A stretch of 64,000 bases of DNA from Sulfurivirga caldicuralii (GTDB taxonomy: Bacteria; Pseudomonadota; Gammaproteobacteria; Thiomicrospirales; Thiomicrospiraceae). The stretch covers positions 186,001 through 250,000 of the forward strand of contig NZ_FSRE01000003.1 in NCBI RefSeq assembly GCF_900141795.1. The letters are read 5' to 3'. A model generated the notes under the pieces. That model did no database searches, was not told where the DNA came from, and saw only the letters and a list, made by a program, of their open reading frames with translations. The translations under genes were made by a program, and so were the position numbers. Position 1 is the stretch's first letter. Each line of letters starts with the position of its first letter. Positions 1-64,000 of this stretch are shown here, one piece after another.

Positions 1-855
1 CGCAAACAGGGCCCACACCGGCACGGCAAACAGCCACAAAAAGCGCACCCCTTCGGGCGTGCTGCGCCAGCGCAGTAGCGTCCACACTGCAAGCGCCACC
101 CCGGCAAGATAGAGCACCGGCCCATAGGCGCCCAGCTGGCGCCCCTGACTAATGGCAAAGCGTTCCCACGACCAATCTGCATGTTTGGTACCATGATGCA
201 GCTGGTAGGTAAACGACGCCCAGTCATGCAGCGCGTTCCAGTAGAGCACCGGCGTGAGCAGAAGCGCCGCCAGCGCCACCGCGCCCCAGAAACGCCCCTG
301 TCGCAGCCAGCGCCAACGCCCATACAAAAGCATCACCAGCGCCACGCTTACCACCAGCGTAATCGCCGTATATTTCGAAAGCCCCGCCAGTCCCATGAGC
401 AGCCCCAGCATCCAGGCACTGGAAAGCCGCTCATCATGGCGATGCCGCCACAGCCAGCGCACCAGCAGGATACTTACCAATAGCAGCGGCAGGTCAGGCA
501 AGGGGGTAAGCGTCAGGCCATGCAGCAACGGACTCAGCAGCGCCAGAAACAGCACCCAGCCTGCCATTGACGGCGTGTCGGGAAACAGGTCGCGCGCCAG
601 CGCCGTCAGCTGCCAGAGAACGATCAGCCCCAGCGCAATGGGCACCAGTCGCACCGCCCAGTTGGCATCAAAGGCGTGTACCGCCGGTGCTTCCAGCCAG
701 CCGATCAGCGGAGGATGGTCGAAATAGCTCCACTCGAGATACCAGCCGTAGAGTGCGTAGTGCGCCTCATCCACCCCCAGAGGCAGCAAAGCATTCAGCC
801 ACAGGTGAAAAATCCCGAGAGAAGCAAGCAGGAAGAACAGGGCGCGAGATGTCAT
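1..855 (-). CDS. Membrane glycosyltransferase, ArnT/PMT-like (family 39/83), 3' part outside window
   Basis: The reading frame is open from an ATG at 855 to the left edge, giving 285 visible codons without a stop. The product is strongly hydrophobic with many predicted membrane segments. Near the N-terminus it carries DEAHYALYGW followed by YFDHPPLIGW. An acidic residue in the first periplasmic loop and a DHPP motif are typical of bacterial transferases that move a sugar or mannose-like residue from a polyprenyl-phosphate donor to lipid or protein in the inner membrane. The acceptor cannot be told. The start fits because a nearer upstream ATG stops after three codons. Confidence 0.85.
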   Translation of the reverse strand, partial: MTSRALFFLLASLGIFHLWLNALLPLGVDEAHYALYGWYLEWSYFDHPPLIGWLEAPAVHAFDANWAVRLVPIALGLIVLWQLTALARDLFPDTPSMAGWVLFLALLSPLLHGLTLTPLPDLPLLLVSILLVRWLWRHRHDERLSSAWMLGLLMGLAGLSKYTAITLVVSVALVMLLYGRWRWLRQGRFWGAVALAALLLTPVLYWNALHDWASFTYQLHHGTKHADWSWERFAISQGRQLGAYGPVLYLAGVALAVWTLLRWRSTPEGVRFLWLFAVPVWALFA

Positions 856-875
856 GGCGGCATTTTAGCCCAGAA

Positions 876-906
876 ACAAAAAAGCCACCTCAATCGAGGT
901 GGCTTT
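876..906 (-). terminator. Rho-independent terminator behind tRNA-Met
   Basis: An 11-bp perfect stem (AAAGCCACCTC / GAGGTGGCTTT) with a 4-base loop is followed, on the minus strand, by a T-rich run. It lies directly downstream of the minus-strand tRNA-Met and ahead of the glycosyltransferase start. Confidence 0.85.
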
Positions 907-911
907 GCATT

Positions 912-988
912 TGGTGGCTGCACCTGGATTTGAACCAGGGACCCCATCATTATGAGTGATGTGCTCTGACCAACTGAGCTATGCAGCC
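912..988 (-). tRNA. tRNA-Met (CAT), elongator type
   Basis: A 77-nt cloverleaf with acceptor GGCTGCA/TGCAGCC, D-arm GCTCAGTTGG, anticodon loop CTCATAA (anticodon CAT), a GTTCAAATC T-loop and encoded CCA. The standard 5' acceptor pairing and close similarity to elongator tRNA-Met favour that over initiator tRNA. A tRNA-Ile with a modified CAT anticodon is the only alternative. Confidence 0.93.
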
Positions 989-1041
989 AGGAAATGATGG
1001 CGGTATTTTAAGCAGTCCGCATCAAAAATCAAGCCGGACGC

Positions 1042-1752
1042 TTACTTTTTCTCGTCTTTGCGCGGCTCGATATTGAGCAGCTCGATTTCGAAGATCAGCG
1101 GCTCGTTGGGCCCGATCGCCTTGCCGGCGCCACGCTCGCCGTAGGCCAGTCTGGAGGGAATATAGACCTTCCACTTGTCACCCACGTGCATCTTCGGCAA
1201 TACGATCTGCCAGCCGCGAATCACCTGATTCACCTGCAGGCGCAGGGGAGTGCCGCGCTTGACGGAACTGTCGAACACCTTGCCATTCAGCAACGTGCCG
1301 GTGTAATGGACCACCACCGTGTCGTCTGCCTTGGGCTGCGGCCCCTTGCCAGACTGAAGCACTTCGTAATAGATGCCTTCCGCCAGCTTATGAACACCTT
1401 TCTTCTTGGCCAGCTTGGCAAAAAAGGCCTTTTCCTTTTCAGCATTTTCCCTGGCAAGGCGCTTAAGCTCAGCCTGCTGATGCGCGATGACGCGGGCCTG
1501 GGTTTCCTTGGCCAGCTGTGCCAGCTCCTCGTCACTCAGGCGTGAGGGACGACCCGCCATCTGATCCTTGAAGCCCTGCAGCAGTGCGTCCGGGTCTGCC
1601 TTCAGACCCTGCTCCTGCAGACCCTTGGCCATGTCGGCACCCAGCGCATAGCCCAGCTTCTGCTCAAACGTTTTCAGTTCGGCCGCCTGCCCACTCCAAG
1701 CCACCACAATCAGGCCTGCACCCAGCAGGGCGCGGGTCATGTAAAATTTCAT
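1042..1752 (-). CDS. fkpA: FKBP-type peptidyl-prolyl cis-trans isomerase, FkpA/Mip-like
   Basis: Periplasmic or outer-membrane-associated proline isomerase and chaperone. The 236-residue product has an N-terminal signal peptide (hydrophobic stretch ending near WSGQAA), an N-terminal helical dimerisation region with a charged coiled coil (about 85-115), and a C-terminal FKBP domain from about 125. That domain shows VVHYTGTLLNGKVFDSS, VIRGWQ and a YG-rich end, all typical FKBP active-site segments. The length matches the FkpA/Mip group. The gene follows fur by four bases on the same strand, so the two are probably co-transcribed. Confidence 0.93.
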   Translation of the reverse strand: MKFYMTRALLGAGLIVVAWSGQAAELKTFEQKLGYALGADMAKGLQEQGLKADPDALLQGFKDQMAGRPSRLSDEELAQLAKETQARVIAHQQAELKRLARENAEKEKAFFAKLAKKKGVHKLAEGIYYEVLQSGKGPQPKADDTVVVHYTGTLLNGKVFDSSVKRGTPLRLQVNQVIRGWQIVLPKMHVGDKWKVYIPSRLAYGERGAGKAIGPNEPLIFEIELLNIEPRKDEKK

Positions 1753-1756
1753 CGTG

Positions 1757-2203
1757 TCATTCCTCTGTATCGTTGTCTTGTTCTTGTTTGTAGGTGCCGT
1801 AAATCACCAGATTGTGGCCGACCAGGTCAAACCCCTTTTCTTCGGCAATTTCGCGAATGCGCTGCTCAATGACTGGATCCGCAAACTCCTTCACCAGCCC
1901 GGTCTTCATGCAGATGATATGGTCGTGGTTATCGCCACGATCCAGTTCGAAACGGGAGGTATTGTTGTCGAAGTTGAGCCGGCGTACGATGCCCGCCTGC
2001 TCGAACTGGGTCAGCACGCGATAGACTGTGGCCAGCCCCACATCCTCACCGTGTTCGCGCAGGATGTGATACACCTCTTCGGCGGAAAAGTGATCCTCTT
2101 CGCCACCGTTTTCGAGGATTTCCAAAATCTTCAGCCGCGGCACCGTCACCTTGAGACCGGCTTTCTTCAGGTCGGCTGTCTTGGGATCCATATTCTTTTT
2201 CAT
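1757..2203 (-). CDS. fur: Ferric uptake regulator Fur
   Basis: Iron-responsive DNA-binding repressor of 148 residues. The N-terminal winged helix shows LKKAGLKVTVPRLKILEIL and the recognition region GLATVYRVLTQFEQAG. The metal-binding segment is GDNHDHIIC. The second cysteine of the CxxC structural-zinc motif found in E. coli Fur is absent (CMKTG here), as in Pseudomonas-type Fur. The start could also be the internal Met5. It is divergent from bamE, a very common arrangement, and is followed by fkpA. A candidate target site is seen before feoA at 44923-44941. Confidence 0.97.
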   Translation of the reverse strand: MKKNMDPKTADLKKAGLKVTVPRLKILEILENGGEEDHFSAEEVYHILREHGEDVGLATVYRVLTQFEQAGIVRRLNFDNNTSRFELDRGDNHDHIICMKTGLVKEFADPVIEQRIREIAEEKGFDLVGHNLVIYGTYKQEQDNDTEE

Positions 2204-2301
2204 GCCTGTCGCCCGCTACGTCGTTACGTGATTCCGGCTCGCGCCGCTATCGCATTTTACATATACTACCAACAATTCAACCAGACGCACAGAATTCCTC
2301 A

Positions 2302-2670
2302 ATGAAACGCCTGCTTTTGATTGCACTGAGCCTCACCCTTTTCACCGCTTTCCCCGCCTGCAGCTGGCTGAAGGCCTATCAGCCGCCGCTGGTACAGGGC
2401 ACCCTCATCGAGCCTGAAAAGGTCGCGCAACTGCAGGAAGGGCTGAGCAGGGAACAGGTACGTGAACTGCTGGGACCGCCATTTGGCGAGGATCCCTTCG
2501 ACCCGACCATCTGGGACTATGTGCTGTATACGGATCAGGCCGATCTGCGCGAAAAATACGTGCCGCACCTGCGCCTGTACTTCGACAAGGAAGGCTATCT
2601 GCTACGCTGGCAACAACTGCAGCCGAAGAACACAGCGGCTGCAGAAAAAGCAGCGACAGAGAAAAACTGA
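2302..2670 (+). CDS. bamE: Outer membrane protein assembly lipoprotein BamE
   Basis: Small lipoprotein of the BAM complex that inserts beta-barrels into the outer membrane. The 122-residue product has a signal peptide with a lipobox ending FPAC (Cys near 20). The SmpA/OmlA domain follows, with LQEGLSREQVRELLGPP and a WDYVLY strand, the family signature. It is transcribed away from fur, with about 100 bp between the two genes for both promoters. Confidence 0.95.
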   Translation: MKRLLLIALSLTLFTAFPACSWLKAYQPPLVQGTLIEPEKVAQLQEGLSREQVRELLGPPFGEDPFDPTIWDYVLYTDQADLREKYVPHLRLYFDKEGYLLRWQQLQPKNTAAAEKAATEKN

Positions 2671-2689
2671 TGCCGCGCAGCCCAGCCAC

Positions 2690-3001
2690 TCAATGGGTGG
2701 CGGTGGTTTCCCTTTTCTTTTGCGCTTCCTTGCGCCGACGCGCCTTGGGATCCACCTTCAGCGGACGGTAGATTTCGATGCGGTCGCCGTCGCGTAGCAC
2801 CTGATCCAGCTTGACCGGCTTGCTCCAGATGCCCACCTTGTCGATCTTGAGATCCGGCACGTATTCGTGAATCAGCGAGCGCTCAAGCGCCTCACTGACG
2901 GTCGTGCCTTCCGGGACCCTCTCTTCCAGCAACCACTGCTGCTCGGGTAATGCATACGCCACTTCAATGGTGATCATGTTGTCCGACTTTTCACTGGCCA
3001 T
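2690..3001 (-). CDS. rnfH: RnfH-family ubiquitin-like protein (RatB)
   Basis: A 103-residue protein with the beta-grasp RnfH fold (ITIEVAYALPEQQ, VGIWSKPVKLDQVLRDGDRIEIYRPL), ending in a basic tail. Its biochemical role is not settled; it is usually found beside ratA and smpB, as here. The longest open frame begins further upstream, but ATG 3001, which overlaps the ratA stop by 11 bases, gives the usual family length. ATG 2977 is a second possibility. Confidence 0.88.
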   Translation of the reverse strand: MASEKSDNMITIEVAYALPEQQWLLEERVPEGTTVSEALERSLIHEYVPDLKIDKVGIWSKPVKLDQVLRDGDRIEIYRPLKVDPKARRRKEAQKKRETTATH

Positions 3002-3425
3002 AGAGCTGCCTCGCGCGCTGGCTGAAAGCATCCACCAACGTGGATGCAATCTGTTCAAATACCGGGGCCAGCATGCGCCCGAACAGGCCGCCGGCCACTT
3101 CGTAATCAATCTCAAACTCGATCTTGCAGGCCGTGTCCGATAACGGCGTAAAGCGCCACACCCCTTCCAGGTGCCTGAATGGCCCTTCGACCAGGCTCAT
3201 GTGAATGGCCTCGTTGAGTACGAGACGATTGTGGGTGACAAAACGCTGATTGATCGGCCCCTTGGCAATGGTGACGCCCGCCACCATGTGCGTGTCGGAG
3301 GCTTCCAGCACTTCGCCCCGACTGCACCAGGGGAGAAACTCGGGGTACCGCGTCACATCGTTGACCAGATCGTAGAGGTGATCCACCGGATAGGGCTGCA
3401 GGGCAGAACGGGTTATCTTTTTCAT
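2991..3425 (-). CDS. ratA: RatA-type START/coenzyme Q-binding protein
   Basis: A 144-residue SRPBCC/START-domain protein. It begins [20 protein letters not shown] and contains [16 protein letters not shown], the signature of the RatA/Coq10 group that binds ubiquinone-like lipids or, in E. coli, is reported to interfere with 70S ribosome formation. It forms a two-gene unit with rnfH (overlapping ends) and is divergent from smpB, the conserved order in gammaproteobacteria. Confidence 0.92.
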
Positions 3426-3441
3426 GGATTGCCTGACACGC

Positions 3442-3447
3442 TATAAT
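3442..3447 (+). promoter_or_regulatory. Candidate -10 box of smpB
   Basis: A perfect TATAAT lies 9 bases before the smpB ATG at 3457. No good -35 is visible at the usual spacing. If used, transcription would begin at or just before the start codon, giving a nearly leaderless mRNA. Confidence 0.45.
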
Positions 3448-3456
3448 CCGCGCATT

Positions 3457-3942
3457 ATGGCAAAAAAAGCAAAGAAAAAAAACGCAGCCCCCTCGCCGGT
3501 CATCGCCGTCAACAAGAAAGCGCGGCACGACTACTTCATCGAAGAGACCTATGAGGCCGGCATTGCACTGGAAGGCTGGGAGGTGAAGAGCCTGCGCGCG
3601 GGCAAGGTCAATATCCGCGATGCCTGGGTCAAAATCCTCAACAACGAGGCCTGGCTCATCGGCGCACTCATTACGCCACTGACCACCGCCTCCACCCATA
3701 CCCATCACGATCCCACACGCACGCGCAAGCTGTTGCTGCACCGGCGCGAAATCGACCGCCTGATGGGTAAGGTAGACCAGCAGGGCTACACGCTGGTGCC
3801 GCTCCAGCTCTACTGGAAAAAGGGGCGAGTCAAGCTGGAGTTCGGTCTGGCGAAGGGCAAGAAGCTGCACGACAAGCGCGCCACGGAGCGGGACCGCGAC
3901 TGGCAGCGCCAGAAACAGCGCCTCTTGAAAATGACGCGCTGA
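3457..3942 (+). CDS. smpB: SsrA-binding protein SmpB
   Basis: RNA-binding partner of tmRNA in trans-translation; it places tmRNA in the A site of stalled ribosomes. The 161-residue product begins MAKKAKKKN and shows [31 protein letters not shown] and a basic C-terminal tail ([20 protein letters not shown]), all characteristic. An in-frame ATG 11 codons upstream is less likely because family members start at the MAKK segment. Its RNA partner ssrA lies 58 bp downstream on the same strand. Confidence 0.96.
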
Positions 3943-4000
3943 TCCCCATAATCAAAGTATACTTAAACGTTCAACATCCTGTTCGATCCATACCCAATTC

Positions 4001-4355
<355 letters not shown>

Positions 4356-4367
4356 TTTAGAAAAGAC

Positions 4368-4416
4368 AAACCCGTCTCTCCGTAGGTCTTCTCCGGGACG
4401 ACGGGTTTTTTATTTT
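4368..4416 (+). terminator. Rho-independent terminator of ssrA
   Basis: AAACCCGTC and GACGGGTTT can pair over a long branched loop. The stem is followed by a run of six T and a further TTTT. It sits 12 bases after the tmRNA CCA. Confidence 0.85.
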
Positions 4417-4721
4417 CTCTTGTTTTCAAATGGTTTGCGTCCGTTTCACATCTTTCCAGACCCGTTCTCCACCCGCCTGATTCTTCCTCTTTTCCCGCCT
4501 TTCATTCTCTGTTTGCCCCCAGATTCTCTGTTTTCTCCGGACGAAGTCCGAAGCTCGTCCGGTTGGGCAATCCCTTTTATATCAATGGATTGAGCCAGCC
4601 GGCCGTTTTCGCAAGTTTGGAAACACGGCCTGTGGTGCGAAAAAGCACCCGAATTTTCGAACCAAAAGTCCGTCGCAGGATTTGGGAAGTGGGATTAATG
4701 CGGATTTCCAGGCGGGGAGTC
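4417..4721. other. Non-coding stretch between ssrA terminator and IS3-family element
   Basis: About 305 bases with no convincing gene on either strand; the short minus-strand frames here have no recognisable content. The first half is pyrimidine-rich. The stretch may be a remnant of material integrated at ssrA. No second copy of the ssrA 3' end was seen on the far side of the insert. Confidence 0.5.
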
Positions 4722-4797
4722 TGACCTTCTCCCCAAAAACCACACCACATCCAAAGTGAGATTTCCGACAATAGACCCATACCAAGGAGATTTCACC

Positions 4798-5067
4798 ATG
4801 GGCAAGCGCAAGACCTTTTCCATCGAAAAAATCATCCTGATCCTCAAGGAGAACGAAGCCGGCGTGCCTGTTGTTCAGCTGGCCCGACAGCACGGCGTGG
4901 CTGCCGGCACCATCCACCGCTGGAAGTCCAAATATGGCGGCATGGATGTCTCTGAAGCCAAACGCCTCAAGGAACTGGAAGAAGAGAATGCCAAGCTCAA
5001 AAAACTGCTGGCCGACACCATGCTGGACAACATGGCCCTGAAGGATGTGCTCTCAAAAAAGTGGTGA
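4798..5067 (+). CDS. IS3-family transposase OrfA
   Basis: An 89-residue DNA-binding subunit with a helix-turn-helix (FSIEKIILILKENEAG, VVQLARQHGVAAGTIHRWK) followed by a leucine-zipper-like coiled coil (LEEENAKLKKLLAD). It begins at ATG 4798 behind AAGGAG. Near its end the heptamer AAAAAAG at 5055-5061 allows a -1 shift into orfB to make the OrfAB transposase, the standard IS3 mechanism. Confidence 0.93.
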   Translation: MGKRKTFSIEKIILILKENEAGVPVVQLARQHGVAAGTIHRWKSKYGGMDVSEAKRLKELEEENAKLKKLLADTMLDNMALKDVLSKKW

Positions 5068-5885
5068 GCGTTCCAGCCAAACGCCAGGCGGTAGAGTATC
5101 TACAGCAAACCTGGCAATATAGCCAGCGCAAAGCCTGTCGGCTCATTTGTCAGGAGCGCAGCACCCTACGCTACAAGCCCAGTTTGGAAAAACTGATCTC
5201 GGATCAAAAGCTGGCCAATCAGCTCAAAACCCTGGCTGAAAGCCATCCCCGTTATGGCTATCTCATGCTCCATGCCATGCTGGTCAATCAGGGGCAGCAC
5301 ATCAACCGCAAACGCGTGTACCGTCTGTACCGTCTGCTGGGCCTACAGGTCAGAACCGCCAGACGCAAGAAGCTCAAACGCCCAAGAATACCCATGGTGG
5401 TGCCCACACGGCCTGATGAGCGCTGGAGCATGGACTTTGTATCGGATGCGCTGATCAATGACTACCGCTTCAGGGTGCTCAACATTGTGGACGACTTCAC
5501 CAAGGAGTGCGTCGGACAACTGGTCGCTCCCAGTATCACAGGTCAGGCGGTTGTACGATTTCTCAGCAGCCTGAAACGACGGCCCAAAACTGTTGTTGTG
5601 GACAACGGGGCAGAATTCACCTCCAAGGCCATGCTGCGCTGGGGTCAGGAAACAGGCGTCAAGCTGCACTTCATTCAGCCCGGTAAACCGACCCAGAATG
5701 CCCTCATCGAGAGCTTCAATGGCGAATTCCGGAATAGCTGCCTGAATCAACACTGGTTTGCTTCCATGACAGAGGCCAAAGTGGTGATTGAGCAATGGCG
5801 GCACCACTACAACACGGAGCGGCCGCATAGCTCGATTGATTATCTGCCACCGGCGGAGTTTGCCGCCAGATGTCAGGTGGCGTAA
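5061..5885 (+). CDS. IS3-family transposase OrfB (DDE integrase core)
   Basis: A 274-residue rve/DDE domain protein. The catalytic acidic residues lie in SMDFVSDAL, VVVDNGAEF and NALIESFNGEFR. It can be read from GTG 5061 or, more likely, as the C-terminal part of a frameshifted OrfAB fusion starting at 4798. The frame is intact, so the element may still be active. Confidence 0.93.
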   Translation: MVSVPAKRQAVEYLQQTWQYSQRKACRLICQERSTLRYKPSLEKLISDQKLANQLKTLAESHPRYGYLMLHAMLVNQGQHINRKRVYRLYRLLGLQVRTARRKKLKRPRIPMVVPTRPDERWSMDFVSDALINDYRFRVLNIVDDFTKECVGQLVAPSITGQAVVRFLSSLKRRPKTVVVDNGAEFTSKAMLRWGQETGVKLHFIQPGKPTQNALIESFNGEFRNSCLNQHWFASMTEAKVVIEQWRHHYNTERPHSSIDYLPPAEFAARCQVA

Positions 5886-5934
5886 GATGACTTTGTCTCA
5901 CCTTGGGGGTGGAGTAAATGGTGGGGGAAGGTCA

Positions 5935-6118
5935 ACAACTCTGGCCGGACCGGGTGAAGGAAAAGTGCCGAACCGATCGCTCCATCGCCATCGCCCATGG
6001 CCTGGAGCACCTATGTGAGGTCCCACCGCCGAAGAGGAAAAAGAAGAATCGCAAGCGCGTCACCGCAACCACAGAGGTCACGACCGATGAGGGGAATGCC
6101 GATGACGAGGCCGAGTGA
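5935..6118 (+). pseudogene. Truncated 3' fragment of an unrecognised gene, cut by IS copy A
   Basis: Immediately after the IS right end a frame runs about 60 codons to TGA at 6116-6118. The residues include RTDRSIAIAHGLEHLCEV, then a lysine/arginine patch (PPPKRKKKNRKR) and an acidic end. It has no start of its own outside the IS, so it looks like the C-terminus of a protein whose 5' part was removed when the IS inserted or the flank rearranged. It ends 39 bases before the DUF262 gene and may have been its operon partner. The family is not recognised. Confidence 0.5.
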
Positions 6119-6157
6119 ACAACGCCGCGATGCGGCCGAGGATTGGGGAGAGCACTG

Positions 6158-7921
6158 ATGTCCTTCCAAACGCCCATAACCGTCAAGGAGGCCGTGGAGA
6201 ATATTCACGCCAAGAAGTACCTACTCCCGGCGATACAACGGGAGGTCGTGTGGGAGGTCGACCAGATCACCCGCCTGTTCGATTCCCTGATGCGTGATTA
6301 CCCCATCGGCTCGTTTCTGTTCTGGCACGTCGAGAAGAAGAACGTCGGCCAATACCAGTTCTACGAGTTCGTGAGAGACTATCATGAGCGTAACATGTGC
6401 CACAACCCGAAGGCCGATGTCAGCGGGGAGGACGATATCACGGCGATTCTGGATGGCCAGCAGAGGCTAACGTCGCTCTACCTCGGGCTGAAGGGATCAT
6501 ACGCTTACAAAGAGCCTAGAAAGCGCTGGGACAATCCTCGGGCGTATCCGGTTCGGCGGCTCTATATCAACCTGCTTGGTCCCAAAAAGAATGGCGACGA
6601 GACCGACATGGTTTACGACTTCGCCTTTCTAACGGACGAGGAGGCGAGCACCGACGGTGACGACGTGTTCTGGTTCAAGGTCGGAGAGGTCCTGAACCTG
6701 AAAGAACACTGGGAGGTGAATGATTATCTGATCTCGCACGAGTTGGCGCAGAAGCCCCAGGATCAAGCCCGCTTTGCAAACAGAACGCTGTTCAAACTTT
6801 GGTCCGTTGTCCACGAGGCGAAAGTGATCAACTACTTTCTAGAGAAGGACGAGAGCCTTGATAAGGTTCTGAACATCTTCATCCGCGTCAATAGCAGCGG
6901 GACAATTCTCAGTTACTCGGACCTACTACTGTCCGTCGCCACGGCGCAGTGGAAGAAACGGGACGCTCGCGAGGAGATTACGTCGTTTGTCGACGAACTC
7001 AATGGCATGGGCGATGGATTCAACTTCAACAAGGACTTCGTGCTGAAGAGCTGCCTCGTCCTGGCGGATTTCACTGATATTGCTTTCAAGGTTGACAATT
7101 TCAACAAGGCCAACATGCTGAATATCGAGGAACAATGGGACGACATCGAAGACGCCCTGCGCGGGGCTGTCAGCCTGGTCGCTGGCTTTGGATATAGCCG
7201 CGATACCCTGACGGCGAACTACCCCGTGATTCCGATAGCCTACTACCTGAAGGCACGGGGGCTACCGAAGAACTTCGACACCTCGGCCCATTATGCCGAG
7301 GACCGTGAGGCGATTCGCCGTTGGTTCATCCTTTCTCTGGTAAAGCGAGTGTTCGGCGGCTCACCCGATACAGTACTTCGGCCGGTTAGAAAAATGCTGC
7401 GCGAGGCCCGTGACGGCTTCCCTTATCAGGACATCGTTCACAGGTTCAAAGGCACCACCAGATCACTGGTCTGCACCGAAGATGATGTGGAAAACCTCCT
7501 CCGCCATAAGTACGGAAAAGGATATACATTTTCGGTCCTCGCCCTGCTTTATCCGACATTGGATTTCCGAAACAGATTCCACATTGATCACATTCATCCA
7601 CGAAGCAAGTTCAAGAAACCAAAGTTGCGACAGAAGGGCATTCGGGACGCAGATATCGAGTTCTATCTGGAGAACGTGGACCTTTTGCCTAATCTTCAAC
7701 TCCTGGAGGGTATCCCGAACCAGGAAAAGAGCGATATGGACTTCGCGGACTGGCTTGCGAGAACCTGCAAGTCTGCCGAAGAGAGAGCGAACTACATGAA
7801 GCGGCATTTCATCCCGAATGTGGACTTGTCATTCTCCAACTTCAGGGAGTTTGTGGAAAAGCGAAAAGCGCTATTGCGAGAGGAATTGCGGCGAATTCTT
7901 CATGTAACCAAGGAAGAGTAG
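6158..7921 (+). CDS. DUF262 / HNH GmrSD-like nuclease (probable defence gene)
   Basis: A 587-residue protein. The N-terminal DUF262 (ParB/Srx-like) domain shows LLPAIQREVVWEVDQITRLF, YPIGSFLFWH and AILDGQQRLTSLYLG, the NTP-binding motifs of GmrS-type subunits. The C-terminal part carries HIDHIHPRSKF with a downstream NLQLLEGIPNQEKSD, an HNH-type (DUF1524/GmrD-like) nuclease core. Such single-chain DUF262-HNH proteins act as type IV restriction enzymes against modified phage DNA or in phosphorothioate-linked defence. Target and cofactor are not shown here. ATG 6158 has GGGGAG seven bases upstream. Flanked by two IS elements and beside ssrA, it is very likely acquired. Confidence 0.85.
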   Translation: MSFQTPITVKEAVENIHAKKYLLPAIQREVVWEVDQITRLFDSLMRDYPIGSFLFWHVEKKNVGQYQFYEFVRDYHERNMCHNPKADVSGEDDITAILDGQQRLTSLYLGLKGSYAYKEPRKRWDNPRAYPVRRLYINLLGPKKNGDETDMVYDFAFLTDEEASTDGDDVFWFKVGEVLNLKEHWEVNDYLISHELAQKPQDQARFANRTLFKLWSVVHEAKVINYFLEKDESLDKVLNIFIRVNSSGTILSYSDLLLSVATAQWKKRDAREEITSFVDELNGMGDGFNFNKDFVLKSCLVLADFTDIAFKVDNFNKANMLNIEEQWDDIEDALRGAVSLVAGFGYSRDTLTANYPVIPIAYYLKARGLPKNFDTSAHYAEDREAIRRWFILSLVKRVFGGSPDTVLRPVRKMLREARDGFPYQDIVHRFKGTTRSLVCTEDDVENLLRHKYGKGYTFSVLALLYPTLDFRNRFHIDHIHPRSKFKKPKLRQKGIRDADIEFYLENVDLLPNLQLLEGIPNQEKSDMDFADWLARTCKSAEERANYMKRHFIPNVDLSFSNFREFVEKRKALLREELRRILHVTKEE

Positions 7922-8000
7922 GATGGTGGTGTATTCCCCCCGAAAAAAGGTACCAGCCGGAAGTGGAATTTTCCGATAATGGATGACAAGGAGATTCCAC

Positions 8001-8267
8001 ATGAAAAAATCCCGCTACAGTGACAGCCAGATCATCAGCATTCTTAAGCAGGCGGAGGCTGGCACCCCAGTGGCCGAACTGTGCCGTGAGCACGGCATGA
8101 GCAGTGCCGCCTTCTACAAATGGCGAGCCAAGTACGGTGGCATGGATGCATCCCTTATGAAGCGTCTGCGCGAACTTGAAGAGGAAAACCGCCGTCTGAA
8201 GAAAATGTACGCCGAAGAGCGGCTCATGGCCGAGATCCGCAAGGAAGCCCTGGAGGGAAAGCTCTAA
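8001..8267 (+). CDS. IS3-family transposase OrfA (copy B)
   Basis: An 88-residue protein with a helix-turn-helix ([33 protein letters not shown]) and a short coiled coil ([15 protein letters not shown]). The ATG at 8001 follows AAGGAG. A G GGA AAG heptamer at 8255-8261 just before the stop could support -1 shifting, because the orfB frame is open through it. Confidence 0.92.
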
Positions 8268-8287
8268 GGCCATCTCAGCGGCGGGAG

Positions 8288-9091
8288 ATGGCCAAAGCGG
8301 CTGTCAACAGACACGGCATCAGCATCCGCCAGGCCTGCAAGGCCCTGTTCATCAGCCCCAACTGCTACCGATACCAGCCCAGGCTCTCGGATGACAATGC
8401 CCTCATTGCCGACTGGCTGGTCAGACTGACCGCCACCTATCGCAACTGGGGCTTTGGTCTGTGCTTTCTGTATCTGCGCAATGTCAAAGGCTTCAAGTGG
8501 AACCACAAGCGCGTATACCGCATCTACAGGGAATTAGAACTGAATCTGCGCATCAAGCCCAAAAAACGGATCAGGCGGGACAAGCCGGAACCCCTGAGCA
8601 TACCCCAGGATATCAACCAGGTCTGGTCCATGGACTTCATGCACGACAGTCTGGACGATGGCCGCTCATACAGGCTGCTCAATGTGATCGATGACTTCAA
8701 TCGTGAAGGCCTTGGAATCGAAGTGGACTTTTCCCTGCCCGCACCAAGAGTCATTCGAGCGCTGGAAAACATCATGGAGTGGCGGGGCAAGCCGCAGACG
8801 ATCAGATGTGACAACGGTCCTGAATACATAGGTCGAACCCTTCAGGAGTGGGCCAAAAGACATCATATCCTTATAGAGCATATCCAACCGGGCAAGCCGC
8901 AGCAAAACGGCTATGTGGAGCGCTACAATCGCACGGTACGGTACGACTGGCTCAATCAGCACCTGTTTGAATCCATCGAACAGGTTCGGGAGCAGGCAAC
9001 CCAATGGCTATGGGTCTACAATAACGAGCGTCCCAATATGGCCCTGGGCGGCATGCCCCCAAGACAGAAGTTGGCCATTACGGCCGCATAG
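8288..9091 (+). CDS. IS3-family transposase OrfB (copy B)
   Basis: A 267-residue DDE integrase-core protein. Acidic catalytic residues are in [21 protein letters not shown] and [11 protein letters not shown]. The C-terminus [11 protein letters not shown] is typical of the family. ATG 8288 is 21 bases past the orfA stop, but the frame is open upstream into orfA, so a fused OrfAB is possible. The last 70 or so bases are repeated downstream in the tandem duplication. Confidence 0.92.
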
Positions 9092-9235
9092 ACCACTTCT
9101 GACTGGTGCTCAAAATGGGGGGAATACATAACGAGCGTCCCAATATGGCCCTGGGCGGCATGCCCCCAAGACAGAAGTTGGCCATTACGGCCGCATAGAC
9201 CACTTCTGACTGGTGCTCAAAATGGGGGGAATACA
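9021..9235. repeat. 107-bp tandem duplication of the IS copy B right end
   Basis: Positions 9021-9128 (end of orfB plus the right inverted repeat) recur at 9128-9235 with no visible difference, period 107. The second unit carries only the last codons of orfB and a second complete right terminus. It cannot encode a transposase by itself. Confidence 0.95.
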
Positions 9236-9279
9236 ATTGGACTGAATGGGTTATTCTCATTCTATTTTTTTCACAGCCA

Positions 9280-9305
9280 ACCAATATCCTCTGCCGACCA
9301 ATATC
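9280..9305 (+). promoter_or_regulatory. Direct repeat ACCAATATC upstream of the Na/Pi cotransporter
   Basis: ACCAATATC occurs at 9280-9288 and 9297-9305, period 17, ending 22 bases before the cotransporter ATG. The position suits a regulator site or a chance duplication. It does not look like a Pho box. Confidence 0.25.
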
Positions 9306-9327
9306 GCCAGTGTGATACGCTAGCGTC

Positions 9328-10977
9328 ATGCTGAATGCCTTATTGACTCTGGCGGGCGGACTGGGACTTTTTCTGCTTGGCCTGCTGCTGATGACAGAGG
9401 GGCTGCGCACCGGCGCAGGCCATACCCTGTCCGCAACGCTGCACCGCGCCACGGAAACACCACTGAAGGCCTTTCTCGCCGGACTTGGGCTGACCGCTCT
9501 GCTACAGTCGTCTTCGGTGGTCACCGTGATGCTGCTGGGGTTTCTGGAAGCCGGCCTGCTCAATCTCTACAAGAGCATCTGGGTGGTGTACGGCAGCAAT
9601 GTGGGCACCACCTTTACCGCCTGGCTGGTGGCGACCATCGGCCTCAAGGTGGATGTCATAGCCGGCGCCCTGCCGCTCGTTGCCCTGGGTACAGCCCTGC
9701 GGCTCTTTTTCGGGCCCGTGCACCGCGGGGGCGCCTGGGGAACAGCGCTCGGGGGGGTTGGGCTGCTGTTTCTCGGCCTGGAGTACATGCAACGCGCCTT
9801 TTCCGGACATATCATCGGCCTCGAGCTGCCCCAGTTTGATGCTCCCGGGATCATCACCACCCTCGCCTACGTTGCCTTTGGCGCTCTCATCACTGCGCTT
9901 ATTCAATCCTCTTCCGCCACCACCGCCATCATTCTGAGTGCACTGGCCGCAGGCTCCATCAGCTGGGAACACGCCGCGCCCATGGCCATTGGCGCCAATA
10001 TCGGCACCACTGTGACCGCCCTATTGGCTGCCATTGGTGCCAGCCCCGTGGCGAGACGCCTGGCCACGGCCCACCTGATTTTCAATGTGATCACGGCCCT
10101 GGCTGCGCTGGCCATCCTGCCGCTGTTCCTGATGGTGGTGCGCTTGCTGACCAAAACGCTGGAAGGGTACGACGACCCGCTGGTGCAACTGGCCGCCTTT
10201 CACACCCTGTTCAATGTGTTCGGCGTCATGCTGCTATGGCCGTGGACCAGCCGCTTGGCGCGCTGGCTGAATCGCCTGTTCAAAAACGAGCAGCTGGACC
10301 GATGGCGGCCGCCCACCCTTTCACTGCCAGCAGAAACACTGCCGGAGGGTCTGATTGCCCTGCTGGATCAGCATACGCGTGCCGCGGGTCACAATGTGCT
10401 TTCACTGGCGCAGGAGATGCTGCAGGAAAATACGACGGCGCGTCAGGATGAATTGGCGGCAGCGCGCAAATACCTCGAACAACTGGAAATGGACATGATC
10501 GAGCTAATTCAGCGTCTGCCCGAAAGCCAGCAGGATATTCGCGCGATCCGCTATATCCACATGCTGCACGAATACTTCCAATTGCTCGGCTGGCTGGCAA
10601 GCTGGCAGCGGGAAACGCTGGCCTATCAGCCCACGCCCTGGCTCAAGCAGGAGATCGAGCGACTGGAACAGTCGGTGCGTGCCTTTCTGCAACTGGTGGA
10701 TCCCACTCAGGCGCTGACGCCACTGGGAGAAGAAGCACTGAACCAGACCTATACGAAGATCAAGCGTGCCTACGAAGCGTTCAAGCAGGGGGTCTATGCA
10801 CGTCTCAGACATCATGAGCTGCAGGTGGAGCAGATGGAAAGCCTGGTCGCCCGAGCCAATTATGCCCGCCTGATTGCGCTGACCGCGCGCAAGGCCTACC
10901 ACTGGATGAATGCAAAGGTTGACGAACTGGCGCCACCGGCAACGGATATGAACGGCGAGGAAAAGGAGAAGCGTTAG
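9328..10977 (+). CDS. Na+/phosphate cotransporter family protein with C-terminal PhoU-like domain
   Basis: Inner-membrane sodium-coupled phosphate carrier of the NptA/YjbB type, 549 residues. Two inverted Na/Pi repeats carry the family QSSS signatures: QSSSVVTVMLLGF near 60 and QSSSATTAIILSAL near 195. About ten membrane segments fill the first 330 residues. From about 350 the protein is soluble and helical (PhoU-like), with heptad-like EQLEMDMIELIQRLP. The role in import or export is not settled for this family. It is the first core gene after the IS-bounded insert. Confidence 0.92.
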   Translation: MLNALLTLAGGLGLFLLGLLLMTEGLRTGAGHTLSATLHRATETPLKAFLAGLGLTALLQSSSVVTVMLLGFLEAGLLNLYKSIWVVYGSNVGTTFTAWLVATIGLKVDVIAGALPLVALGTALRLFFGPVHRGGAWGTALGGVGLLFLGLEYMQRAFSGHIIGLELPQFDAPGIITTLAYVAFGALITALIQSSSATTAIILSALAAGSISWEHAAPMAIGANIGTTVTALLAAIGASPVARRLATAHLIFNVITALAALAILPLFLMVVRLLTKTLEGYDDPLVQLAAFHTLFNVFGVMLLWPWTSRLARWLNRLFKNEQLDRWRPPTLSLPAETLPEGLIALLDQHTRAAGHNVLSLAQEMLQENTTARQDELAAARKYLEQLEMDMIELIQRLPESQQDIRAIRYIHMLHEYFQLLGWLASWQRETLAYQPTPWLKQEIERLEQSVRAFLQLVDPTQALTPLGEEALNQTYTKIKRAYEAFKQGVYARLRHHELQVEQMESLVARANYARLIALTARKAYHWMNAKVDELAPPATDMNGEEKEKR

Positions 10978-10982
10978 GAAAA

Positions 10983-11059
10983 TGGTAGGCGCGACTGGAG
11001 TCGAACCAGCGACCCCCACCATGTCAAGGTGGTGCTCTAACCAGCTGAGCTACGCGCCT
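10983..11059 (-). tRNA. tRNA-Val (GAC)
   Basis: A 77-nt cloverleaf with acceptor AGGCGCG/CGCGCCT, anticodon loop TTGACAT (anticodon GAC), GTTCGACTC T-loop and encoded CCA. It ends five bases after the cotransporter stop on the opposite strand and is followed upstream by tRNA-Leu. Confidence 0.94.
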
Positions 11060-11072
11060 ACAAACCGAGTTT

Positions 11073-11159
11073 TGGTACCAGCGGTCGGACTCGAACCGAC
11101 ACGGGTTTTACCCCAACGGATTTTGAATCCGTCGCGTCTACCAGTTCCGCCACGCTGGC
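11073..11159 (-). tRNA. tRNA-Leu (CAA)
   Basis: An 87-nt class II tRNA with a long variable arm (TGGGGTAAAACCCGT region), anticodon loop TTCAAAA (anticodon CAA), GTTCGAGTC T-loop and encoded CCA. The first acceptor pair is G-T. It probably shares a transcript with tRNA-Val 13 bases away. Confidence 0.93.
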
Positions 11160-11208
11160 CTCGAAAGAGAGGCGCATTGTAGCGACGGAACCGGGGCAAG
11201 TCAAGCCG

Positions 11209-12300
11209 CTATACGTTGAAGCGGAAGTGCATGATGTCGCCATCCTGCACGATATATTCCTTACCTTCCAGACGCATTTTGCCCGCGTCCTTTGCGCCCT
11301 GCTCGCCGCCATACCTGATAAAGTCCTCGTAGGCGATGACTTCGGCGCGAATAAAGCCCTTCTGGAAGTCGGTATGGATGACGCCGGCGGCTTCCGGTGC
11401 GGTTGCACCCTTTTTGACGGTCCAGGCGCGCACCTCCTTCACCCCGGCGGTAAAGTAGGTCTGCAGGCCGAGTAGGTCGTAACCGGCGCGGATCACACGG
11501 TTCAGGCCGGGCTCCTCAAGCCCCAGTTCCTGCAGGAAGTCGAGCTTTTCCTCGTCTTCTAGTTCTGCAATTTCCGACTCGATGGCCGCGCACACCGGTA
11601 CCACAGGAGCGCCTTCCTTCTCGGCCATTTCGCGCACGGCATCAAGATGCGGATTATTTTCGAAGCCGTCCTCGTTCACATTGGCGATGTACATCATCGG
11701 CTTGATGGTGAGCAGGTGCAGGTCGTACAACGCCTTGATCTCATCGTCGCTCAACCCCTGTGCACGGATCAGCGTGCCGGCCTCGAGACCTGCCAGCACC
11801 TTTTCGTACAGTTCCAGCAGCGCCTTGGCTTCCTTGTCGCCGGACTTGGCCTTGCGCTGCACCTTGGCAATGGCCTTTTCCACGGACTCCATGTCCGCCA
11901 GCATCAGTTCGGTATTGATAATCTCAATGTCGGAAAGCGGATCGACACGGCCCGCCACATGCACGATGTCATCGTTTTCAAAGCAGCGCACCACCTGCGC
12001 AATGGCGTCGGTTTCGCGGATGTTGGCGAGGAACTTGTTTCCCAGACCCTCGCCCTTGGAGGCGCCTTCCACCAGTCCGGCGATATCCACAAACTCCATG
12101 GTGGTGTAGAGCGTGCGCTCCGGCTTGACGATTTCGGCGATTTTGTCTGCGCGCGGATCCGGCACCGGCACCACCCCAACATTGGGCTCAATGGTGCAGA
12201 ATGGATAGTTAGCCGATTCGATGCCGGCGTTGGTCAATGCGTTGAACAGAGTGGATTTGCCCACATTAGGCAACCCGACGATACCGCACTTGAATCCCAT
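11209..12300 (-). CDS. ychF: Redox-regulated ATPase/GTPase YchF
   Basis: Obg-family P-loop protein of 363 residues, an ATPase that binds ribosomes and is linked to oxidative-stress control. It starts [19 protein letters not shown] (G1 loop) and has [16 protein letters not shown] (G3 region); NVNED replaces the usual NKxD, as is normal for this ATP-preferring family. A coiled coil lies near 130-190 and the TGS domain at the C-terminus. It follows pth by two bases, the standard gammaproteobacterial order. Confidence 0.97.
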
Positions 12301-12302
12301 GA

Positions 12303-12890
12303 TCAGTTCCCTGCCTTGAATGCGTGTAGATGATTCATCGCCCGTTCCCAGTCGCCAGAGACGATCTCCGGCAGGTAGCGGGTCGCTTCGTAAATGGCAT
12401 CGTCAATCAGCTGACGCGCCAGCTTGCCAGGCGCCTTGAGCACATAGTCCACCACCTGATTGCGATCGCCCGGATGATCGATGCCAATGCGCAGGCGACC
12501 GAATTCGCGGCTGCCCAGTGCCTTGATGATATCCTTCAGGCCATTGTGCCCGCCATGCCCGCCGCCGCGCTTGAGGCGAACCGTACCCACCGGCAGATCC
12601 AGCTCATCGTGCGCCACCAGAATGGCTTCTGGCGGAATCCTGTAGAACCGTGCCAGCGCCTGCACGCTCTTCCCGCTGCAGTTCATGAAGGTGGACGGCT
12701 TGAGCAGCCACACGTCATTGCCGTCAATGGAGACACGTGCAGCCTCGCCATGAAACTTGGCCTCTGGACGAAACTGCACACCCTGCTGGCGGGCAACTTC
12801 GTCCACAAACCAAAAACCGGCGTTGTGCCGGGTCTCTGCGTATTTCGGGCCGGGGTTTCCCAGCCCGACAATTGCCTTGACCTTGCACAT
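12303..12890 (-). CDS. pth: Peptidyl-tRNA hydrolase
   Basis: Releases tRNA from prematurely dropped peptidyl-tRNA. The 195-residue product shows [20 protein letters not shown] with the catalytic His, FMNCSGKSV, the catalytic Asp in [10 protein letters not shown], and GGHNGLKDI. All the active-site residues of the bacterial Pth family are present. It lies between rplY and ychF on the same strand. Confidence 0.97.
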
Positions 12891-12923
12891 ACGCCGGCTT
12901 CAGCTTGTCGTCCGAAGAGGAAC

Positions 12924-13520
12924 TTACTTCTTGATCTTCGGCTTGGACACCGCTACAACCGCCTGGTCGTATTCAGGCTTGCCGTGCAGCAGTGCTGTCA
13001 GCTCAACGCCTTGGGGCAGTGGGATGTCGGACAGACGCTTGGTGGTACCAGGCATCATGTCGGACACGTCCACCACGATTTCGGCGGGCAGATCCTTCGG
13101 ATAGCAACGGATTTCCACAGAGGAGAGGAAGAAGGTCATGAAACCACCCATCTTCACGCCCGGGGCGCGATCCTGACCAACGAAACGCAGCGGAACGCGC
13201 TTCTTGATCTTACGGTTCTCGTCGATGCGCTGAAAGTCCACGTGGGTGACGCGACCGTTTACCTGATGACGCTGCACCTCCTTCAGAACGGCAGTTTCCT
13301 TGTCACCACCTTCCACTTCAATGGTGATGATGGTGTTGTAAACACGCGGATCTTCGATGGTGTGTTCGATGAAGTTGCTGTCGATGGTGATCAGCACGGC
13401 ATCCTTGTCAGCGCCGTAAATAACGCCAGGAACCTTGCCCTGACGACGAAGGCGGCGGCTCGCACCCTTCCCTTCGTCTGTGCGCTTCTGCACTTTCCAA
13501 ACGGTATCGTATCCAGACAT
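12924..13520 (-). CDS. rplY: 50S ribosomal protein L25/general stress protein Ctc
   Basis: A 5S rRNA-binding ribosomal protein in the long (Ctc/TL5) form of 198 residues. The N-terminal L25 domain includes GKGASRRLRRQGKVPGVIYG. The C-terminal beta domain (LRFVGQDRAPGVKMGGF onwards) distinguishes Ctc from the short E. coli L25. It sits between prs and pth, the conserved position. Confidence 0.95.
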   Translation of the reverse strand: MSGYDTVWKVQKRTDEGKGASRRLRRQGKVPGVIYGADKDAVLITIDSNFIEHTIEDPRVYNTIITIEVEGGDKETAVLKEVQRHQVNGRVTHVDFQRIDENRKIKKRVPLRFVGQDRAPGVKMGGFMTFFLSSVEIRCYPKDLPAEIVVDVSDMMPGTTKRLSDIPLPQGVELTALLHGKPEYDQAVVAVSKPKIKK

Positions 13521-13656
13521 GGTGTCTCTCCTAAAATTGAGTCATGAACCGCTGACTTGACCCGCGACCAGGCCCGACAACGGTCCCCGCAACGGCGGGG
13601 AAGGCGGTATTGTACTGATTTTTTTGGAAAATTCCAGAAAACGAGCACGGAAAGCA

Positions 13657-13683
13657 AAACGCCCGCAGACAAGGCGGGCGTTT
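13657..13683 (-). terminator. Rho-independent terminator behind prs
   Basis: Perfect 10-bp stem AAACGCCCGC / GCGGGCGTTT with a 7-base loop. On the minus strand it follows the prs stop by about 25 bases and is followed by a TTTGCTTT run. It separates prs from rplY. Confidence 0.8.
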
Positions 13684-13707
13684 CCAGACAATCGAGATGC
13701 GCGCGCT

Positions 13708-14673
13708 TCAGCCGCGCCAACCCATCAGCTCGGTGACGGACTCTTCCTGGTTGACGCGGCGAATGGCCTCGCCAAGAATCTGGGAGATGCTGATCTGGCG
13801 AATCTTCTCGCAATTGCGCGCCGGCACATCCAGCGGAATGGTGTCGGTCACCACCAGCTCATCCAATACGGAATGCTTGATGTTTTCCACCGCCGGACCG
13901 GACAGAACAGGGTGGGTCACATAGGCGGAAACCGACTTGGCACCATGCTCCATCAGTGCCGCAGCACCCTTGCACAGGGTGCCGGCCGTATCCACCATGT
14001 CATCAATGATGATGCAGTCACGCCCTTTGATATCGCCGATGATGTTCATCACTTCGGACACGTTCGCCTGCGGACGGCGCTTGTCGATAATGGCCAGATC
14101 CACATCCAGCGCCTTGGCCACGGCACGGGCGCGCAGCACACCGCCCACATCGGGCGAGACAATCACCACGTTTTCCAGCTGCTTGGTCTCGTACATGTCC
14201 TTGATCAGGCGACTGGAACCGTAAATGTTGTCCACGGGAATGTCGAAGAAGCCCTGGATCTGATCGGCGTGCAGGTCCACGGTAATGACCCGGTTGGCGC
14301 CGGCCACGGTAATGAAATCCGCGGCGAGACGTGCCGTAATGGGAACGCGGGCCGAATGGGGGCGGCGATCCTGACGCGCATAGCCGTAATAGGGAATCAC
14401 CGCAGTAATGCGCTTGGCGGAAGCACGGCGTAGCGCATCCATCATGGTGCACAGCTCCATGAGGTTTGCCGCTGGCTGAGGCGGACAGGTGGGCTGCACC
14501 ACATAGACATCGCGCCCGCGCACGGACTCTTCGATTTCCACCATGATTTCGCCGTCGCTGAAGCGGCCAACCTTGGCATTGCCCAGAGGAAGATCAAGAT
14601 AGGATGCGATGCTTTCGGCAAGGGGGATATTCGCGTTGCCGGCGAACACCATGACGGAGGAATTCTTTGCCAT
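13708..14673 (-). CDS. prs: Ribose-phosphate pyrophosphokinase
   Basis: Makes PRPP from ribose 5-phosphate and ATP for nucleotide, His and Trp synthesis. The 321-residue product has the metal/PRPP site [21 protein letters not shown] and the PRPP-binding loop [14 protein letters not shown]. The start fits the family ([12 protein letters not shown], then [12 protein letters not shown]). It follows tRNA-Gln on the same strand, as in Pseudomonas. Confidence 0.97.
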
Positions 14674-14712
14674 GAAAGGCTGTCTCCTAAGACATGAATG
14701 CTTAGAGGAAAA

Positions 14713-14787
14713 TGGCTGGGCCGGGAGGATTCGAACCTCCGAATGACGGGATCAAAACCCGCTGCCTTACCGCTTGGCGACGGCCCA
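14713..14787 (-). tRNA. tRNA-Gln (TTG)
   Basis: A 75-nt cloverleaf with acceptor TGGGCCG/CGGCCCA, D-arm GCCAAGCGGTAAGGC, anticodon loop TTTTGAT (anticodon TTG), GTTCGAATC T-loop, G discriminator and encoded CCA. It stands directly upstream of prs. Confidence 0.95.
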
Positions 14788-14874
14788 GCAGAGCAATGAG
14801 ACAGGTGCGTATTATGCCGATCGATCACCCAAAATCAAGGGCTGTGAACGGAAAATTTTTCCCTGTACTCAACG

Positions 14875-16584
14875 TCACGGTTTCTGCCGCAAACGCTTTA
14901 CCAGTTTACCCAACATTTCGCTGCCTGCAATCAATTTGTCATATTTGCGCAACAGCTGTTCCACAGCCTGCCGATCGCCGCGCGCCGCTTCCACCTCGAG
15001 CAGGTGCGCCAGCACTTCCTCGTCCGCCTGCAGCGCCAGTGCCCGGCGCAGGTAGTCGGCTGCCTTGTCCAGATCACCGAGGCGATAGTAGAGCCAGCCC
15101 ACCGAATCGAGGATATAGTAGCTGTCCGGCGAGCGTTTCAACGCCTTTTCCAGCAACTGCTTCGCCTCGTCCAGATTGCGGTTCTGCTCCACATAGAAAT
15201 AGCCCAGTGCATTGAGCGCTTCAGGATTGTCCGGCGCCAGCGTCAGCACCTTGCGCAGCAGCGCCTCGTAGCGATCATAAGCCTTGAGATCATAGTAAAG
15301 GGCGCTTAACGTAAGCAGTGTCTGTACATCATCTGCGGCCAGCGTCTCAACCTTGCTGGCCGTCGCCAGGGCACCCGCGCGATCACCCGCGGCCTGATAA
15401 AGCTGTGCCCGGGTCAGCAAAAGCTCGATCTGCTGTGCCAAATCCTTCGGATGAAACTTGTCTAGCAGCGCCAGCGCCTTCTTCAGACCAATGCGCGGGT
15501 AGAGCAGGCGCACCATGCGCAGCTGCGCATCGAACTGATACTTGGGGTGCTGCACCTGAGCGTAATACTTGATGGCCTCATCCACCTTGCCCTGCTTCTC
15601 GTACAGCTGCCCCAGATAATAGGCCGCCGTCTGCGCTGTAATCGGGTTGTCCAGCACCGCCTTGAGATCCTGTTCCGCCTCGGCGTAATCCCCCCTTTCC
15701 AGCCGCAGCAGGCCCAGCGCCAGCCGCGCCACATCCGCGTTTGGTTTCTGCTTCAGCACGGCCAGAAAGCGCGCCTCGGCCTCGCGGAACTGTCCAGTGG
15801 CCACTTCAAGACGGGCATATTCCGCCTGCGTCTGCCAGTCCTCCGGGTGCGCCCTGACATAATCCGCCAGCGCCTCGAGCCCTTCCCTGTGGCGGCCGGC
15901 CGCCAGATAGGTGCGCACCAGCAGCGGATGAACACGTTGCGGCGGCGCATCCAATTCCAGCGCGCGGCGCAGGGCGGCCAGTGACCGATCCCACTGCTGG
16001 CGCGCCGCCAGAATCTGACCGGCAGCCACATGGGCACCCCAGTGCGTGCCATAGCGCTTCAATAGCGCTTCGACGAAAGTTTCGGCGGCCTTGCTGCGAA
16101 TCGCTCCGGCCACACGCTCTCCAGCAAGCAGCAGATCGTCATCCAGGGACTCGGGGGTCACCTGCTGATACTGATCGAACAGATTCAGCGCCTCGGCCAG
16201 ATTGCCCTGACGCAGGGCCAGCAGCCATGCTGCCCGCAGCGGCGTGGGGTTTTTCGGTTCGATGTCGTGCCACAACAGCGAGGCCGCCTCGATCTTTTTC
16301 AGATCGTAGGTCTGCATGGAGAGCGTAAACAGCCACTGCGCCAACTCGGGATCCCGCAGGCGTCGCACCAGCGGCTCGAGCAGCTTGTAGGCACCGTCGT
16401 AATCGCCCCGCTGCGCCAGCAGCTCGGCAACAAGCACCTGATACATGACTTCGGGCGGCAGCGACGACGTCGCCGCTGGGGCTGTGGGGTCAGCCGGCTT
16501 CTGCAGAGCGGTGCCGCTGCACCCGGCAAGCGCCAGCGCGGTAGCGGCGGAGAGAAGAAATTTACGCATCATCATGGCAGGCAT
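14875..16584 (-). CDS. Tetratricopeptide-repeat lipoprotein (hemA-divergent type)
   Basis: A 569-residue protein with a lipoprotein signal (LLSAATALALAGC). It then has many TPR units along its length, for example LLAQRGDYDGAYKLLEPL, LRLERGDYAEAEQDLKAVL and YRLGDLDKAADYLRRALAL. TPR arrays hold protein partners, here probably at the outer membrane. It is divergent from hemA, where Pseudomonas also has a TPR protein, but the expected lolB and ispE downstream are missing. Several in-frame ATGs lie between 16584 and 16569, so the exact start is uncertain. Confidence 0.88.
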   Translation of the reverse strand: MPAMMMRKFLLSAATALALAGCSGTALQKPADPTAPAATSSLPPEVMYQVLVAELLAQRGDYDGAYKLLEPLVRRLRDPELAQWLFTLSMQTYDLKKIEAASLLWHDIEPKNPTPLRAAWLLALRQGNLAEALNLFDQYQQVTPESLDDDLLLAGERVAGAIRSKAAETFVEALLKRYGTHWGAHVAAGQILAARQQWDRSLAALRRALELDAPPQRVHPLLVRTYLAAGRHREGLEALADYVRAHPEDWQTQAEYARLEVATGQFREAEARFLAVLKQKPNADVARLALGLLRLERGDYAEAEQDLKAVLDNPITAQTAAYYLGQLYEKQGKVDEAIKYYAQVQHPKYQFDAQLRMVRLLYPRIGLKKALALLDKFHPKDLAQQIELLLTRAQLYQAAGDRAGALATASKVETLAADDVQTLLTLSALYYDLKAYDRYEALLRKVLTLAPDNPEALNALGYFYVEQNRNLDEAKQLLEKALKRSPDSYYILDSVGWLYYRLGDLDKAADYLRRALALQADEEVLAHLLEVEAARGDRQAVEQLLRKYDKLIAGSEMLGKLVKRLRQKP

Positions 16585-16689
16585 AATACCCTATTTCGTC
16601 CACACGATTCAGCGGGGGCGGCGGCAATCCTCGTGGCAGTGAACGTGTATAATTGTCTGTTTTCAAGCAGATGGGAACCCCAGGGCTCA

Positions 16690-17967
16690 ATGAAGCTATC
16701 CGTCACCGGCCTTAATCACACCACCGCGCCCGTGGACATCCGCGAGCGCGTGGCCTTCGGGCCGGAGGTGATCGTTCCCGCCCTGCAGGCGCTGGCGCAG
16801 CAGCCGCATGTGCGCGAGTGCATGATCCTGTCCACCTGCAACCGCACCGAGCTTTACTGTACCTTTGAGGACGCACCGCACCTCGAGCAGGTGGAAACCT
16901 GGCTGCACAATCACTTTGGCCTGGATGCCGGCACCCTCTCTCCCTATCTGTATCACCACACCGATCAGCAGGCCGTGGAGCACATCATGGCCGTGGCCGC
17001 CGGACTGAACTCGCTGGTGCTGGGCGAGCCGCAGATTCTCGGCCAGCTGAAGGACGCCTATCAGACCGCCAAACAGGCGGGCACGCTGCAGCAGCGGCTC
17101 GAATGGCTCATGCAGCAGGTGTTTGCCACCGCCAAGAAGGTGCGTTCGGAAACCGCCATCGGGGAAAACCCGGTGTCGGTGGCCTTTGCCGCGGTGTCGC
17201 TGGCGCGCCAGTTTTTCGGCGACCTGAGCGAACAGACCGCGCTGCTGATCGGCGCCGGAGAAACCTGCGAGCTGGTGGGACGCCACCTCAGGGAAGCCGG
17301 AATCGGCCACCTCATCGTGGCCAACCGCACCTTTGACAAGGCACACGATCTGGCCCAGCAACTGGGTGGCTTTGCCATCGCTCTCGACGAACTGAAGCAG
17401 CATCTGCCCGATGCCGACCTGCTCATCAGCTCTACCGCCAGCCCCACCCTGCTGGTAGAACGCGACGACCTGGCCCAGGCGCTCAAACAGCGGCGCCATC
17501 GCCCCATCTTCGCCGTGGACATCGCCGTGCCGCGCGACATCGATCCCGCTGCCGGCGATCTGGAAGACCTGTATCTTTATACTGTGGACGATCTGCAATC
17601 CATTATCGAGCACAACCGCAAGGCCCGCGAAGCCGCCGCCGCCGAGGCACACGAGCTGATCCGTCTGCAGGCGGAAAAAGTGATGGCGCGCCTGCGCACC
17701 CAGGCCATGGCCGCGCCGCTCATCCGCGACTTCCGCACGCGCGCCGAGCGCGTCAAAAGCGCGCAGCTTGAAGAAGCACTGGCCCAGCTGCAGGCCGGAC
17801 AGAATCCCGAAGCCGTGCTGACACGGCTGGCCAATCAGCTCACCCACAAGCTGATCCACCACCCCACCGTCTATCTGCGTCAGGCTGGGGAAAGCGGCGA
17901 CGCCCACCGACTGGACATGGCGGCGGAACTGCTGGGGCTGAAACCGCGTAAGGACACCAACGCATGA
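16690..17967 (+). CDS. hemA: Glutamyl-tRNA reductase
   Basis: First step of C5 tetrapyrrole synthesis: reduces glutamyl-tRNA to glutamate-1-semialdehyde. The 425-residue product has the catalytic Cys in [13 protein letters not shown], the NADPH-binding [13 protein letters not shown] segment and the C-terminal dimerisation helix. The frame extends far upstream, but [15 protein letters not shown] at 16690 is the family start. A TATAAT at 16648-16653 lies about 36 bases before it. It overlaps prfA by four bases and heads the hemA-prfA-prmC-moeB operon. Confidence 0.97.
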
Positions 17968-19055
17968 TGACACCGTCCATCCGTGCCCGCCTGGAGCAGC
18001 TGCAGGAGCGTCTCGAAGAACTCAACGCCCTGCTCTCGGACCCCGACGTGGTCGCTGACAACAGGCGCTTCATGCAGCTGAGCAAGGAGCACGCACAGCT
18101 CACCCCCATCGTGGAGACCTGGCAGCGCTATCAGCAGCTGCAGCAGAACCTCGAGGAAGCACACGCGCTGGCACAGGACAGCGACCCCGACATGGCCGCG
18201 CTGGCGAAGGAGGAGCTGCCCCAGCTGGAAGCCGAGCTGGCAGAGACCGAACACGCCCTCAACCTGCACCTGCTGCCGAAGGACCCCAACGACACCGCCG
18301 ACGTATTTCTGGAAATCCGCGCCGGCACCGGCGGTGACGAGGCTGCCCTCTTCGCCGGCGACCTGTTCCGCATGTACAGCCGCTACGCCGAACGCAAACG
18401 CTGGCAGGTGGAGATCCTCAACGCTCAGCCGGGTGAACACGGCGGCTACAAGGAAATCATCGCACGCATCAGCGGCGACGACGTCTATTCCCACCTCAAG
18501 TTCGAATCCGGCGCCCACCGGGTGCAACGCGTGCCCGAAACCGAAACCCAGGGGCGCATCCACACCTCCGCCGCCACCGTGGCGGTGATGCCCGAATCGG
18601 ACGACAACGAGGAAATTGAAATCAGCAAGGCAGATGTGCGCGAAGACACCTTCCGTGCCTCCGGCGCCGGCGGTCAGCACGTCAACAAAACCGACTCCGC
18701 CATCCGCCTCACCCACCTGCCCACCGGCGTGGTGGTGGAGTGCCAGGATGAACGCTCCCAGCACAAGAACCGCGCCCGCGCCTGGTCGCTGCTGCGCGCC
18801 CGCCTTGCCGACATGCAGCGCCAGCAGCGCGAAGCGGAGCAGGCAGCCACGCGCAAGTCGCTGGTGGGCAGCGGGGACCGTTCCGAGCGCATCCGCACCT
18901 ACAACTTCCCGCAAGGGCGCGTCACCGATCACCGCATCAACCTGACGCTCTACAAGCTGGACGACATTCTCGAAGGGGATCTGGATCCCGTCATCGAACC
19001 CCTGCGTCAGGAACACCAGGCCGCCCAGCTGGCCGAGCTCAATCGGCCCTCATGA
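17964..19055 (+). CDS. prfA: Peptide chain release factor 1
   Basis: Recognises UAA and UAG and triggers peptide release. The 363-residue product has the catalytic GGQ loop ([13 protein letters not shown]), the preceding [14 protein letters not shown] segment and the N-terminal coiled coil of class I factors. The GGQ glutamine is the target of PrmC, encoded next. Start and stop codons overlap hemA (ATGA) and prmC (ATGA), so translation is probably coupled. Confidence 0.97.
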
Positions 19056-19906
19056 CCGTTGCCGACGCCCTGCGCCACGCCCAGGCGCAACTGCAGCACA
19101 GCGACACCCCCGATCTAGATGCCCAGCTGCTGCTCGCCCATGTGCTCGGCAAATCGCGCAGCTGGTTGTTTGCTCACGACATCGACGCTCTCACCGCCGA
19201 CCAGCAGGCTGCGTTTGCCGCGCTGACTGCCCGTCGCGCGGCGGGCGAACCGGTCGCCTACCTGCTGGGCCGTGCGGATTTTTACGATTTCACCCTCAAA
19301 GTGACCCCGGACGTACTGATTCCCCGCCCGGAGACGGAATTGCTGGTGGAACAGGCGCTGGAAAAAGTCCGCGAAAAATCGGCCGCGAAAAAAGTCGGGG
19401 ACCCCCCTGTTTGCGCTGTCGATCTAGGCACCGGCTCCGGTGCCATCGCCATTGCGCTGGCGCGCCACGCGCCGGAAGTAGCGGTGGCCGCATCGGATGC
19501 CTCCTGCGCCGCACTGACAGTGGCAAGGGAAAATGCCCAGCGGCTGGGCGTGGACATCGACTTTCGCCACGGCAGCTGGCTCGAACCCTTTGCCGGGGAA
19601 CGGTTCGACGTGATTGCCAGCAACCCGCCCTATATCGACTCGGCCGATCCGCATCTGCGCGGCGATATCCGCCATGAACCGCAGCAGGCGCTGGTAGCCG
19701 GTGAACACGGCCTCGCCGACCTGCGTGCAATTATCGAGCGAGCCCCCGCCCACCTGAACGCCGGCGGCTGGCTGCTGCTGGAACATGGTTATGATCAACA
19801 GGACGCAGTAGAATCCCTGTTCAGGGCGGCGGGCTTCGACGCCATCGTCTGCCTGCACGACCTTGCCGGACAACCGAGAGTGAGCCTCGCCCAATGGAAC
19901 AACTGA
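19052..19906 (+). CDS. prmC: Release factor glutamine N5-methyltransferase
   Basis: Methylates the GGQ glutamine of release factors with S-adenosylmethionine. The 284-residue product has an N-terminal helical domain, SAM motif I ([16 protein letters not shown]) and the NPPY catalytic motif ([12 protein letters not shown]). Just before motif I lies [10 protein letters not shown] (residues about 112-120), encoded by one copy of the dispersed repeat. Relatives have a short variable linker there. The frame stays intact, so the insert is presumably tolerated. It overlaps moeB by 13 bases. Confidence 0.96.
19388..19407 (+). repeat. Dispersed repeat copy 1 (in prmC, encodes KKVGDPP)
   Basis: AAAAAAGTCGGGGACCCCCC in frame 0 of prmC. 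The A-run side is preceded by an A-rich stretch (GAAAAATCGGCCGCG) like the tail seen next to other copies. Confidence 0.9.
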
Positions 19907-20646
19907 CCCCGGAACAGTTCAAGCGCTATTCGCGCCAGATCATGCTGATGGAATTCGGTCTGGACGGCCAGACCAGGCTGCACAACGCTCATGCAGTCAT
20001 TTTCGGCCTCGGCGGACTGGGCTCGCCGGTGAGCGTGTATCTCACCGCCGCGGGTGTGGGACGGCTGACGCTGGTGGATTTCGATACCGTGGACGAGAGC
20101 AACCTGCAGCGGCAGATCGTGCATCGCGAAAGCTCGGTCGGGCAACCCAAGGTGGAATCGGCCAAAACCACCCTGCAGGCGCTCAACCGCTGGACGCGCA
20201 TCGACACCTTCAACGGTGTACCGGATGAAGACACCCTGGACAATCTGATTTCAGGTGCAGACGTGGTGCTGGACTGCACCGACAACTTCGACGCCCGCTT
20301 CGCTATCAATGCCGCCTGCGCCAGGGCGCGCGTGCCGCTGGTTTCCGCCGCCGCCATCCGCTGGGAAGGGCAACTGAGCGTGTTCGACTTTACCGACCCG
20401 GACTGCCCCTGCTATCAGTGCCTGTACAAGGATGCCAGCATGGAAGGCATGACCTGTGCCCACAGCGGCGTCATGTCACCGGTGGTAGGCATGATGGGCA
20501 GCATGCAGGCGCTGGAAGCCATCAAGCTGCTGGCCGGGCTGCCCACGCTGAAGGGCAAGCTGCTGCTGGTGGACGGGCTGACCATGCAGTTCCGCACCCT
20601 CACCCTGCCCAAGGATCCCGCCTGCCCTGTCTGCCACCCTGACTGA
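19894..20646 (+). CDS. moeB: MoeB/ThiF-family adenylyltransferase
   Basis: E1-like enzyme that adenylates the C-terminal glycine of a sulfur-carrier protein (MoaD or ThiS). The 250-residue product has the nucleotide-binding GLGGLGSPVSVYLTAAG, LVDFDTVDESNLQRQI and two CxxC zinc pairs (CPCYQC near 170 and CPVC at the end). The position after prmC is the usual one for moeB; ThiF is the alternative because no moaD or thiS is adjacent. Confidence 0.92.
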   Translation: MEQLTPEQFKRYSRQIMLMEFGLDGQTRLHNAHAVIFGLGGLGSPVSVYLTAAGVGRLTLVDFDTVDESNLQRQIVHRESSVGQPKVESAKTTLQALNRWTRIDTFNGVPDEDTLDNLISGADVVLDCTDNFDARFAINAACARARVPLVSAAAIRWEGQLSVFDFTDPDCPCYQCLYKDASMEGMTCAHSGVMSPVVGMMGSMQALEAIKLLAGLPTLKGKLLLVDGLTMQFRTLTLPKDPACPVCHPD

Positions 20647-20665
20647 GGGGGGTCCCCGACTTTTT
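20647..20665 (-). repeat. Dispersed repeat copy 2 (directly after the moeB stop)
   Basis: GGGGGGTCCCCGACTTTTT on the plus strand, starting one base after the moeB TGA. Its GACTTT forms the left arm of a terminator hairpin. Confidence 0.9.
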
Positions 20666-20680
20666 CAAAGTCGCCTTTTT
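20657..20680 (+). terminator. Terminator of the hemA-prfA-prmC-moeB operon
   Basis: Perfect 7-bp stem CGACTTT / AAAGTCG with a TTC loop, then CC and five T. It lies 11 bases after the moeB stop, between moeB and the convergent motB, and is partly built from repeat copy 2. Confidence 0.75.
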
Positions 20681-20714
20681 GCGCCACCCGCTCGGGTCTT
20701 TCCTGAAGCGGGGT

Positions 20715-21446
20715 TCAGGGCGAAAAGGGTTCGATCTTGCCCGTTTTGGGGTTCAGATGGTGTTTCTTGTCGATGGTGATGACCACGCGGCGGTTCATGG
20801 CGCGGCCATATTTGGTGTCGTTGGGGGCGACAGCATCGTTATCCGCACGCCCCTGAATGGTAATCAGGCGCTTGTCCACGCCCATGTCGATGAGCACGCG
20901 CGCCACGGTGCCTGCCCTGGCGGCGGACAGCTCCCAGTTGGAGGGGAACTGAATGTTGCGGATGGGCACAATGTCGGTATAGCCGGTAATGGTAATGGGA
21001 TAAGGGCGCCCTGCCAGCTTCTCGGCCAGGCGCTCCAGCTCTTCACGCACCTTGTCAGAAATCGTGGCGCGCCCCGGCTCGAAGAAGTGATCCGACTTGA
21101 GGGTGATGCGGGTGTAGTCTTCCGTATCCTCGATCTCCACATTCTTCGGATCGTTCAGCGCCTGCAGAATCTCTTCCTGGGTCAGCGGCGGCTTCAGATC
21201 CTGAATGGGTGTCACCACTTCCGTAGCGATGGTCTGTTGCCCTTTACGCTCATCCGGGTGAATTGTTTTCTGCGCGCCATTCAGGTTCTGCAATGCATCC
21301 GCCAACTGCTCCCGCTGCGCCGGTTCCACAATGGCCGCCAGCCACATGACCAGAAAAAAGGCCATGAGCACCGTCATCATGTCGGCAAGGGCAATCTTCC
21401 AGCTACCGCCGTGTGCACCGCCCTCGTCGTGTCCACGCCCAGCCAT
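20715..21446 (-). CDS. motB: Flagellar motor protein MotB
   Basis: Stator subunit that anchors MotA to peptidoglycan and carries the ion-conducting Asp. The 243-residue product has one membrane helix (ALADMMTVLMAFFLVMW) with the conserved Asp, a plug region, and an OmpA-type peptidoglycan-binding domain (ITITGYTDIVPIRN, NWELSAARAGTVARVL, RRVVITID). It follows motA by two bases. No other flagellar genes lie in the window. Confidence 0.95.
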   Translation of the reverse strand: MAGRGHDEGGAHGGSWKIALADMMTVLMAFFLVMWLAAIVEPAQREQLADALQNLNGAQKTIHPDERKGQQTIATEVVTPIQDLKPPLTQEEILQALNDPKNVEIEDTEDYTRITLKSDHFFEPGRATISDKVREELERLAEKLAGRPYPITITGYTDIVPIRNIQFPSNWELSAARAGTVARVLIDMGVDKRLITIQGRADNDAVAPNDTKYGRAMNRRVVITIDKKHHLNPKTGKIEPFSP

Positions 21447-21448
21447 GC

Positions 21449-22291
21449 CTATTTCTCCCAGTCGATTTCGAGTTCAGGCGGCACCAGCTGCTTGCCCGTC
21501 TCGCGAATCAGATTGGGGGATACACCGTGCTCAAATGCTTCCAGAAGCACCTTCACCATCTCAAACAGGGCGCGCTCCTGGCGAATCATGACCTCCACTG
21601 CATGACTGAAAGGGGCGACGATGGCAAAGGCAAAGAACACCCCGGTGAGCGTACCCACCAGCGCGGCCCCAATGGCTTGCCCGATGGCGGCCACGTCCAT
21701 ATCGCCCCCCAGCAGTCCCATGGCCAGAATCACCCCCAGCACGGCAGCGACGATACCGAAACCCGGCAGCCAGTCCGACACCTTGCCGGTAGCGCGCGGC
21801 ACTTCCTGCAACGCATCCATGTAGTTGTCGATCTGCATTTCCAGCAGGCCGCCAAAATCTTCACTCTGCGGGGGATTGAGCAGCAGATAGTTCAGATTGC
21901 TGGCGACAAAGTCGCGCAGCTCGGGATAGCGCAGCACGGAAGGATACTGGGCAAAGATCGGGCTGGCCGCCGGCTCGAGCAGATGTTTTTCCATCGCCAG
22001 CATCCCCTCGGCACGGGCAAAGCGCGACAGGTCGTACATCAGCATCACCACTTCCTTGTACAGCGCCTTGCTGATGCGGTCGCCAGAGAAATAACGCCGG
22101 AGGAACATGAGCGTGCGCAGCCACACCGCTACAGGCGTAGAGGCCAGAAAGGCACCCAGAGCCATACCGAGGATGATGAGCAGTTCCGACGGGTGCCACA
22201 GGGATATGAGGCTGCCGCCCTCAAGGGCGAAACCGCCCAGCAAGCTGGCAAAAATCAGAATAATGGCAAAAAACTTGGCGGCGAGACCCAT
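21449..22291 (-). CDS. motA: Flagellar motor protein MotA
   Basis: Four-helix stator subunit, 280 residues, that couples proton flow to rotor torque. The third and fourth helices carry the prolines and glycines of the family (SDWLPGFGIVAAVLGVILAM, AIGAALVGTLTGVFFAF). The cytoplasmic loop includes YPELRDFVASNLNYLLLNP. The sequence is closer to flagellar MotA of the E. coli type than is the second MotA-like protein at 34330. Confidence 0.95.
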   Translation of the reverse strand: MGLAAKFFAIILIFASLLGGFALEGGSLISLWHPSELLIILGMALGAFLASTPVAVWLRTLMFLRRYFSGDRISKALYKEVVMLMYDLSRFARAEGMLAMEKHLLEPAASPIFAQYPSVLRYPELRDFVASNLNYLLLNPPQSEDFGGLLEMQIDNYMDALQEVPRATGKVSDWLPGFGIVAAVLGVILAMGLLGGDMDVAAIGQAIGAALVGTLTGVFFAFAIVAPFSHAVEVMIRQERALFEMVKVLLEAFEHGVSPNLIRETGKQLVPPELEIDWEK

Positions 22292-22381
22292 TACAGTCCT
22301 GTCAGAAAATCAAGTATCAATACAGGCTTAAAAGCAAGCACTATGCCACAGCAAACCAACAGGACAGGCAATTGAAAGCAA

Positions 22382-24616
22382 TCAGTCATCCAGGAGGATA
22401 AGGTCCACCTGGCGCAGGGTGCGCGGCAGACTCATGCCTCGCTTGCCGCGTGCGCCCTGAGCCGCCTCCAGCTGCCCTGCCGTCAGGGTCTTGGCATAAT
22501 CGCCCGCTGTCAGCGTCAGCCGCTTGCCCGGCTGCCAGCGCCCCACCGCGGTAATCGCAACGCCGTCAGGCACCTGCATCAGCTTCACCCCCTTGCCGCG
22601 GGCGCGCACCGGCAGCTCCGAGGCCGGGAACAGCAGCAGGCGCGGTTCACTGGACGTCACGGCGACCCAGTCGGCTGCCGGATCCAGTTTCAGCGGCGGC
22701 AACAGCGTGCTGCCCTGCGCCAGCGTCATCGCCGGCTTGCCCTTGCGCACCTTGCTGATCAGGTCCCCCGCCGGCGCAATAAAGCCCTGATTGGAGGTGG
22801 CCGCCAGCAGCAGATGGTCGTCCGGTTTTACCAGCGCCACCTGCACCACCCGCGCGCCCTTGGGAAGGGTGATGCGACTGGTGACCGGCTCGCCATGACT
22901 GCGCGCAGAGGGCAGCTCGTGGGTCGGCAGGCTGTACACGCGCCCGGTGTCGTCGAATATCAGCGTCACCATGCGGCTGTTGCCGCTGGCCTGCGCCAGA
23001 AAACCGTCACCGGCCTTATAGCTAAGCTTGCGGCCATCCACATCGCTGCCCTTGGCCGCGCGGATCCAGCCATTCTGCGACAGTACGACCGTCACCGGCT
23101 CCGCCGGAAGCAATTGCTCGCTGCTGAGCGCCTGCGCCGCCGGCGCGTGCTCCACCAGGGGCGAACGCCTGTCGTCGCCATACTGCTCGGCATCGGCTTC
23201 CAGTTCCTTGCGCACCAGCGTTTTCATGCGCCGCTCGCTGCCGAGGATCTGCTCCAGTTTCTTGCGCTCGTTTTCCAGCTCTGCCTGCTCGGTGCGAATC
23301 TTCATCTCTTCCAGTCGCGCCAGATGCCGCAGCTTCAATTCGAGGATGGCTTCCGCCTGACGGTCGCTGAGGTTGAACGTCGCCATCAGCACCGCCTTGG
23401 GCTGATCCTCTTCACGAATGATGCGAATGACCTCGTCAATATTGAGAAACGCGATCAGCAGACCGTCGAGGATATGCAGTCGATCCAGCACCTTGTCGAG
23501 ACGATGCTGCAGGCGACGGCGCACCGTCTGCAGGCGAAACTGCAGCCACTCATTCAGCAGCCGGTTGAGCGGCTTCACCTGCGGGCGCCCATCCAATCCT
23601 ATGACATTCAGGTTGACGCGATAACTGCGTTCCAGATCCGTGGTAGCAAACAGGTGTCCCATCACCGCATCGATATCCACCCGCGTGCTGCGCACCTCGA
23701 TCACCAGTCGCACCGGGGCTTCGCTGTCGGATTCATCGCGCAGATCCACCACCATGGGCAGTTTTTTGGCGCGCATCTGCTCGGCAATCTGCTCGAGCAC
23801 GCGCGTGGCTGCGGTCTGGAACGGCAATGCATTGATGACCACGTTCACGCCGTCTTCCACGTGCCAGCGCGCCCGCTGGCGCAGCGAGCCATTGCCGGTC
23901 TCATACAGCTTCTGAATCTGTTCCCGCGGCGTGATGATCTCCGCGCCGGTGGGGTAATCCGGGCCCGGCAGGTGTTCCATCAGCTCCGCCACCGACAGGG
24001 ACGGTTTCTCCAGCAGCGCCACCGCAGCCGCCACCACCTCGCGCAGGTTGTGCGGCGGAATGTCGGTGGCCATGCCTACCGCAATACCGGAAGTGCCATT
24101 GAGCAGCACATGCGGCACACGCGCCGGCAGCACCGAGGGTTCCTTCAGGGTGCCGTCGAAATTGGGCACCCAGTCCACGGTGCCCTGCCCCACCTCTTCC
24201 AGCAGCAGCTGGGCAAACGGGGACAGACGCGCCTCGGTGTAGCGCATGGCGGCGAACGACTTGGGATCGTCGATGGAGCCCCAGTTGCCCTGGCCGTCGA
24301 TGAGGGGATAGCGGAAGGAAAACGGCTGTGCCATCAGCACCATGGCTTCATAACAGGCCGAATCGCCATGAGGGTGGAACTTGCCCAGCACATCCCCCAC
24401 GGTGCGAGCCGACTTCTTGTGCTTGGCCGAAGCCTTCAGCCCCAGTTCGCTCATGGCATAGATGATGCGGCGCTGCACCGGCTTGAGCCCGTCGCCAATA
24501 TGCGGCAGCGCCCGATCCAGAATGACGTACATGGCGTAATCCAGATAGGCGCGCTCCGCGAACTCACCGACCGAGCGCTGCTCAATGCCTTCGTAGTTAA
24601 TGCTGTGCTGACTCAT
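22382..24616 (-). CDS. parC: DNA topoisomerase IV subunit A
   Basis: Breaks and rejoins DNA to unlink daughter chromosomes. The 744-residue product begins with the ParC-type [17 protein letters not shown] and carries [20 protein letters not shown] (quinolone-resistance region) and the active-site Tyr in [11 protein letters not shown]. The C-terminal domain is shorter and less repeated than in GyrA. No parE is adjacent. The start overlaps the upstream metal-binding gene by four bases. Confidence 0.96.
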
Positions 24617-24906
24617 GAATCCTGCTTATCCTCATCCCGTATTCGACCCGCGGCGCAGCTGACGAACGACTTGGCCTTCGCACCCGCCGCCTTCAGTCCG
24701 GCCACGCTGCCCCGTTGCGGATAGCCCAGTTGCGCCATGATGGCAACGATCATTTCCCGTGCCGATTCAGGCGCTTCCACCGTAACGGTACCCGCTTCAA
24801 TATCGACCGACACATCGGCCACGCCGTCGATCGCCAGCAATCGCTTGCGGATACTATTGGCGCAGCCGCCGCACTTGATGTTTTCAACTTCGATAGAATA
24901 AGCCAT
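24613..24906 (-). CDS. Heavy-metal-associated (HMA) domain protein
   Basis: A 97-residue protein, mostly one HMA domain: [14 protein letters not shown] gives the CxxC metal site and the ferredoxin-like fold follows ([19 protein letters not shown]). It may carry Cu(I) or a similar soft metal. An unusual basic, Ala-rich C-terminal tail contains one more Cys. The frame opens 35 codons earlier, but ATG 24906 has GGAG eight bases upstream. It is coupled to parC through an ATGA overlap. Confidence 0.85.
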
Positions 24907-24945
24907 CGACAGGCTCCTACCCCAGGCACTCAAGGCATTATAAAC

Positions 24946-25308
24946 ATGACCCAAGCCCCCCGCGCCCGCCGTGTTACAGCCAACCGCCCCATTACGCTGC
25001 AGGGGGAACATGCACGCGCCAACGGCAAGATCATCAATATCTCCGCCAGCGGTCTACTGGTGAAAAGCCCCGTGCGCGCCCGCGAAGGCACCCGACTGGG
25101 TCTGATTTTCGACCTGCCCACCCGCGAGCGCTTTATCCCCATCAAGACCATCGGCCGAGTTGCCCGTCTGATCGAGGAAGGGGACCATTACTTGCTGGGG
25201 ATCATGTTTGAAAACCCGGGCGACGACCTCAGGCAGGCGATTGAGAGCTATATCGATTACGTGGAATCCATCAAGCAAAATGCCAGCGTCCGCCGCCGCA
25301 GCACTTAA
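24946..25308 (+). CDS. PilZ-domain protein (candidate c-di-GMP receptor)
   Basis: A 120-residue single PilZ domain. The N-terminal RRVTANRP and the NISASGLLV motif match the RxxxR and (D/N)xSxxG residues that bind c-di-GMP, with Asn replacing the usual Asp. It is divergent from the HMA gene with 39 bp between starts and ends convergently with the FAD oxidase, overlapping it by four bases. GGDEF and EAL enzymes occur elsewhere in the window (56516, 58581). No partner is indicated. Confidence 0.87.
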   Translation: MTQAPRARRVTANRPITLQGEHARANGKIINISASGLLVKSPVRAREGTRLGLIFDLPTRERFIPIKTIGRVARLIEEGDHYLLGIMFENPGDDLRQAIESYIDYVESIKQNASVRRRST

Positions 25309-26411
25309 GGGGCGGAAACCGACAGTGCGTGCGACCGCTCGAGGGCATAGGGGCTCGGGTCAAATGGTGGCGTTTCCACCTGAATCAGCGCCCGCAGCAG
25401 CTGCGCCGAGGCGATGGAGGTGACCACGCCATTGCGGAAATGGCCGGTATTCAGCCACAGGCGTGCATGCGCCGGATGCGCACCAATGTAGGGAATACTG
25501 TCCGGGTTTCCGGGGCGCAGGCCAGCCCAATGGTGCGCCACCTCGAACATTGCCAGCTCCGGATAGCGTGCATAGGCGAAGGAAAGCAGCGCTTCGCGCG
25601 CCGCCTCATCGGTCCGCTTGTCGAAGCCGGCCTGCTCCACCGTACTGCCCACCAGAATCAGACCATCCTTGCGTGGAATCAGATAGCGATCCTGCTCCAT
25701 AACCATGTGGTGCAGAAAACCAACCGGCGCGTCGATGGCCACAATCTGACCACGCACCGGCTCGATGGGCAGCTCCGGCACCAGCTGCGCACTCCAGGCC
25801 CCGGCCGTCACCACCACATCCTCGGCTTCCAGCCAGCCCTGCGGCGTACGCACGCGTACCCGCTCTGCAGATGGGTCAATCGCTTCGGCCGGGGTGTGCT
25901 CCATGAGTGCAACGCCCTTCAGCTGCACCGCCTTGGCAAGCGCCTTCACCATCCGCGGATTGCGAATAGAGGCGATCTCCGGCATCCACAGCGCCAGCTT
26001 GCGCGCCGTGTGCAGGCGCGGTTCGAACACGCTCAGAGCGCGGTCGTCCAACACTTCCAGCACATAGCCCCAGCGTTCGCACCACGCCTGTGCCGTTTCC
26101 CACTGCTCGCTGTCGAGCATGAGCATGCCGGTGGGGAAATACTCAGGGTCAATGCCGGTCAGTTCCGCCAGCTCGGCCGACAGCGGTTCAAACTGCGGCT
26201 GGCTGTGTTGCGCCAGCACATTGACCGCATCGGGATAGCGCCACGGGTACATGGGTGAAAGAATGCCGCCGCCGGCCCAGGAGGCTTCGCGGCCGCATAC
26301 GTGGCGTTCGATCAGGGTCACCTGCCGCCCGGCCTGCTGCAGAAACCAGGCGCTCATCAGGCCGCTGATGCCGCCACCGATAATCAGCACATCACAGCTT
26401 TGTGCGCTCAC
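25305..26411 (-). CDS. FAD-dependent amine/glycine oxidase (ThiO/DadA type)
   Basis: A 368-residue DAO-family flavoprotein. The N-terminal dinucleotide fold is DVLIIGGGISGLMSAWFLQ. REASWAGGGILSPMYPWRY is characteristic of the ThiO-like group beside lspA in Pseudomonas. A second conserved part, HHWAGLRPGNPDS, lies near the C-terminus. It probably oxidises glycine or another amino acid, possibly for thiazole synthesis, though no thi genes are near. The stop of lspA overlaps its start. Confidence 0.85.
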   Translation of the reverse strand: MSAQSCDVLIIGGGISGLMSAWFLQQAGRQVTLIERHVCGREASWAGGGILSPMYPWRYPDAVNVLAQHSQPQFEPLSAELAELTGIDPEYFPTGMLMLDSEQWETAQAWCERWGYVLEVLDDRALSVFEPRLHTARKLALWMPEIASIRNPRMVKALAKAVQLKGVALMEHTPAEAIDPSAERVRVRTPQGWLEAEDVVVTAGAWSAQLVPELPIEPVRGQIVAIDAPVGFLHHMVMEQDRYLIPRKDGLILVGSTVEQAGFDKRTDEAAREALLSFAYARYPELAMFEVAHHWAGLRPGNPDSIPYIGAHPAHARLWLNTGHFRNGVVTSIASAQLLRALIQVETPPFDPSPYALERSHALSVSAP

Positions 26412-26896
26412 TGGCTGACCTCCTGCCGCTTGCGACCCCAGAATTCATGCACAATCAGGCAGACCGCCCCCACGCTGATGCCCACATCGGCCACATTGAA
26501 GGTGGCATAGTGCCAGTCGCCCCAGTAGAAGTCGAAAAAGTCGGTCACGCGTCCGTCGTAGATACGCTCCACCAGATTGCCCAGCGCGCCACCGATCACC
26601 AGCCACAGGCCGGCGCTTTCGCAGGTCAGTCGCGGCGGCAGGCGGCGCAGCCACCACAGCAGCCCTGCCACCATCACGACCGCTAGCACGGTAAAGCCCC
26701 AGCGCTGCCAGCCGCCGGCTTCGGCCAGAAAGCTGAATGCAGCACCGGTGTTGTAGTTGAGGGTAAGATTGAAGTGCGGCAAAACCGGCAGCGGTTCATG
26801 CAGCGTCAGCCAGGCATTGGCCGCCCACTTGCTGGCCAAATCCAGCAGCAGCACGGCCATACCCAGCCAGTAGTATCGCAGTGCGCTGTCACGCAA
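26408..26896 (-). CDS. lspA: Lipoprotein signal peptidase (signal peptidase II)
   Basis: Inner-membrane aspartyl protease that removes signal peptides from prolipoproteins. About 162 residues with four membrane helices. The catalytic aspartates lie in GRVTDFFDF and [11 protein letters not shown], and [14 protein letters not shown] precedes them. The best start is TTG 26896, inside the end of ileS, with GGAGAGG nine bases upstream. The first ATG would remove part of helix 1. It is the last gene of murJ-ribF-ileS-lspA. Confidence 0.93.
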
Positions 26897-29711
26897 AGCG
26901 GCGCACCTCTCCTTCGCCGGCCACGTTGTCCACGCAGCGGCTGCACAAATCAGGATACTCGGGATTCGTACCCACATCCTCGCGGTGGTGCCAGCAGCGT
27001 ACGCACTTGGGCTTGTCCGTCGGCCGCACCAGCAACCACAGCCCCTCCACCTCGGTTTCCACCGCATCAACTGGACGCTCGGATGCCGGATGCACCCGGG
27101 CATCGGAAGTAATCATGACAAAGCGCAGTTCGTCTTCCAGCGCCTCGAGATCCGCCAGCACACTCCCCTCGGCGTAGAAGTCCACCTCGGCGGTCAGCGA
27201 ACCCTTGAGCACCTTGTCGTTGCGCAGGGTTTCGATCTGCCTGTTGAGCGCCTTGCGCACCGCCAGAATGCGGTTCCAATAGTCGGCATTCATGGGCTGC
27301 TCGGCATCCATGGCCTTCAGGCCCTCATACCACTCCTCAGTGAATACGGTTTCGCTGCGTTCACCCGGCATGTGCGCCCAAATCTCCTCGGCGGTAAAGC
27401 TCAGAATCGGCGCAATCCAGCGCACCAGCGCTTCCAAGGCGTGATACAGCGCGGTCTGCGCGGAGCGGCGCGCCTGCGAATCCGGCTTGGTGGTGTACTG
27501 GCGATCCTTGATGATGTCCAGATAGAAGGCACCCAGGTCCTCCGAGCAGAAGTGGTGCACCAACTGACTAATGCGGTGGAAGTTGTAGGCGTCATAGGCC
27601 GCCGTGATCTGCTGCTGCAGCGTGTTGGCGCGGTCGATCAGCCATTGATCCAGCGGCAGAAGCTGCTCGAACGGCAGTACATGTTCAGACGGCTCAAAGC
27701 CGTTCAGGTTCGCCAGCATGAAGCGGGCGGTAAAGCGGATGCGGCGATAGGCGTCCGCCGTGCGCTTGATAATCTCGTCGGAGACGCTCATTTCATAGCG
27801 GTAGTCCGCCCCGGCGATCCACAGGCGCAGAATGTCGGCGCCGTACTTGTTCATGATCTCCTGCGGTGCCACCACATTGCCCAATGACTTGGACATCTTG
27901 CGACCCTGCGCGTCCACGGTAAAGCCGTGGGTGAGCACCTGCCGGTAGGGCGAGCGCCCGTCCATGGCAAGTGAGGTGAGCAGCGAGGACTGGAACCAGC
28001 CGCGGTGCTGATCAGAGCCTTCCAGATAGAGATCGGCCGGACGGGTCAGCTCGTCGCGGCGTTGGCACACGGCGAAGTGGGTTACGCCGGAATCGAACCA
28101 GACGTCAAGAATGTCGGTGACCTTCTCGTAGTCGGCCGCCTCGTCGCCCAGCAGCTCGGCCGGATCCAGATCGTACCAGGCGTCGATGGAATCCTGCTCG
28201 ATGCGCTGGGCAATCTGCTCCATCAGCGCGACCATGCGTGGATGCAACTCGCCGGTTTCACGATGAATGAACAGCGTAATGGGCACCCCCCAGTGGCGCT
28301 GGCGGGAAATACACCAGTCCGGGCGACCTTCGATCATCTTCTCAATGCGTGCCTGCCCCCACTCCGGCACCCATTGCACCTGCAAAATCGCCTTGAGGGC
28401 ACTGTCGCGCAGGCCATTGGCATCCATGCTGATGAACCACTGGCTGGTGGCGCGGAAGATCAATGGCGTCTTGGTGCGCCAGCAGTGGGGATAGCTGTGG
28501 GTAATCTTGCCGTGATGGACCAGCGCACCCTTCTCCTGCAGCAGTGCGATAATCTCGTCATCCACCTTGTGCACATGCTTGCCCTCGAACCCGGGGGCTT
28601 CAGACGTGAACACCCCGCGGCTGTCTACCGGGCAGAGCACCTCCAGACCATAGCGGCGCCCCACCTCGAAGTCTTCCTGACCGTGGCCGGGCGCGGTGTG
28701 CACACAGCCGGTACCGGCATCCAGCGTGACATGGTCGCCAAGAATAATGGGAACAATGCGCTCATAGAAGGGGTGGCGCAGCTGCACGCCCTCCAGTTCG
28801 GCCCCCTTGGCGGTGGCCACCACCTGCGCGTCCTCCACACCCCAGGTTTTCAGGGTCTCTTCCAGCAGGCCATCGGCCAGCAGCACGCGCTCATCATTCA
28901 GCTGCACCAGCACATAGTCCAGATCGGGGTGGATGGCCACCGCCAGATTGGCCGGCAGGGTCCACGGCGTGGTGGTCCAGATCACCACAGACACCGGCCC
29001 GCTGCCCACGGCACCGTCCACCGGTTCCATGCGGCTGACGAGATCGTCCGGGTCCACGGCAGCAAAGCGCACATAGATGGCGTTGGAGGTCTTGTCCTGA
29101 TACTCCACTTCCGCCTCGGCCAACGCCGACTGCGCGCCCACCGACCAGTACACCGGCTTGACGCCGCGGGTCAGGTGACCGGCTTCAAGAATCTTCGCCA
29201 GCGCACGCACCTCGTCCGCTTCAAACCTGAAATCCTTGGTCAGATAGGGATTGTCCCAGTCGCCCATGACGCCAAGACGCTGAAAGTCCGCCATCTGCGC
29301 TTCCACCTGCTGCTGCGCATAGTCGCGGCACGCCTGCCGGAAGGTGCGGGCATCTACCTTCTGCCCCACCTTGCCAACCTTCTTTTCCACATTCAGCTCA
29401 ATGGGCAGACCGTGGCAGTCCCAGCCCGGCACATAGGGCGCATCGAAGCCGGATAGGCCCTTGGCCTTGACGATAATGTCCTTGAGCACCTTGTTGACGG
29501 CGTGGCCGATATGGATATTGCCATTGGCGTACGGCGGGCCATCGTGCAGCACAAACTTGGGCTTGCCGGCCTTGGCGGCGCGCACCTTTTCATACAGGCC
29601 ATTCTCCAGCCATTGGCGCACGCGTTCGGGTTCGCGCTGCGGCAGATTGCCGCGCATGGGGAAATCGGTATCGGGCAGGTTGAGCGGATATTTCTTGTCG
29701 TTGTCAGCCAT
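26889..29711 (-). CDS. ileS: Isoleucyl-tRNA synthetase
   Basis: Class I synthetase, 940 residues. The HIGH motif is [15 protein letters not shown] near 60, and the KMSKS loop is [10 protein letters not shown] near 605. A large CP1 editing domain lies between, and a zinc finger closes the protein ([10 protein letters not shown] with CSRC). It overlaps ribF upstream and lspA downstream by eight bases each. Confidence 0.98.
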
Positions 29712-30675
29712 GATGCTCTTTAGTCGGATTCAGGTTCAAAAGGATGCGCGCCGCCTCGGCGTCCTGCGCAATCTGCGCGCGCAGCGCGTCCAGATCGGAA
29801 AACTTCTGTTCGGGTCGAATGAATTGGGCCAATTTTACCCTGACATGGGCGCCATAGACCATTTTTGCCCAGTCAAACACGTGCACCTCAATGCTGGGAC
29901 GCAGCCCGTCCACCGTGGGACGCACGCCGATATTGGCCACCCCCGGCAGATCCCGCTCGCCGGTTTCGGCGATATCCACGCGCACGGCGAACACGCCCTC
30001 CACCGGCATGCGCTGCCGGCGCGGATTGATATTGAGCGTGGGGAAGCCCAGCTGCCGACCGCGCTTGTGGCCGTGAATGACCCGGCCGGTAAAACCAAAC
30101 GGCCGCCCCTGCAGGCGTTCGGCTTCGCGCAGATCTGGCTTCTGCAGGGCAGCGCGGATGCGTGTGGAACTGACCCGTTCGCCATTGAGCGTGAAGGTGG
30201 GCTGATGGGCCACCTCGAAGCCCGCCTGCGCCCCCAGCGCCTGCAGCAGCTGAAAGTCGCCCCGGCGCCCGGCCCCGAAACGAAAGTCATCCCCCACCGA
30301 GACAAAGCGGATGTGAAGTTGATCCACCAGAATGGTCTGCACGAACTGCTCGGCACTCAGGCCGGCAAAGGCGGCATCAAAGCGCACCATGAGCGCATAG
30401 TCCACCCCCTGCTCGGCCAGCGCCTCCACCTTTTCGCGCAGGTTCATCAGCCGTACCGGTGCCTTGTCCGGCGCAAAAAACTCAATGGGGTGCGGCTCGA
30501 ACAGCATCACCACGGTGGGCAGATTGCGCTGCCGGGCCGCCTGCTTCAGCGCCGCCAGCACATGCTGATGACCGCGGTGCACGCCGTCAAAGTTGCCGAT
30601 GGTAACCGCCGCACCCTGCGCCAGCGGCGCGCAGGCCGAGTGCTGCAGATTGTGCAGGCCGCGAATCAGATGCAT
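29704..30675 (-). CDS. ribF: Bifunctional riboflavin kinase/FAD synthetase
   Basis: Converts riboflavin to FMN and then FAD. The 323-residue product has an N-terminal nucleotidyltransferase domain ([17 protein letters not shown]) and a C-terminal flavokinase domain ([21 protein letters not shown]). Its start abuts the murJ stop, and it overlaps ileS by eight bases. Confidence 0.97.
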
Positions 30676-32205
30676 TCAATCCTCTCCCCGATAGAGACGC
30701 ACATGGTGCAGGCGTACACCCAACAGCCACAACAGCGCGCCATACAGCGCCACGGCACTGACGACCAGCGCCGCCAGCCAGCCGATGCGATGCCAGGCAT
30801 CCGCACTCAGCCAGTCCGTCGTGGATGGCGTCCAAAGCAGCAGCCACGCCACCATGCCGCCCATGGCCAGGACGCCGCGCCACAATAGCGCACGCCACCC
30901 TTCATGGCGCTCGAAGTGCGTCCCCCGCAGGTGGTGATAGAGTAAGCCGGCATTGACAAAGGCCGCCAGCGAGGTGGCCAGCGCCAGGCCGACATGGGCG
31001 AGCGGAAAGATGAACACCAAATTCAATACCGTATTTACCACCAGTGCAATCACGGCGATGCGCACCGGCGTTTTCATGTCCTTGAGGGCATAGAAGGCCG
31101 GCGCCAGCACCTTCACTAGCATAAAGCCCACCAGACCCAGTGCGTAGGCCATCAGCGCCCGGCTGGACTGCATGACATCCTCGGGCGTAAAGGCGCCATA
31201 CTGAAACAGCGTGGCCAGCAGCGGCGCGGCCAGCAGCATCAGACCGAGAGACGCGGGCACGCCCACCAGCCAGATCAGCCGCAGCGCGGTGTCGATCTGT
31301 GCCCGGTAGGCGTGCCAGTCGGTGCGTGCTGCTGCGCGGCTCAGCCCCGGCAGCGCCACCGTGGCCAGGGCGATGCCGAACACGCCCAACGGAAACTCCA
31401 TCAGACGATCGGCGTAATAGAGCCATGAGACCGAACCAGTGACCAGAAACGAGGCCAGCACGGTGTCGATGAGCAGATTGATCTGCGCCACGGAGACGCC
31501 GAACAGCGCCGGCAGCATCAGCCGCTTGACCTCATTGACGCCCGGATCGTCGATGGGGCGCGGGCGCGGCAGCAGACCGAGCCGCCACAGAAACGGCAGA
31601 TGCAGCGCCAGCTGCAGGATGCCGGCCAACAGGACGCCCCACGCCAGCGCCAGCACGGGAATGTCAAAATGGGGCGACAGGCCAATGGCCGCTGCAATCA
31701 GGGTGAGATTGAGCAACACCGGGGTAAACGCCGGCACGGCAAAGTGGTTGTAGGTGTTGAGGATTGCCGATGACAGGGCGACCAGGGAAATGAACAGCAG
31801 GTAAGGAAAGGTAATGCGCAGCATCTCGGCGGTGAGCTGAAACTTGAACGGCTCTGCGTGAAAGCCGGGCGCAAACAGCCAGATGACCGCATCGCTGAAC
31901 ACCATCCCGATGCCTATCACCAGCAGCAGCGCCATGAGCAGGCGGAAGCTGATGGCATCCACCAGATGGCGCACCCGCTCCATCCCCGCCTTTTCCTTCG
32001 CCTCCGACAACACCGGCACGAACGCCTGCGAAAAGGCCCCCTCGGCGAACAGGCGACGGAAGAAGTTGGGAATCTTGAAGGCGACGAAAAAGGCGTCCGC
32101 CCCGGCACTGGCGCCGAAGTAGCGGGCAATGACCATATCGCGCACAAAACCGAGGATGCGCGAGACCAGGGTCATGCTGCTGACGGTAAACAGGTTCTTG
32201 AGCAC
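30676..32205 (-). CDS. murJ: Lipid II flippase MurJ
   Basis: Polytopic MOP-family protein of 509 residues that flips lipid II across the inner membrane for peptidoglycan synthesis. The start MLKNLFTVSSMTLVSRILGF and RLFAEGAFSQAFVPV are diagnostic, with about fourteen hydrophobic segments along the length. It lies downstream of rpsT, from which it is separated by a terminator, and heads murJ-ribF-ileS-lspA. Confidence 0.97.
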   Translation of the reverse strand: MLKNLFTVSSMTLVSRILGFVRDMVIARYFGASAGADAFFVAFKIPNFFRRLFAEGAFSQAFVPVLSEAKEKAGMERVRHLVDAISFRLLMALLLVIGIGMVFSDAVIWLFAPGFHAEPFKFQLTAEMLRITFPYLLFISLVALSSAILNTYNHFAVPAFTPVLLNLTLIAAAIGLSPHFDIPVLALAWGVLLAGILQLALHLPFLWRLGLLPRPRPIDDPGVNEVKRLMLPALFGVSVAQINLLIDTVLASFLVTGSVSWLYYADRLMEFPLGVFGIALATVALPGLSRAAARTDWHAYRAQIDTALRLIWLVGVPASLGLMLLAAPLLATLFQYGAFTPEDVMQSSRALMAYALGLVGFMLVKVLAPAFYALKDMKTPVRIAVIALVVNTVLNLVFIFPLAHVGLALATSLAAFVNAGLLYHHLRGTHFERHEGWRALLWRGVLAMGGMVAWLLLWTPSTTDWLSADAWHRIGWLAALVVSAVALYGALLWLLGVRLHHVRLYRGED

Positions 32206-32225
32206 CGGGGCAGTCTGCAGAAATA

Positions 32226-32252
32226 AAAAAGCCGGTCAGAGACCGGCTTTAT
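32226..32252 (-). terminator. Rho-independent terminator behind rpsT
   Basis: Stem AAAGCCGGTC / GACCGGCTTT with an AGA loop, followed on the minus strand by TTTTTTATTT. It lies 20 bases after the rpsT stop and before the murJ start. Confidence 0.88.
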
Positions 32253-32272
32253 TGTAGGCAATCAAGTGCGGC

Positions 32273-32548
32273 TTACGCAGCAGACTGCGCCAGCTTTTTC
32301 AGGCCGGCATTCAGACGACGCTTCAGGCGCGCTGCAGTGTTCTTCTGGATAATGCCCTTGCGTGCGACACTGTCCAGCTTGGACTGGGCCTGACGGAATG
32401 CCGCCATGCCGTTTTCGTAGTCACCCGCTTCGATGAAGGCGCGGACTTTCTTCACCAGTGTGCGTGCCGCACCCTTGTGCATGCGGTTGCGCAAACGACG
32501 CTTGGGGTTCTGACGTGCGCGCTTCTTTGCAGATTTGATGTTTGCCAC
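32273..32548 (-). CDS. rpsT: 30S ribosomal protein S20
   Basis: Binds 16S rRNA in the small subunit. A 91-residue, strongly basic helical protein: ANIKSAKKRARQNPKRRLRN at the start and a GIIQKNTAARLKRRLN end. It starts with GTG (E. coli rpsT also uses a non-ATG start), with GGAG 9 bases upstream. Its own terminator separates it from murJ. Confidence 0.96.
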   Translation of the reverse strand: MANIKSAKKRARQNPKRRLRNRMHKGAARTLVKKVRAFIEAGDYENGMAAFRQAQSKLDSVARKGIIQKNTAARLKRRLNAGLKKLAQSAA

Positions 32549-32849
32549 TTGTGGTTCTCCAGTTCAATTCGGTTGCTAAACGTAATGGCCAACGTCGCCG
32601 TACAGTTCGTTTAGTCTGAGAGGAACCGGGAATTATTCATGCATTCTACTTCCATGTCAAGGGGTTGCAGCCCAGGGCATTACCACCATGGCGGCGGCCA
32701 ACCCAGAAGACTGGCCAGTTACACCCCAGAAGGACTGCCCTTCGAACCCCCTCGAACCTATTGATCAGGCGTCGGCCAACGTCCGCTGCCAGGTCTGATC
32801 ATCAGTGAACCCAAAGCGGACAGTTTATGTGCTACAAAACCGGACAGTT
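32549..32849. other. Non-coding stretch between rpsT and the MotB-like gene, with an IS-end-like scar
   Basis: About 300 bases with no gene seen. It should hold the rpsT promoter. Next to the MotB-like stop, CGGACAGTT occurs twice (32817-32825 and 32841-32849) within a segment resembling the end of an insertion sequence. Confidence 0.5.
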
Positions 32850-33605
32850 CTATTTGTTGCTAACAGGGGTTTCAGCCTCTGCAGAGGGGGTCCCCGACTT
32901 TTTCACGACGCGATTTTTTGCCGCCTGCGCTTCGCTGACGAACTGGGCGCTGATGACGATGTCGATGCGGCGGTTGAGCGCCTTGTGCGCAGGGGTATCA
33001 TTGGGCGCCAGCGGCCGGGTATCACCATACCCCACAATGGAAAACAGCGGCCGCGGCAGCAGGGAGGTTTTCTGCAATCGATCGGCGACACGCTCGGCGC
33101 GCAGCGCCGACAGAATCCAGTTGTCGCGCAGCGGCGACGTGGGCGCGATGGGGTCTGCGTCGGTATGCCCTTCCACTTCAATATTTACCTGCCACACCTG
33201 CCCGTACTCCCGAGCGCGCAACACAATCCGCCGCCCTGCGGCAGTCTCCTGCACACTCAACAGCGGCATCAGCCGCAGCACATAGCCCAGTTCGCTCAAC
33301 TGCTCGCGCAGACTGGCACTGGGGACGGCAGAACCACTCTCAAAGGCATCGGAATTGTTGATGCGAATCAACACCCCCCGAGGATCACGCAAGATGCGAA
33401 AGTAGGTAAGCCCTCGCGACCGGACCTCCGCCTGCAGAAAGGCATGGGTCTCGGCCAGCGTGTCATCCACCCACTTCTGCACCCGCGAGATGGCACCGTA
33501 ATTAAGGGCCAGCATCATGATGAAAAAAGTGATCAGCAGCGTAACCGTATCGCCAAAGGATAGCAGCCAGCCCATCTGTGCCCGCGCCCTGACGCCCTCA
33601 GCCAT
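32850..33605 (-). CDS. MotB/OmpA-like stator protein with conserved Asp (second set)
   Basis: A 251-residue protein with one N-terminal membrane helix, SFGDTVTLLITFFIMM. Its Asp aligns with the ion-carrying Asp of MotB. A linker and an OmpA-type peptidoglycan-binding domain follow (VEGHTDADPIAPTSP, ILSALRAERVADRL, NRRIDIVISAQ). The frame opens earlier, but ATG 33605, overlapping the upstream gene by eight bases, gives the normal MotB start. The C-terminal tail KKSGTPSAEAETPVSNK is encoded by repeat copy 3 and runs into an IS-like scar, so it may not be the original end. Confidence 0.85.
   Translation of the reverse strand: MAEGVRARAQMGWLLSFGDTVTLLITFFIMMLALNYGAISRVQKWVDDTLAETHAFLQAEVRSRGLTYFRILRDPRGVLIRINNSDAFESGSAVPSASLREQLSELGYVLRLMPLLSVQETAAGRRIVLRAREYGQVWQVNIEVEGHTDADPIAPTSPLRDNWILSALRAERVADRLQKTSLLPRPLFSIVGYGDTRPLAPNDTPAHKALNRRIDIVISAQFVSEAQAAKNRVVKKSGTPSAEAETPVSNK
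32886..32903 (-). repeat. Dispersed repeat copy 3 (in MotB-like gene, encodes KKSGTP)
   Basis: GGGGGTCCCCGACTTTTT on the plus strand. Read on the minus strand in the frame of the MotB-like gene, it gives KKSGTP, a different frame from the VGDPP copies. The tail CACGACGCGATTTTTTGCC resembles other copies. Confidence 0.88.
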
Positions 33606-34329
33606 CCGTTTCACCTTCTGCCTTGATAAGCTGCGGCTGTAGATACAGCTCCACGCGACGATTGCGCGGATCCATCGGGTCCGGAAACAGGGGGTGCCAG
33701 GCGCCATAGCCGGCAATGGCCCAATAACGGGGCGGGATCGCTGACAGGGCCTGCAAGCGCTTCATCACCGCATGAGCTCGAAACACGCTCAAGGTCACAT
33801 TATCGGGGTAAGGCGCATTAGGGGCGGGTGGCGTGGCATCGGTATGCCCTTCCACCCTTAGGGTCAGCTGCACCCGCAGCCCTTTTCGATGAACGGGCCG
33901 CAACAAAGCGGTGTGAACGCGATCAAACGCTGGCACATCCAGGCTGTGCAAAAAACGCGCGATCTCGCGCAGATAGGGGATAAAGCGGGGGTTCAGCTGG
34001 GCGCGGGCGGAATAAAACAGGGGCTGGTCAGCAAACAGAGCCGGATCCGGATAGAGGCGCACCCCCTTGGGAAAGGCATTTTCCACGCGCAACCAGTCCA
34101 GACCCTCTTCATGCGCATAACGCTGCACGGCTTGCGTCAGATCCTGCAGCATCAGCTGATAGGCGCGCTTTTCCGGCACCCCTTCGAGGATCACCTGCGA
34201 AATCAGCACAATGAAAAAGGCCAGCAGGGTCAGAAAAAGGGAAACGAAGGTCAGCAGCCAGACGCGCTGAAAACGTCCAGACTGATCCGACTCACGGGAA
34301 GAAGGCGATGCCTCCTCGGGTGCAGCCAT
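33598..34329 (-). CDS. MotB/OmpA-like protein lacking the ion-binding Asp (second set)
   Basis: A 243-residue protein with an N-terminal cytoplasmic tail and one membrane helix, LTFVSLFLTLLAFFIVL. In alignment on the AFF motif, Ser stands where MotB has the conserved Asp. The C-terminal OmpA-like domain is kept (LRVEGHTDATPPAPN, LSVFRAHAVMKRL, NRRVELYLQ). It lies between a MotA-like gene (adjacent, no gap) and a second MotB-like gene that keeps the Asp (8-base overlap), so the three are very likely made together. By itself it should not conduct ions; a heteromeric stator is an inference. Confidence 0.82.
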   Translation of the reverse strand: MAAPEEASPSSRESDQSGRFQRVWLLTFVSLFLTLLAFFIVLISQVILEGVPEKRAYQLMLQDLTQAVQRYAHEEGLDWLRVENAFPKGVRLYPDPALFADQPLFYSARAQLNPRFIPYLREIARFLHSLDVPAFDRVHTALLRPVHRKGLRVQLTLRVEGHTDATPPAPNAPYPDNVTLSVFRAHAVMKRLQALSAIPPRYWAIAGYGAWHPLFPDPMDPRNRRVELYLQPQLIKAEGETDG

Positions 34330-35157
34330 TTAGCGCACCTCCTCCAGTTTCTGCGCCAGACGATCATCCACAAACGCCAACAGGCGTTCCTTCAGCATCA
34401 GCGGGCTGTCTCCCCGCTTCAGCGCCACGACGCCTTCCACGACCATTTCCCGATACAGCTGTTCCGCTTCATTGAGCATTTTCAGCTTGCCGGCGATAGG
34501 CATGAACACCAGATTGGAGAGCAGCACGCCATAAAAGGTGGTAACCAGCGCTACCCCCATGCCTGTCATCAGTGAGGCGATCATGTTCTGCGACTCGGCC
34601 GCACCGAAGGCCGCCGCGGCCTGATCACCGCCCTGTGAGGCCATCATCATGATCAATCCCATCACCGTACCCATCATGCCAAACGCCGGTGCATAGGAAG
34701 CCATGGTGAGAAACACTTCTTCACAGACCGACGCCTTGAGCTGCTCCAGCTTGAGGCGAATACCCAACGCCTTGCGCAGACTTTTTTCATCCTGATAAAC
34801 GAGGGCTTCAGAAATGGCAAAGCGCAGAAAGGGCTCATCAATGGTATCCACGAGCCTTTCGATATGAACGAGGCCGTGGCGTTTAACGTCATGGGCCAGT
34901 TCCACCAGCTCTGCAACGACGAACGCCTGATCCGGCACTTCCCGCCAGAAAATACGCCAGAACCCGACAGGGATGCATTTGAGCTGATCCAATGGATAAT
35001 TGACCAGCACTGCCGCAACCACGCCGCCCACCACCAGCAGGAGCGCCTGAATATTAAAAAAGGCGCTGATGATCTGACCCTTTTCAAAATCATACGTCCC
35101 CAGCAGGAGAACGATCAGGCCGATCAGAGCGCCCAAAATGGTCGCGGTTTTACTCAT
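34330..35157 (-). CDS. MotA-like stator protein (second set)
   Basis: A 275-residue MotA/PomA-type protein. Helices 3 and 4 read ASYAPAFGMMGTVMGLIMMM and MTGMGVALVTTFYGVLLSN, the conserved Pro/Gly pattern of ion-driven stators. The N-terminal pair of helices (TILGALIGLIVLLLGTYDF and ALLLVVGGVVAAVLVNYP) resembles the PomA group. It lies eight bases after plsC and directly before two MotB-like genes. It may power the flagellum beside MotAB or another envelope machine. Confidence 0.88.
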   Translation of the reverse strand: MSKTATILGALIGLIVLLLGTYDFEKGQIISAFFNIQALLLVVGGVVAAVLVNYPLDQLKCIPVGFWRIFWREVPDQAFVVAELVELAHDVKRHGLVHIERLVDTIDEPFLRFAISEALVYQDEKSLRKALGIRLKLEQLKASVCEEVFLTMASYAPAFGMMGTVMGLIMMMASQGGDQAAAAFGAAESQNMIASLMTGMGVALVTTFYGVLLSNLVFMPIAGKLKMLNEAEQLYREMVVEGVVALKRGDSPLMLKERLLAFVDDRLAQKLEEVR

Positions 35158-35164
35158 AACTCCC

Positions 35165-36007
35165 TTATGTCACGGCGGGCTCACCTCCAGCTCGGCTTAA
35201 AAGGTGTGCGGCGAACCACGCTTTCATCTGTTGTGCAATCTGTTTCGGCGGCTGACCGTAAAAATTGAACGGCTCGCTGATCACCACCCGAATCGTGCCC
35301 GGGTATTTCAAAAAGCTGTTCTTCGGCCACATTTCACCGGCATTGTGCGCCACCAGATAGCTGGGCACATCAGCCTTGGCCGCCAGCATCGGGCCACCAA
35401 TCTTGATCTCGCCCAGCACGCCCGGCGGCATGCGCGTCCCCTCGGGAAAAATCGCCACCCACAGGCCCGCCTGCAGACGCTTCAATCCTTCGCTGACCAG
35501 TTTCTGCAGTGCCTTTCGCCCCGCCTTGCGGTCCAGCGCAATGGGATGCAACAGCGCCATGCCCCAGCCGAAAAAGGGAATCTGTAGCAACTCCTTCTTC
35601 AGCACATACACCTGCGGCGGGAAAATCGACTGCAGTGCGATCGTCTCCCATGCCGATTCGTGACGAGCAAAAATCAGGCCATTTTTTCGGGTGTCAATAT
35701 TTTTACACCCCTCAACCTGATAGCGAATGCCACAGGTCACCTTGAGCCACCACAGGGTGAACTTGCCCCACAGCGTCATGTAGCGGTAGCGAACCTTAAA
35801 CGAGAACGGCCACAGAAACTGGCCGGTGACGGCAAAAAAGATCATCGAGGCAATCCGCCCGATTTCGAACAGCGTGGAGCGCACCAGCACCACCGGCAGC
35901 CAGCGCTGCCAGCCGCCGGGCGCCGGCGACGCCTCTTGCGGGGCAGGCGGCGAACTCTCGGGCGTTGGCAGTGTGTGCCTGATGGACGACTTTTCCTTTA
36001 CGGACAT
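35165..36007 (-). CDS. plsC: 1-acyl-sn-glycerol-3-phosphate acyltransferase
   Basis: Adds the second acyl chain in phosphatidic acid synthesis at the inner membrane. The 280-residue product has the catalytic motif as ARHESAWET (HX4E in place of HX4D, common in this branch), FPEGTRMPP and a membrane-anchoring helix near 40-65. The Pro-rich N-terminal 35 residues look disordered. The position after gmhB in the glyQ-glyS-gmhB-plsC order is conserved. Confidence 0.93.
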   Translation of the reverse strand: MSVKEKSSIRHTLPTPESSPPAPQEASPAPGGWQRWLPVVLVRSTLFEIGRIASMIFFAVTGQFLWPFSFKVRYRYMTLWGKFTLWWLKVTCGIRYQVEGCKNIDTRKNGLIFARHESAWETIALQSIFPPQVYVLKKELLQIPFFGWGMALLHPIALDRKAGRKALQKLVSEGLKRLQAGLWVAIFPEGTRMPPGVLGEIKIGGPMLAAKADVPSYLVAHNAGEMWPKNSFLKYPGTIRVVISEPFNFYGQPPKQIAQQMKAWFAAHLLSRAGGEPAVT

Positions 36008-36540
36008 AATGCCTCCGCAACGGTAGCAAGGTTGTCATGAACCGGTACGTTCAGGGCAGCAATGTCCTCCGCATGGCTGGCCAGCGTGCGCTCCCCCTTG
36101 CCGCTGCGCACCAGTATGGGCTGCATGCCCACTGCCTGCGCCGCCTGCACATCGCCCCAAGTATCGCCTACAAAGGGCACGCCCGTCAGTTCACAGCCGT
36201 AGCGGGCGGCGATGGCACGCAGCATGCCCGCACCCGGCTTGCGCGCCGGCGAATTGTGATGATCCAGATAGGGAGAGGTGCTGATCCAGTCCACACGACC
36301 ACCCAGCGGCCTCAGCAAGCCCTGCAGCTTCTGGTGCATGGCGCTGAGGGTGGCGTGATCGTAATAGCCGCGCGCGATGCCCGACTGATTGGTGGCCACC
36401 GCCACCGTCCAGCCGGCCCTGTTCAACCTGGCGATCGCCTCCAGACTGCCGGGCACCGGCACCCACTGCTCGGGCGACTTGATAAAGGCGTCGGAGTCTT
36501 CGTTAATGACGCCGTCGCGGTCCAGCACGATAAGGCGCAT
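35998..36540 (-). CDS. gmhB: D-glycero-beta-D-manno-heptose 1,7-bisphosphate 7-phosphatase
   Basis: HAD phosphatase in ADP-heptose synthesis for the LPS core. The 180-residue product starts MRLIVLDRDGVINEDSD (nucleophile Asp in the DxD motif), then has ATNQSGIARGYY and FVGDTWGDVQAA. The Cys/His zinc loop of E. coli GmhB (CxH...CxC) is not present: here the corresponding segment is STSPYLDHHNSPARKPGAG. It overlaps plsC by ten bases and lies two bases after glyS. Confidence 0.92.
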   Translation of the reverse strand: MRLIVLDRDGVINEDSDAFIKSPEQWVPVPGSLEAIARLNRAGWTVAVATNQSGIARGYYDHATLSAMHQKLQGLLRPLGGRVDWISTSPYLDHHNSPARKPGAGMLRAIAARYGCELTGVPFVGDTWGDVQAAQAVGMQPILVRSGKGERTLASHAEDIAALNVPVHDNLATVAEALCP

Positions 36541-36542
36541 GC

Positions 36543-38612
36543 TCAGGCCGACAGCTTGGACAGATCTGCAATCTGATCAAATGCCGCCTTGATCTGCGCC
36601 AGCAGCGCCAGTCGATTGGCACGCAGCGCCGGATCCTCGGCATTGACCATCACATGATCGAAAAAGGCATCCACAACAGGGCGCAGGGTGGCCAGCTGCT
36701 CCATGGCTGCCACGAAGTCACCCGCCTCGATGGCGGCATCTACCTGGGGCTTCAGCTGCATGAATGCCTGCCACAGCTGGCGCTCTTCGTCCGCTTCAAA
36801 GCGGCTTTCATCCACGCTGTCCGGCACCCGCTCCGCTTTTTTGAGAATATTGCCAATGCGCTTGTTGGCCGCCGCCAGGGCTTCGGCGCCCTCCAGCGTG
36901 CTGAAACGGCGCACCGCATCCATGCGACGGGCAAACTGGATCGGCTTGCGGCTGGGCACGGCGCGCACCGCTTCGAACTGCTCGGGCGTGGCGCCCTGCT
37001 CCAGATACCAGGCACGCAGACGGCTGTACATGAAATCGACGATTTCCTCGCGCAGCGCATCGGTATAGTCCACCGCGTCGTGCTGCTTGAGCGCCGCCTC
37101 CACCAGCTCCACCAGGTCCAGATCCAGTTCGTTTTCAATAATGATGCGCAGCGCACCCAGCGCGGCACGACGCAGGCCATAGGGATCCTTGTCGCCGGTG
37201 GGGGCCTCGCCGATGCCGTAAATGCCGGCGATGGTATCCAGCTTGTCGGCAATGGCCAAGGCCTGACTGATGCCGTCAGCCGGCAGGCTGTCGCCGGCAA
37301 AACGCGGCTTGTACTGATCGTCCAGTGCCTGCACCACCTTGGGGTTTTCGCCCTGCGCAAGGGCATAGTAGCGCCCCATGATGCCCTGCAGTTCCGGAAA
37401 CTCGCCTACCATCTCGGTCATCAGGTCACACTTGGACAGGTGGGCAGCCCGTTCGCACAGGGCGGTGTCCTCGCCCAGCAGGCGGCCGATCTTTACAGTC
37501 AGGTTTTCCAGCCGGTCCACCTTGTCCATGAGCGTGCCCAGCTTCTGCTGGAATACCACGGTCTTCAGCCGCGGCAGGAAGTCTTCCAGCGGCTGCTTGC
37601 GGTCCTGATCCCAGAAGAACCTGGCATCGGCCAGACGCGGGCGGATGACGCGCTCGTTGCCGTCGCGCACCGCATCTGGGTTCTTGCTGTCGATATTGGC
37701 GATGGTAATGAAACGGTTGAGCAGCTTACCGTCGCTGTCCACCACGTGGAAATACTTCTGGTGCCCCTTCATGGCCGAAATCAAACACTCCGGCGGCACC
37801 TCGAGGAAAGCCGCGTCGAAGCTGCCCATAATGGCGCGCGGCCACTCGTTCAGGGCCGTGACCTCATCCAGCAGATCGCCGTCGATCACCGCGTGCGCGT
37901 CCACTTCGGCCGCCTTTGCCTGGACCTGCTCGGCAATCTGCGCACTGCGCAGATCAAAATCGGGCTCCACAAAACCCTGCTCGCGCAATACGCGCACATA
38001 GTCATCCGGCTGCTGCAGCGTCAGCGCCTGCGGGGCATGGAAGCGATGACCATGGGTGGCGCGGTCGGCCTCATGCTCCAGAATGGTGGCGGGCACCACA
38101 TTCTCGCCCAGCAGCATCACCACCCAGTGCACGGGGCGCACAAAGGCCGCGTCACGGGCGCCCCAGCGCATGCGCTTTGGAATGGGCAAGCGATCCAGCG
38201 CGGTGCTGACGATTTCCGGCAGCAGCTCCGTGGCGGGCTTGCCCGGCTGCTGCAGGCGATAACCCATCCACACCCCCTTGGGCGTTTCGATTTCGATCAG
38301 CTCATCAGGGGTGACGCCGCAACTGCGCGCAAAGCCTTCCAGCGCCTTGGTGGGCTTGCCGTCGGCATCAAAAGCCGCCTGTTTGGCCGGGCCGCGGCGC
38401 TCAATCTCGCGATCTGCCTGCTGCGTCTGCAAGCCGCGCAGCAGCACGGCCAGTCGGCGTGGCGTGGCATAGGCTTGCGCAAACTCAAACGCCAGTTCGG
38501 CCGCCTCCACCCCCTTGACGATCTCGTCGCGCAGGGCGTCGCGCAGGCGTTTCAGCGCCTTGGGGGGCAGCTCTTCGGTACCCAGTTCGAACAGAAAATC
38601 CTTGCGTTCCAT
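36543..38612 (-). CDS. glyS: Glycyl-tRNA synthetase beta subunit
   Basis: A 689-residue beta chain of the tetrameric (alpha2 beta2) bacterial GlyRS; it binds tRNA-Gly. It starts [20 protein letters not shown], typical of the family, and includes GNERVIRPRLADARFFWDQD and a C-terminal helical anticodon-binding region. The start overlaps the glyQ stop by one base. Confidence 0.97.
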   Translation of the reverse strand: MERKDFLFELGTEELPPKALKRLRDALRDEIVKGVEAAELAFEFAQAYATPRRLAVLLRGLQTQQADREIERRGPAKQAAFDADGKPTKALEGFARSCGVTPDELIEIETPKGVWMGYRLQQPGKPATELLPEIVSTALDRLPIPKRMRWGARDAAFVRPVHWVVMLLGENVVPATILEHEADRATHGHRFHAPQALTLQQPDDYVRVLREQGFVEPDFDLRSAQIAEQVQAKAAEVDAHAVIDGDLLDEVTALNEWPRAIMGSFDAAFLEVPPECLISAMKGHQKYFHVVDSDGKLLNRFITIANIDSKNPDAVRDGNERVIRPRLADARFFWDQDRKQPLEDFLPRLKTVVFQQKLGTLMDKVDRLENLTVKIGRLLGEDTALCERAAHLSKCDLMTEMVGEFPELQGIMGRYYALAQGENPKVVQALDDQYKPRFAGDSLPADGISQALAIADKLDTIAGIYGIGEAPTGDKDPYGLRRAALGALRIIIENELDLDLVELVEAALKQHDAVDYTDALREEIVDFMYSRLRAWYLEQGATPEQFEAVRAVPSRKPIQFARRMDAVRRFSTLEGAEALAAANKRIGNILKKAERVPDSVDESRFEADEERQLWQAFMQLKPQVDAAIEAGDFVAAMEQLATLRPVVDAFFDHVMVNAEDPALRANRLALLAQIKAAFDQIADLSKLSA

Positions 38613-39529
38613 TATTTGCCCTCCTTCACCAGCGGGAAGCCCAGCGCTTCACGACGATCGTAATAGGCCTGCGCCACCTGACGCGCCATGTTGCGCACGC
38701 GCCCGATAAAGCGGGCGCGCTCGGTGACACTGATGGCGTGGCGTGCATCCAGCAGGTTGAAGGTATGCGATGCCTTGAGCACCTGCTCGTAGGCTGGTAG
38801 GGGCAGTCCATCATGGATCAGCTTTTCAAATTCCGCCTCGCACTCTTCAAAGTGGCGGAACAGCACCTCGGTATTGGCCTTCTCAAAGTTGTAGGTGGAC
38901 ATTTCCACCTCATTCTGGTGGAACACGTCGCCGTAGGTGACCGGTCCGTCGGGCCCTTCCACCCACACCAGATCGAATACGGAGTCCACGCCCTGCAGAT
39001 ACATGGCGATACGCTCCAGCCCGTAGGTGATCTCACCGGTGACAGGGCGGCACTCCAGCCCGCCCACCTGCTGGAAGTAGGTGAACTGAGTCACCTCCAT
39101 GCCGTTGAGCCACACTTCCCAGCCCAGCCCCCAGGCGCCCAGGGTGGGCGATTCCCAGTTGTCTTCCACGAAGCGGATGTCGTGCACCAGCGGGTCGATG
39201 CCCAGCATGCGCAGCGAGTTCAGATAGAGATCCTGAATGTCGTCGGGCGAGGGCTTGAGCACCACCTGAAACTGATAGTAGTGCTGCAGGCGGTTGGGGT
39301 TCTCGCCATAGCGGCCGTCGGTGGGGCGGCGGCACGGCTGCACATAGGCGGCGCGCCAGGGCTCCGGCCCGATGGCGCGCAGGAAAGTGGCCGGGTGAAA
39401 GGTGCCCGCGCCCATTTCCATGTCGTAGGGTTGCATGACCACGCAGCCCTGCTGCGCCCAGTAGTTTTCGAGGGTGTGAATCAGCCCCTGAAAGGTGCTG
39501 ACCTGTGGGTTATCGGTAATCGCTGCCAC
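38612..39529 (-). CDS. glyQ: Glycyl-tRNA synthetase alpha subunit
   Basis: Catalytic alpha chain of GlyRS, class II. The family core begins [19 protein letters not shown] and contains [36 protein letters not shown] and GITYGLER-like [15 protein letters not shown]. No ATG fits the start. The open frame runs 54 codons further up, but GTG 39529 ([13 protein letters not shown]) gives 305 residues, close to the E. coli length; TTG 39538 is a second choice. Confidence 0.95.
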
Positions 39530-39650
39530 GGTTTTCAACCTGCTTTCGTTCGCTTGAATGGGCGAAATTATAAGGGCTTGCTTGCCCGCTTGGCTTGCAA
39601 TAGCACACAAGTCGCTTAGAATTGATGTTATAAACTCTTGAGAACTCTGT

Positions 39651-40991
39651 ATGGCCGCACTGCTACAACGCTCCCGCTCTCTGCTTCTCACCCTTCTGGT
39701 GGGGGTGGTTCTGACCTTTACCCTGTTTCATGCCATGAGCGGTCGCGCAGCCAACGACGATGCCGGCCAGCTGGCACTACTCAAACTGCCACTGCCGCCC
39801 CTGCCCCAGGCGGACAACACGGCCCCGCAGGCCTGGGAATCGAACACCCCTGACCACGCCACTAAAACGAACCCTGCACCATCCGCCACGCAAAAAACCG
39901 TTCAGGCGGGCAAGAACGATGTATTCAGCACCGTGCTCATGCGCGCTGGCGTGGATTACAACACCATCGATACACTGGCCAAACTGGATCATACCGAGCG
40001 AAAACTGGTGCTGATCCATCCCGGCGACCGCTTCACCGTGGTATTCGACGCGAAGCAGCAGCCCGAGCGCATTATCCGCCATGTCAACGCCGTCACCGAC
40101 ATCGTGGCGGAACGAGGGGCCGAAGGCTGGAAGATCAACACCCTCAAAAAGCCGGTGGATATCATCATCACCATGGCCCAGGGCACTATCGAAGACAGCC
40201 TGTATGACGCCGGCAAGCAGGCGGGACTCTCCGATAAGACCATCATGGCACTTGCCAACCTCTATCAGTGGGATATCGACTTCGCCCGCCAGCTGCGTCC
40301 CGGCGACACCTTCAAGGTCATCTATGAAAAGCGCTACCTTGACGGCGCCTATCTGGGGGACGGGCGCATACTCGCCGCCGAAGTGCATACCAGCGGCAAG
40401 ACCTACACCGCCTTCGCCCTGCGCGACGCATCGGGCAAAATCATCGGCTACTACGATGAGGACGGCCACAATCTACGCAAGGCCTTCATGCGTAACCCGG
40501 TGGATTTCGTGCACATCACCTCCCGCTTTACCCGCAAGCGCTGGCACCCCACCCAGCACAAATGGAAAGCGCACCGCGGCGTGGACTACGGTGGCAAAAT
40601 CGGCACGCCGGTGCACGTCACCGGCAACGGACGCGTCACCTTCAAGGGGTGGAAAACCGGCTACGGGCGCGTGGTCTTTGTACAGCATGGACGCAGGTAC
40701 ACCACGGTCTATGCGCACCTGTCCCGTTTCGGCAAGATCCGCAAGGGCAGCTATGTGAAAATGGGGCAGACCATCGGTTATATCGGCCAGAGCGGCTGGG
40801 CCACCGGCCCCCATTTGCATTACGAGTTCCGCATCGACGGAAAACACAAGGATCCTCTGCTGGTAAAGTTCCCGGACGCCTCCCCGGTACCCGCGCAATA
40901 CAAAAGCGCCTTTCAGGCGCAGAGCCGTTTCCTGATGGCGCAGCTGCAGCGGCTCGACACGGCCCACCAGCTGGCGCAGTCATTTGAATAA
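39651..40991 (+). CDS. M23-family peptidoglycan DD-endopeptidase (MepM/OapA type)
   Basis: Periplasmic zinc endopeptidase that cuts peptide cross-links during cell-wall growth. The 446-residue product has an N-terminal membrane anchor ([17 protein letters not shown]), a Pro-rich linker, an OapA/LysM-like middle region ([20 protein letters not shown]) and a C-terminal LytM domain. The zinc ligands lie in HRGVDYGG and GPHLHYEFR. It is directly followed by anmK, the usual pairing of cell-wall turnover genes. Confidence 0.94.
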
Positions 40992-42065
40992 ATGAATGTT
41001 CTGGGGGTTCTGAGCGGCACCAGCGCGGACGGCATCGACCTTGGGCTGTGCCGTATTGAGGCCGGCCGACCGATATATCTGACGGCCTTCGAAACCTTTC
41101 CCTTCCCCGCCGCCCTGCAGGACAAGCTTCGCCATCTGCCCGGCCGATCCGCCCCATTGGCACAGCTGGCCACGCTGCAGAACCAGCTGGATGCAGCCTT
41201 TGCGCAGGCGGTCAATCGCTTCCGGGCGCAGCATCGCGATCCTGTCGAACTGATCGGCTTCCATGGACAGACCCTGTGGCACGATCCCCGCCACGGCAGC
41301 AGCTGGGCGCTCGGCTCCGCGGCCGCCCTGGCGGCACGAACGGGCGTGCCTGTGGTCGCCGGCTTCCGCGACAGCGATCTGGCCCTGGGCGGCCAGGGCG
41401 CACCGCTGGCACCGCTGTTTCACGCTGAGCTGTTCGCACACCTGCCCAAACCGGCTGCGCTGGTCAATATTGGCGGCATTGCCAATGTCACTTTGCTATT
41501 GCCCGATGGCCGCATCCAGGGATGGGATACCGGTCCCGGCAACGGCATTATCGACGAGCTGATGCAGCATCACTTTGGGCAGCCCTTTGACCAAGATGGC
41601 GCCACCGCTGCCCGCGGTCGCGTAAATGATGGTCTGCTAGCCACACTGTTGCGCCACCCCTACTTCAGTGAAGCGCCCCCCAAGAGCACCGGTCGCGAAC
41701 AGTTCAACCGCGCCTGGTTTGCACGCCTGCAGGACACCCCGCTTGCCCCGGAAGATCAGGTGGCCACCGCCGCCGCCCTGACGGTCGAGACCATTGCCCG
41801 GGCGCTGGCATCCGTGGGAGCAAAAACCGTCGTGCTGATGGGCGGCGGGGCCCATAACACCACGTTGCAGGCCCTTTTGCAGGCGCATCTGCCCGAGGCA
41901 GAATTTTTCGACCTGAAAAAAGTCGGGGACCCCCCCGTGGATGCCATCGAAGCCATGCTGTTTGCCTGGCTGGCGTGGAAACGCTGGCACAACGAAGCCG
42001 TTGACTACACAGCCATCACCGGCGCCGCCCGTCCCGGCCTCTACGGCAGCGTCTGGCAGGCATAA
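40992..42065 (+). CDS. anmK: Anhydro-N-acetylmuramic acid kinase
   Basis: Phosphorylates and opens 1,6-anhydro-MurNAc from recycled peptidoglycan. The 357-residue product has the ATP-binding GVLSGTSADGIDLGL, GFHGQTLWHDP, NIGGIANVT and DTGPGNGIID. Near 305 the segment [18 protein letters not shown] replaces what is usually a TTDxxGxxxDxMEA loop; the KKVGDPP part is repeat copy 4. The start abuts the M23 gene stop. Its stop codon is the first triplet of a 258-bp repeat. Confidence 0.95.
   Translation: MNVLGVLSGTSADGIDLGLCRIEAGRPIYLTAFETFPFPAALQDKLRHLPGRSAPLAQLATLQNQLDAAFAQAVNRFRAQHRDPVELIGFHGQTLWHDPRHGSSWALGSAAALAARTGVPVVAGFRDSDLALGGQGAPLAPLFHAELFAHLPKPAALVNIGGIANVTLLLPDGRIQGWDTGPGNGIIDELMQHHFGQPFDQDGATAARGRVNDGLLATLLRHPYFSEAPPKSTGREQFNRAWFARLQDTPLAPEDQVATAAALTVETIARALASVGAKTVVLMGGGAHNTTLQALLQAHLPEAEFFDLKKVGDPPVDAIEAMLFAWLAWKRWHNEAVDYTAITGAARPGLYGSVWQA
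41916..41936 (+). repeat. Dispersed repeat copy 4 (in anmK, encodes KKVGDPP)
   Basis: Six A, GTCGGGGA, then seven C, in frame 0 of anmK. The upstream GAATTTTTCGACCTG matches, in reverse complement, the tail next to copy 5. Confidence 0.9.
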
Positions 42066-42320
42066 GACACCTTCGCAAGCCCTCTGAACGGTTGAGACAG
42101 TAGAAGTTCCGATTCGAGGCGCAGCGACCGTGGCCTGGTCTCTCTCTGCAAGCGAGATGCAACGCCACCCTGAGCCGCTACAGCCCTTCCTCCCTTGGTT
42201 GAGACGGGCCGGTGGCCTCCTCTGCGTCGCGCGCCCTGCCGCTGGCGCCAGCAAAGGGGGCGCCGCGCCTGCCATCTGCGATCATCGCCCCTGCAACACG
42301 AACACATTCAAAGGCCCATA
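42063..42320 (+). repeat. MITE-like repeat, copy 1 (after anmK)
   Basis: About 258 non-coding bases between anmK and the DUF3365 gene. They share with 47873-48113 the start CACCT-CGCAA--CTCTGAA, then GACAG, GTTCCGAT-C-AGGCG, GCAA-CGAG and GCAACGCC. The right end ATTCAAAGGCCCATAA is only a weak inverse of the left. No frame in it looks coding. It begins on the anmK TAA. Confidence 0.7.
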
Positions 42321-42323
42321 AAA

Positions 42324-42344
42324 AACCCCGCTCGCGGCGGGGCT
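42324..42344 (-). terminator. Rho-independent terminator behind the DUF3365 gene
   Basis: GC-rich stem CCCCGC / GCGGGG with short loop, followed on the minus strand by TTTTTTAT. It lies about 20 bases past the stop of the minus-strand heme protein and abuts repeat copy 1. Confidence 0.8.
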
Positions 42345-42365
42345 GCTGATGGACTCGAGTGTTGC

Positions 42366-42932
42366 TTACAGCGGCTTCTTGAAGCTGAACATACCGCGGA
42401 TATCACCCGGCTTGAAGCCGGTGGCCTGATCATGGGGATAATAGGTCTTGATGGCTTCCATCACCGGCGCATGCACATGCGCACCGTGACAGGCCACACA
42501 CACCTTGCCGGTGGGAATCGCCTTGGCGTAGCGGAACACCTTGTGGCCGTTTTCTTCCACCACTTCCCCAACTTCCAACTTCTTCACGTCTGCGCCCCGA
42601 GCCTTCTGCTGCTCAAACTGCGCCAGCACGCGCTTTTCCCACTCGTCCGGTGCATTGTTGGGGTTGCGCACCTTCGTGCTGGTGCGCTTGAGCTCCCAAC
42701 CGGTCTTTTTGGACAGCTCGGCAGTGATCTGCGGCGCCTTTTTGTGACACACGTCGATGGCGTGCACGGGGCCGCCGGATTTCATGGCCTTCTGCAGCTC
42801 GGGCTTCAGCGTGCCCAGAAACTGCCTGGCGATCTCACGCCCTTCCTCCTTGAGCGCGCTCACATCCGCATCGCCGGCCCAGGCTGTGCCTGCCATGGCC
42901 GCCATCAGCGTTGCAATCAGGGTCTTTTTCAT
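42366..42932 (-). CDS. DUF3365 (Tll0287-like) periplasmic c-type heme protein
   Basis: A 188-residue protein with a cleavable signal peptide ([19 protein letters not shown]). It has a Tll0287/DUF3365 domain ending in one heme c motif, CVACHG near 150. The N-terminal half shows [11 protein letters not shown] and [21 protein letters not shown], the family's sensor-like fold. It may act in redox sensing or small electron transfer. It is divergent from metX with a 44-base gap. Confidence 0.88.
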
Positions 42933-42963
42933 CGGTTGTCCTCCATCGTTGGAATGGGTCCAT

Positions 42964-42969
42964 TATAAT
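42964..42969 (+). promoter_or_regulatory. Candidate -10 box of metX
   Basis: A perfect TATAAT lies eight bases before the metX ATG (42977). No clear ribosome site lies between. No confident -35 is seen. Confidence 0.4.
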
Positions 42970-42976
42970 TTCACTC

Positions 42977-44113
42977 ATGAAAGAAAATAGTGTCGGCCTG
43001 GTCAAACCCAAGACCTTTCATGTGGATGAACCGCTGCATACCGTCAGCGGCAGCGTCATTCCTGCCTATGACCTGGTGTACGAAACCTACGGTCAGCTCA
43101 ATGCCGACAAGTCCAATGCCATTCTCATCTGTCACGCCCTCTCCGGCAACCATCATGTGGCCGGCTATTATGACGGCGATGAAAAACCGGGCTGGTGGGA
43201 GCACTATGTGGGCCCCGGCAAGCCCATCGACACTAACCGCTTCTTTGTGGTGGGCGTCAACAACCTGGGCGGCTGCCACGGCTCCACCGGCCCCGCCAGC
43301 ATCAACCCGGAAACCGGCAGACCGTGGGGTCCGGATTTCCCCATCATCACCGTCAAGGACTGGGTGGTCAGTCAGGACAAGCTGCGCGAACACCTGGGCA
43401 TCGAGCAGTGGGCGGCTGTGGTGGGCGGTTCGCTGGGCGGCATGCAGGTCATCCAGTGGGCCATCGACAGGCCGGATCGCCTGCGCCACGCAGTGGTCAT
43501 TGCCGCCGCACCGCGCCTGTCCGCGCAGAACATCGCCTTTAACGAAGTGGCGCGCACCGCCATCATGTCCGATCCCGACTTCCACGGCGGCCGCTATCTG
43601 GAGCACGGCGTGATCCCCAAGCGTGGGCTGGCACTGGCACGCATGCTCGGGCATCTCACCTACCTGTCCGATGACCTGATGGGCAAGAAGTTCGGCCGCG
43701 AGCTGCGCGACCGGCTCAAATACAACTTCGACGTGGAATTTCAGGTGGAGAGCTACCTGCGCTATCAGGGGGAGAAGTTCGCCACCCGCTCCAAATTCGA
43801 CGCCAACACCTATCTGCTCATGACCAAGGCGCTGGACTATTTCGACCCTGCCGCCGAGTATGATCACGACCTCTCTAAGGCCTTTGCCCGCGTGCAGGCC
43901 GGTTTTCTGGTGGTTTCGTTCACTTCGGACTGGCGCTTCAGCCCGGAACGCAGCGAGGAGATCGTGCGCGCGCTGCTGGACAACGACAAGAATGTCAGCT
44001 ACGCCGAAATCGAGTCCCAGCACGGCCATGACGCCTTTCTGCTGCCCAACCCATTTTATGAGGGGGTTTTCAGCGCCTACATGGACCGCGTAGCCAGGGA
44101 GGTGGGCGCATGA
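42977..44113 (+). CDS. metX: Homoserine O-acyltransferase MetX
   Basis: Activates homoserine with an acyl group (acetyl or succinyl; the donor is not decided here) in methionine synthesis. A 378-residue alpha/beta hydrolase-fold enzyme with the nucleophile in [11 protein letters not shown], Asp in [10 protein letters not shown] and His in [10 protein letters not shown]. The oxyanion region is [12 protein letters not shown]. The frame is open 22 codons upstream, but ATG 42977 fits the family. It overlaps metW by four bases. Confidence 0.95.
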
Positions 44114-44745
44114 GCAGCGAAAACCGCACCCTGTCGCCCGAATTTCAGCTGATCTCCAGCTGGATCGAACCCAATAGCCGCGTGCTGGATCTGGGCTGCG
44201 GCGACGGCACCCTGCTGGCGCACCTGCAGTCAGCCCGCAACGCCAGCGGCTACGGCATGGAGCTGGACCCCAATCTGGTGATCGAGTCCATCAAAAACGG
44301 CATTAACGTCATCCAGAGCGACCTGAACAAGAAATCGCTGCTGGACTACTTCGACGAGGACAGTTTCGACTATGTCATCATGACCCAGGCGCTGCAGGTG
44401 GTGGACCGGCCGGACCTGCTGCTGGATGAAATGCTTACCATCGGCAAGCAGAGCATCGTCACCTTCCCCAACTTCGGCTACTGGAAAAACCGCGTGCAGC
44501 TGATGTTCAGCGGACGCATGCCCGAAACCGAAACCCTGCCCTACCACTGGTATGACACCCCCAACATTCATCTGTGCACCTTCAAGGACTTCGAAGCCCT
44601 GTGTGCCAAAAAGGGCTTCGAGATCGTGCGCCGCGCCGTGGTGGACCAGCAGCATCAGACCAGCCTGGGCATGACGCTGTTCCCCAACCTGCTGGGGCAG
44701 ATCGCCCTCTACCAGATCCGTCGCAAGGACCGGAGTAACGGCTGA
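44110..44745 (+). CDS. metW: Methionine biosynthesis protein MetW
   Basis: A 211-residue SAM-methyltransferase-like protein needed with MetX for homoserine acylation in many proteobacteria. It shows [16 protein letters not shown] (motif I), [18 protein letters not shown] and [13 protein letters not shown], the family signature. It is translationally coupled to metX (ATGA). Dispersed repeat copy 5 starts three bases after its stop. Confidence 0.95.
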
Positions 44746-44747
44746 GA

Positions 44748-44767
44748 GGGGGGTCCCCGACTTTTTT
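44748..44767 (-). repeat. Dispersed repeat copy 5 (directly after the metW stop)
   Basis: GGGGGGTCCCCGACTTTTTT on the plus strand, starting three bases past the metW TGA. The tail GCTGTCCGAAAATTCGGC contains a short CCGAA/TTCGG hairpin and resembles the flank of copy 4. Confidence 0.9.
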
Positions 44768-44858
44768 GCTGTCCGAAAATTCGGCACTCTCGCAAATCCC
44801 GCCCGGCGCACGCCTTGCGGGGGCCCACGCCTGAAAAAGCCCTTCTCCCAGGCAAAAA

Positions 44859-44872
44859 TTGACCCAGATCAA
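44859..44872 (+). promoter_or_regulatory. FNR/Anr-type site upstream of feoA
   Basis: TTGACCCAGATCAA matches the FNR consensus TTGAT-N4-ATCAA with one mismatch. Its centre lies about 60 bases before the start site predicted from TATAAT 44914-44919, the class I activation position. This would raise ferrous-iron uptake when oxygen is low, as known for feo in E. coli. Confidence 0.65.
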
Positions 44873-44913
44873 GATAAGAACAATTCCTATTTGCTTTCGT
44901 ATTTGTTTGTCCC

Positions 44914-44919
44914 TATAAT
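44914..44919 (+). promoter_or_regulatory. -10 box of feoABC
   Basis: A perfect TATAAT, 39 bases before the feoA ATG. It lies between the FNR-type site and the Fur-like site; the -35 region is weak, fitting an activator-dependent promoter. Confidence 0.55.
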
Positions 44920-44922
44920 GCA

Positions 44923-44941
44923 ATCAACGAAAATCATTCTC
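44923..44941 (+). promoter_or_regulatory. Candidate Fur box of feoABC
   Basis: The 19-mer matches GATAATGATAATCATTATC at 13 positions, including a full AATCATT half. It covers the predicted transcription start, so iron-loaded Fur (gene at 1757-2203) would block it. Confidence 0.5.
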
Positions 44942-44958
44942 ACTTGAAGCGAGTCACG

Positions 44959-45231
44959 ATGAACGCCAACGACAAGCTGCAGCAAATCCCAGTCTCCGAC
45001 CTCTGCGCGCTGGATCAGTGTCCGGTCGGCAGCGAATGCGAGATCTGCCAGATCAACGGCGATGCCGCCGAACGTCTGCGCCTGCTCAACCTTGGCTTTC
45101 ACCGCAAGAGCAACGTCAAGCTGCTTCAGGTACGCAACAACAACTACATCGTCTGCGTGGACGGATCTCGCTTTGCCCTCTCGAAAGACATGGCCAACAA
45201 GCTGGCCGTGCAGATGAAAAAGCGCGCCTGA
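44959..45231 (+). CDS. feoA: Ferrous iron transport protein FeoA
   Basis: A small SH3-like protein (90 residues) that supports FeoB. It shows CPVGSECEICQINGDAAERLRLLNLGF-type spacing: the family's LRLLNLGFHRKSNVKLLQV and YIVCVDGSRFALSKDMA. ATG 44959 is preferred to an upstream TTG at 44944. It heads feoABC and lies under the FNR/Fur-type control region. Confidence 0.93.
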   Translation: MNANDKLQQIPVSDLCALDQCPVGSECEICQINGDAAERLRLLNLGFHRKSNVKLLQVRNNNYIVCVDGSRFALSKDMANKLAVQMKKRA

Positions 45232-45283
45232 AGGTCCTCTCGGGCCTTTTTACGGCCCCCATTCCTGACCAGAATGCTCGGAA

Positions 45284-47611
45284 ATGCCCATGAAATCCTG
45301 TTGTGACGCCGCGCAAAAACCACCCGCCCATGCCGTCAGGGGCCAGTGGCGCATTGCCCTGCTAGGCCAGCCCAACTGTGGCAAGACCACTCTGTTCAAC
45401 CGCCTCACCGGCAGCCATCAGACCACCGGCAACTGGCCCGGCGTCACCGTGGAGCGCAAGGAAGGCACCTTTACCCTGGGCGACCGCAAGGCGCGCCTGA
45501 TCGACCTGCCCGGCGTATACAGCCTGATCGACGACAGCAAGAGCGGCAAAGACGAGCGCATCGCCCGAGACTTCCTCACCTGCCAGCCGCTGGATTTGGT
45601 GGTCAATGTGGTAGATGCCGCCGCGCTGGAGCGGCAGCTGTTTCTCACCGTGCAGCTGCTGCATATGGGCCTGCCTGCAGTGGTGGCGCTCAACCGCATC
45701 GACCTGCTGAAGTCAGCCAATCTTGAAATCGACGCCGAAAAGCTCGCCAACCTGCTGGGCTGCCCGGTGGTGCCCATTTCCGCCTACCGCAACGAGGGCA
45801 TCGATGCATTCAAGGATGCCATGCAGACCCAGCTGGACAAGCCCACTGCATTACAACTGGATCTGCCCGAACCGCTCAGACAGGTAGTGGAAGAACTGCG
45901 CACCGCTGCCGGTGACACACGTCCAACCTGCTGGCAGGCACTGCGCTGGCTGCTCGCACCGGAAGAGGCGCCGGACACCCTGCGCCAGATGGTCGAGCAT
46001 GCCCGCAGACAAGTGGAATCTGCACTGACTGAAGACATCAACCTCATCATTGCCGACCTCTATTTCAGCAAGGCGCATGAGATCGCCCAACAGGTGGTGC
46101 GTCGTACCGACCGCCTGTCCCGTTCCGCCACCGAAACCCTCGACCACCGGGCATTGCACCCCGTCCTTGGACTGCCCATCTTTTTGGGCGTCATGTATCT
46201 GGTGTTTGCCCTGTCGGTCAACCTGGGCAACGCCTTTGTGGACGCCTTCGACCTCACTGCCCAGGCCCTGTTCGTGGATGGACCGCGCCACCTGATGGAA
46301 AGCTGGGGCGCACCGCAATGGCTCATCGCGCTACTGGCCGACGGCCTCGGCGGCGGCCTGCAGGTGGTGGTCAGTTTCATTCCGGTCATCGCCTTTCTGT
46401 TCCTGTTTCTCTCCCTGCTGGAAGAATCCGGCTACATGCAGCGCGCGGCGCTGATTACCGACCGCGCCTTTCAGAAACTCGGGCTCTCCGGCCAGGCGTT
46501 CGTGCCGCTGGTGGTCGGCTTCGGCTGCAATGTACCCGCCGTCATGGCCAGCCGCACCCTGCCCAGCCTGCGCGACCGCATCATCACCATTCTGATGACC
46601 CCGTTCATGTCCTGCTCGGCCCGCCTGACGGTGTATGTACTGTTTGCCGCGGTGTTTTTCCGCGAACATGCCGCCCTGCTGGTGTTTCTGCTCTACCTCA
46701 TCGGCATTGGCGCTGCCGTGCTGACCGCCTGGCTGCTGAAACAGACCGTGCTGCCCGGGGAGCGCAAGCCGCTGTTGCTGGAGCTGCCCCGCTACCACTG
46801 GCCCTCACCGCTGAACCTGCTCATCAACGTGCGCAACAAGCTGCGTGGCTTCATTCTCGACGCCGGCAAGGTCATCGTTATCGTGGTGCTGATGCTCAAT
46901 TTCTTTAACGATCTGGGCACCGACGGCACCTTCGGCCACGCCAACAAGCCCGACTCGGTGCTGAGCACCGTGGGCAAGACCATTACGCCGCTGGTGGAAC
47001 CGCTCGGCGTGAACGAGGAAAACTGGCCGGCGACGGTCGGCCTGTTTACCGGCCTGCTAGCCAAGGAAGTGGTCGTCGGCACGCTGGATGCCCTCTACAC
47101 GCAGATGGATGGTCATGCCGCCCCTGACGAGAAAGGCCGCTACGATCTGTGGCAGACCATCAAGGCTGCCTGGGCCACCGTTCCCGCCTATTTCGCCGAG
47201 TTTGGCCATGCCCTGCTCGACCCTATTGGTCTGGGCGGCGTCATGGAAGCCAGTGCCCAAGAGGCGGGCGCCAGCGATGCGACCGCGCAGAAGATTGCCG
47301 AGCTGTTCGGCAGCACCGCCGCGGCGTTCGCCTATCTGCTGCTGATTCTGCTCTACTTCCCATGCGTCGCCACCTTTGCCGCTATCCGCCAGGAGCTGGG
47401 CTGGCGCTGGGCGATCTTTAGCGGCGGCTGGAGCATTTTTCTCGGCTATAGTGCGGCCGTCGGCTTCTATCAGGTTGCCACTTTCACTGAGCACCCGGCA
47501 CAGAGCGCGCTCTGGCTGCTGGGCATTGCCGCCGCCTGGGCACTGGCATGGTGGTGGCTGCGGCGTGCCGGACGGGACCCGAAACACAATCCGTTTCTCA
47601 ACACGGCGTGA
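45284..47611 (+). CDS. feoB: Ferrous iron transport protein FeoB
   Basis: Inner-membrane Fe(II) importer with an N-terminal G domain, 775 residues. G1 is GQPNCGKTTLFNRL, G3 DLPGVYSL and G4 NRID. A helical GDI region precedes two Gate domains with cysteine-bearing helices (VVGFGCNVPAVMASR, TPFMSCSARLTVY). The start may be ATG 45284 or ATG 45290. FeoC follows four bases later. Confidence 0.97.
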   Translation: MPMKSCCDAAQKPPAHAVRGQWRIALLGQPNCGKTTLFNRLTGSHQTTGNWPGVTVERKEGTFTLGDRKARLIDLPGVYSLIDDSKSGKDERIARDFLTCQPLDLVVNVVDAAALERQLFLTVQLLHMGLPAVVALNRIDLLKSANLEIDAEKLANLLGCPVVPISAYRNEGIDAFKDAMQTQLDKPTALQLDLPEPLRQVVEELRTAAGDTRPTCWQALRWLLAPEEAPDTLRQMVEHARRQVESALTEDINLIIADLYFSKAHEIAQQVVRRTDRLSRSATETLDHRALHPVLGLPIFLGVMYLVFALSVNLGNAFVDAFDLTAQALFVDGPRHLMESWGAPQWLIALLADGLGGGLQVVVSFIPVIAFLFLFLSLLEESGYMQRAALITDRAFQKLGLSGQAFVPLVVGFGCNVPAVMASRTLPSLRDRIITILMTPFMSCSARLTVYVLFAAVFFREHAALLVFLLYLIGIGAAVLTAWLLKQTVLPGERKPLLLELPRYHWPSPLNLLINVRNKLRGFILDAGKVIVIVVLMLNFFNDLGTDGTFGHANKPDSVLSTVGKTITPLVEPLGVNEENWPATVGLFTGLLAKEVVVGTLDALYTQMDGHAAPDEKGRYDLWQTIKAAWATVPAYFAEFGHALLDPIGLGGVMEASAQEAGASDATAQKIAELFGSTAAAFAYLLLILLYFPCVATFAAIRQELGWRWAIFSGGWSIFLGYSAAVGFYQVATFTEHPAQSALWLLGIAAAWALAWWWLRRAGRDPKHNPFLNTA

Positions 47612-47614
47612 AGC

Positions 47615-47875
47615 ATGCTTGCCCAGGTAAAACACTATATTCGCGAACGGGAACAGGTAAGCGCTGACGACATCGCGCTGCATTTTGATGTGGATCTGGA
47701 AACCGTATTCGGCTGGATGGACTACCTGCTGGCCAATGGAATGATCCAGCGCATCGATCCCCCCAGCTGCAGCACTGCGGCCTGCGGCGGCTGCGCCGCC
47801 AGCGGACCCGGTCAGGTACATTACCGCTGGCTGGGCCGCAGGGTGCGGCCCTTTCCACTCAATGTAGAGAGTTAG
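47615..47875 (+). CDS. feoC: FeoC-like winged-helix protein
   Basis: An 86-residue protein with a winged helix (QVSADDIALHFDVDLETVF, MDYLLANGMIQRID) and a cysteine-rich loop CSTAACGGCAASG, the place where FeoC binds iron or an Fe-S cluster. It is thought to protect or regulate FeoB. Its stop TAG is also the first triplet of MITE-like repeat copy 2. Confidence 0.87.
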   Translation: MLAQVKHYIREREQVSADDIALHFDVDLETVFGWMDYLLANGMIQRIDPPSCSTAACGGCAASGPGQVHYRWLGRRVRPFPLNVES

Positions 47876-48113
47876 GGCACCTCCGCAAAGCTTCTGAAAG
47901 GTCGCGACAGCTGGGGTTCCGATGCAAGGCGAGGCGTGGTGAGTACAACATGATCATGCCGTGCAAACGAGCCGCAACGCCATATTGGGCTAGAGTCGCC
48001 CTGTTCCTTCGGGTTGCGACGGGGTGGCGGCACCCGCTGCGTTGCTTGCCTTGCTTCCACTGCCCTCGCGCCTGCAGCATGAGCGCATTCAGAGATTTTG
48101 CCAAGGGGCCTTA
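47873..48113 (+). repeat. MITE-like repeat, copy 2 (between feoC and PilZ gene)
   Basis: 241 bp with imperfect terminal inverted repeats about 26 bp long: left begins TAGGGCACCTCCGCAAAG and the right end, reversed, TAAGGCCCCTTGGCAAAA. The interior resembles 42063-42320. It provides the stop codons of both neighbours (TAG of feoC, TAA of the PilZ gene) and has no coding frame. It could be a non-autonomous mobile unit. Confidence 0.75.
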
Positions 48114-49046
48114 GGCTTCGAAGCGCTCGCGCGGGAAACGCGCCATGGCATCAGCCACTTCGTGCGCCTGAACGAAAAAGGTGATCTGATCCTGCCGCTC
48201 GGTAGGCAGCCAATCGAAATCCACGCCGACACGCCAAGGGCGCTGCGGATCCGGGGCCGTTTTCAACTGCCGGCAGAATACCACGCGCCCCCGGCCGGCG
48301 AAAAGCTGTTCCAGCGCCATGAATACGTTCACTTTTTGATACAGCGGCCATTTTTCACTGTCCCACAGGCCAAGCCCCCCTGCACTCAGGTTAACGGTCA
48401 GCTTTGGCCACCTCTGCGGCATGGCGCGCTCAGCGTAAAACGCCTTGAGCCGTTGCAGGACCTTCAGCAGGGTGTTCAACATCTTCTCCAGCAGCAGCAA
48501 CGCTTCGGCGACTGGGTGACCCTTTTCCGCCACGTCGCGCAGGTTGGTTATATAGCGTGTGTGGTCAAACAGCGCCACAGGCGTTTGCGGGTAAATAAAC
48601 AACCCCTGGGTACTTGTTTGCACCACGCCGACCACTTCACGAATGGTCAGGTCCATGTGCCGCCACAATGCCTGTAATAAACGCCCCAGCTTGCTGTCTT
48701 CTGGCAGAATATTGATAAATTCAATTTTGGCATCCTGACGCAGGCGGTACTCGAACCGCCCATCCTCGCGCGGATCGCGATCATCCGCCAGCCACTGCAG
48801 CAGATAAAACAGAAAGTTCAGGCGCACCTGCATGTGCGAAAGCATAAATACCAGCTTTGGCTTATCCTTTCCGAGCGCACGCAGGATAGTGTTAAATTCG
48901 ACGCCCAGCCCTTCATAACGCATGCGCTCCAGATCCGGGAAAAGTGCCTGGGGGTCGAAACCCTCACGATGACCATCCTGATCGCAGGGCTCCAGATAGA
49001 TGGGCACCTCTACGTCATAGCGCAGGAAACGGCGCATGTTAGCCAT
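48111..49046 (-). CDS. Long PilZ-like protein, two-part
   Basis: A 311-residue protein. The N-terminus RRFLRYDVEVPIYLEP resembles the first PilZ strand with an RxxxR pattern. A long helical middle (about 90-190) has no recognised motif. The C-terminal part shows LTVNLSAGGLGLWDSEKW, a PilZ (D/N)xSxxG motif, then VVFCRQLKTAPDPQRPWRVGVDF. It may sense c-di-GMP through the split or C-terminal PilZ part. The end overlaps the MITE-like repeat by three bases, and it follows the esterase gene with an 8-base overlap. Confidence 0.75.
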   Translation of the reverse strand: MANMRRFLRYDVEVPIYLEPCDQDGHREGFDPQALFPDLERMRYEGLGVEFNTILRALGKDKPKLVFMLSHMQVRLNFLFYLLQWLADDRDPREDGRFEYRLRQDAKIEFINILPEDSKLGRLLQALWRHMDLTIREVVGVVQTSTQGLFIYPQTPVALFDHTRYITNLRDVAEKGHPVAEALLLLEKMLNTLLKVLQRLKAFYAERAMPQRWPKLTVNLSAGGLGLWDSEKWPLYQKVNVFMALEQLFAGRGRVVFCRQLKTAPDPQRPWRVGVDFDWLPTERQDQITFFVQAHEVADAMARFPRERFEA

Positions 49047-49677
49047 CGAGTGCCTCCAGTTTGCGGTTGAGCCATTGATTCAAGGCAGCAATCTCCTCAG
49101 GAATCACCGTATGCCCCATGGGCCAGGTGTGCCAGTCCACCTGCGCGCCCGCAGCCTCGAGCCGTGCAGCACTCTCTTCAGCCAGGGACAGCGGCACAAT
49201 CTCATCAGCCGTTCCGTGAGCCATGAATACCGGCAGCGCCGTGGTGGGTGGCGTAAACGGATACCAGGTGGACAGCGCCATCACTGCCTCAGCCGCCCCC
49301 GCCTGCAGCGCCGCATGCAGGGCAATCAGTCCCCCTTGGGAAAAACCGGCCAGCACCACCGGCAGGTTCTGTGCCCGCGCCAGTTCAGCCACGGCGGCAC
49401 TGCTGCCGTTTATACCTTCAATATCCACGTCTTCATCCAGCTGCAGGCTGCGGATATCGAACCAGGCGCGCATGGGCAGGCCACCATTGATGGTCACCGG
49501 CTGCACGGGCGCATGCGGCAGCACAAAGCGTACCGACACGGGCAGCTGCAGCATGTGCACCACCGGCTCGAAATCGTGTCCATCGGCCCCCAGACCATGC
49601 AGCCAGATGCAGGCGGCCCGTGGCGGTTGCGGGGGTTCGATTATAATGGGCGGCTTGTCAAACGAGGGTTGCAGCAT
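49039..49677 (-). CDS. Carboxylesterase/phospholipase (alpha/beta hydrolase)
   Basis: A 212-residue cytosolic esterase of the EstB/acyl-protein-thioesterase group. CIWLHGLGADGHDFEPVV is the oxyanion region, the nucleophile Ser is in LAGFSQGGLIAL, the Asp in HGTADEIVPL and the His in MGHTVIPEE. The natural substrate is unknown. ATG 49677 shares two bases with the divergent lptM ATG (49676), so each gene's promoter would lie within the other's coding part. Confidence 0.9.
   Translation of the reverse strand: MLQPSFDKPPIIIEPPQPPRAACIWLHGLGADGHDFEPVVHMLQLPVSVRFVLPHAPVQPVTINGGLPMRAWFDIRSLQLDEDVDIEGINGSSAAVAELARAQNLPVVLAGFSQGGLIALHAALQAGAAEAVMALSTWYPFTPPTTALPVFMAHGTADEIVPLSLAEESAARLEAAGAQVDWHTWPMGHTVIPEEIAALNQWLNRKLEALDG
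49641..49646 (+). promoter_or_regulatory. Candidate -10 box of lptM-lysA
   Basis: TATAAT 29 bases before the lptM ATG and inside the 5' coding end of the divergent esterase. Confidence 0.45.
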
Positions 49678-49801
49678 GAGAAAACTCGGTCATAAAGTGG
49701 TTATTTTAGCCGCCCTTGCGCTGCTGCTTGGCGCCTGCGGCAAAAAAGGGCCGCTCAAGTTGCCGCCCGAAGTCCCCAAACAGATGAGTCAGATGCAATG
49801 A
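49676..49801 (+). CDS. lptM: Small outer-membrane lipoprotein LptM (YifL)
   Basis: A 41-residue lipoprotein with a lysine-rich start (MRKLGHK), a hydrophobic signal and a lipobox LLGAC, then GKKGPLKLPPEVPK, the family signature. LptM helps LptD assemble for LPS export in E. coli. It lies immediately before lysA (four-base overlap), the conserved order. Confidence 0.92.
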   Translation: MRKLGHKVVILAALALLLGACGKKGPLKLPPEVPKQMSQMQ

Positions 49802-51072
49802 GCCCCTCCATACCGGATCGTTTTATCCATTTCCCGTGGCGCGATGGCGAGCTGCATGCAGAAAGCGTGCCACTCGCCTGGCTGGCCGAAGAGTATGGCA
49901 CGCCGCTGTATGTCTATTCCGAAACGGCGCTGCGCGAACGCTATCGCGCCTTTGACCAGGCCTTCGGCTCGCAGCCGCATACCGTCTGCTACGCGGTCAA
50001 GGCCAACTCCAACCTCTCCGTGCTGCAGGCACTGGCGCAGGAAGGCGCCGGCTTCGACATCGTCTCGGTGGGCGAACTGGAACGGGTGCTGGCTGCAGGT
50101 GGCGACCCCTCCCGAGTCGTGTTTTCCGGTGTAGCCAAGCGCCATGATGAAATTGCCCGCGCGCTGGAAGCGGGCATCAAGTCCCTCAATGTGGAGTCGG
50201 CCGCAGAACTGGCACGAATCGCAGAGGTGGCGCAGGCTCACGGTGTGGTCGCCCCCGTCTCGGTGCGCGTCAACCCGGACGTGGACGCCAAGACCCATCC
50301 CTACATTTCCACCGGCCTGAAGGAAAACAAGTTCGGCGTGGATATCGCCACGGCCACGCAGCTCTACCGCGAGGCCGCCGCGCATCCGCACCTGCAGCCT
50401 GTGGGACTGGACTGCCACATCGGCTCACAGCTCACCGAGCTGACGCCGTTCCGCGACGCCGTGGCGCGGGTGATGGCCCTGCTGGATACCCTGCGTCAGC
50501 ACGACATCACCCTCCATCATCTGGATCTGGGCGGCGGCCTCGGCGTGCAGTACCGCGACGAACAGCCGCCCGCCATCGCAGACTACGTGCGTACGCTGGT
50601 GGAGGCCGTGAGTGATCCGAACATGGAAATCATCATCGAACCGGGGCGTGCCATCGCCGCCAACGCCGGCGTGCTGCTGACGCGGGTGGAATACCTCAAG
50701 CACAACGAGGATCACCATTTCGCCATTGTGGACGCTGGGATGAACGACCTGATCCGCCCTGCGCTCTACCAGGCATGGCAGGACATTGTGCCGGTGCAGC
50801 CTCACAAAACCGGCACCACCGCCGCGTGGGACATTGTCGGCCCCGTGTGCGAAACCGGTGACTTTCTTGGCAAAGGACGCGAGCTGACACTACAGGCGCA
50901 GGATCTGCTGGCGGTGATGAGCGCCGGTGCCTACGGCTTTACCATGGCCAGCAACTACAACACCCGCCCGCGTGCCGCCGAAGTGATGGTGAAAGGGGAA
51001 CATGCACGCCTGATTCGCCCGCGGGAAGACTGGCCGATGCTGTTCGGCAGCGAGGCCGCCTGTCTACGTTAA
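49798..51072 (+). CDS. lysA: Diaminopimelate decarboxylase
   Basis: PLP enzyme for the last step of lysine synthesis, 424 residues. The PLP lysine is in VCYAVKANSNLSVL. GGGLGVQYRDE and EPGRAIAANAG bind phosphate, and PVCETGDFLGKGREL with AYGFTMASNYN completes the active site. It is coupled to lptM. dapF, the usual next gene, is not present; 146 bases of unassigned sequence precede the convergent transpeptidase gene. Confidence 0.97.
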   Translation: MSPSIPDRFIHFPWRDGELHAESVPLAWLAEEYGTPLYVYSETALRERYRAFDQAFGSQPHTVCYAVKANSNLSVLQALAQEGAGFDIVSVGELERVLAAGGDPSRVVFSGVAKRHDEIARALEAGIKSLNVESAAELARIAEVAQAHGVVAPVSVRVNPDVDAKTHPYISTGLKENKFGVDIATATQLYREAAAHPHLQPVGLDCHIGSQLTELTPFRDAVARVMALLDTLRQHDITLHHLDLGGGLGVQYRDEQPPAIADYVRTLVEAVSDPNMEIIIEPGRAIAANAGVLLTRVEYLKHNEDHHFAIVDAGMNDLIRPALYQAWQDIVPVQPHKTGTTAAWDIVGPVCETGDFLGKGRELTLQAQDLLAVMSAGAYGFTMASNYNTRPRAAEVMVKGEHARLIRPREDWPMLFGSEAACLR

Positions 51073-51218
51073 TGCCCTTAAGCTGCATGATCACAAGAGC
51101 TTCGGAGAGGAAGGACAACAACCGCACCCTCTTGGATCTGCAAACTTATTGAATCGGCGGCCATTTTGCCAAAAAACGCAGACGGCTGAACAGGCTTTCC
51201 AGCCCATGACCTGAACGC

Positions 51219-52283
51219 CTAGCGTATCTGCGTTGGCGCTGCTTTCTCGGCCAGCTTGACCTCGCCGGAAAGGGGGAGACGCTGTTCGAGCGCCAGCACA
51301 ACGCCATTGTGTGGATCATGGCGCCAGAACTGGGCGTGTAACCCGCCATGCCCGACCCAGGCCACGTAATACATATCCTGTTCTCCCGGATAGCGCACCA
51401 GCTCCAACGCTTGCGAAGGCGAAGCGGTTTTCACACGCTCAATCAGCGATGTCGGGGTATCTGGGTCAGCAGCGGACAGTTTGTCGATACTCTCGACCAG
51501 CAGCACCGGCGTCCCCTGCGGCTGCTGGAGATGGTCCTTGAGCGCCTCCAACGCCCCATTACTCAATACCACGCATCCTTTACTGGATGCGGGGGGCCGG
51601 GCGTATAGATCCGGCGGGGTGCCATGCAGCCAGATGCCGGAACCGGTACGCCCCACAAAACGATCCCACGGATTGGGATAATCCAGTACCAAGGCCCCAT
51701 CGCCGTAAATGGGCGGAAGGTCCGCACCATTGCGCCACTCGGTAATGCGATACAGCCCCACCGGCGTACGCTGATCCCCCTTGCGCGCCTTGCCGATCCC
51801 GCCGGCGCCCTTGCTGATATAAGTATCCAGCGCCAGTCGAAGCTGTCCCGAGTGGTTTTCGAACAGGTACAGGCGCGAGGCGCTCAAATCTACCACCACC
51901 CACCATGGCTGTTGACCCGGCGAGAGAATCAGATTATGCACCCACTGCTCCGGCGTAATAGCCTGCTCGGCATACTGCCAGCGCAGGCGCGCCTCGGCCA
52001 GAATCTGACGCACCGTATCCCGGTGCCAGGCGTGCAACTTTTTCAGCACCACCTTATCCCCTGCCAGCCGAGCATTCAGCTCTACGCTCAGCACCTTGCC
52101 CATGGGGTAATTGGGGAACTGGCTTCGCAACGTTTCTGCCCGGGCACGGGCCGTATCAATGTCGCCGGACTGGAGGGCTTTCAGAATGCCGATAAGATGG
52201 GCTTCAGGGTCTTCGAAAGCGGGCGCAGATAAGGTACACAATGAGAGTGTCAATCCAATGATCAGTCCCCAGACTGCTTTCAC
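51219..52283 (-). CDS. L,D-transpeptidase (YkuD family)
   Basis: A 354-residue periplasmic enzyme that makes 3-3 cross-links or attaches proteins to peptidoglycan. It has a signal peptide ([21 protein letters not shown]), an N-terminal TPR-like part, and a YkuD core from about 130. The catalytic residues are in GIWLHGTPPD and SSKGCVVL (Cys). GTG 52283 overlaps the upstream stop (GTGA), with AGAGG seven bases before it; the longer open frame lies inside the upstream gene and is not used. It is paired with an NTF2-like partner. Confidence 0.92.
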   Translation of the reverse strand: MKAVWGLIIGLTLSLCTLSAPAFEDPEAHLIGILKALQSGDIDTARARAETLRSQFPNYPMGKVLSVELNARLAGDKVVLKKLHAWHRDTVRQILAEARLRWQYAEQAITPEQWVHNLILSPGQQPWWVVVDLSASRLYLFENHSGQLRLALDTYISKGAGGIGKARKGDQRTPVGLYRITEWRNGADLPPIYGDGALVLDYPNPWDRFVGRTGSGIWLHGTPPDLYARPPASSKGCVVLSNGALEALKDHLQQPQGTPVLLVESIDKLSAADPDTPTSLIERVKTASPSQALELVRYPGEQDMYYVAWVGHGGLHAQFWRHDPHNGVVLALEQRLPLSGEVKLAEKAAPTQIR

Positions 52284-53199
52284 CGCACGACCTCTTCCTT
52301 GGTGATCTTCCAGCCATTCGGCTGCTGCTGCCATTCTAACCGCTTGAGCACCTGATCTCTAAAAAGATTGGATTCATATACCTGCTTGAAGCGCACCTGC
52401 CAGCGCTGCGCATCCACCGCCTTCCACTGAATATTCTGCAGGGATACGCGGATAAAGTCCGGCTTGCTAATGAGCAAGCGCCGCTGCTGCACCCACTGGG
52501 CATGATCACGCATGCCCGGCGCATGAAAATCCTCGGCATACGCCTTCAGGTAAGCAGCAACGTTCTGCGCGCTCCATGCAGCCCGCCACGCCTCCAGTGC
52601 TGCCCGCAAGTCTGCCGGGGGCATTTTCGTGACCGCTGCCGATTGCTGAGGCGCCTCAGCCTTGGCCGCGGCTGTCTCCGCAGGGACGGATTTATCCGCT
52701 GTCGCCGTGGCCGGCACAGGCAATGGCTCAGGTTTGACTTGAGAGGGCGAGGTTTTCGCTGGCTGCGCTACGGCAACCTTTTTCGCAGGCGGCGGTGGCA
52801 CCAGTTTGATGGCCACCCGCTGCGGCCCTGCCGCCTTGGGAAACAGTTCCTTGTAAGCGGCACGGGCCTGATAACTGCGCACCCCCTTGAGCATCTGCCA
52901 GATCGTGGCGCTGCGCGCATCGGCCATCAGCGCCGCCTCCAGATGCTGCCCTGCCGCTTCCATCTTGCCCAGACGGATCAGCACCGCGCCCATATTGGCA
53001 TGCCACACCTGCTTGGGCCACTGGGCACGCGTTTTCTCCAGCAGCGTTTTGGCGCGCACAAAAAGACCTTTTTTTACCAGCGCCTGCAGCTCACCATAAG
53101 GGGGGTCCCCGACTTTTTCAACGTCCGCTTTTTCGGCGGCCAGCGCGGTGGCGCTTTTGGCCAGTGAAAACAGCAGAAACAGGACAAAAAGAGTGGTTT

Positions 53200-53203
<4 letters not shown>
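52280..53203 (-). CDS. TPR-like protein with C-terminal NTF2/Cds6-like domain, transpeptidase-linked
   Basis: A 307-residue exported protein. After the signal peptide ([19 protein letters not shown]) comes [10 protein letters not shown], repeat copy 6. A TPR-like segment (about 30-120), a Pro/Ala-rich linker and an NTF2-like domain follow ([49 protein letters not shown]). This last domain often accompanies YkuD transpeptidases and may control them, as its overlap with the transpeptidase suggests. It overlaps uvrB by four bases. Confidence 0.82.
53100..53118 (-). repeat. Dispersed repeat copy 6 (encodes EKVGDPPYG)
   Basis: GGGGGGTCCCCGACTTTTT on the plus strand, in frame in the minus-strand TPR/NTF2 gene just past the signal peptide. 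With copy 7 it shares the longer string CCCCCCTTATGG and a matching tail. Confidence 0.9.
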
Positions 53204-55209
<2,006 letters not shown>

Positions 55210-55325
55210 GCGTGTTTCGCCTCACAACTGCAAAAAAATAAGGTTAAAATCAATCCAATTGATTATACCGCCTGCAGGCGCCGTCAATCCGGCCGCCGCA
55301 GCATCGAACCAGCAGGAGTATTGCG

Positions 55326-56513
<1,188 letters not shown>

Positions 56514-56515
56514 AC

Positions 56516-57562
56516 ATGGGAAAGAACCGCCTGATCGACCGCTATCTGGAGGCACTCACCGCCGCCGAAAGCGAAAATACGGCGCTGAAAACGCTGGAAA
56601 AGGCGCGCCTGCTGCGGGTACCGCCCAACCCCATTCACTACACGCTGCTGTTCGACTATCTGGCGGAAGTGGATCCCTTTCTGATGGAGCAGCTGGAAAC
56701 GGCCCTCAAGCTGAAAGCCTACAACGACGACACCGCCGACGAGCTGTACCAGCGCTACATCACCCATCTCATCAGCCGCCACCTGCCGGTGGATCAGGCG
56801 GAAGATACCCTGCGGCGCATGAAAGAAGAGCTGGAGCGCTGGCTGGAAGAGTTCAGCAGCGAACATAACGCCCTGCGCGTCGATATCGAAACCCTCAGGG
56901 AAGACCATCACGACATTGCCGAGGCAATCATTGACAAGGTGATCCTGCCGCGCCTCGAAGCCATCGAAAAGCGCTCCGAAAACCTGGTCAGGCAGGTAGA
57001 GCAGTTTGCCGTGCAGATGGAACGCCTGCGTGCCAAGCTGACCAGCAGCTACGAGGAGGCGCGCACTGACCCTCTGTCCACCCTGCTGAATCGCCGCGGC
57101 CTCATGGAGGCACTGAAGCGGTTGGTGAGCGAAGCCGAGGAGAGCGATACGCCCTTTGCCGTCATCATGTGCGACATCGATCATTTCAAGCGCATCAACG
57201 ACAACTACGGCCATACCGTGGGCGACAGCGTCATTCGCTATGTGGCGCGCGTGCTCAAGAACGAAACCAAGGGGCAGGATCTGGTCGCACGCCTCGGTGG
57301 AGAGGAGTTCGTGGTCGTATTGCCCAACACCAGCTACGAAGGCGCACGCCACGTGGCCGAAAAAATCCGCGAAACCATCGCCAACAAGAAGCTGGCCGTC
57401 CGCCTTAACAACAAGCCATTGCGCTTTACCCTTTCAGCAGGCGTAGCCATGTGGCGCCCCGGCGAAAGCATCGAAGACGTGTTCGAACGAGCCGACCGCG
57501 CCCTGTATCGCGCCAAGCAGCAGGGACGCAACCGCGTTGTCGGAGGAGCCGACCTGCTGTGA
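56516..57562 (+). CDS. Diguanylate cyclase (GGDEF domain)
   Basis: Makes c-di-GMP from two GTP. The 348-residue soluble protein has an N-terminal helical region (about 1-175) with predicted coiled coils that may sense or dimerise. A canonical GGDEF domain follows: DPLSTLLNRRGL, CDIDHFKRINDNYGHTVGD and the active site RLGGEEFVVVLP. An inhibitory-site RxxD precedes it (TSSYEEARTD lacks the pattern; none is clear). It starts two bases after the aminotransferase and overlaps the peroxidase gene. Confidence 0.93.
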   Translation: MGKNRLIDRYLEALTAAESENTALKTLEKARLLRVPPNPIHYTLLFDYLAEVDPFLMEQLETALKLKAYNDDTADELYQRYITHLISRHLPVDQAEDTLRRMKEELERWLEEFSSEHNALRVDIETLREDHHDIAEAIIDKVILPRLEAIEKRSENLVRQVEQFAVQMERLRAKLTSSYEEARTDPLSTLLNRRGLMEALKRLVSEAEESDTPFAVIMCDIDHFKRINDNYGHTVGDSVIRYVARVLKNETKGQDLVARLGGEEFVVVLPNTSYEGARHVAEKIRETIANKKLAVRLNNKPLRFTLSAGVAMWRPGESIEDVFERADRALYRAKQQGRNRVVGGADLL

Positions 57563-58584
57563 ACGTGCTGCGCCCGCTGATTGGTCTGGTTGTGCTGCTG
57601 CCACTACTGTGGAGCTGCAGCGATAATGACCGCTCCACCGAAGCACTCGAAAAGCCGGCGTTTCACAATGCCCTGTTCGATACCTTCGTTGCCCAGTTGA
57701 CCACCAACCAAACCCAGCTGGTGCAGCCTATTCCATACACCGTGCCGGTCAACCACAAGGCAGCCGCACTGGGAAAACAGCTCTATTTCAGCCCGTTTCT
57801 CTCCGCCAACAACACCATCGCCTGCGCCACCTGCCACATCCTCTCCCAGGGGGGCGACGACAACCGCCCCGTCTCCATCGGCATCCACGGTCAGAAAGGC
57901 GAGCTGAACACCCCCACCGTGCTCAATGCCGGCTTTAATCTGGCCCAGTTCTGGGACGGACGCGCCACTACCCTGGAAGAGCAGGCAGCGTTTCCGCTCA
58001 CCGCCGCACACGAAATGGGCAACCCCTCTCTGCAGGCGGTCATCGAACGCCTCAATGCTGATGCCACCTGGCGGCAGCGCTTCATGGATACTTTTGGACA
58101 GCCGGCCAGTGTTGAGGCGCTCACCTTCGCCATCGCCGAGTATGAACGCACCCTGATCACCCCCGGCAGCCGCTTTGACCGCTATCTGCAGGGGGACGAC
58201 TCGGCGCTGACGCCGCTGGAGAAACAGGGCTGGGCGCTGTTCCAGACCCGCGGCTGTATCGGCTGCCATCAGGGCATCAATCTGGGCGGCAACCTGTTTC
58301 AGAAAGCCGGCGTATTCGAGCCGCTGACCATCGGGGAAAAGTGGCAGGGGCGCTTTCATGTCACCCACGATCCTGCCGACCGCTATATGCTCAAGGTACC
58401 CACCCTGCGCAACATCGCCGAGACGGCCCCCTATTTCCATGACGGCCAGGTCAAAACGCTAGAGACGGCAGTACGCCTGATGATCCAGCACCAACTTGGC
58501 CTGATCCCCGACGATCACGACGTAACAGCACTGGTCGCCTTTCTGAAGACCTTGTCTGCACCGGTGCGGGAGGATGGCTCATGA
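57559..58584 (+). CDS. Diheme cytochrome c peroxidase/MauG-like lipoprotein
   Basis: A 341-residue periplasmic protein with two heme c sites, CATCH near 95 and CIGCH near 235, plus KVPTLRNIAETAPYFHDG near the end, the CcpA/MauG family pattern. The N-terminal signal ends LLPLLWSC, a likely lipobox. It probably removes hydrogen peroxide or oxidises a protein partner. GTG 57559 overlaps the cyclase stop (GTGA) and fits the signal peptide; the longer frame lies within the cyclase gene. Confidence 0.88.
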   Translation: MNVLRPLIGLVVLLPLLWSCSDNDRSTEALEKPAFHNALFDTFVAQLTTNQTQLVQPIPYTVPVNHKAAALGKQLYFSPFLSANNTIACATCHILSQGGDDNRPVSIGIHGQKGELNTPTVLNAGFNLAQFWDGRATTLEEQAAFPLTAAHEMGNPSLQAVIERLNADATWRQRFMDTFGQPASVEALTFAIAEYERTLITPGSRFDRYLQGDDSALTPLEKQGWALFQTRGCIGCHQGINLGGNLFQKAGVFEPLTIGEKWQGRFHVTHDPADRYMLKVPTLRNIAETAPYFHDGQVKTLETAVRLMIQHQLGLIPDDHDVTALVAFLKTLSAPVREDGS

Positions 58585-61500
58585 AACGCATCCCCGCCCG
58601 TTTCCAACAGCTGACGCTGCGTTTTGGCGTCGTGGCCGTGGCAGCCCTGGCATTCACCCTGCTGCTGGCCTTTGCACTGACGCGCAACCCCTTTCTTGAA
58701 CTGGGGCCCCAACTGGAAGAAAAATTTCAGTCGCTGACACTGCACGTGCTACAGCTGCAACAACAGACCGGCGAACTGGACCTTCTCGCACGCACCCGTT
58801 ACGACACCCAGAACTCCCTGATCAAACTGATCGAGTCTGATCTGCGTCTGGCCGCCCCCTTGGTGGACGCCAGCGGCGACAGCGAGGCCCAGCAGCTTTT
58901 TCGTGATTTGCGCGCACTGTTCGAGCAAAAAAAACAGGCACTGCGCCATGCGCAAAAGGCTCATGCCATTGCGATCAACAGCTACGCCACCCTGCCCCCC
59001 CTGGGCGATCAGTGCCAGCAACAACAGAAAGCGGTCGAAGCCTCATTTGATCCACACACCATCCTTGATCAACTGATCCGGCTTCCGTTCATGGGGCGCG
59101 TGGACGAGCGCTCCCTTTTAAACCAGCTGCACACGCTGGATACCCTGCTCAATACCTCGGTGCAATCGAGCGCCTGCCGCCTCTTTTTGCGCCACGCAAC
59201 GACATTTGTGCGCGAATATGCGCGTCTGATCCAGTTTCAACGCCAGGCCGACCTCAGCAGCCTGTATCAACGCACAGAATATCTGGGCCGACGTTTCGAC
59301 ACCCTGCTGAATGAAGCCCGGGCCCAACAGAAGCGCCTCAACCAGATCCTGCTGCTGGCCACACTGGTACTCGCCGCGCTGGCGATTGCCGCCCTGATCA
59401 GCCTGCAGCGCCACGCCCGAGCGCTAGAAAAGCAGCAGGACGACCTCAAGCGCCTCAACCGCTTCTACCGCGCCTTGAGTGAAGTCAACGAAGCGATTGT
59501 CGCCATGCCAGATCGATCGTCTCTGCTGCAGAAAACGGCCCGCATTCTCAACGAAACCCTCGAGCTGCTGGCCGCCGCCATTCTGGAAGTGGACCCCAGC
59601 TCCGGCTGGCTGAAACTGGTGGCCGGCAGCAGCGCCAACCCGGACGCGCGCAACACGATGGCGAAGCTGCGCATCAGCGTGGATGAAAACAGACCCGAAG
59701 GGCGTGGGCTGGCGGGTGAAGCCTGCCGCAGCCTGCGCATCGCCCATGCGGACAATTATCAGCAGGACGCACGTTTTGCGCCCTGGAAGCCTCTGGGACA
59801 GCGTTACAACGTCCAGAGCCTTGCCGCGCTGCCGGTGGAAGTTGAAGGGCGCTGCGAGCTGGTCATCATGCTGTATGACACGCACCCTACTGCCTTTACG
59901 CCAGAGCTGCTGCATCTGTTGGACGAAATCCGCCAGGACATCGGCTATGCCCTCACGCGCCTGAAAATGCTCGAGCGGCAGAAGGCACAGGAAGCCCAGC
60001 TGCAGCTGGCCGAAATCGCCTTCAACGCCAAGGAAGGCATCGCCATTATCAACGGCGATGGACGCATTCTGCGCGCCAACGAAAGCCTGCACGCCATGCT
60101 CGGCCTGACAGATAATGAACTGGCAGGCAAGCGGGCGCACCTGCTGTTTGCCGATCAGACCCTGTTCATGCAGCTTATGAACCTGCTCGACGCCGAACAG
60201 GATACCTGGCATGGCGAGATCACCCTGCAGCGCATCAACGGCGAGCATATCCCGGCAGCCATTACCCTCACCCGTGTCCCGCAGGATTTCGACCAGGCGG
60301 CCTATGTTCTGCAGGCGCTCGACCTGAGCGAAAAGCGCGCGCTGGAGCGGGCACTGGAACGCCAGCGCCATACCAATGCGATCACGGGCCTGCCCAATCG
60401 AGAGAGTCTGCTGCTGCAGCTGCAGACCCTGCTGGATAATGTGATGGATCGCAACGATCTCGGCCTGTGTATCCTGCTCAATCTGCGCCAGTTCAAGACC
60501 ATCAACAACTCTCTTGGTTTCACGCAGGCCAATGAACTGCTGAAAAAGGTAGGCCAACGCCTGCAGAGCAAGCTGGATTTCCCCCATATTACCGCTCACA
60601 ATGGCGCGGACGAATTCTTTATCGTGCCACTGCAGTTTTATCGCGATGAACAGGCGGCCCGGGACAGCTGGAACACCCTTGCCGCGCAACTGCGCGAGCT
60701 GTTCAATGCACCCATTACCGTAGGCGATCGCCAGATACACCTCGAATTCTATGCTGGCATTACCCTGTTCACGGCCGCCGACAACGCTGAGGATATCCTC
60801 ACCCACGCCACCACAGCCATGGGTGCTGCCAAGAGCGAACAGAAAACCTGTATGTTCTATGCACCGGAAATGGATCAGCTGGCCGCCCGTCGCCTGGATC
60901 TGCGCAACGCGCTGGAACGCGCCCTGAGGCAGGCGGCCTTTGAGTTGCACTATCAGCCGGTGGTCGATGCCCGCACGGGCAAGCCGCAGCTGGTCGAAGC
61001 CCTGTTGCGCTGGCGGCGGGACGGAGAGTTGGTGCGCCCGGATCAGTTTATCCCCGTGCTCGAAGAACACCCGCAGCTGATGATCGAGGTGGGCCGCTGG
61101 GTATTACGTCAGGGCCTCAACGATCTGCTCCACATGCAGACGGTCGCCGGCGACGGCTTTGGTGTGGCCATCAACCTCTCCAGCCATCAGATGAACGACC
61201 CCGAGCTGGAAACGCTCGCCCACGAGCTGGTGATGACTCTTGGACTCAATCCGGCCACCATCACCCTCGAACTGACCGAAAGCGCCCTCGTTTCCGATCT
61301 GGACAGGGCGCGCGCCTTTATCGACCGCTGCCATGGCATGGGCGTGCAAACCGCCATCGACGACTTCGGCACCGGCTACGCCTCGCTGGCCTACCTGCAG
61401 CACTTTCCCACCAACAAGATCAAGCTGGACAAGGCCTTTGTCGACCCCATCGATCCCAATGTTCCCAAGTCCTTCGCCATCCCCGAAGCGGCCATTACCA

Positions 61501-61667
61501 TGGCCCACGCACTGGGAGCGCAACTCATCGCCGAAGGCGTGGAGACCGAGGTGCAAGCCCGAACCCTTGCAAAGCTCGGCGCCGACATGATTCAGGGCTA
61601 TTACTTCAGCCGTCCGTTGCCGCTGGATGAGCTGCTGGCCTATCTCAAAGCCCAACACGCATCATGA
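58581..61667 (+). CDS. Membrane GAF-PAS-GGDEF-EAL protein, probable c-di-GMP phosphodiesterase
   Basis: A 1028-residue protein. Helix 1 (about 14-32) and helix 2 (about 252-272) flank a helical periplasmic sensor region. A GAF domain (about 300-460), a PAS domain (470-590), a GGDEF domain and an EAL domain follow. The GGDEF site reads NGADEF, so cyclase activity is doubtful. The EAL domain keeps VEALLRWRR, ELTESALVSD and DDFGTGYASLAYL, so c-di-GMP hydrolysis is likely. It overlaps the peroxidase and CobW genes by four bases each. Confidence 0.92.
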   Translation: MKRIPARFQQLTLRFGVVAVAALAFTLLLAFALTRNPFLELGPQLEEKFQSLTLHVLQLQQQTGELDLLARTRYDTQNSLIKLIESDLRLAAPLVDASGDSEAQQLFRDLRALFEQKKQALRHAQKAHAIAINSYATLPPLGDQCQQQQKAVEASFDPHTILDQLIRLPFMGRVDERSLLNQLHTLDTLLNTSVQSSACRLFLRHATTFVREYARLIQFQRQADLSSLYQRTEYLGRRFDTLLNEARAQQKRLNQILLLATLVLAALAIAALISLQRHARALEKQQDDLKRLNRFYRALSEVNEAIVAMPDRSSLLQKTARILNETLELLAAAILEVDPSSGWLKLVAGSSANPDARNTMAKLRISVDENRPEGRGLAGEACRSLRIAHADNYQQDARFAPWKPLGQRYNVQSLAALPVEVEGRCELVIMLYDTHPTAFTPELLHLLDEIRQDIGYALTRLKMLERQKAQEAQLQLAEIAFNAKEGIAIINGDGRILRANESLHAMLGLTDNELAGKRAHLLFADQTLFMQLMNLLDAEQDTWHGEITLQRINGEHIPAAITLTRVPQDFDQAAYVLQALDLSEKRALERALERQRHTNAITGLPNRESLLLQLQTLLDNVMDRNDLGLCILLNLRQFKTINNSLGFTQANELLKKVGQRLQSKLDFPHITAHNGADEFFIVPLQFYRDEQAARDSWNTLAAQLRELFNAPITVGDRQIHLEFYAGITLFTAADNAEDILTHATTAMGAAKSEQKTCMFYAPEMDQLAARRLDLRNALERALRQAAFELHYQPVVDARTGKPQLVEALLRWRRDGELVRPDQFIPVLEEHPQLMIEVGRWVLRQGLNDLLHMQTVAGDGFGVAINLSSHQMNDPELETLAHELVMTLGLNPATITLELTESALVSDLDRARAFIDRCHGMGVQTAIDDFGTGYASLAYLQHFPTNKIKLDKAFVDPIDPNVPKSFAIPEAAITMAHALGAQLIAEGVETEVQARTLAKLGADMIQGYYFSRPLPLDELLAYLKAQHAS

Positions 61668-62641
61668 TTCCCACCTGGCTGATCAGCGGCGGCCTCGGCA
61701 GCGGCAAGACCACCACCGTGCAACAGCTGCTACGCAAGAAACCCGCTTATGAACACTGGGCGCTGCTCATCAACGACTTCGGCGCCGTGGGATTGGATGC
61801 TGCCCTGCTGGCCAATCAGGGGGCCACGGTGCATGCCGTCGAAGGCGGCTGCGCCTGCTGCAGCGGGGCGGGTGCGCTGGAGGCAGCGCTGCAGGAGGCA
61901 ATGAACCATGCCCCCGACCGCCTGCTCATCGAACCCTCCGGCATGAGCGTCGCCGATGTGCTGGTGGATACGCTGCTGCGCCATGAAGGCATCGAACTGC
62001 ACGGCGTGATCTACGTGCTTGATGCCGCCCACGCCGATCCACAAGAACTGATCCGCTGGCAGAGCGTGCTCAACCAGCTCACACTGGCCGATCTGGTGCT
62101 ACTCAACAAGACCGATCTGGCGCCGCCCGGCCGCTGTGATGCGCTTGAACGGGTGCTGGACAGCCTTTACCCACCCAAAACCGTGCTGCGCACGCAAAAT
62201 GGTACGCTGGATCTCGCCACGCTGGAGGCGCTGCAGCCCTACCGCGGACCGCGCTTTATGCCCCCCGCTGCCCCGCACCAGCACGGTGGTGCTGTCACCA
62301 CCACAACGCTGCAAAACTGGCCCCACGGCGGCGAAAAGCGCATCCAGCAGGGCATTTCGGCCTCCACTGGCTGGTTATGGCCACCTGAAACCGCTTTCGA
62401 CTGGCGTGGCGCAAAACGGCTGCTGGAAAAAGTCGGGGACCCCCCTTATGGAGACGTGCAGCGCCTCAAGGCGGTGCTGCATATCGGCGAGGGGCGCTGG
62501 ATGGCATTTCAATGGATGCATGGTCAGCTGACGCGCGAGCTAAGCAGCTGGCGGCGGGATTCACGGCTGGAGATTATCCACGGAGCGTCCTTTGATACCT
62601 CGGCCTTTGAACAGGCCCTGCGGCAAACCTGCATCCGCTGA
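61664..62641 (+). CDS. CobW/COG0523 G3E-family GTPase
   Basis: A metallochaperone-type GTPase of 325 residues, probably for zinc or cobalt. Walker A is ISGGLGSGKTTTVQQLL, the metal-binding CxCC motif is GGCACCSG, and the G4 motif is LLNKTD. The C-terminal CobW_C domain is short; within it, [16 protein letters not shown] includes repeat copy 7. It is the last gene of the operon beginning at 55326. Its metal is not shown by the context. Confidence 0.88.
   Translation: MIPTWLISGGLGSGKTTTVQQLLRKKPAYEHWALLINDFGAVGLDAALLANQGATVHAVEGGCACCSGAGALEAALQEAMNHAPDRLLIEPSGMSVADVLVDTLLRHEGIELHGVIYVLDAAHADPQELIRWQSVLNQLTLADLVLLNKTDLAPPGRCDALERVLDSLYPPKTVLRTQNGTLDLATLEALQPYRGPRFMPPAAPHQHGGAVTTTTLQNWPHGGEKRIQQGISASTGWLWPPETAFDWRGAKRLLEKVGDPPYGDVQRLKAVLHIGEGRWMAFQWMHGQLTRELSSWRRDSRLEIIHGASFDTSAFEQALRQTCIR
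62427..62445 (+). repeat. Dispersed repeat copy 7 (in CobW gene, encodes EKVGDPPYG)
   Basis: AAAAAGTCGGGGACCCCCC in frame in the CobW gene. The next bases TTATGG are shared with copy 6. Upstream GTGGCGCAAAACGGC resembles, in reverse complement, the tail of copy 2. Confidence 0.9.
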
Positions 62642-62737
62642 CTTGCTCATCTTTCGCCAACCTCTTCACCCAGATCAGGATTTATACATCCCCCCCAAAA
62701 AATTTTTATGAGCCCGTCCTTGCGATCATGCACAAAG

Positions 62738-62746
62738 TTATCCACA
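62738..62746 (+). promoter_or_regulatory. DnaA box upstream of nrdA
   Basis: TTATCCACA, the exact consensus DnaA box, about 275 bases before the nrdA ATG. DnaA boxes in the nrdAB promoter are known in E. coli. Confidence 0.6.
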
Positions 62747-62842
62747 GGCCGATCCCTCTGATCACGCCGTCTGCGCCCCCGTCATGGGGATAAATGCCTG
62801 TGAACAAGGGCCAATTTTTGCCGTTGCACCGCCTGCGCAATT

Positions 62843-62858
62843 ACACTATATTTGGAAA
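62843..62858 (+). promoter_or_regulatory. NrdR box 1
   Basis: ACACTATATTTGGAAA, a good match in its left half to the NrdR consensus ACACWATATATWGTGT. Its core starts 31 bases before that of box 2. Confidence 0.6.
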
Positions 62859-62873
62859 CCTTGCATGACGTCA

Positions 62874-62889
62874 CAACTATATATAGCGC
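62874..62889 (+). promoter_or_regulatory. NrdR box 2
   Basis: The core CTATATATAG is a perfect NrdR core palindrome. The 31-base distance to box 1 (three helix turns) is the usual spacing for tandem NrdR sites. Confidence 0.65.
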
Positions 62890-63002
62890 TTTTTCGCAAA
62901 TTCGCACACAAGACGTTAGCACCCGGTTCTTAACATGCGCTGCCACCTGCTGCAGCCAAGTTATTGAGCGCCGGTGCAAGGGTTTGTTTTTATAGCCGCC
63001 AG

Positions 63003-63011
63003 TTATTCACA
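63003..63011 (+). promoter_or_regulatory. DnaA-type box just before nrdA
   Basis: TTATTCACA, a match to TTATNCACA, ten bases before the nrdA ATG and probably within the leader. Confidence 0.5.
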
Positions 63012-63021
63012 GGATCGCAGC

Positions 63022-64000
63022 ATGACCGAACAGCAGATACTCGTCACCAAACGCGACGGCCGCAAGGAGCCGCTCGATCTGGAAAAGATTCACCGCGTGA
63101 TCACCTGGGCCGCCGAAGGGCTGGAGGATGTTTCCGTCTCCGAGGTGGAATTGCGCGCCCATATCCAGTTCTACGACGGCATGACCACCTCCGAGATCCA
63201 CGAGACCATCATCAAGTCCGCTGCCGACCTGATTTCGGAAAAGGCGCCGGACTATCAACACCTGGCCGCCCGTCTGGCGATCTTCCATCTGCGCAAACGG
63301 GCCTTCGGCCGCTTTACCCCGCCGTCGCTGTTCGAGCACGTAAACAAGATGGTGCGCGCCGGCCGCTATGACAAGCACCTGCTGGATGACTACACCCGCG
63401 AGGAGTTCGCCGAGCTGGACGAGCACATCGACCACGAGCGCGACATGAACTTCTCCTACGCCGCGGTAAAGCAGCTGGAAGGCAAGTATCTGGTGCAGAA
63501 CCGCGTCACCGGCGAGATCTACGAGTCGCCGCAGTTCATCTACATGCTGATCCCCATGTGCCTATTTGCCCACTATCCAAAAGAGCAGCGCCTCGATCTG
63601 ATCAAGCGCTTCTACGACGCCGCCAGCCAGTTCAAGCTGAGCCTGCCCACGCCGATCATGTCCGGCGTGCGCACGCCCACGCGCCAGTTCAGCTCCTGCG
63701 TGCTCATCGAGTGCGATGACTCGCTGGATTCCATCAACGCCACCGCATCGGCCATCGTGAAATACGTTTCCCAGCGCGCCGGCATCGGCGTCAATATCGG
63801 CCGCATCCGCGCACTGGGCTCGCCCATCCGCGGCGGCGAGGCATTCCACACCGGGCTGATTCCGTTCATCAAGCACTTCCAAACGGCGGTGAAGTCCTGT
63901 TCCCAGGGCGGCGTGCGCGGCGGTGCAGCCACGCTGTTCTACCCCATCTGGCATCTGGAAGTGGAAAGCCTGCTGGTGCTGAAGAACAACCGCGGTGTGG
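63022..64000 (+). CDS. nrdA: Class Ia ribonucleotide reductase alpha subunit (5' part)
   Basis: Reduces ribonucleoside diphosphates to deoxy forms for DNA synthesis. The 326 visible codons include the N-terminal ATP-cone (LVTKRDGRKEPLDLEKIHRV), then LPTPIMSGVRTPTRQFSSCV with the active-site Cys of the redox pair, and ASAIVKYVSQRAGIGVNIGR. The frame is open at the window edge. The ATG at 63022 fits the family. Upstream NrdR and DnaA boxes support the call; nrdB is expected beyond the window. Confidence 0.96.
   Translation, partial: MTEQQILVTKRDGRKEPLDLEKIHRVITWAAEGLEDVSVSEVELRAHIQFYDGMTTSEIHETIIKSAADLISEKAPDYQHLAARLAIFHLRKRAFGRFTPPSLFEHVNKMVRAGRYDKHLLDDYTREEFAELDEHIDHERDMNFSYAAVKQLEGKYLVQNRVTGEIYESPQFIYMLIPMCLFAHYPKEQRLDLIKRFYDAASQFKLSLPTPIMSGVRTPTRQFSSCVLIECDDSLDSINATASAIVKYVSQRAGIGVNIGRIRALGSPIRGGEAFHTGLIPFIKHFQTAVKSCSQGGVRGGAATLFYPIWHLEVESLLVLKNNRGV

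Follow-up and report, generated by a model that had tools for sequence, protein, structure and literature searches.

Flagellar stator units of the MotA5MotB2 and PomAB type contain two identical B subunits, each bearing an ion-binding aspartate. According to published 5:2 models, two equivalent sites work by turns and one ion passes per 36-degree step, so that a full turn takes ten ions (PMC9389320). The AglR-AglQ-AglS gliding motor of Myxococcus xanthus combines one MotA-like with two MotB-like proteins (PMC9389320, PMC9120999); both AglQ and AglS have been described as possessing the conserved aspartate and wall-binding domains that resemble TolR, and it is not known if the two pair with each other (PMC9389320). 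A search of the open-access literature recovered no published account in which a MotA is paired with a MotB that lacks the Asp, and text matching in a 2025 survey of MotAB evolution found no mention of two or tandem MotB proteins or of the aspartate.

We analysed a stretch of 64,000 nucleotides (henceforth the window) from Sulfurivirga caldicuralii, a member of the Thiomicrospirales with a genome of 1.67 Mb (seven contigs, 99.99% complete) and with Hydrogenovibrio and Thiomicrospira as relatives. It contains a minus-strand operon at 32850-35157 in which a MotA-like gene is followed by two MotB-like genes, here termed MotB-S and MotB-D after the residue at their ion site (Table 1); all three genes lie contiguously where the original prediction, made from the DNA alone, had placed them. 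No nucleotides separate the MotA and MotB-S genes, and the MotB-S and MotB-D genes share 8 nt. For MotB-D a longer frame that begins with TTG (to 33716) is also open, and the relatives agree with the ATG at 33605. The downstream neighbour of the trio, by reading of the sequence, is rpsT.

Table 1. Features of the trio locus and of the canonical stator pair in the window
Feature	Position	Strand	Remarks	Evidence
Canonical MotB	20715..21446	minus	outside the trio; with Asp (ADMMTVLMAFF)	sequence/profile search
Canonical MotA	21449..22291	minus	outside the trio; E. coli-like	sequence/profile search
MotB-D	32850..33605	minus	251 aa; Asp19 at the ion site, GHTD	Pfam OmpA 5.6e-11, MotB_plug 2.7e-7
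MotB-S	33598..34329	minus	243 aa; Ser30 replacing the ion-site Asp, GHTD kept	Pfam OmpA 1.5e-6
MotA-like subunit	34330..35157	minus	275 aa; heads the trio	Pfam MotA_ExbB, PF01618, 1.3e-19
PlsC-like acyltransferase	35165..36007	minus	directly upstream of the trio; same neighbours in several Thiomicrospirales genomes	Pfam Acyltransferase
GmhB-like HAD hydrolase	35998..36540	minus	upstream; conserved context	Pfam Hydrolase_like

The MotA of the trio, which is conserved across the order, yields NCBIfam matches of the MotP/MotC type that fall under the equivalog cut-offs, and its relatives in the PDB are MotA and PomA. Its channel-lining Pro/Thr motifs are present (P157 and T206-T207, inside the invariant APAFG and ALVTTFYG). 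Both MotB-like proteins display the N-terminal membrane helix, plug and OmpA domain of a B subunit, with the Pfam MotB_plug model matching MotB-D and returning no match to the MotB-S of the window. They share the wall-binding motifs GHTD, LS..RA and NRR, the first of which had been claimed for both from the outset. Where a standard axle has an ion-binding Asp in each of its B subunits, the trio has Asp in MotB-D and Ser in MotB-S; this difference, noticed earlier from the sequence, is independently confirmed by an alignment to the S profile, in which Ser30 falls on the Asp of the solved MotB chains 8ucs, 6ysf and 6ysl. Single-chain AlphaFold2 models, for which only the window sequences and related loci served as input, show a single long helix at the N terminus, together with an OmpA fold, in both MotB-S (mean pLDDT 82) and MotB-D (mean pLDDT 79), and the top Foldseek matches to the MotB-S model are the periplasmic domains of MotS, MotB and PomB.

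The explanation that we favour, with a probability of about 0.6, is that the trio forms a single rotary stator of the MotAB type, powered by ions, the axle of which would be an S/D heterodimer within five MotA subunits. The original prediction had called it a second stator operon, which is correct within the window, where a canonical MotA/MotB pair occurs. Genome-wide the description needs amending: a further Asp-bearing MotA/MotB set, read from the sequence as adjoining a FliL-like protein, is situated near FliG in the flagellar cluster on another contig (C6), making the trio the third stator set. The canonical pair of the window stands apart from that flagellar cluster. In this genome the trio is most likely a putative auxiliary stator beside the two canonical MotAB sets. 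As a separate observation, FliG_C matches beyond the true FliG are seen in most genomes of the order, and tandem proteins of about 154 aa, at least one of which resembles the FliG C-terminal domain, were encountered at L181:5837-8273 (G053), directly after a MotA/MotB operon, and at L182:7745-8676 in the genome of S. caldicuralii itself (G000:C5:303.7-304.7 kb), where the pair occurs without such an operon.

The original prediction proposed a search for the trio in other genomes and required its conservation in relatives, which is what we observe: a full-length MotB-S with an adjoining MotB-D is found in 45 of the 63 genomes of the order (table count), and MotA lies upstream of MotB-S wherever the examined stretch reached. 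The ion-site Asp of MotB-D is present in 34/34 sequences, and the equivalent position of MotB-S (n=39) is occupied by Ser (15), Ala (12), Gly (9), Thr (1) or Asp (2), within a nearly invariant flanking helix. Chance or a sequencing artefact as the source of the Asp loss is excluded by this conservation. Likewise, decay of MotB-S as a pseudogene can be rejected because it is about as conserved as MotB-D (median pairwise identity of 42% versus 43%) and retains GHTD in 39/39 cases. The MotB-S proteins that bear Asp (TFADVFTALLTFF) belong to two sister genomes (G057 and G059; loci L026 and L032) and are nested within the S clade of the MotB tree beside a Ser-bearing relative, suggesting, most simply, that the Asp was regained in them. 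In one further genome the MotB-S frame is broken (G021:C1:417018-417673, locus L051) and MotA and MotB-D remain open, reflecting either real decay or a sequencing error. Where this neighbourhood is present in the examined genomes, the usual gene order is glyQ-glyS-gmhB-plsC-motA-S-D; the early-branching genomes represented by L043 and L044 have the trio with other neighbours.

A class-wide MotA search uncovered a trio outside the order in a distant gammaproteobacterium of family f121 (G182), comprising a MotA, an Asp-less MotB with Ser (FVSLFMILLAFF) and a MotB with Asp. A phylum search with the MotB protein of this genome showed that families f207 and f227, which belong to another class, possibly the Zetaproteobacteria, have trios in this A-S-D order too. 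Within these second-clade trios the Asp of MotB-D is present in 33/33, and the ion site of MotB-S is Glu in 28 and Gln in 4, the remaining one being unread owing to a trimmed start. When the S profile of the second clade was run against the sampled Gammaproteobacteria, the top matches gave no clear trio other than that of G182, which was retrieved with an E-value of 1.5e-75; the next match (5e-40) is a canonical MotB. In the MotB tree the Thiomicrospirales S and D proteins are sister groups (97/89), and the second-clade S groups with the f121 S (97/93) and the second-clade D with the f121 D (99/88); the MotA tree also separates the Thiomicrospirales trios from those of the second clade. An insertion of about 22 residues before GHTD is common to the S and D proteins of Thiomicrospirales and absent from the second clade. 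The sister relationship and the shared insertion point to a duplication within the operon in Thiomicrospirales, followed by loss of the Asp, and the grouping in the trees together with the insertion pattern indicates two independent origins of the trio. A single common origin of all trios is disfavoured by the trees, in which Thiomicrospirales S and D are sisters and the second-clade S and D group apart. Hence, judging from sequence, the ion-inert partner probably arose at least two times, by separate duplications that resulted in an identical gene order, a conclusion that is well but not perfectly supported, the trees being rooted at their midpoints and the f121 S forming a long branch.

The second-clade copies resemble flagellar stators both in lying among flagellar genes and in being the sole stators of flagellated genomes. 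Two complete genomes, those whose clusters were examined, have the trio inside the flagellar cluster, which in one of them, as confirmed with Pfam, reads FliK-FlgD-FlgE-MotA-S-D-FliL-FliM-FliO-FliP, and in G182 FliK-, FlgK- and flagellin/FlgL-like genes are found near the trio. In nine genomes (G182, G431, G437, G455, G476, G503, G509, G513 and G582) the two B proteins of the trio are the only MotB_plug matches, and a MotA of the same type is present as a single copy. Since the MotB_plug model detects the E. coli-type MotB in the genome of S. caldicuralii, a stator of that kind would not easily have been missed in these nine. FliG is found in eight of them; the exception, G455, is 99% complete and has the trio with no FliG_C match, which could be due to a missing contig or to loss. 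The second-clade MotA also displays the canonical rotor motif RK(D/E)G.LALE, in which R90 and E98 are both canonical.

In the window's own lineage the flagellar link is weaker, and a flagellar role less certain: the trio follows a housekeeping operon rather than flagellar genes, the position of the rotor-side E. coli R90 is relaxed in its MotA to K, Q, H, Y, L or F, two other MotAB sets are encoded in the genome, one of them in its flagellar cluster, and about 17 FliG-bearing genomes of the order, several of them incomplete, are without the trio. The same features would be expected if the Thiomicrospirales trio were an envelope motor, Tol/Ton- or gliding-like, built on the same 5:2 chassis. 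This reading, which concerns the role of the unit and overlaps with a heterodimeric axle, we consider less likely: E98 corresponds to an invariant acidic residue, the fold that anchors to the wall is retained in both MotB proteins, the trio that arose independently in the second clade is flagellar, and G054, the sole genome of the order without FliG, also lacks the trio and any MotB_plug protein, the last being a single event.

The division of functions between the two B subunits is most apparent in the second clade, where the Asp of GHTD is lost from MotB-D in 18 of the 33 trios and kept by MotB-S in 33/33. The variants in MotB-D (GHTN, GHTS, GHAN, GHAS, GHSN, GHAG and GFVS) fall, as read from the D tree, on four or more of its branches, and the loss may weaken wall binding rather than abolish it. 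In G513, where the trio is the sole stator and FliG is present, MotB-S combines Gln at the ion site with GHSD, and MotB-D combines Asp with GFVS, so that neither homodimer would have both standard functions; of the arguments from sequence for a mixed complex, this is the strongest. Such comparisons suggest that motor function and anchoring are divided between S and D, favouring a MotA5:S1:D1 arrangement.

The principal alternative concerning the axle itself is that a MotB-D homodimer within MotA5 is the motor and MotB-S a separate accessory outside the axle, for instance an assembly factor, an extra anchor or a plug-like regulator. G182 speaks for this and against the heterodimer: there the decay is reversed, with MotB-S having lost both the ion-site Asp and the GHTD Asp and MotB-D being fully intact, and in that genome D alone could work with S as an accessory. 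The missing MotB_plug match of the window's MotB-S points in the same direction. As a general account, however, it seems unlikely, given that MotB-S retains a MotB-type membrane helix that is near-invariant around the site, that it is encoded in the same operon in a fixed order in two independent clades, and that in several trios that are sole stators or lie in flagellar clusters MotB-D lacks the GHTD Asp, which would leave a D2 stator without the standard anchor. That non-conducting MotA5:S2 units brake the motor or compete for stator sites is quite improbable, for although most S proteins lack the ion Asp and have the wall anchor, a single MotA gene serves both S and D, and where D is without the GHTD Asp a separate S2 would be unpowered and a separate D2 poorly anchored. 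Correlations of the A, S and D distances (0.88-0.92), considered as evidence of contact, are uninformative since they cannot separate contact from co-inheritance.

Under the heterodimeric arrangement MotB-S and MotB-D would share one complex, with five MotA surrounding one copy of each. MotB-D alone would bind and release the driving ion. MotB-S would fill the second position of the axle, with a site residue that cannot cycle as Asp does (Ser, Ala, Gly or Thr in the order, Ser in f121, and Glu or Gln in the other class), and would supply the peptidoglycan anchor. With one cycling site, a turn of MotA would consume about 5 ions in 72-degree steps, at half the maximum torque. The Glu-bearing S proteins may behave differently from such a one-site cycle, as Glu could carry protons. 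The heteromeric one-ion-site stator of the original prediction thus finds comparative support in the conservation of the trio, its two origins in the same gene order and the separation of ion site and anchor in the second clade; its 5:1:1 ratio we infer. The fuller proposition, namely a rotary motor occurring in nature whose axle is permanently asymmetric, with one ion-cycling and one ion-inert MotB, running on about 5 ions per turn of the MotA ring in 72-degree steps, at half the ion use and half the maximum torque of a standard unit, evolved at least two times and able to drive a flagellum, is offered only tentatively.

If true, a one-Asp stator with distinct B subunits would show whether 5:2 motors need two ion sites. 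If heteromeric, the trio would also allow mutations to be made in one B subunit alone, and would show directly if functional heterodimers are formed by MotB-type proteins, as has been asked of AglQ and AglS. The pair of sister genomes in which Asp has apparently returned to MotB-S offers a natural comparison of one-site and two-site versions.

Among known systems, the Zorya ZorAB motor resembles the trio in its MotB-like subunit, and weak matches to the ZorB model and weak fold matches were obtained; identity with this defence motor was rejected given the lack of a ZorA match to the 275-aa MotA, the upstream plsC and gmhB, and the housekeeping neighbours. Operons of the ExbB-ExbD1-ExbD2 type likewise combine one A-type subunit with two B-type subunits in tandem; these are Ton-system proteins without OmpA anchors. 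The AglRQS gliding motor was likewise set aside, as the B subunits of the trio are of the OmpA rather than the TolR type and its neighbours are glyQS, gmhB and plsC, with no Agl/Glt context; unlike AglRQS, the trio has one Asp-less B subunit and OmpA domains in both. The MotA5MotB2 and PomAB flagellar stators share with it the subunit families, the membrane helix and the OmpA-type wall anchor, and the second-clade trio even resides in a flagellar cluster; in contrast to their two identical Asp-bearing B subunits, the trio has two distinct ones, of which one bears the Asp.
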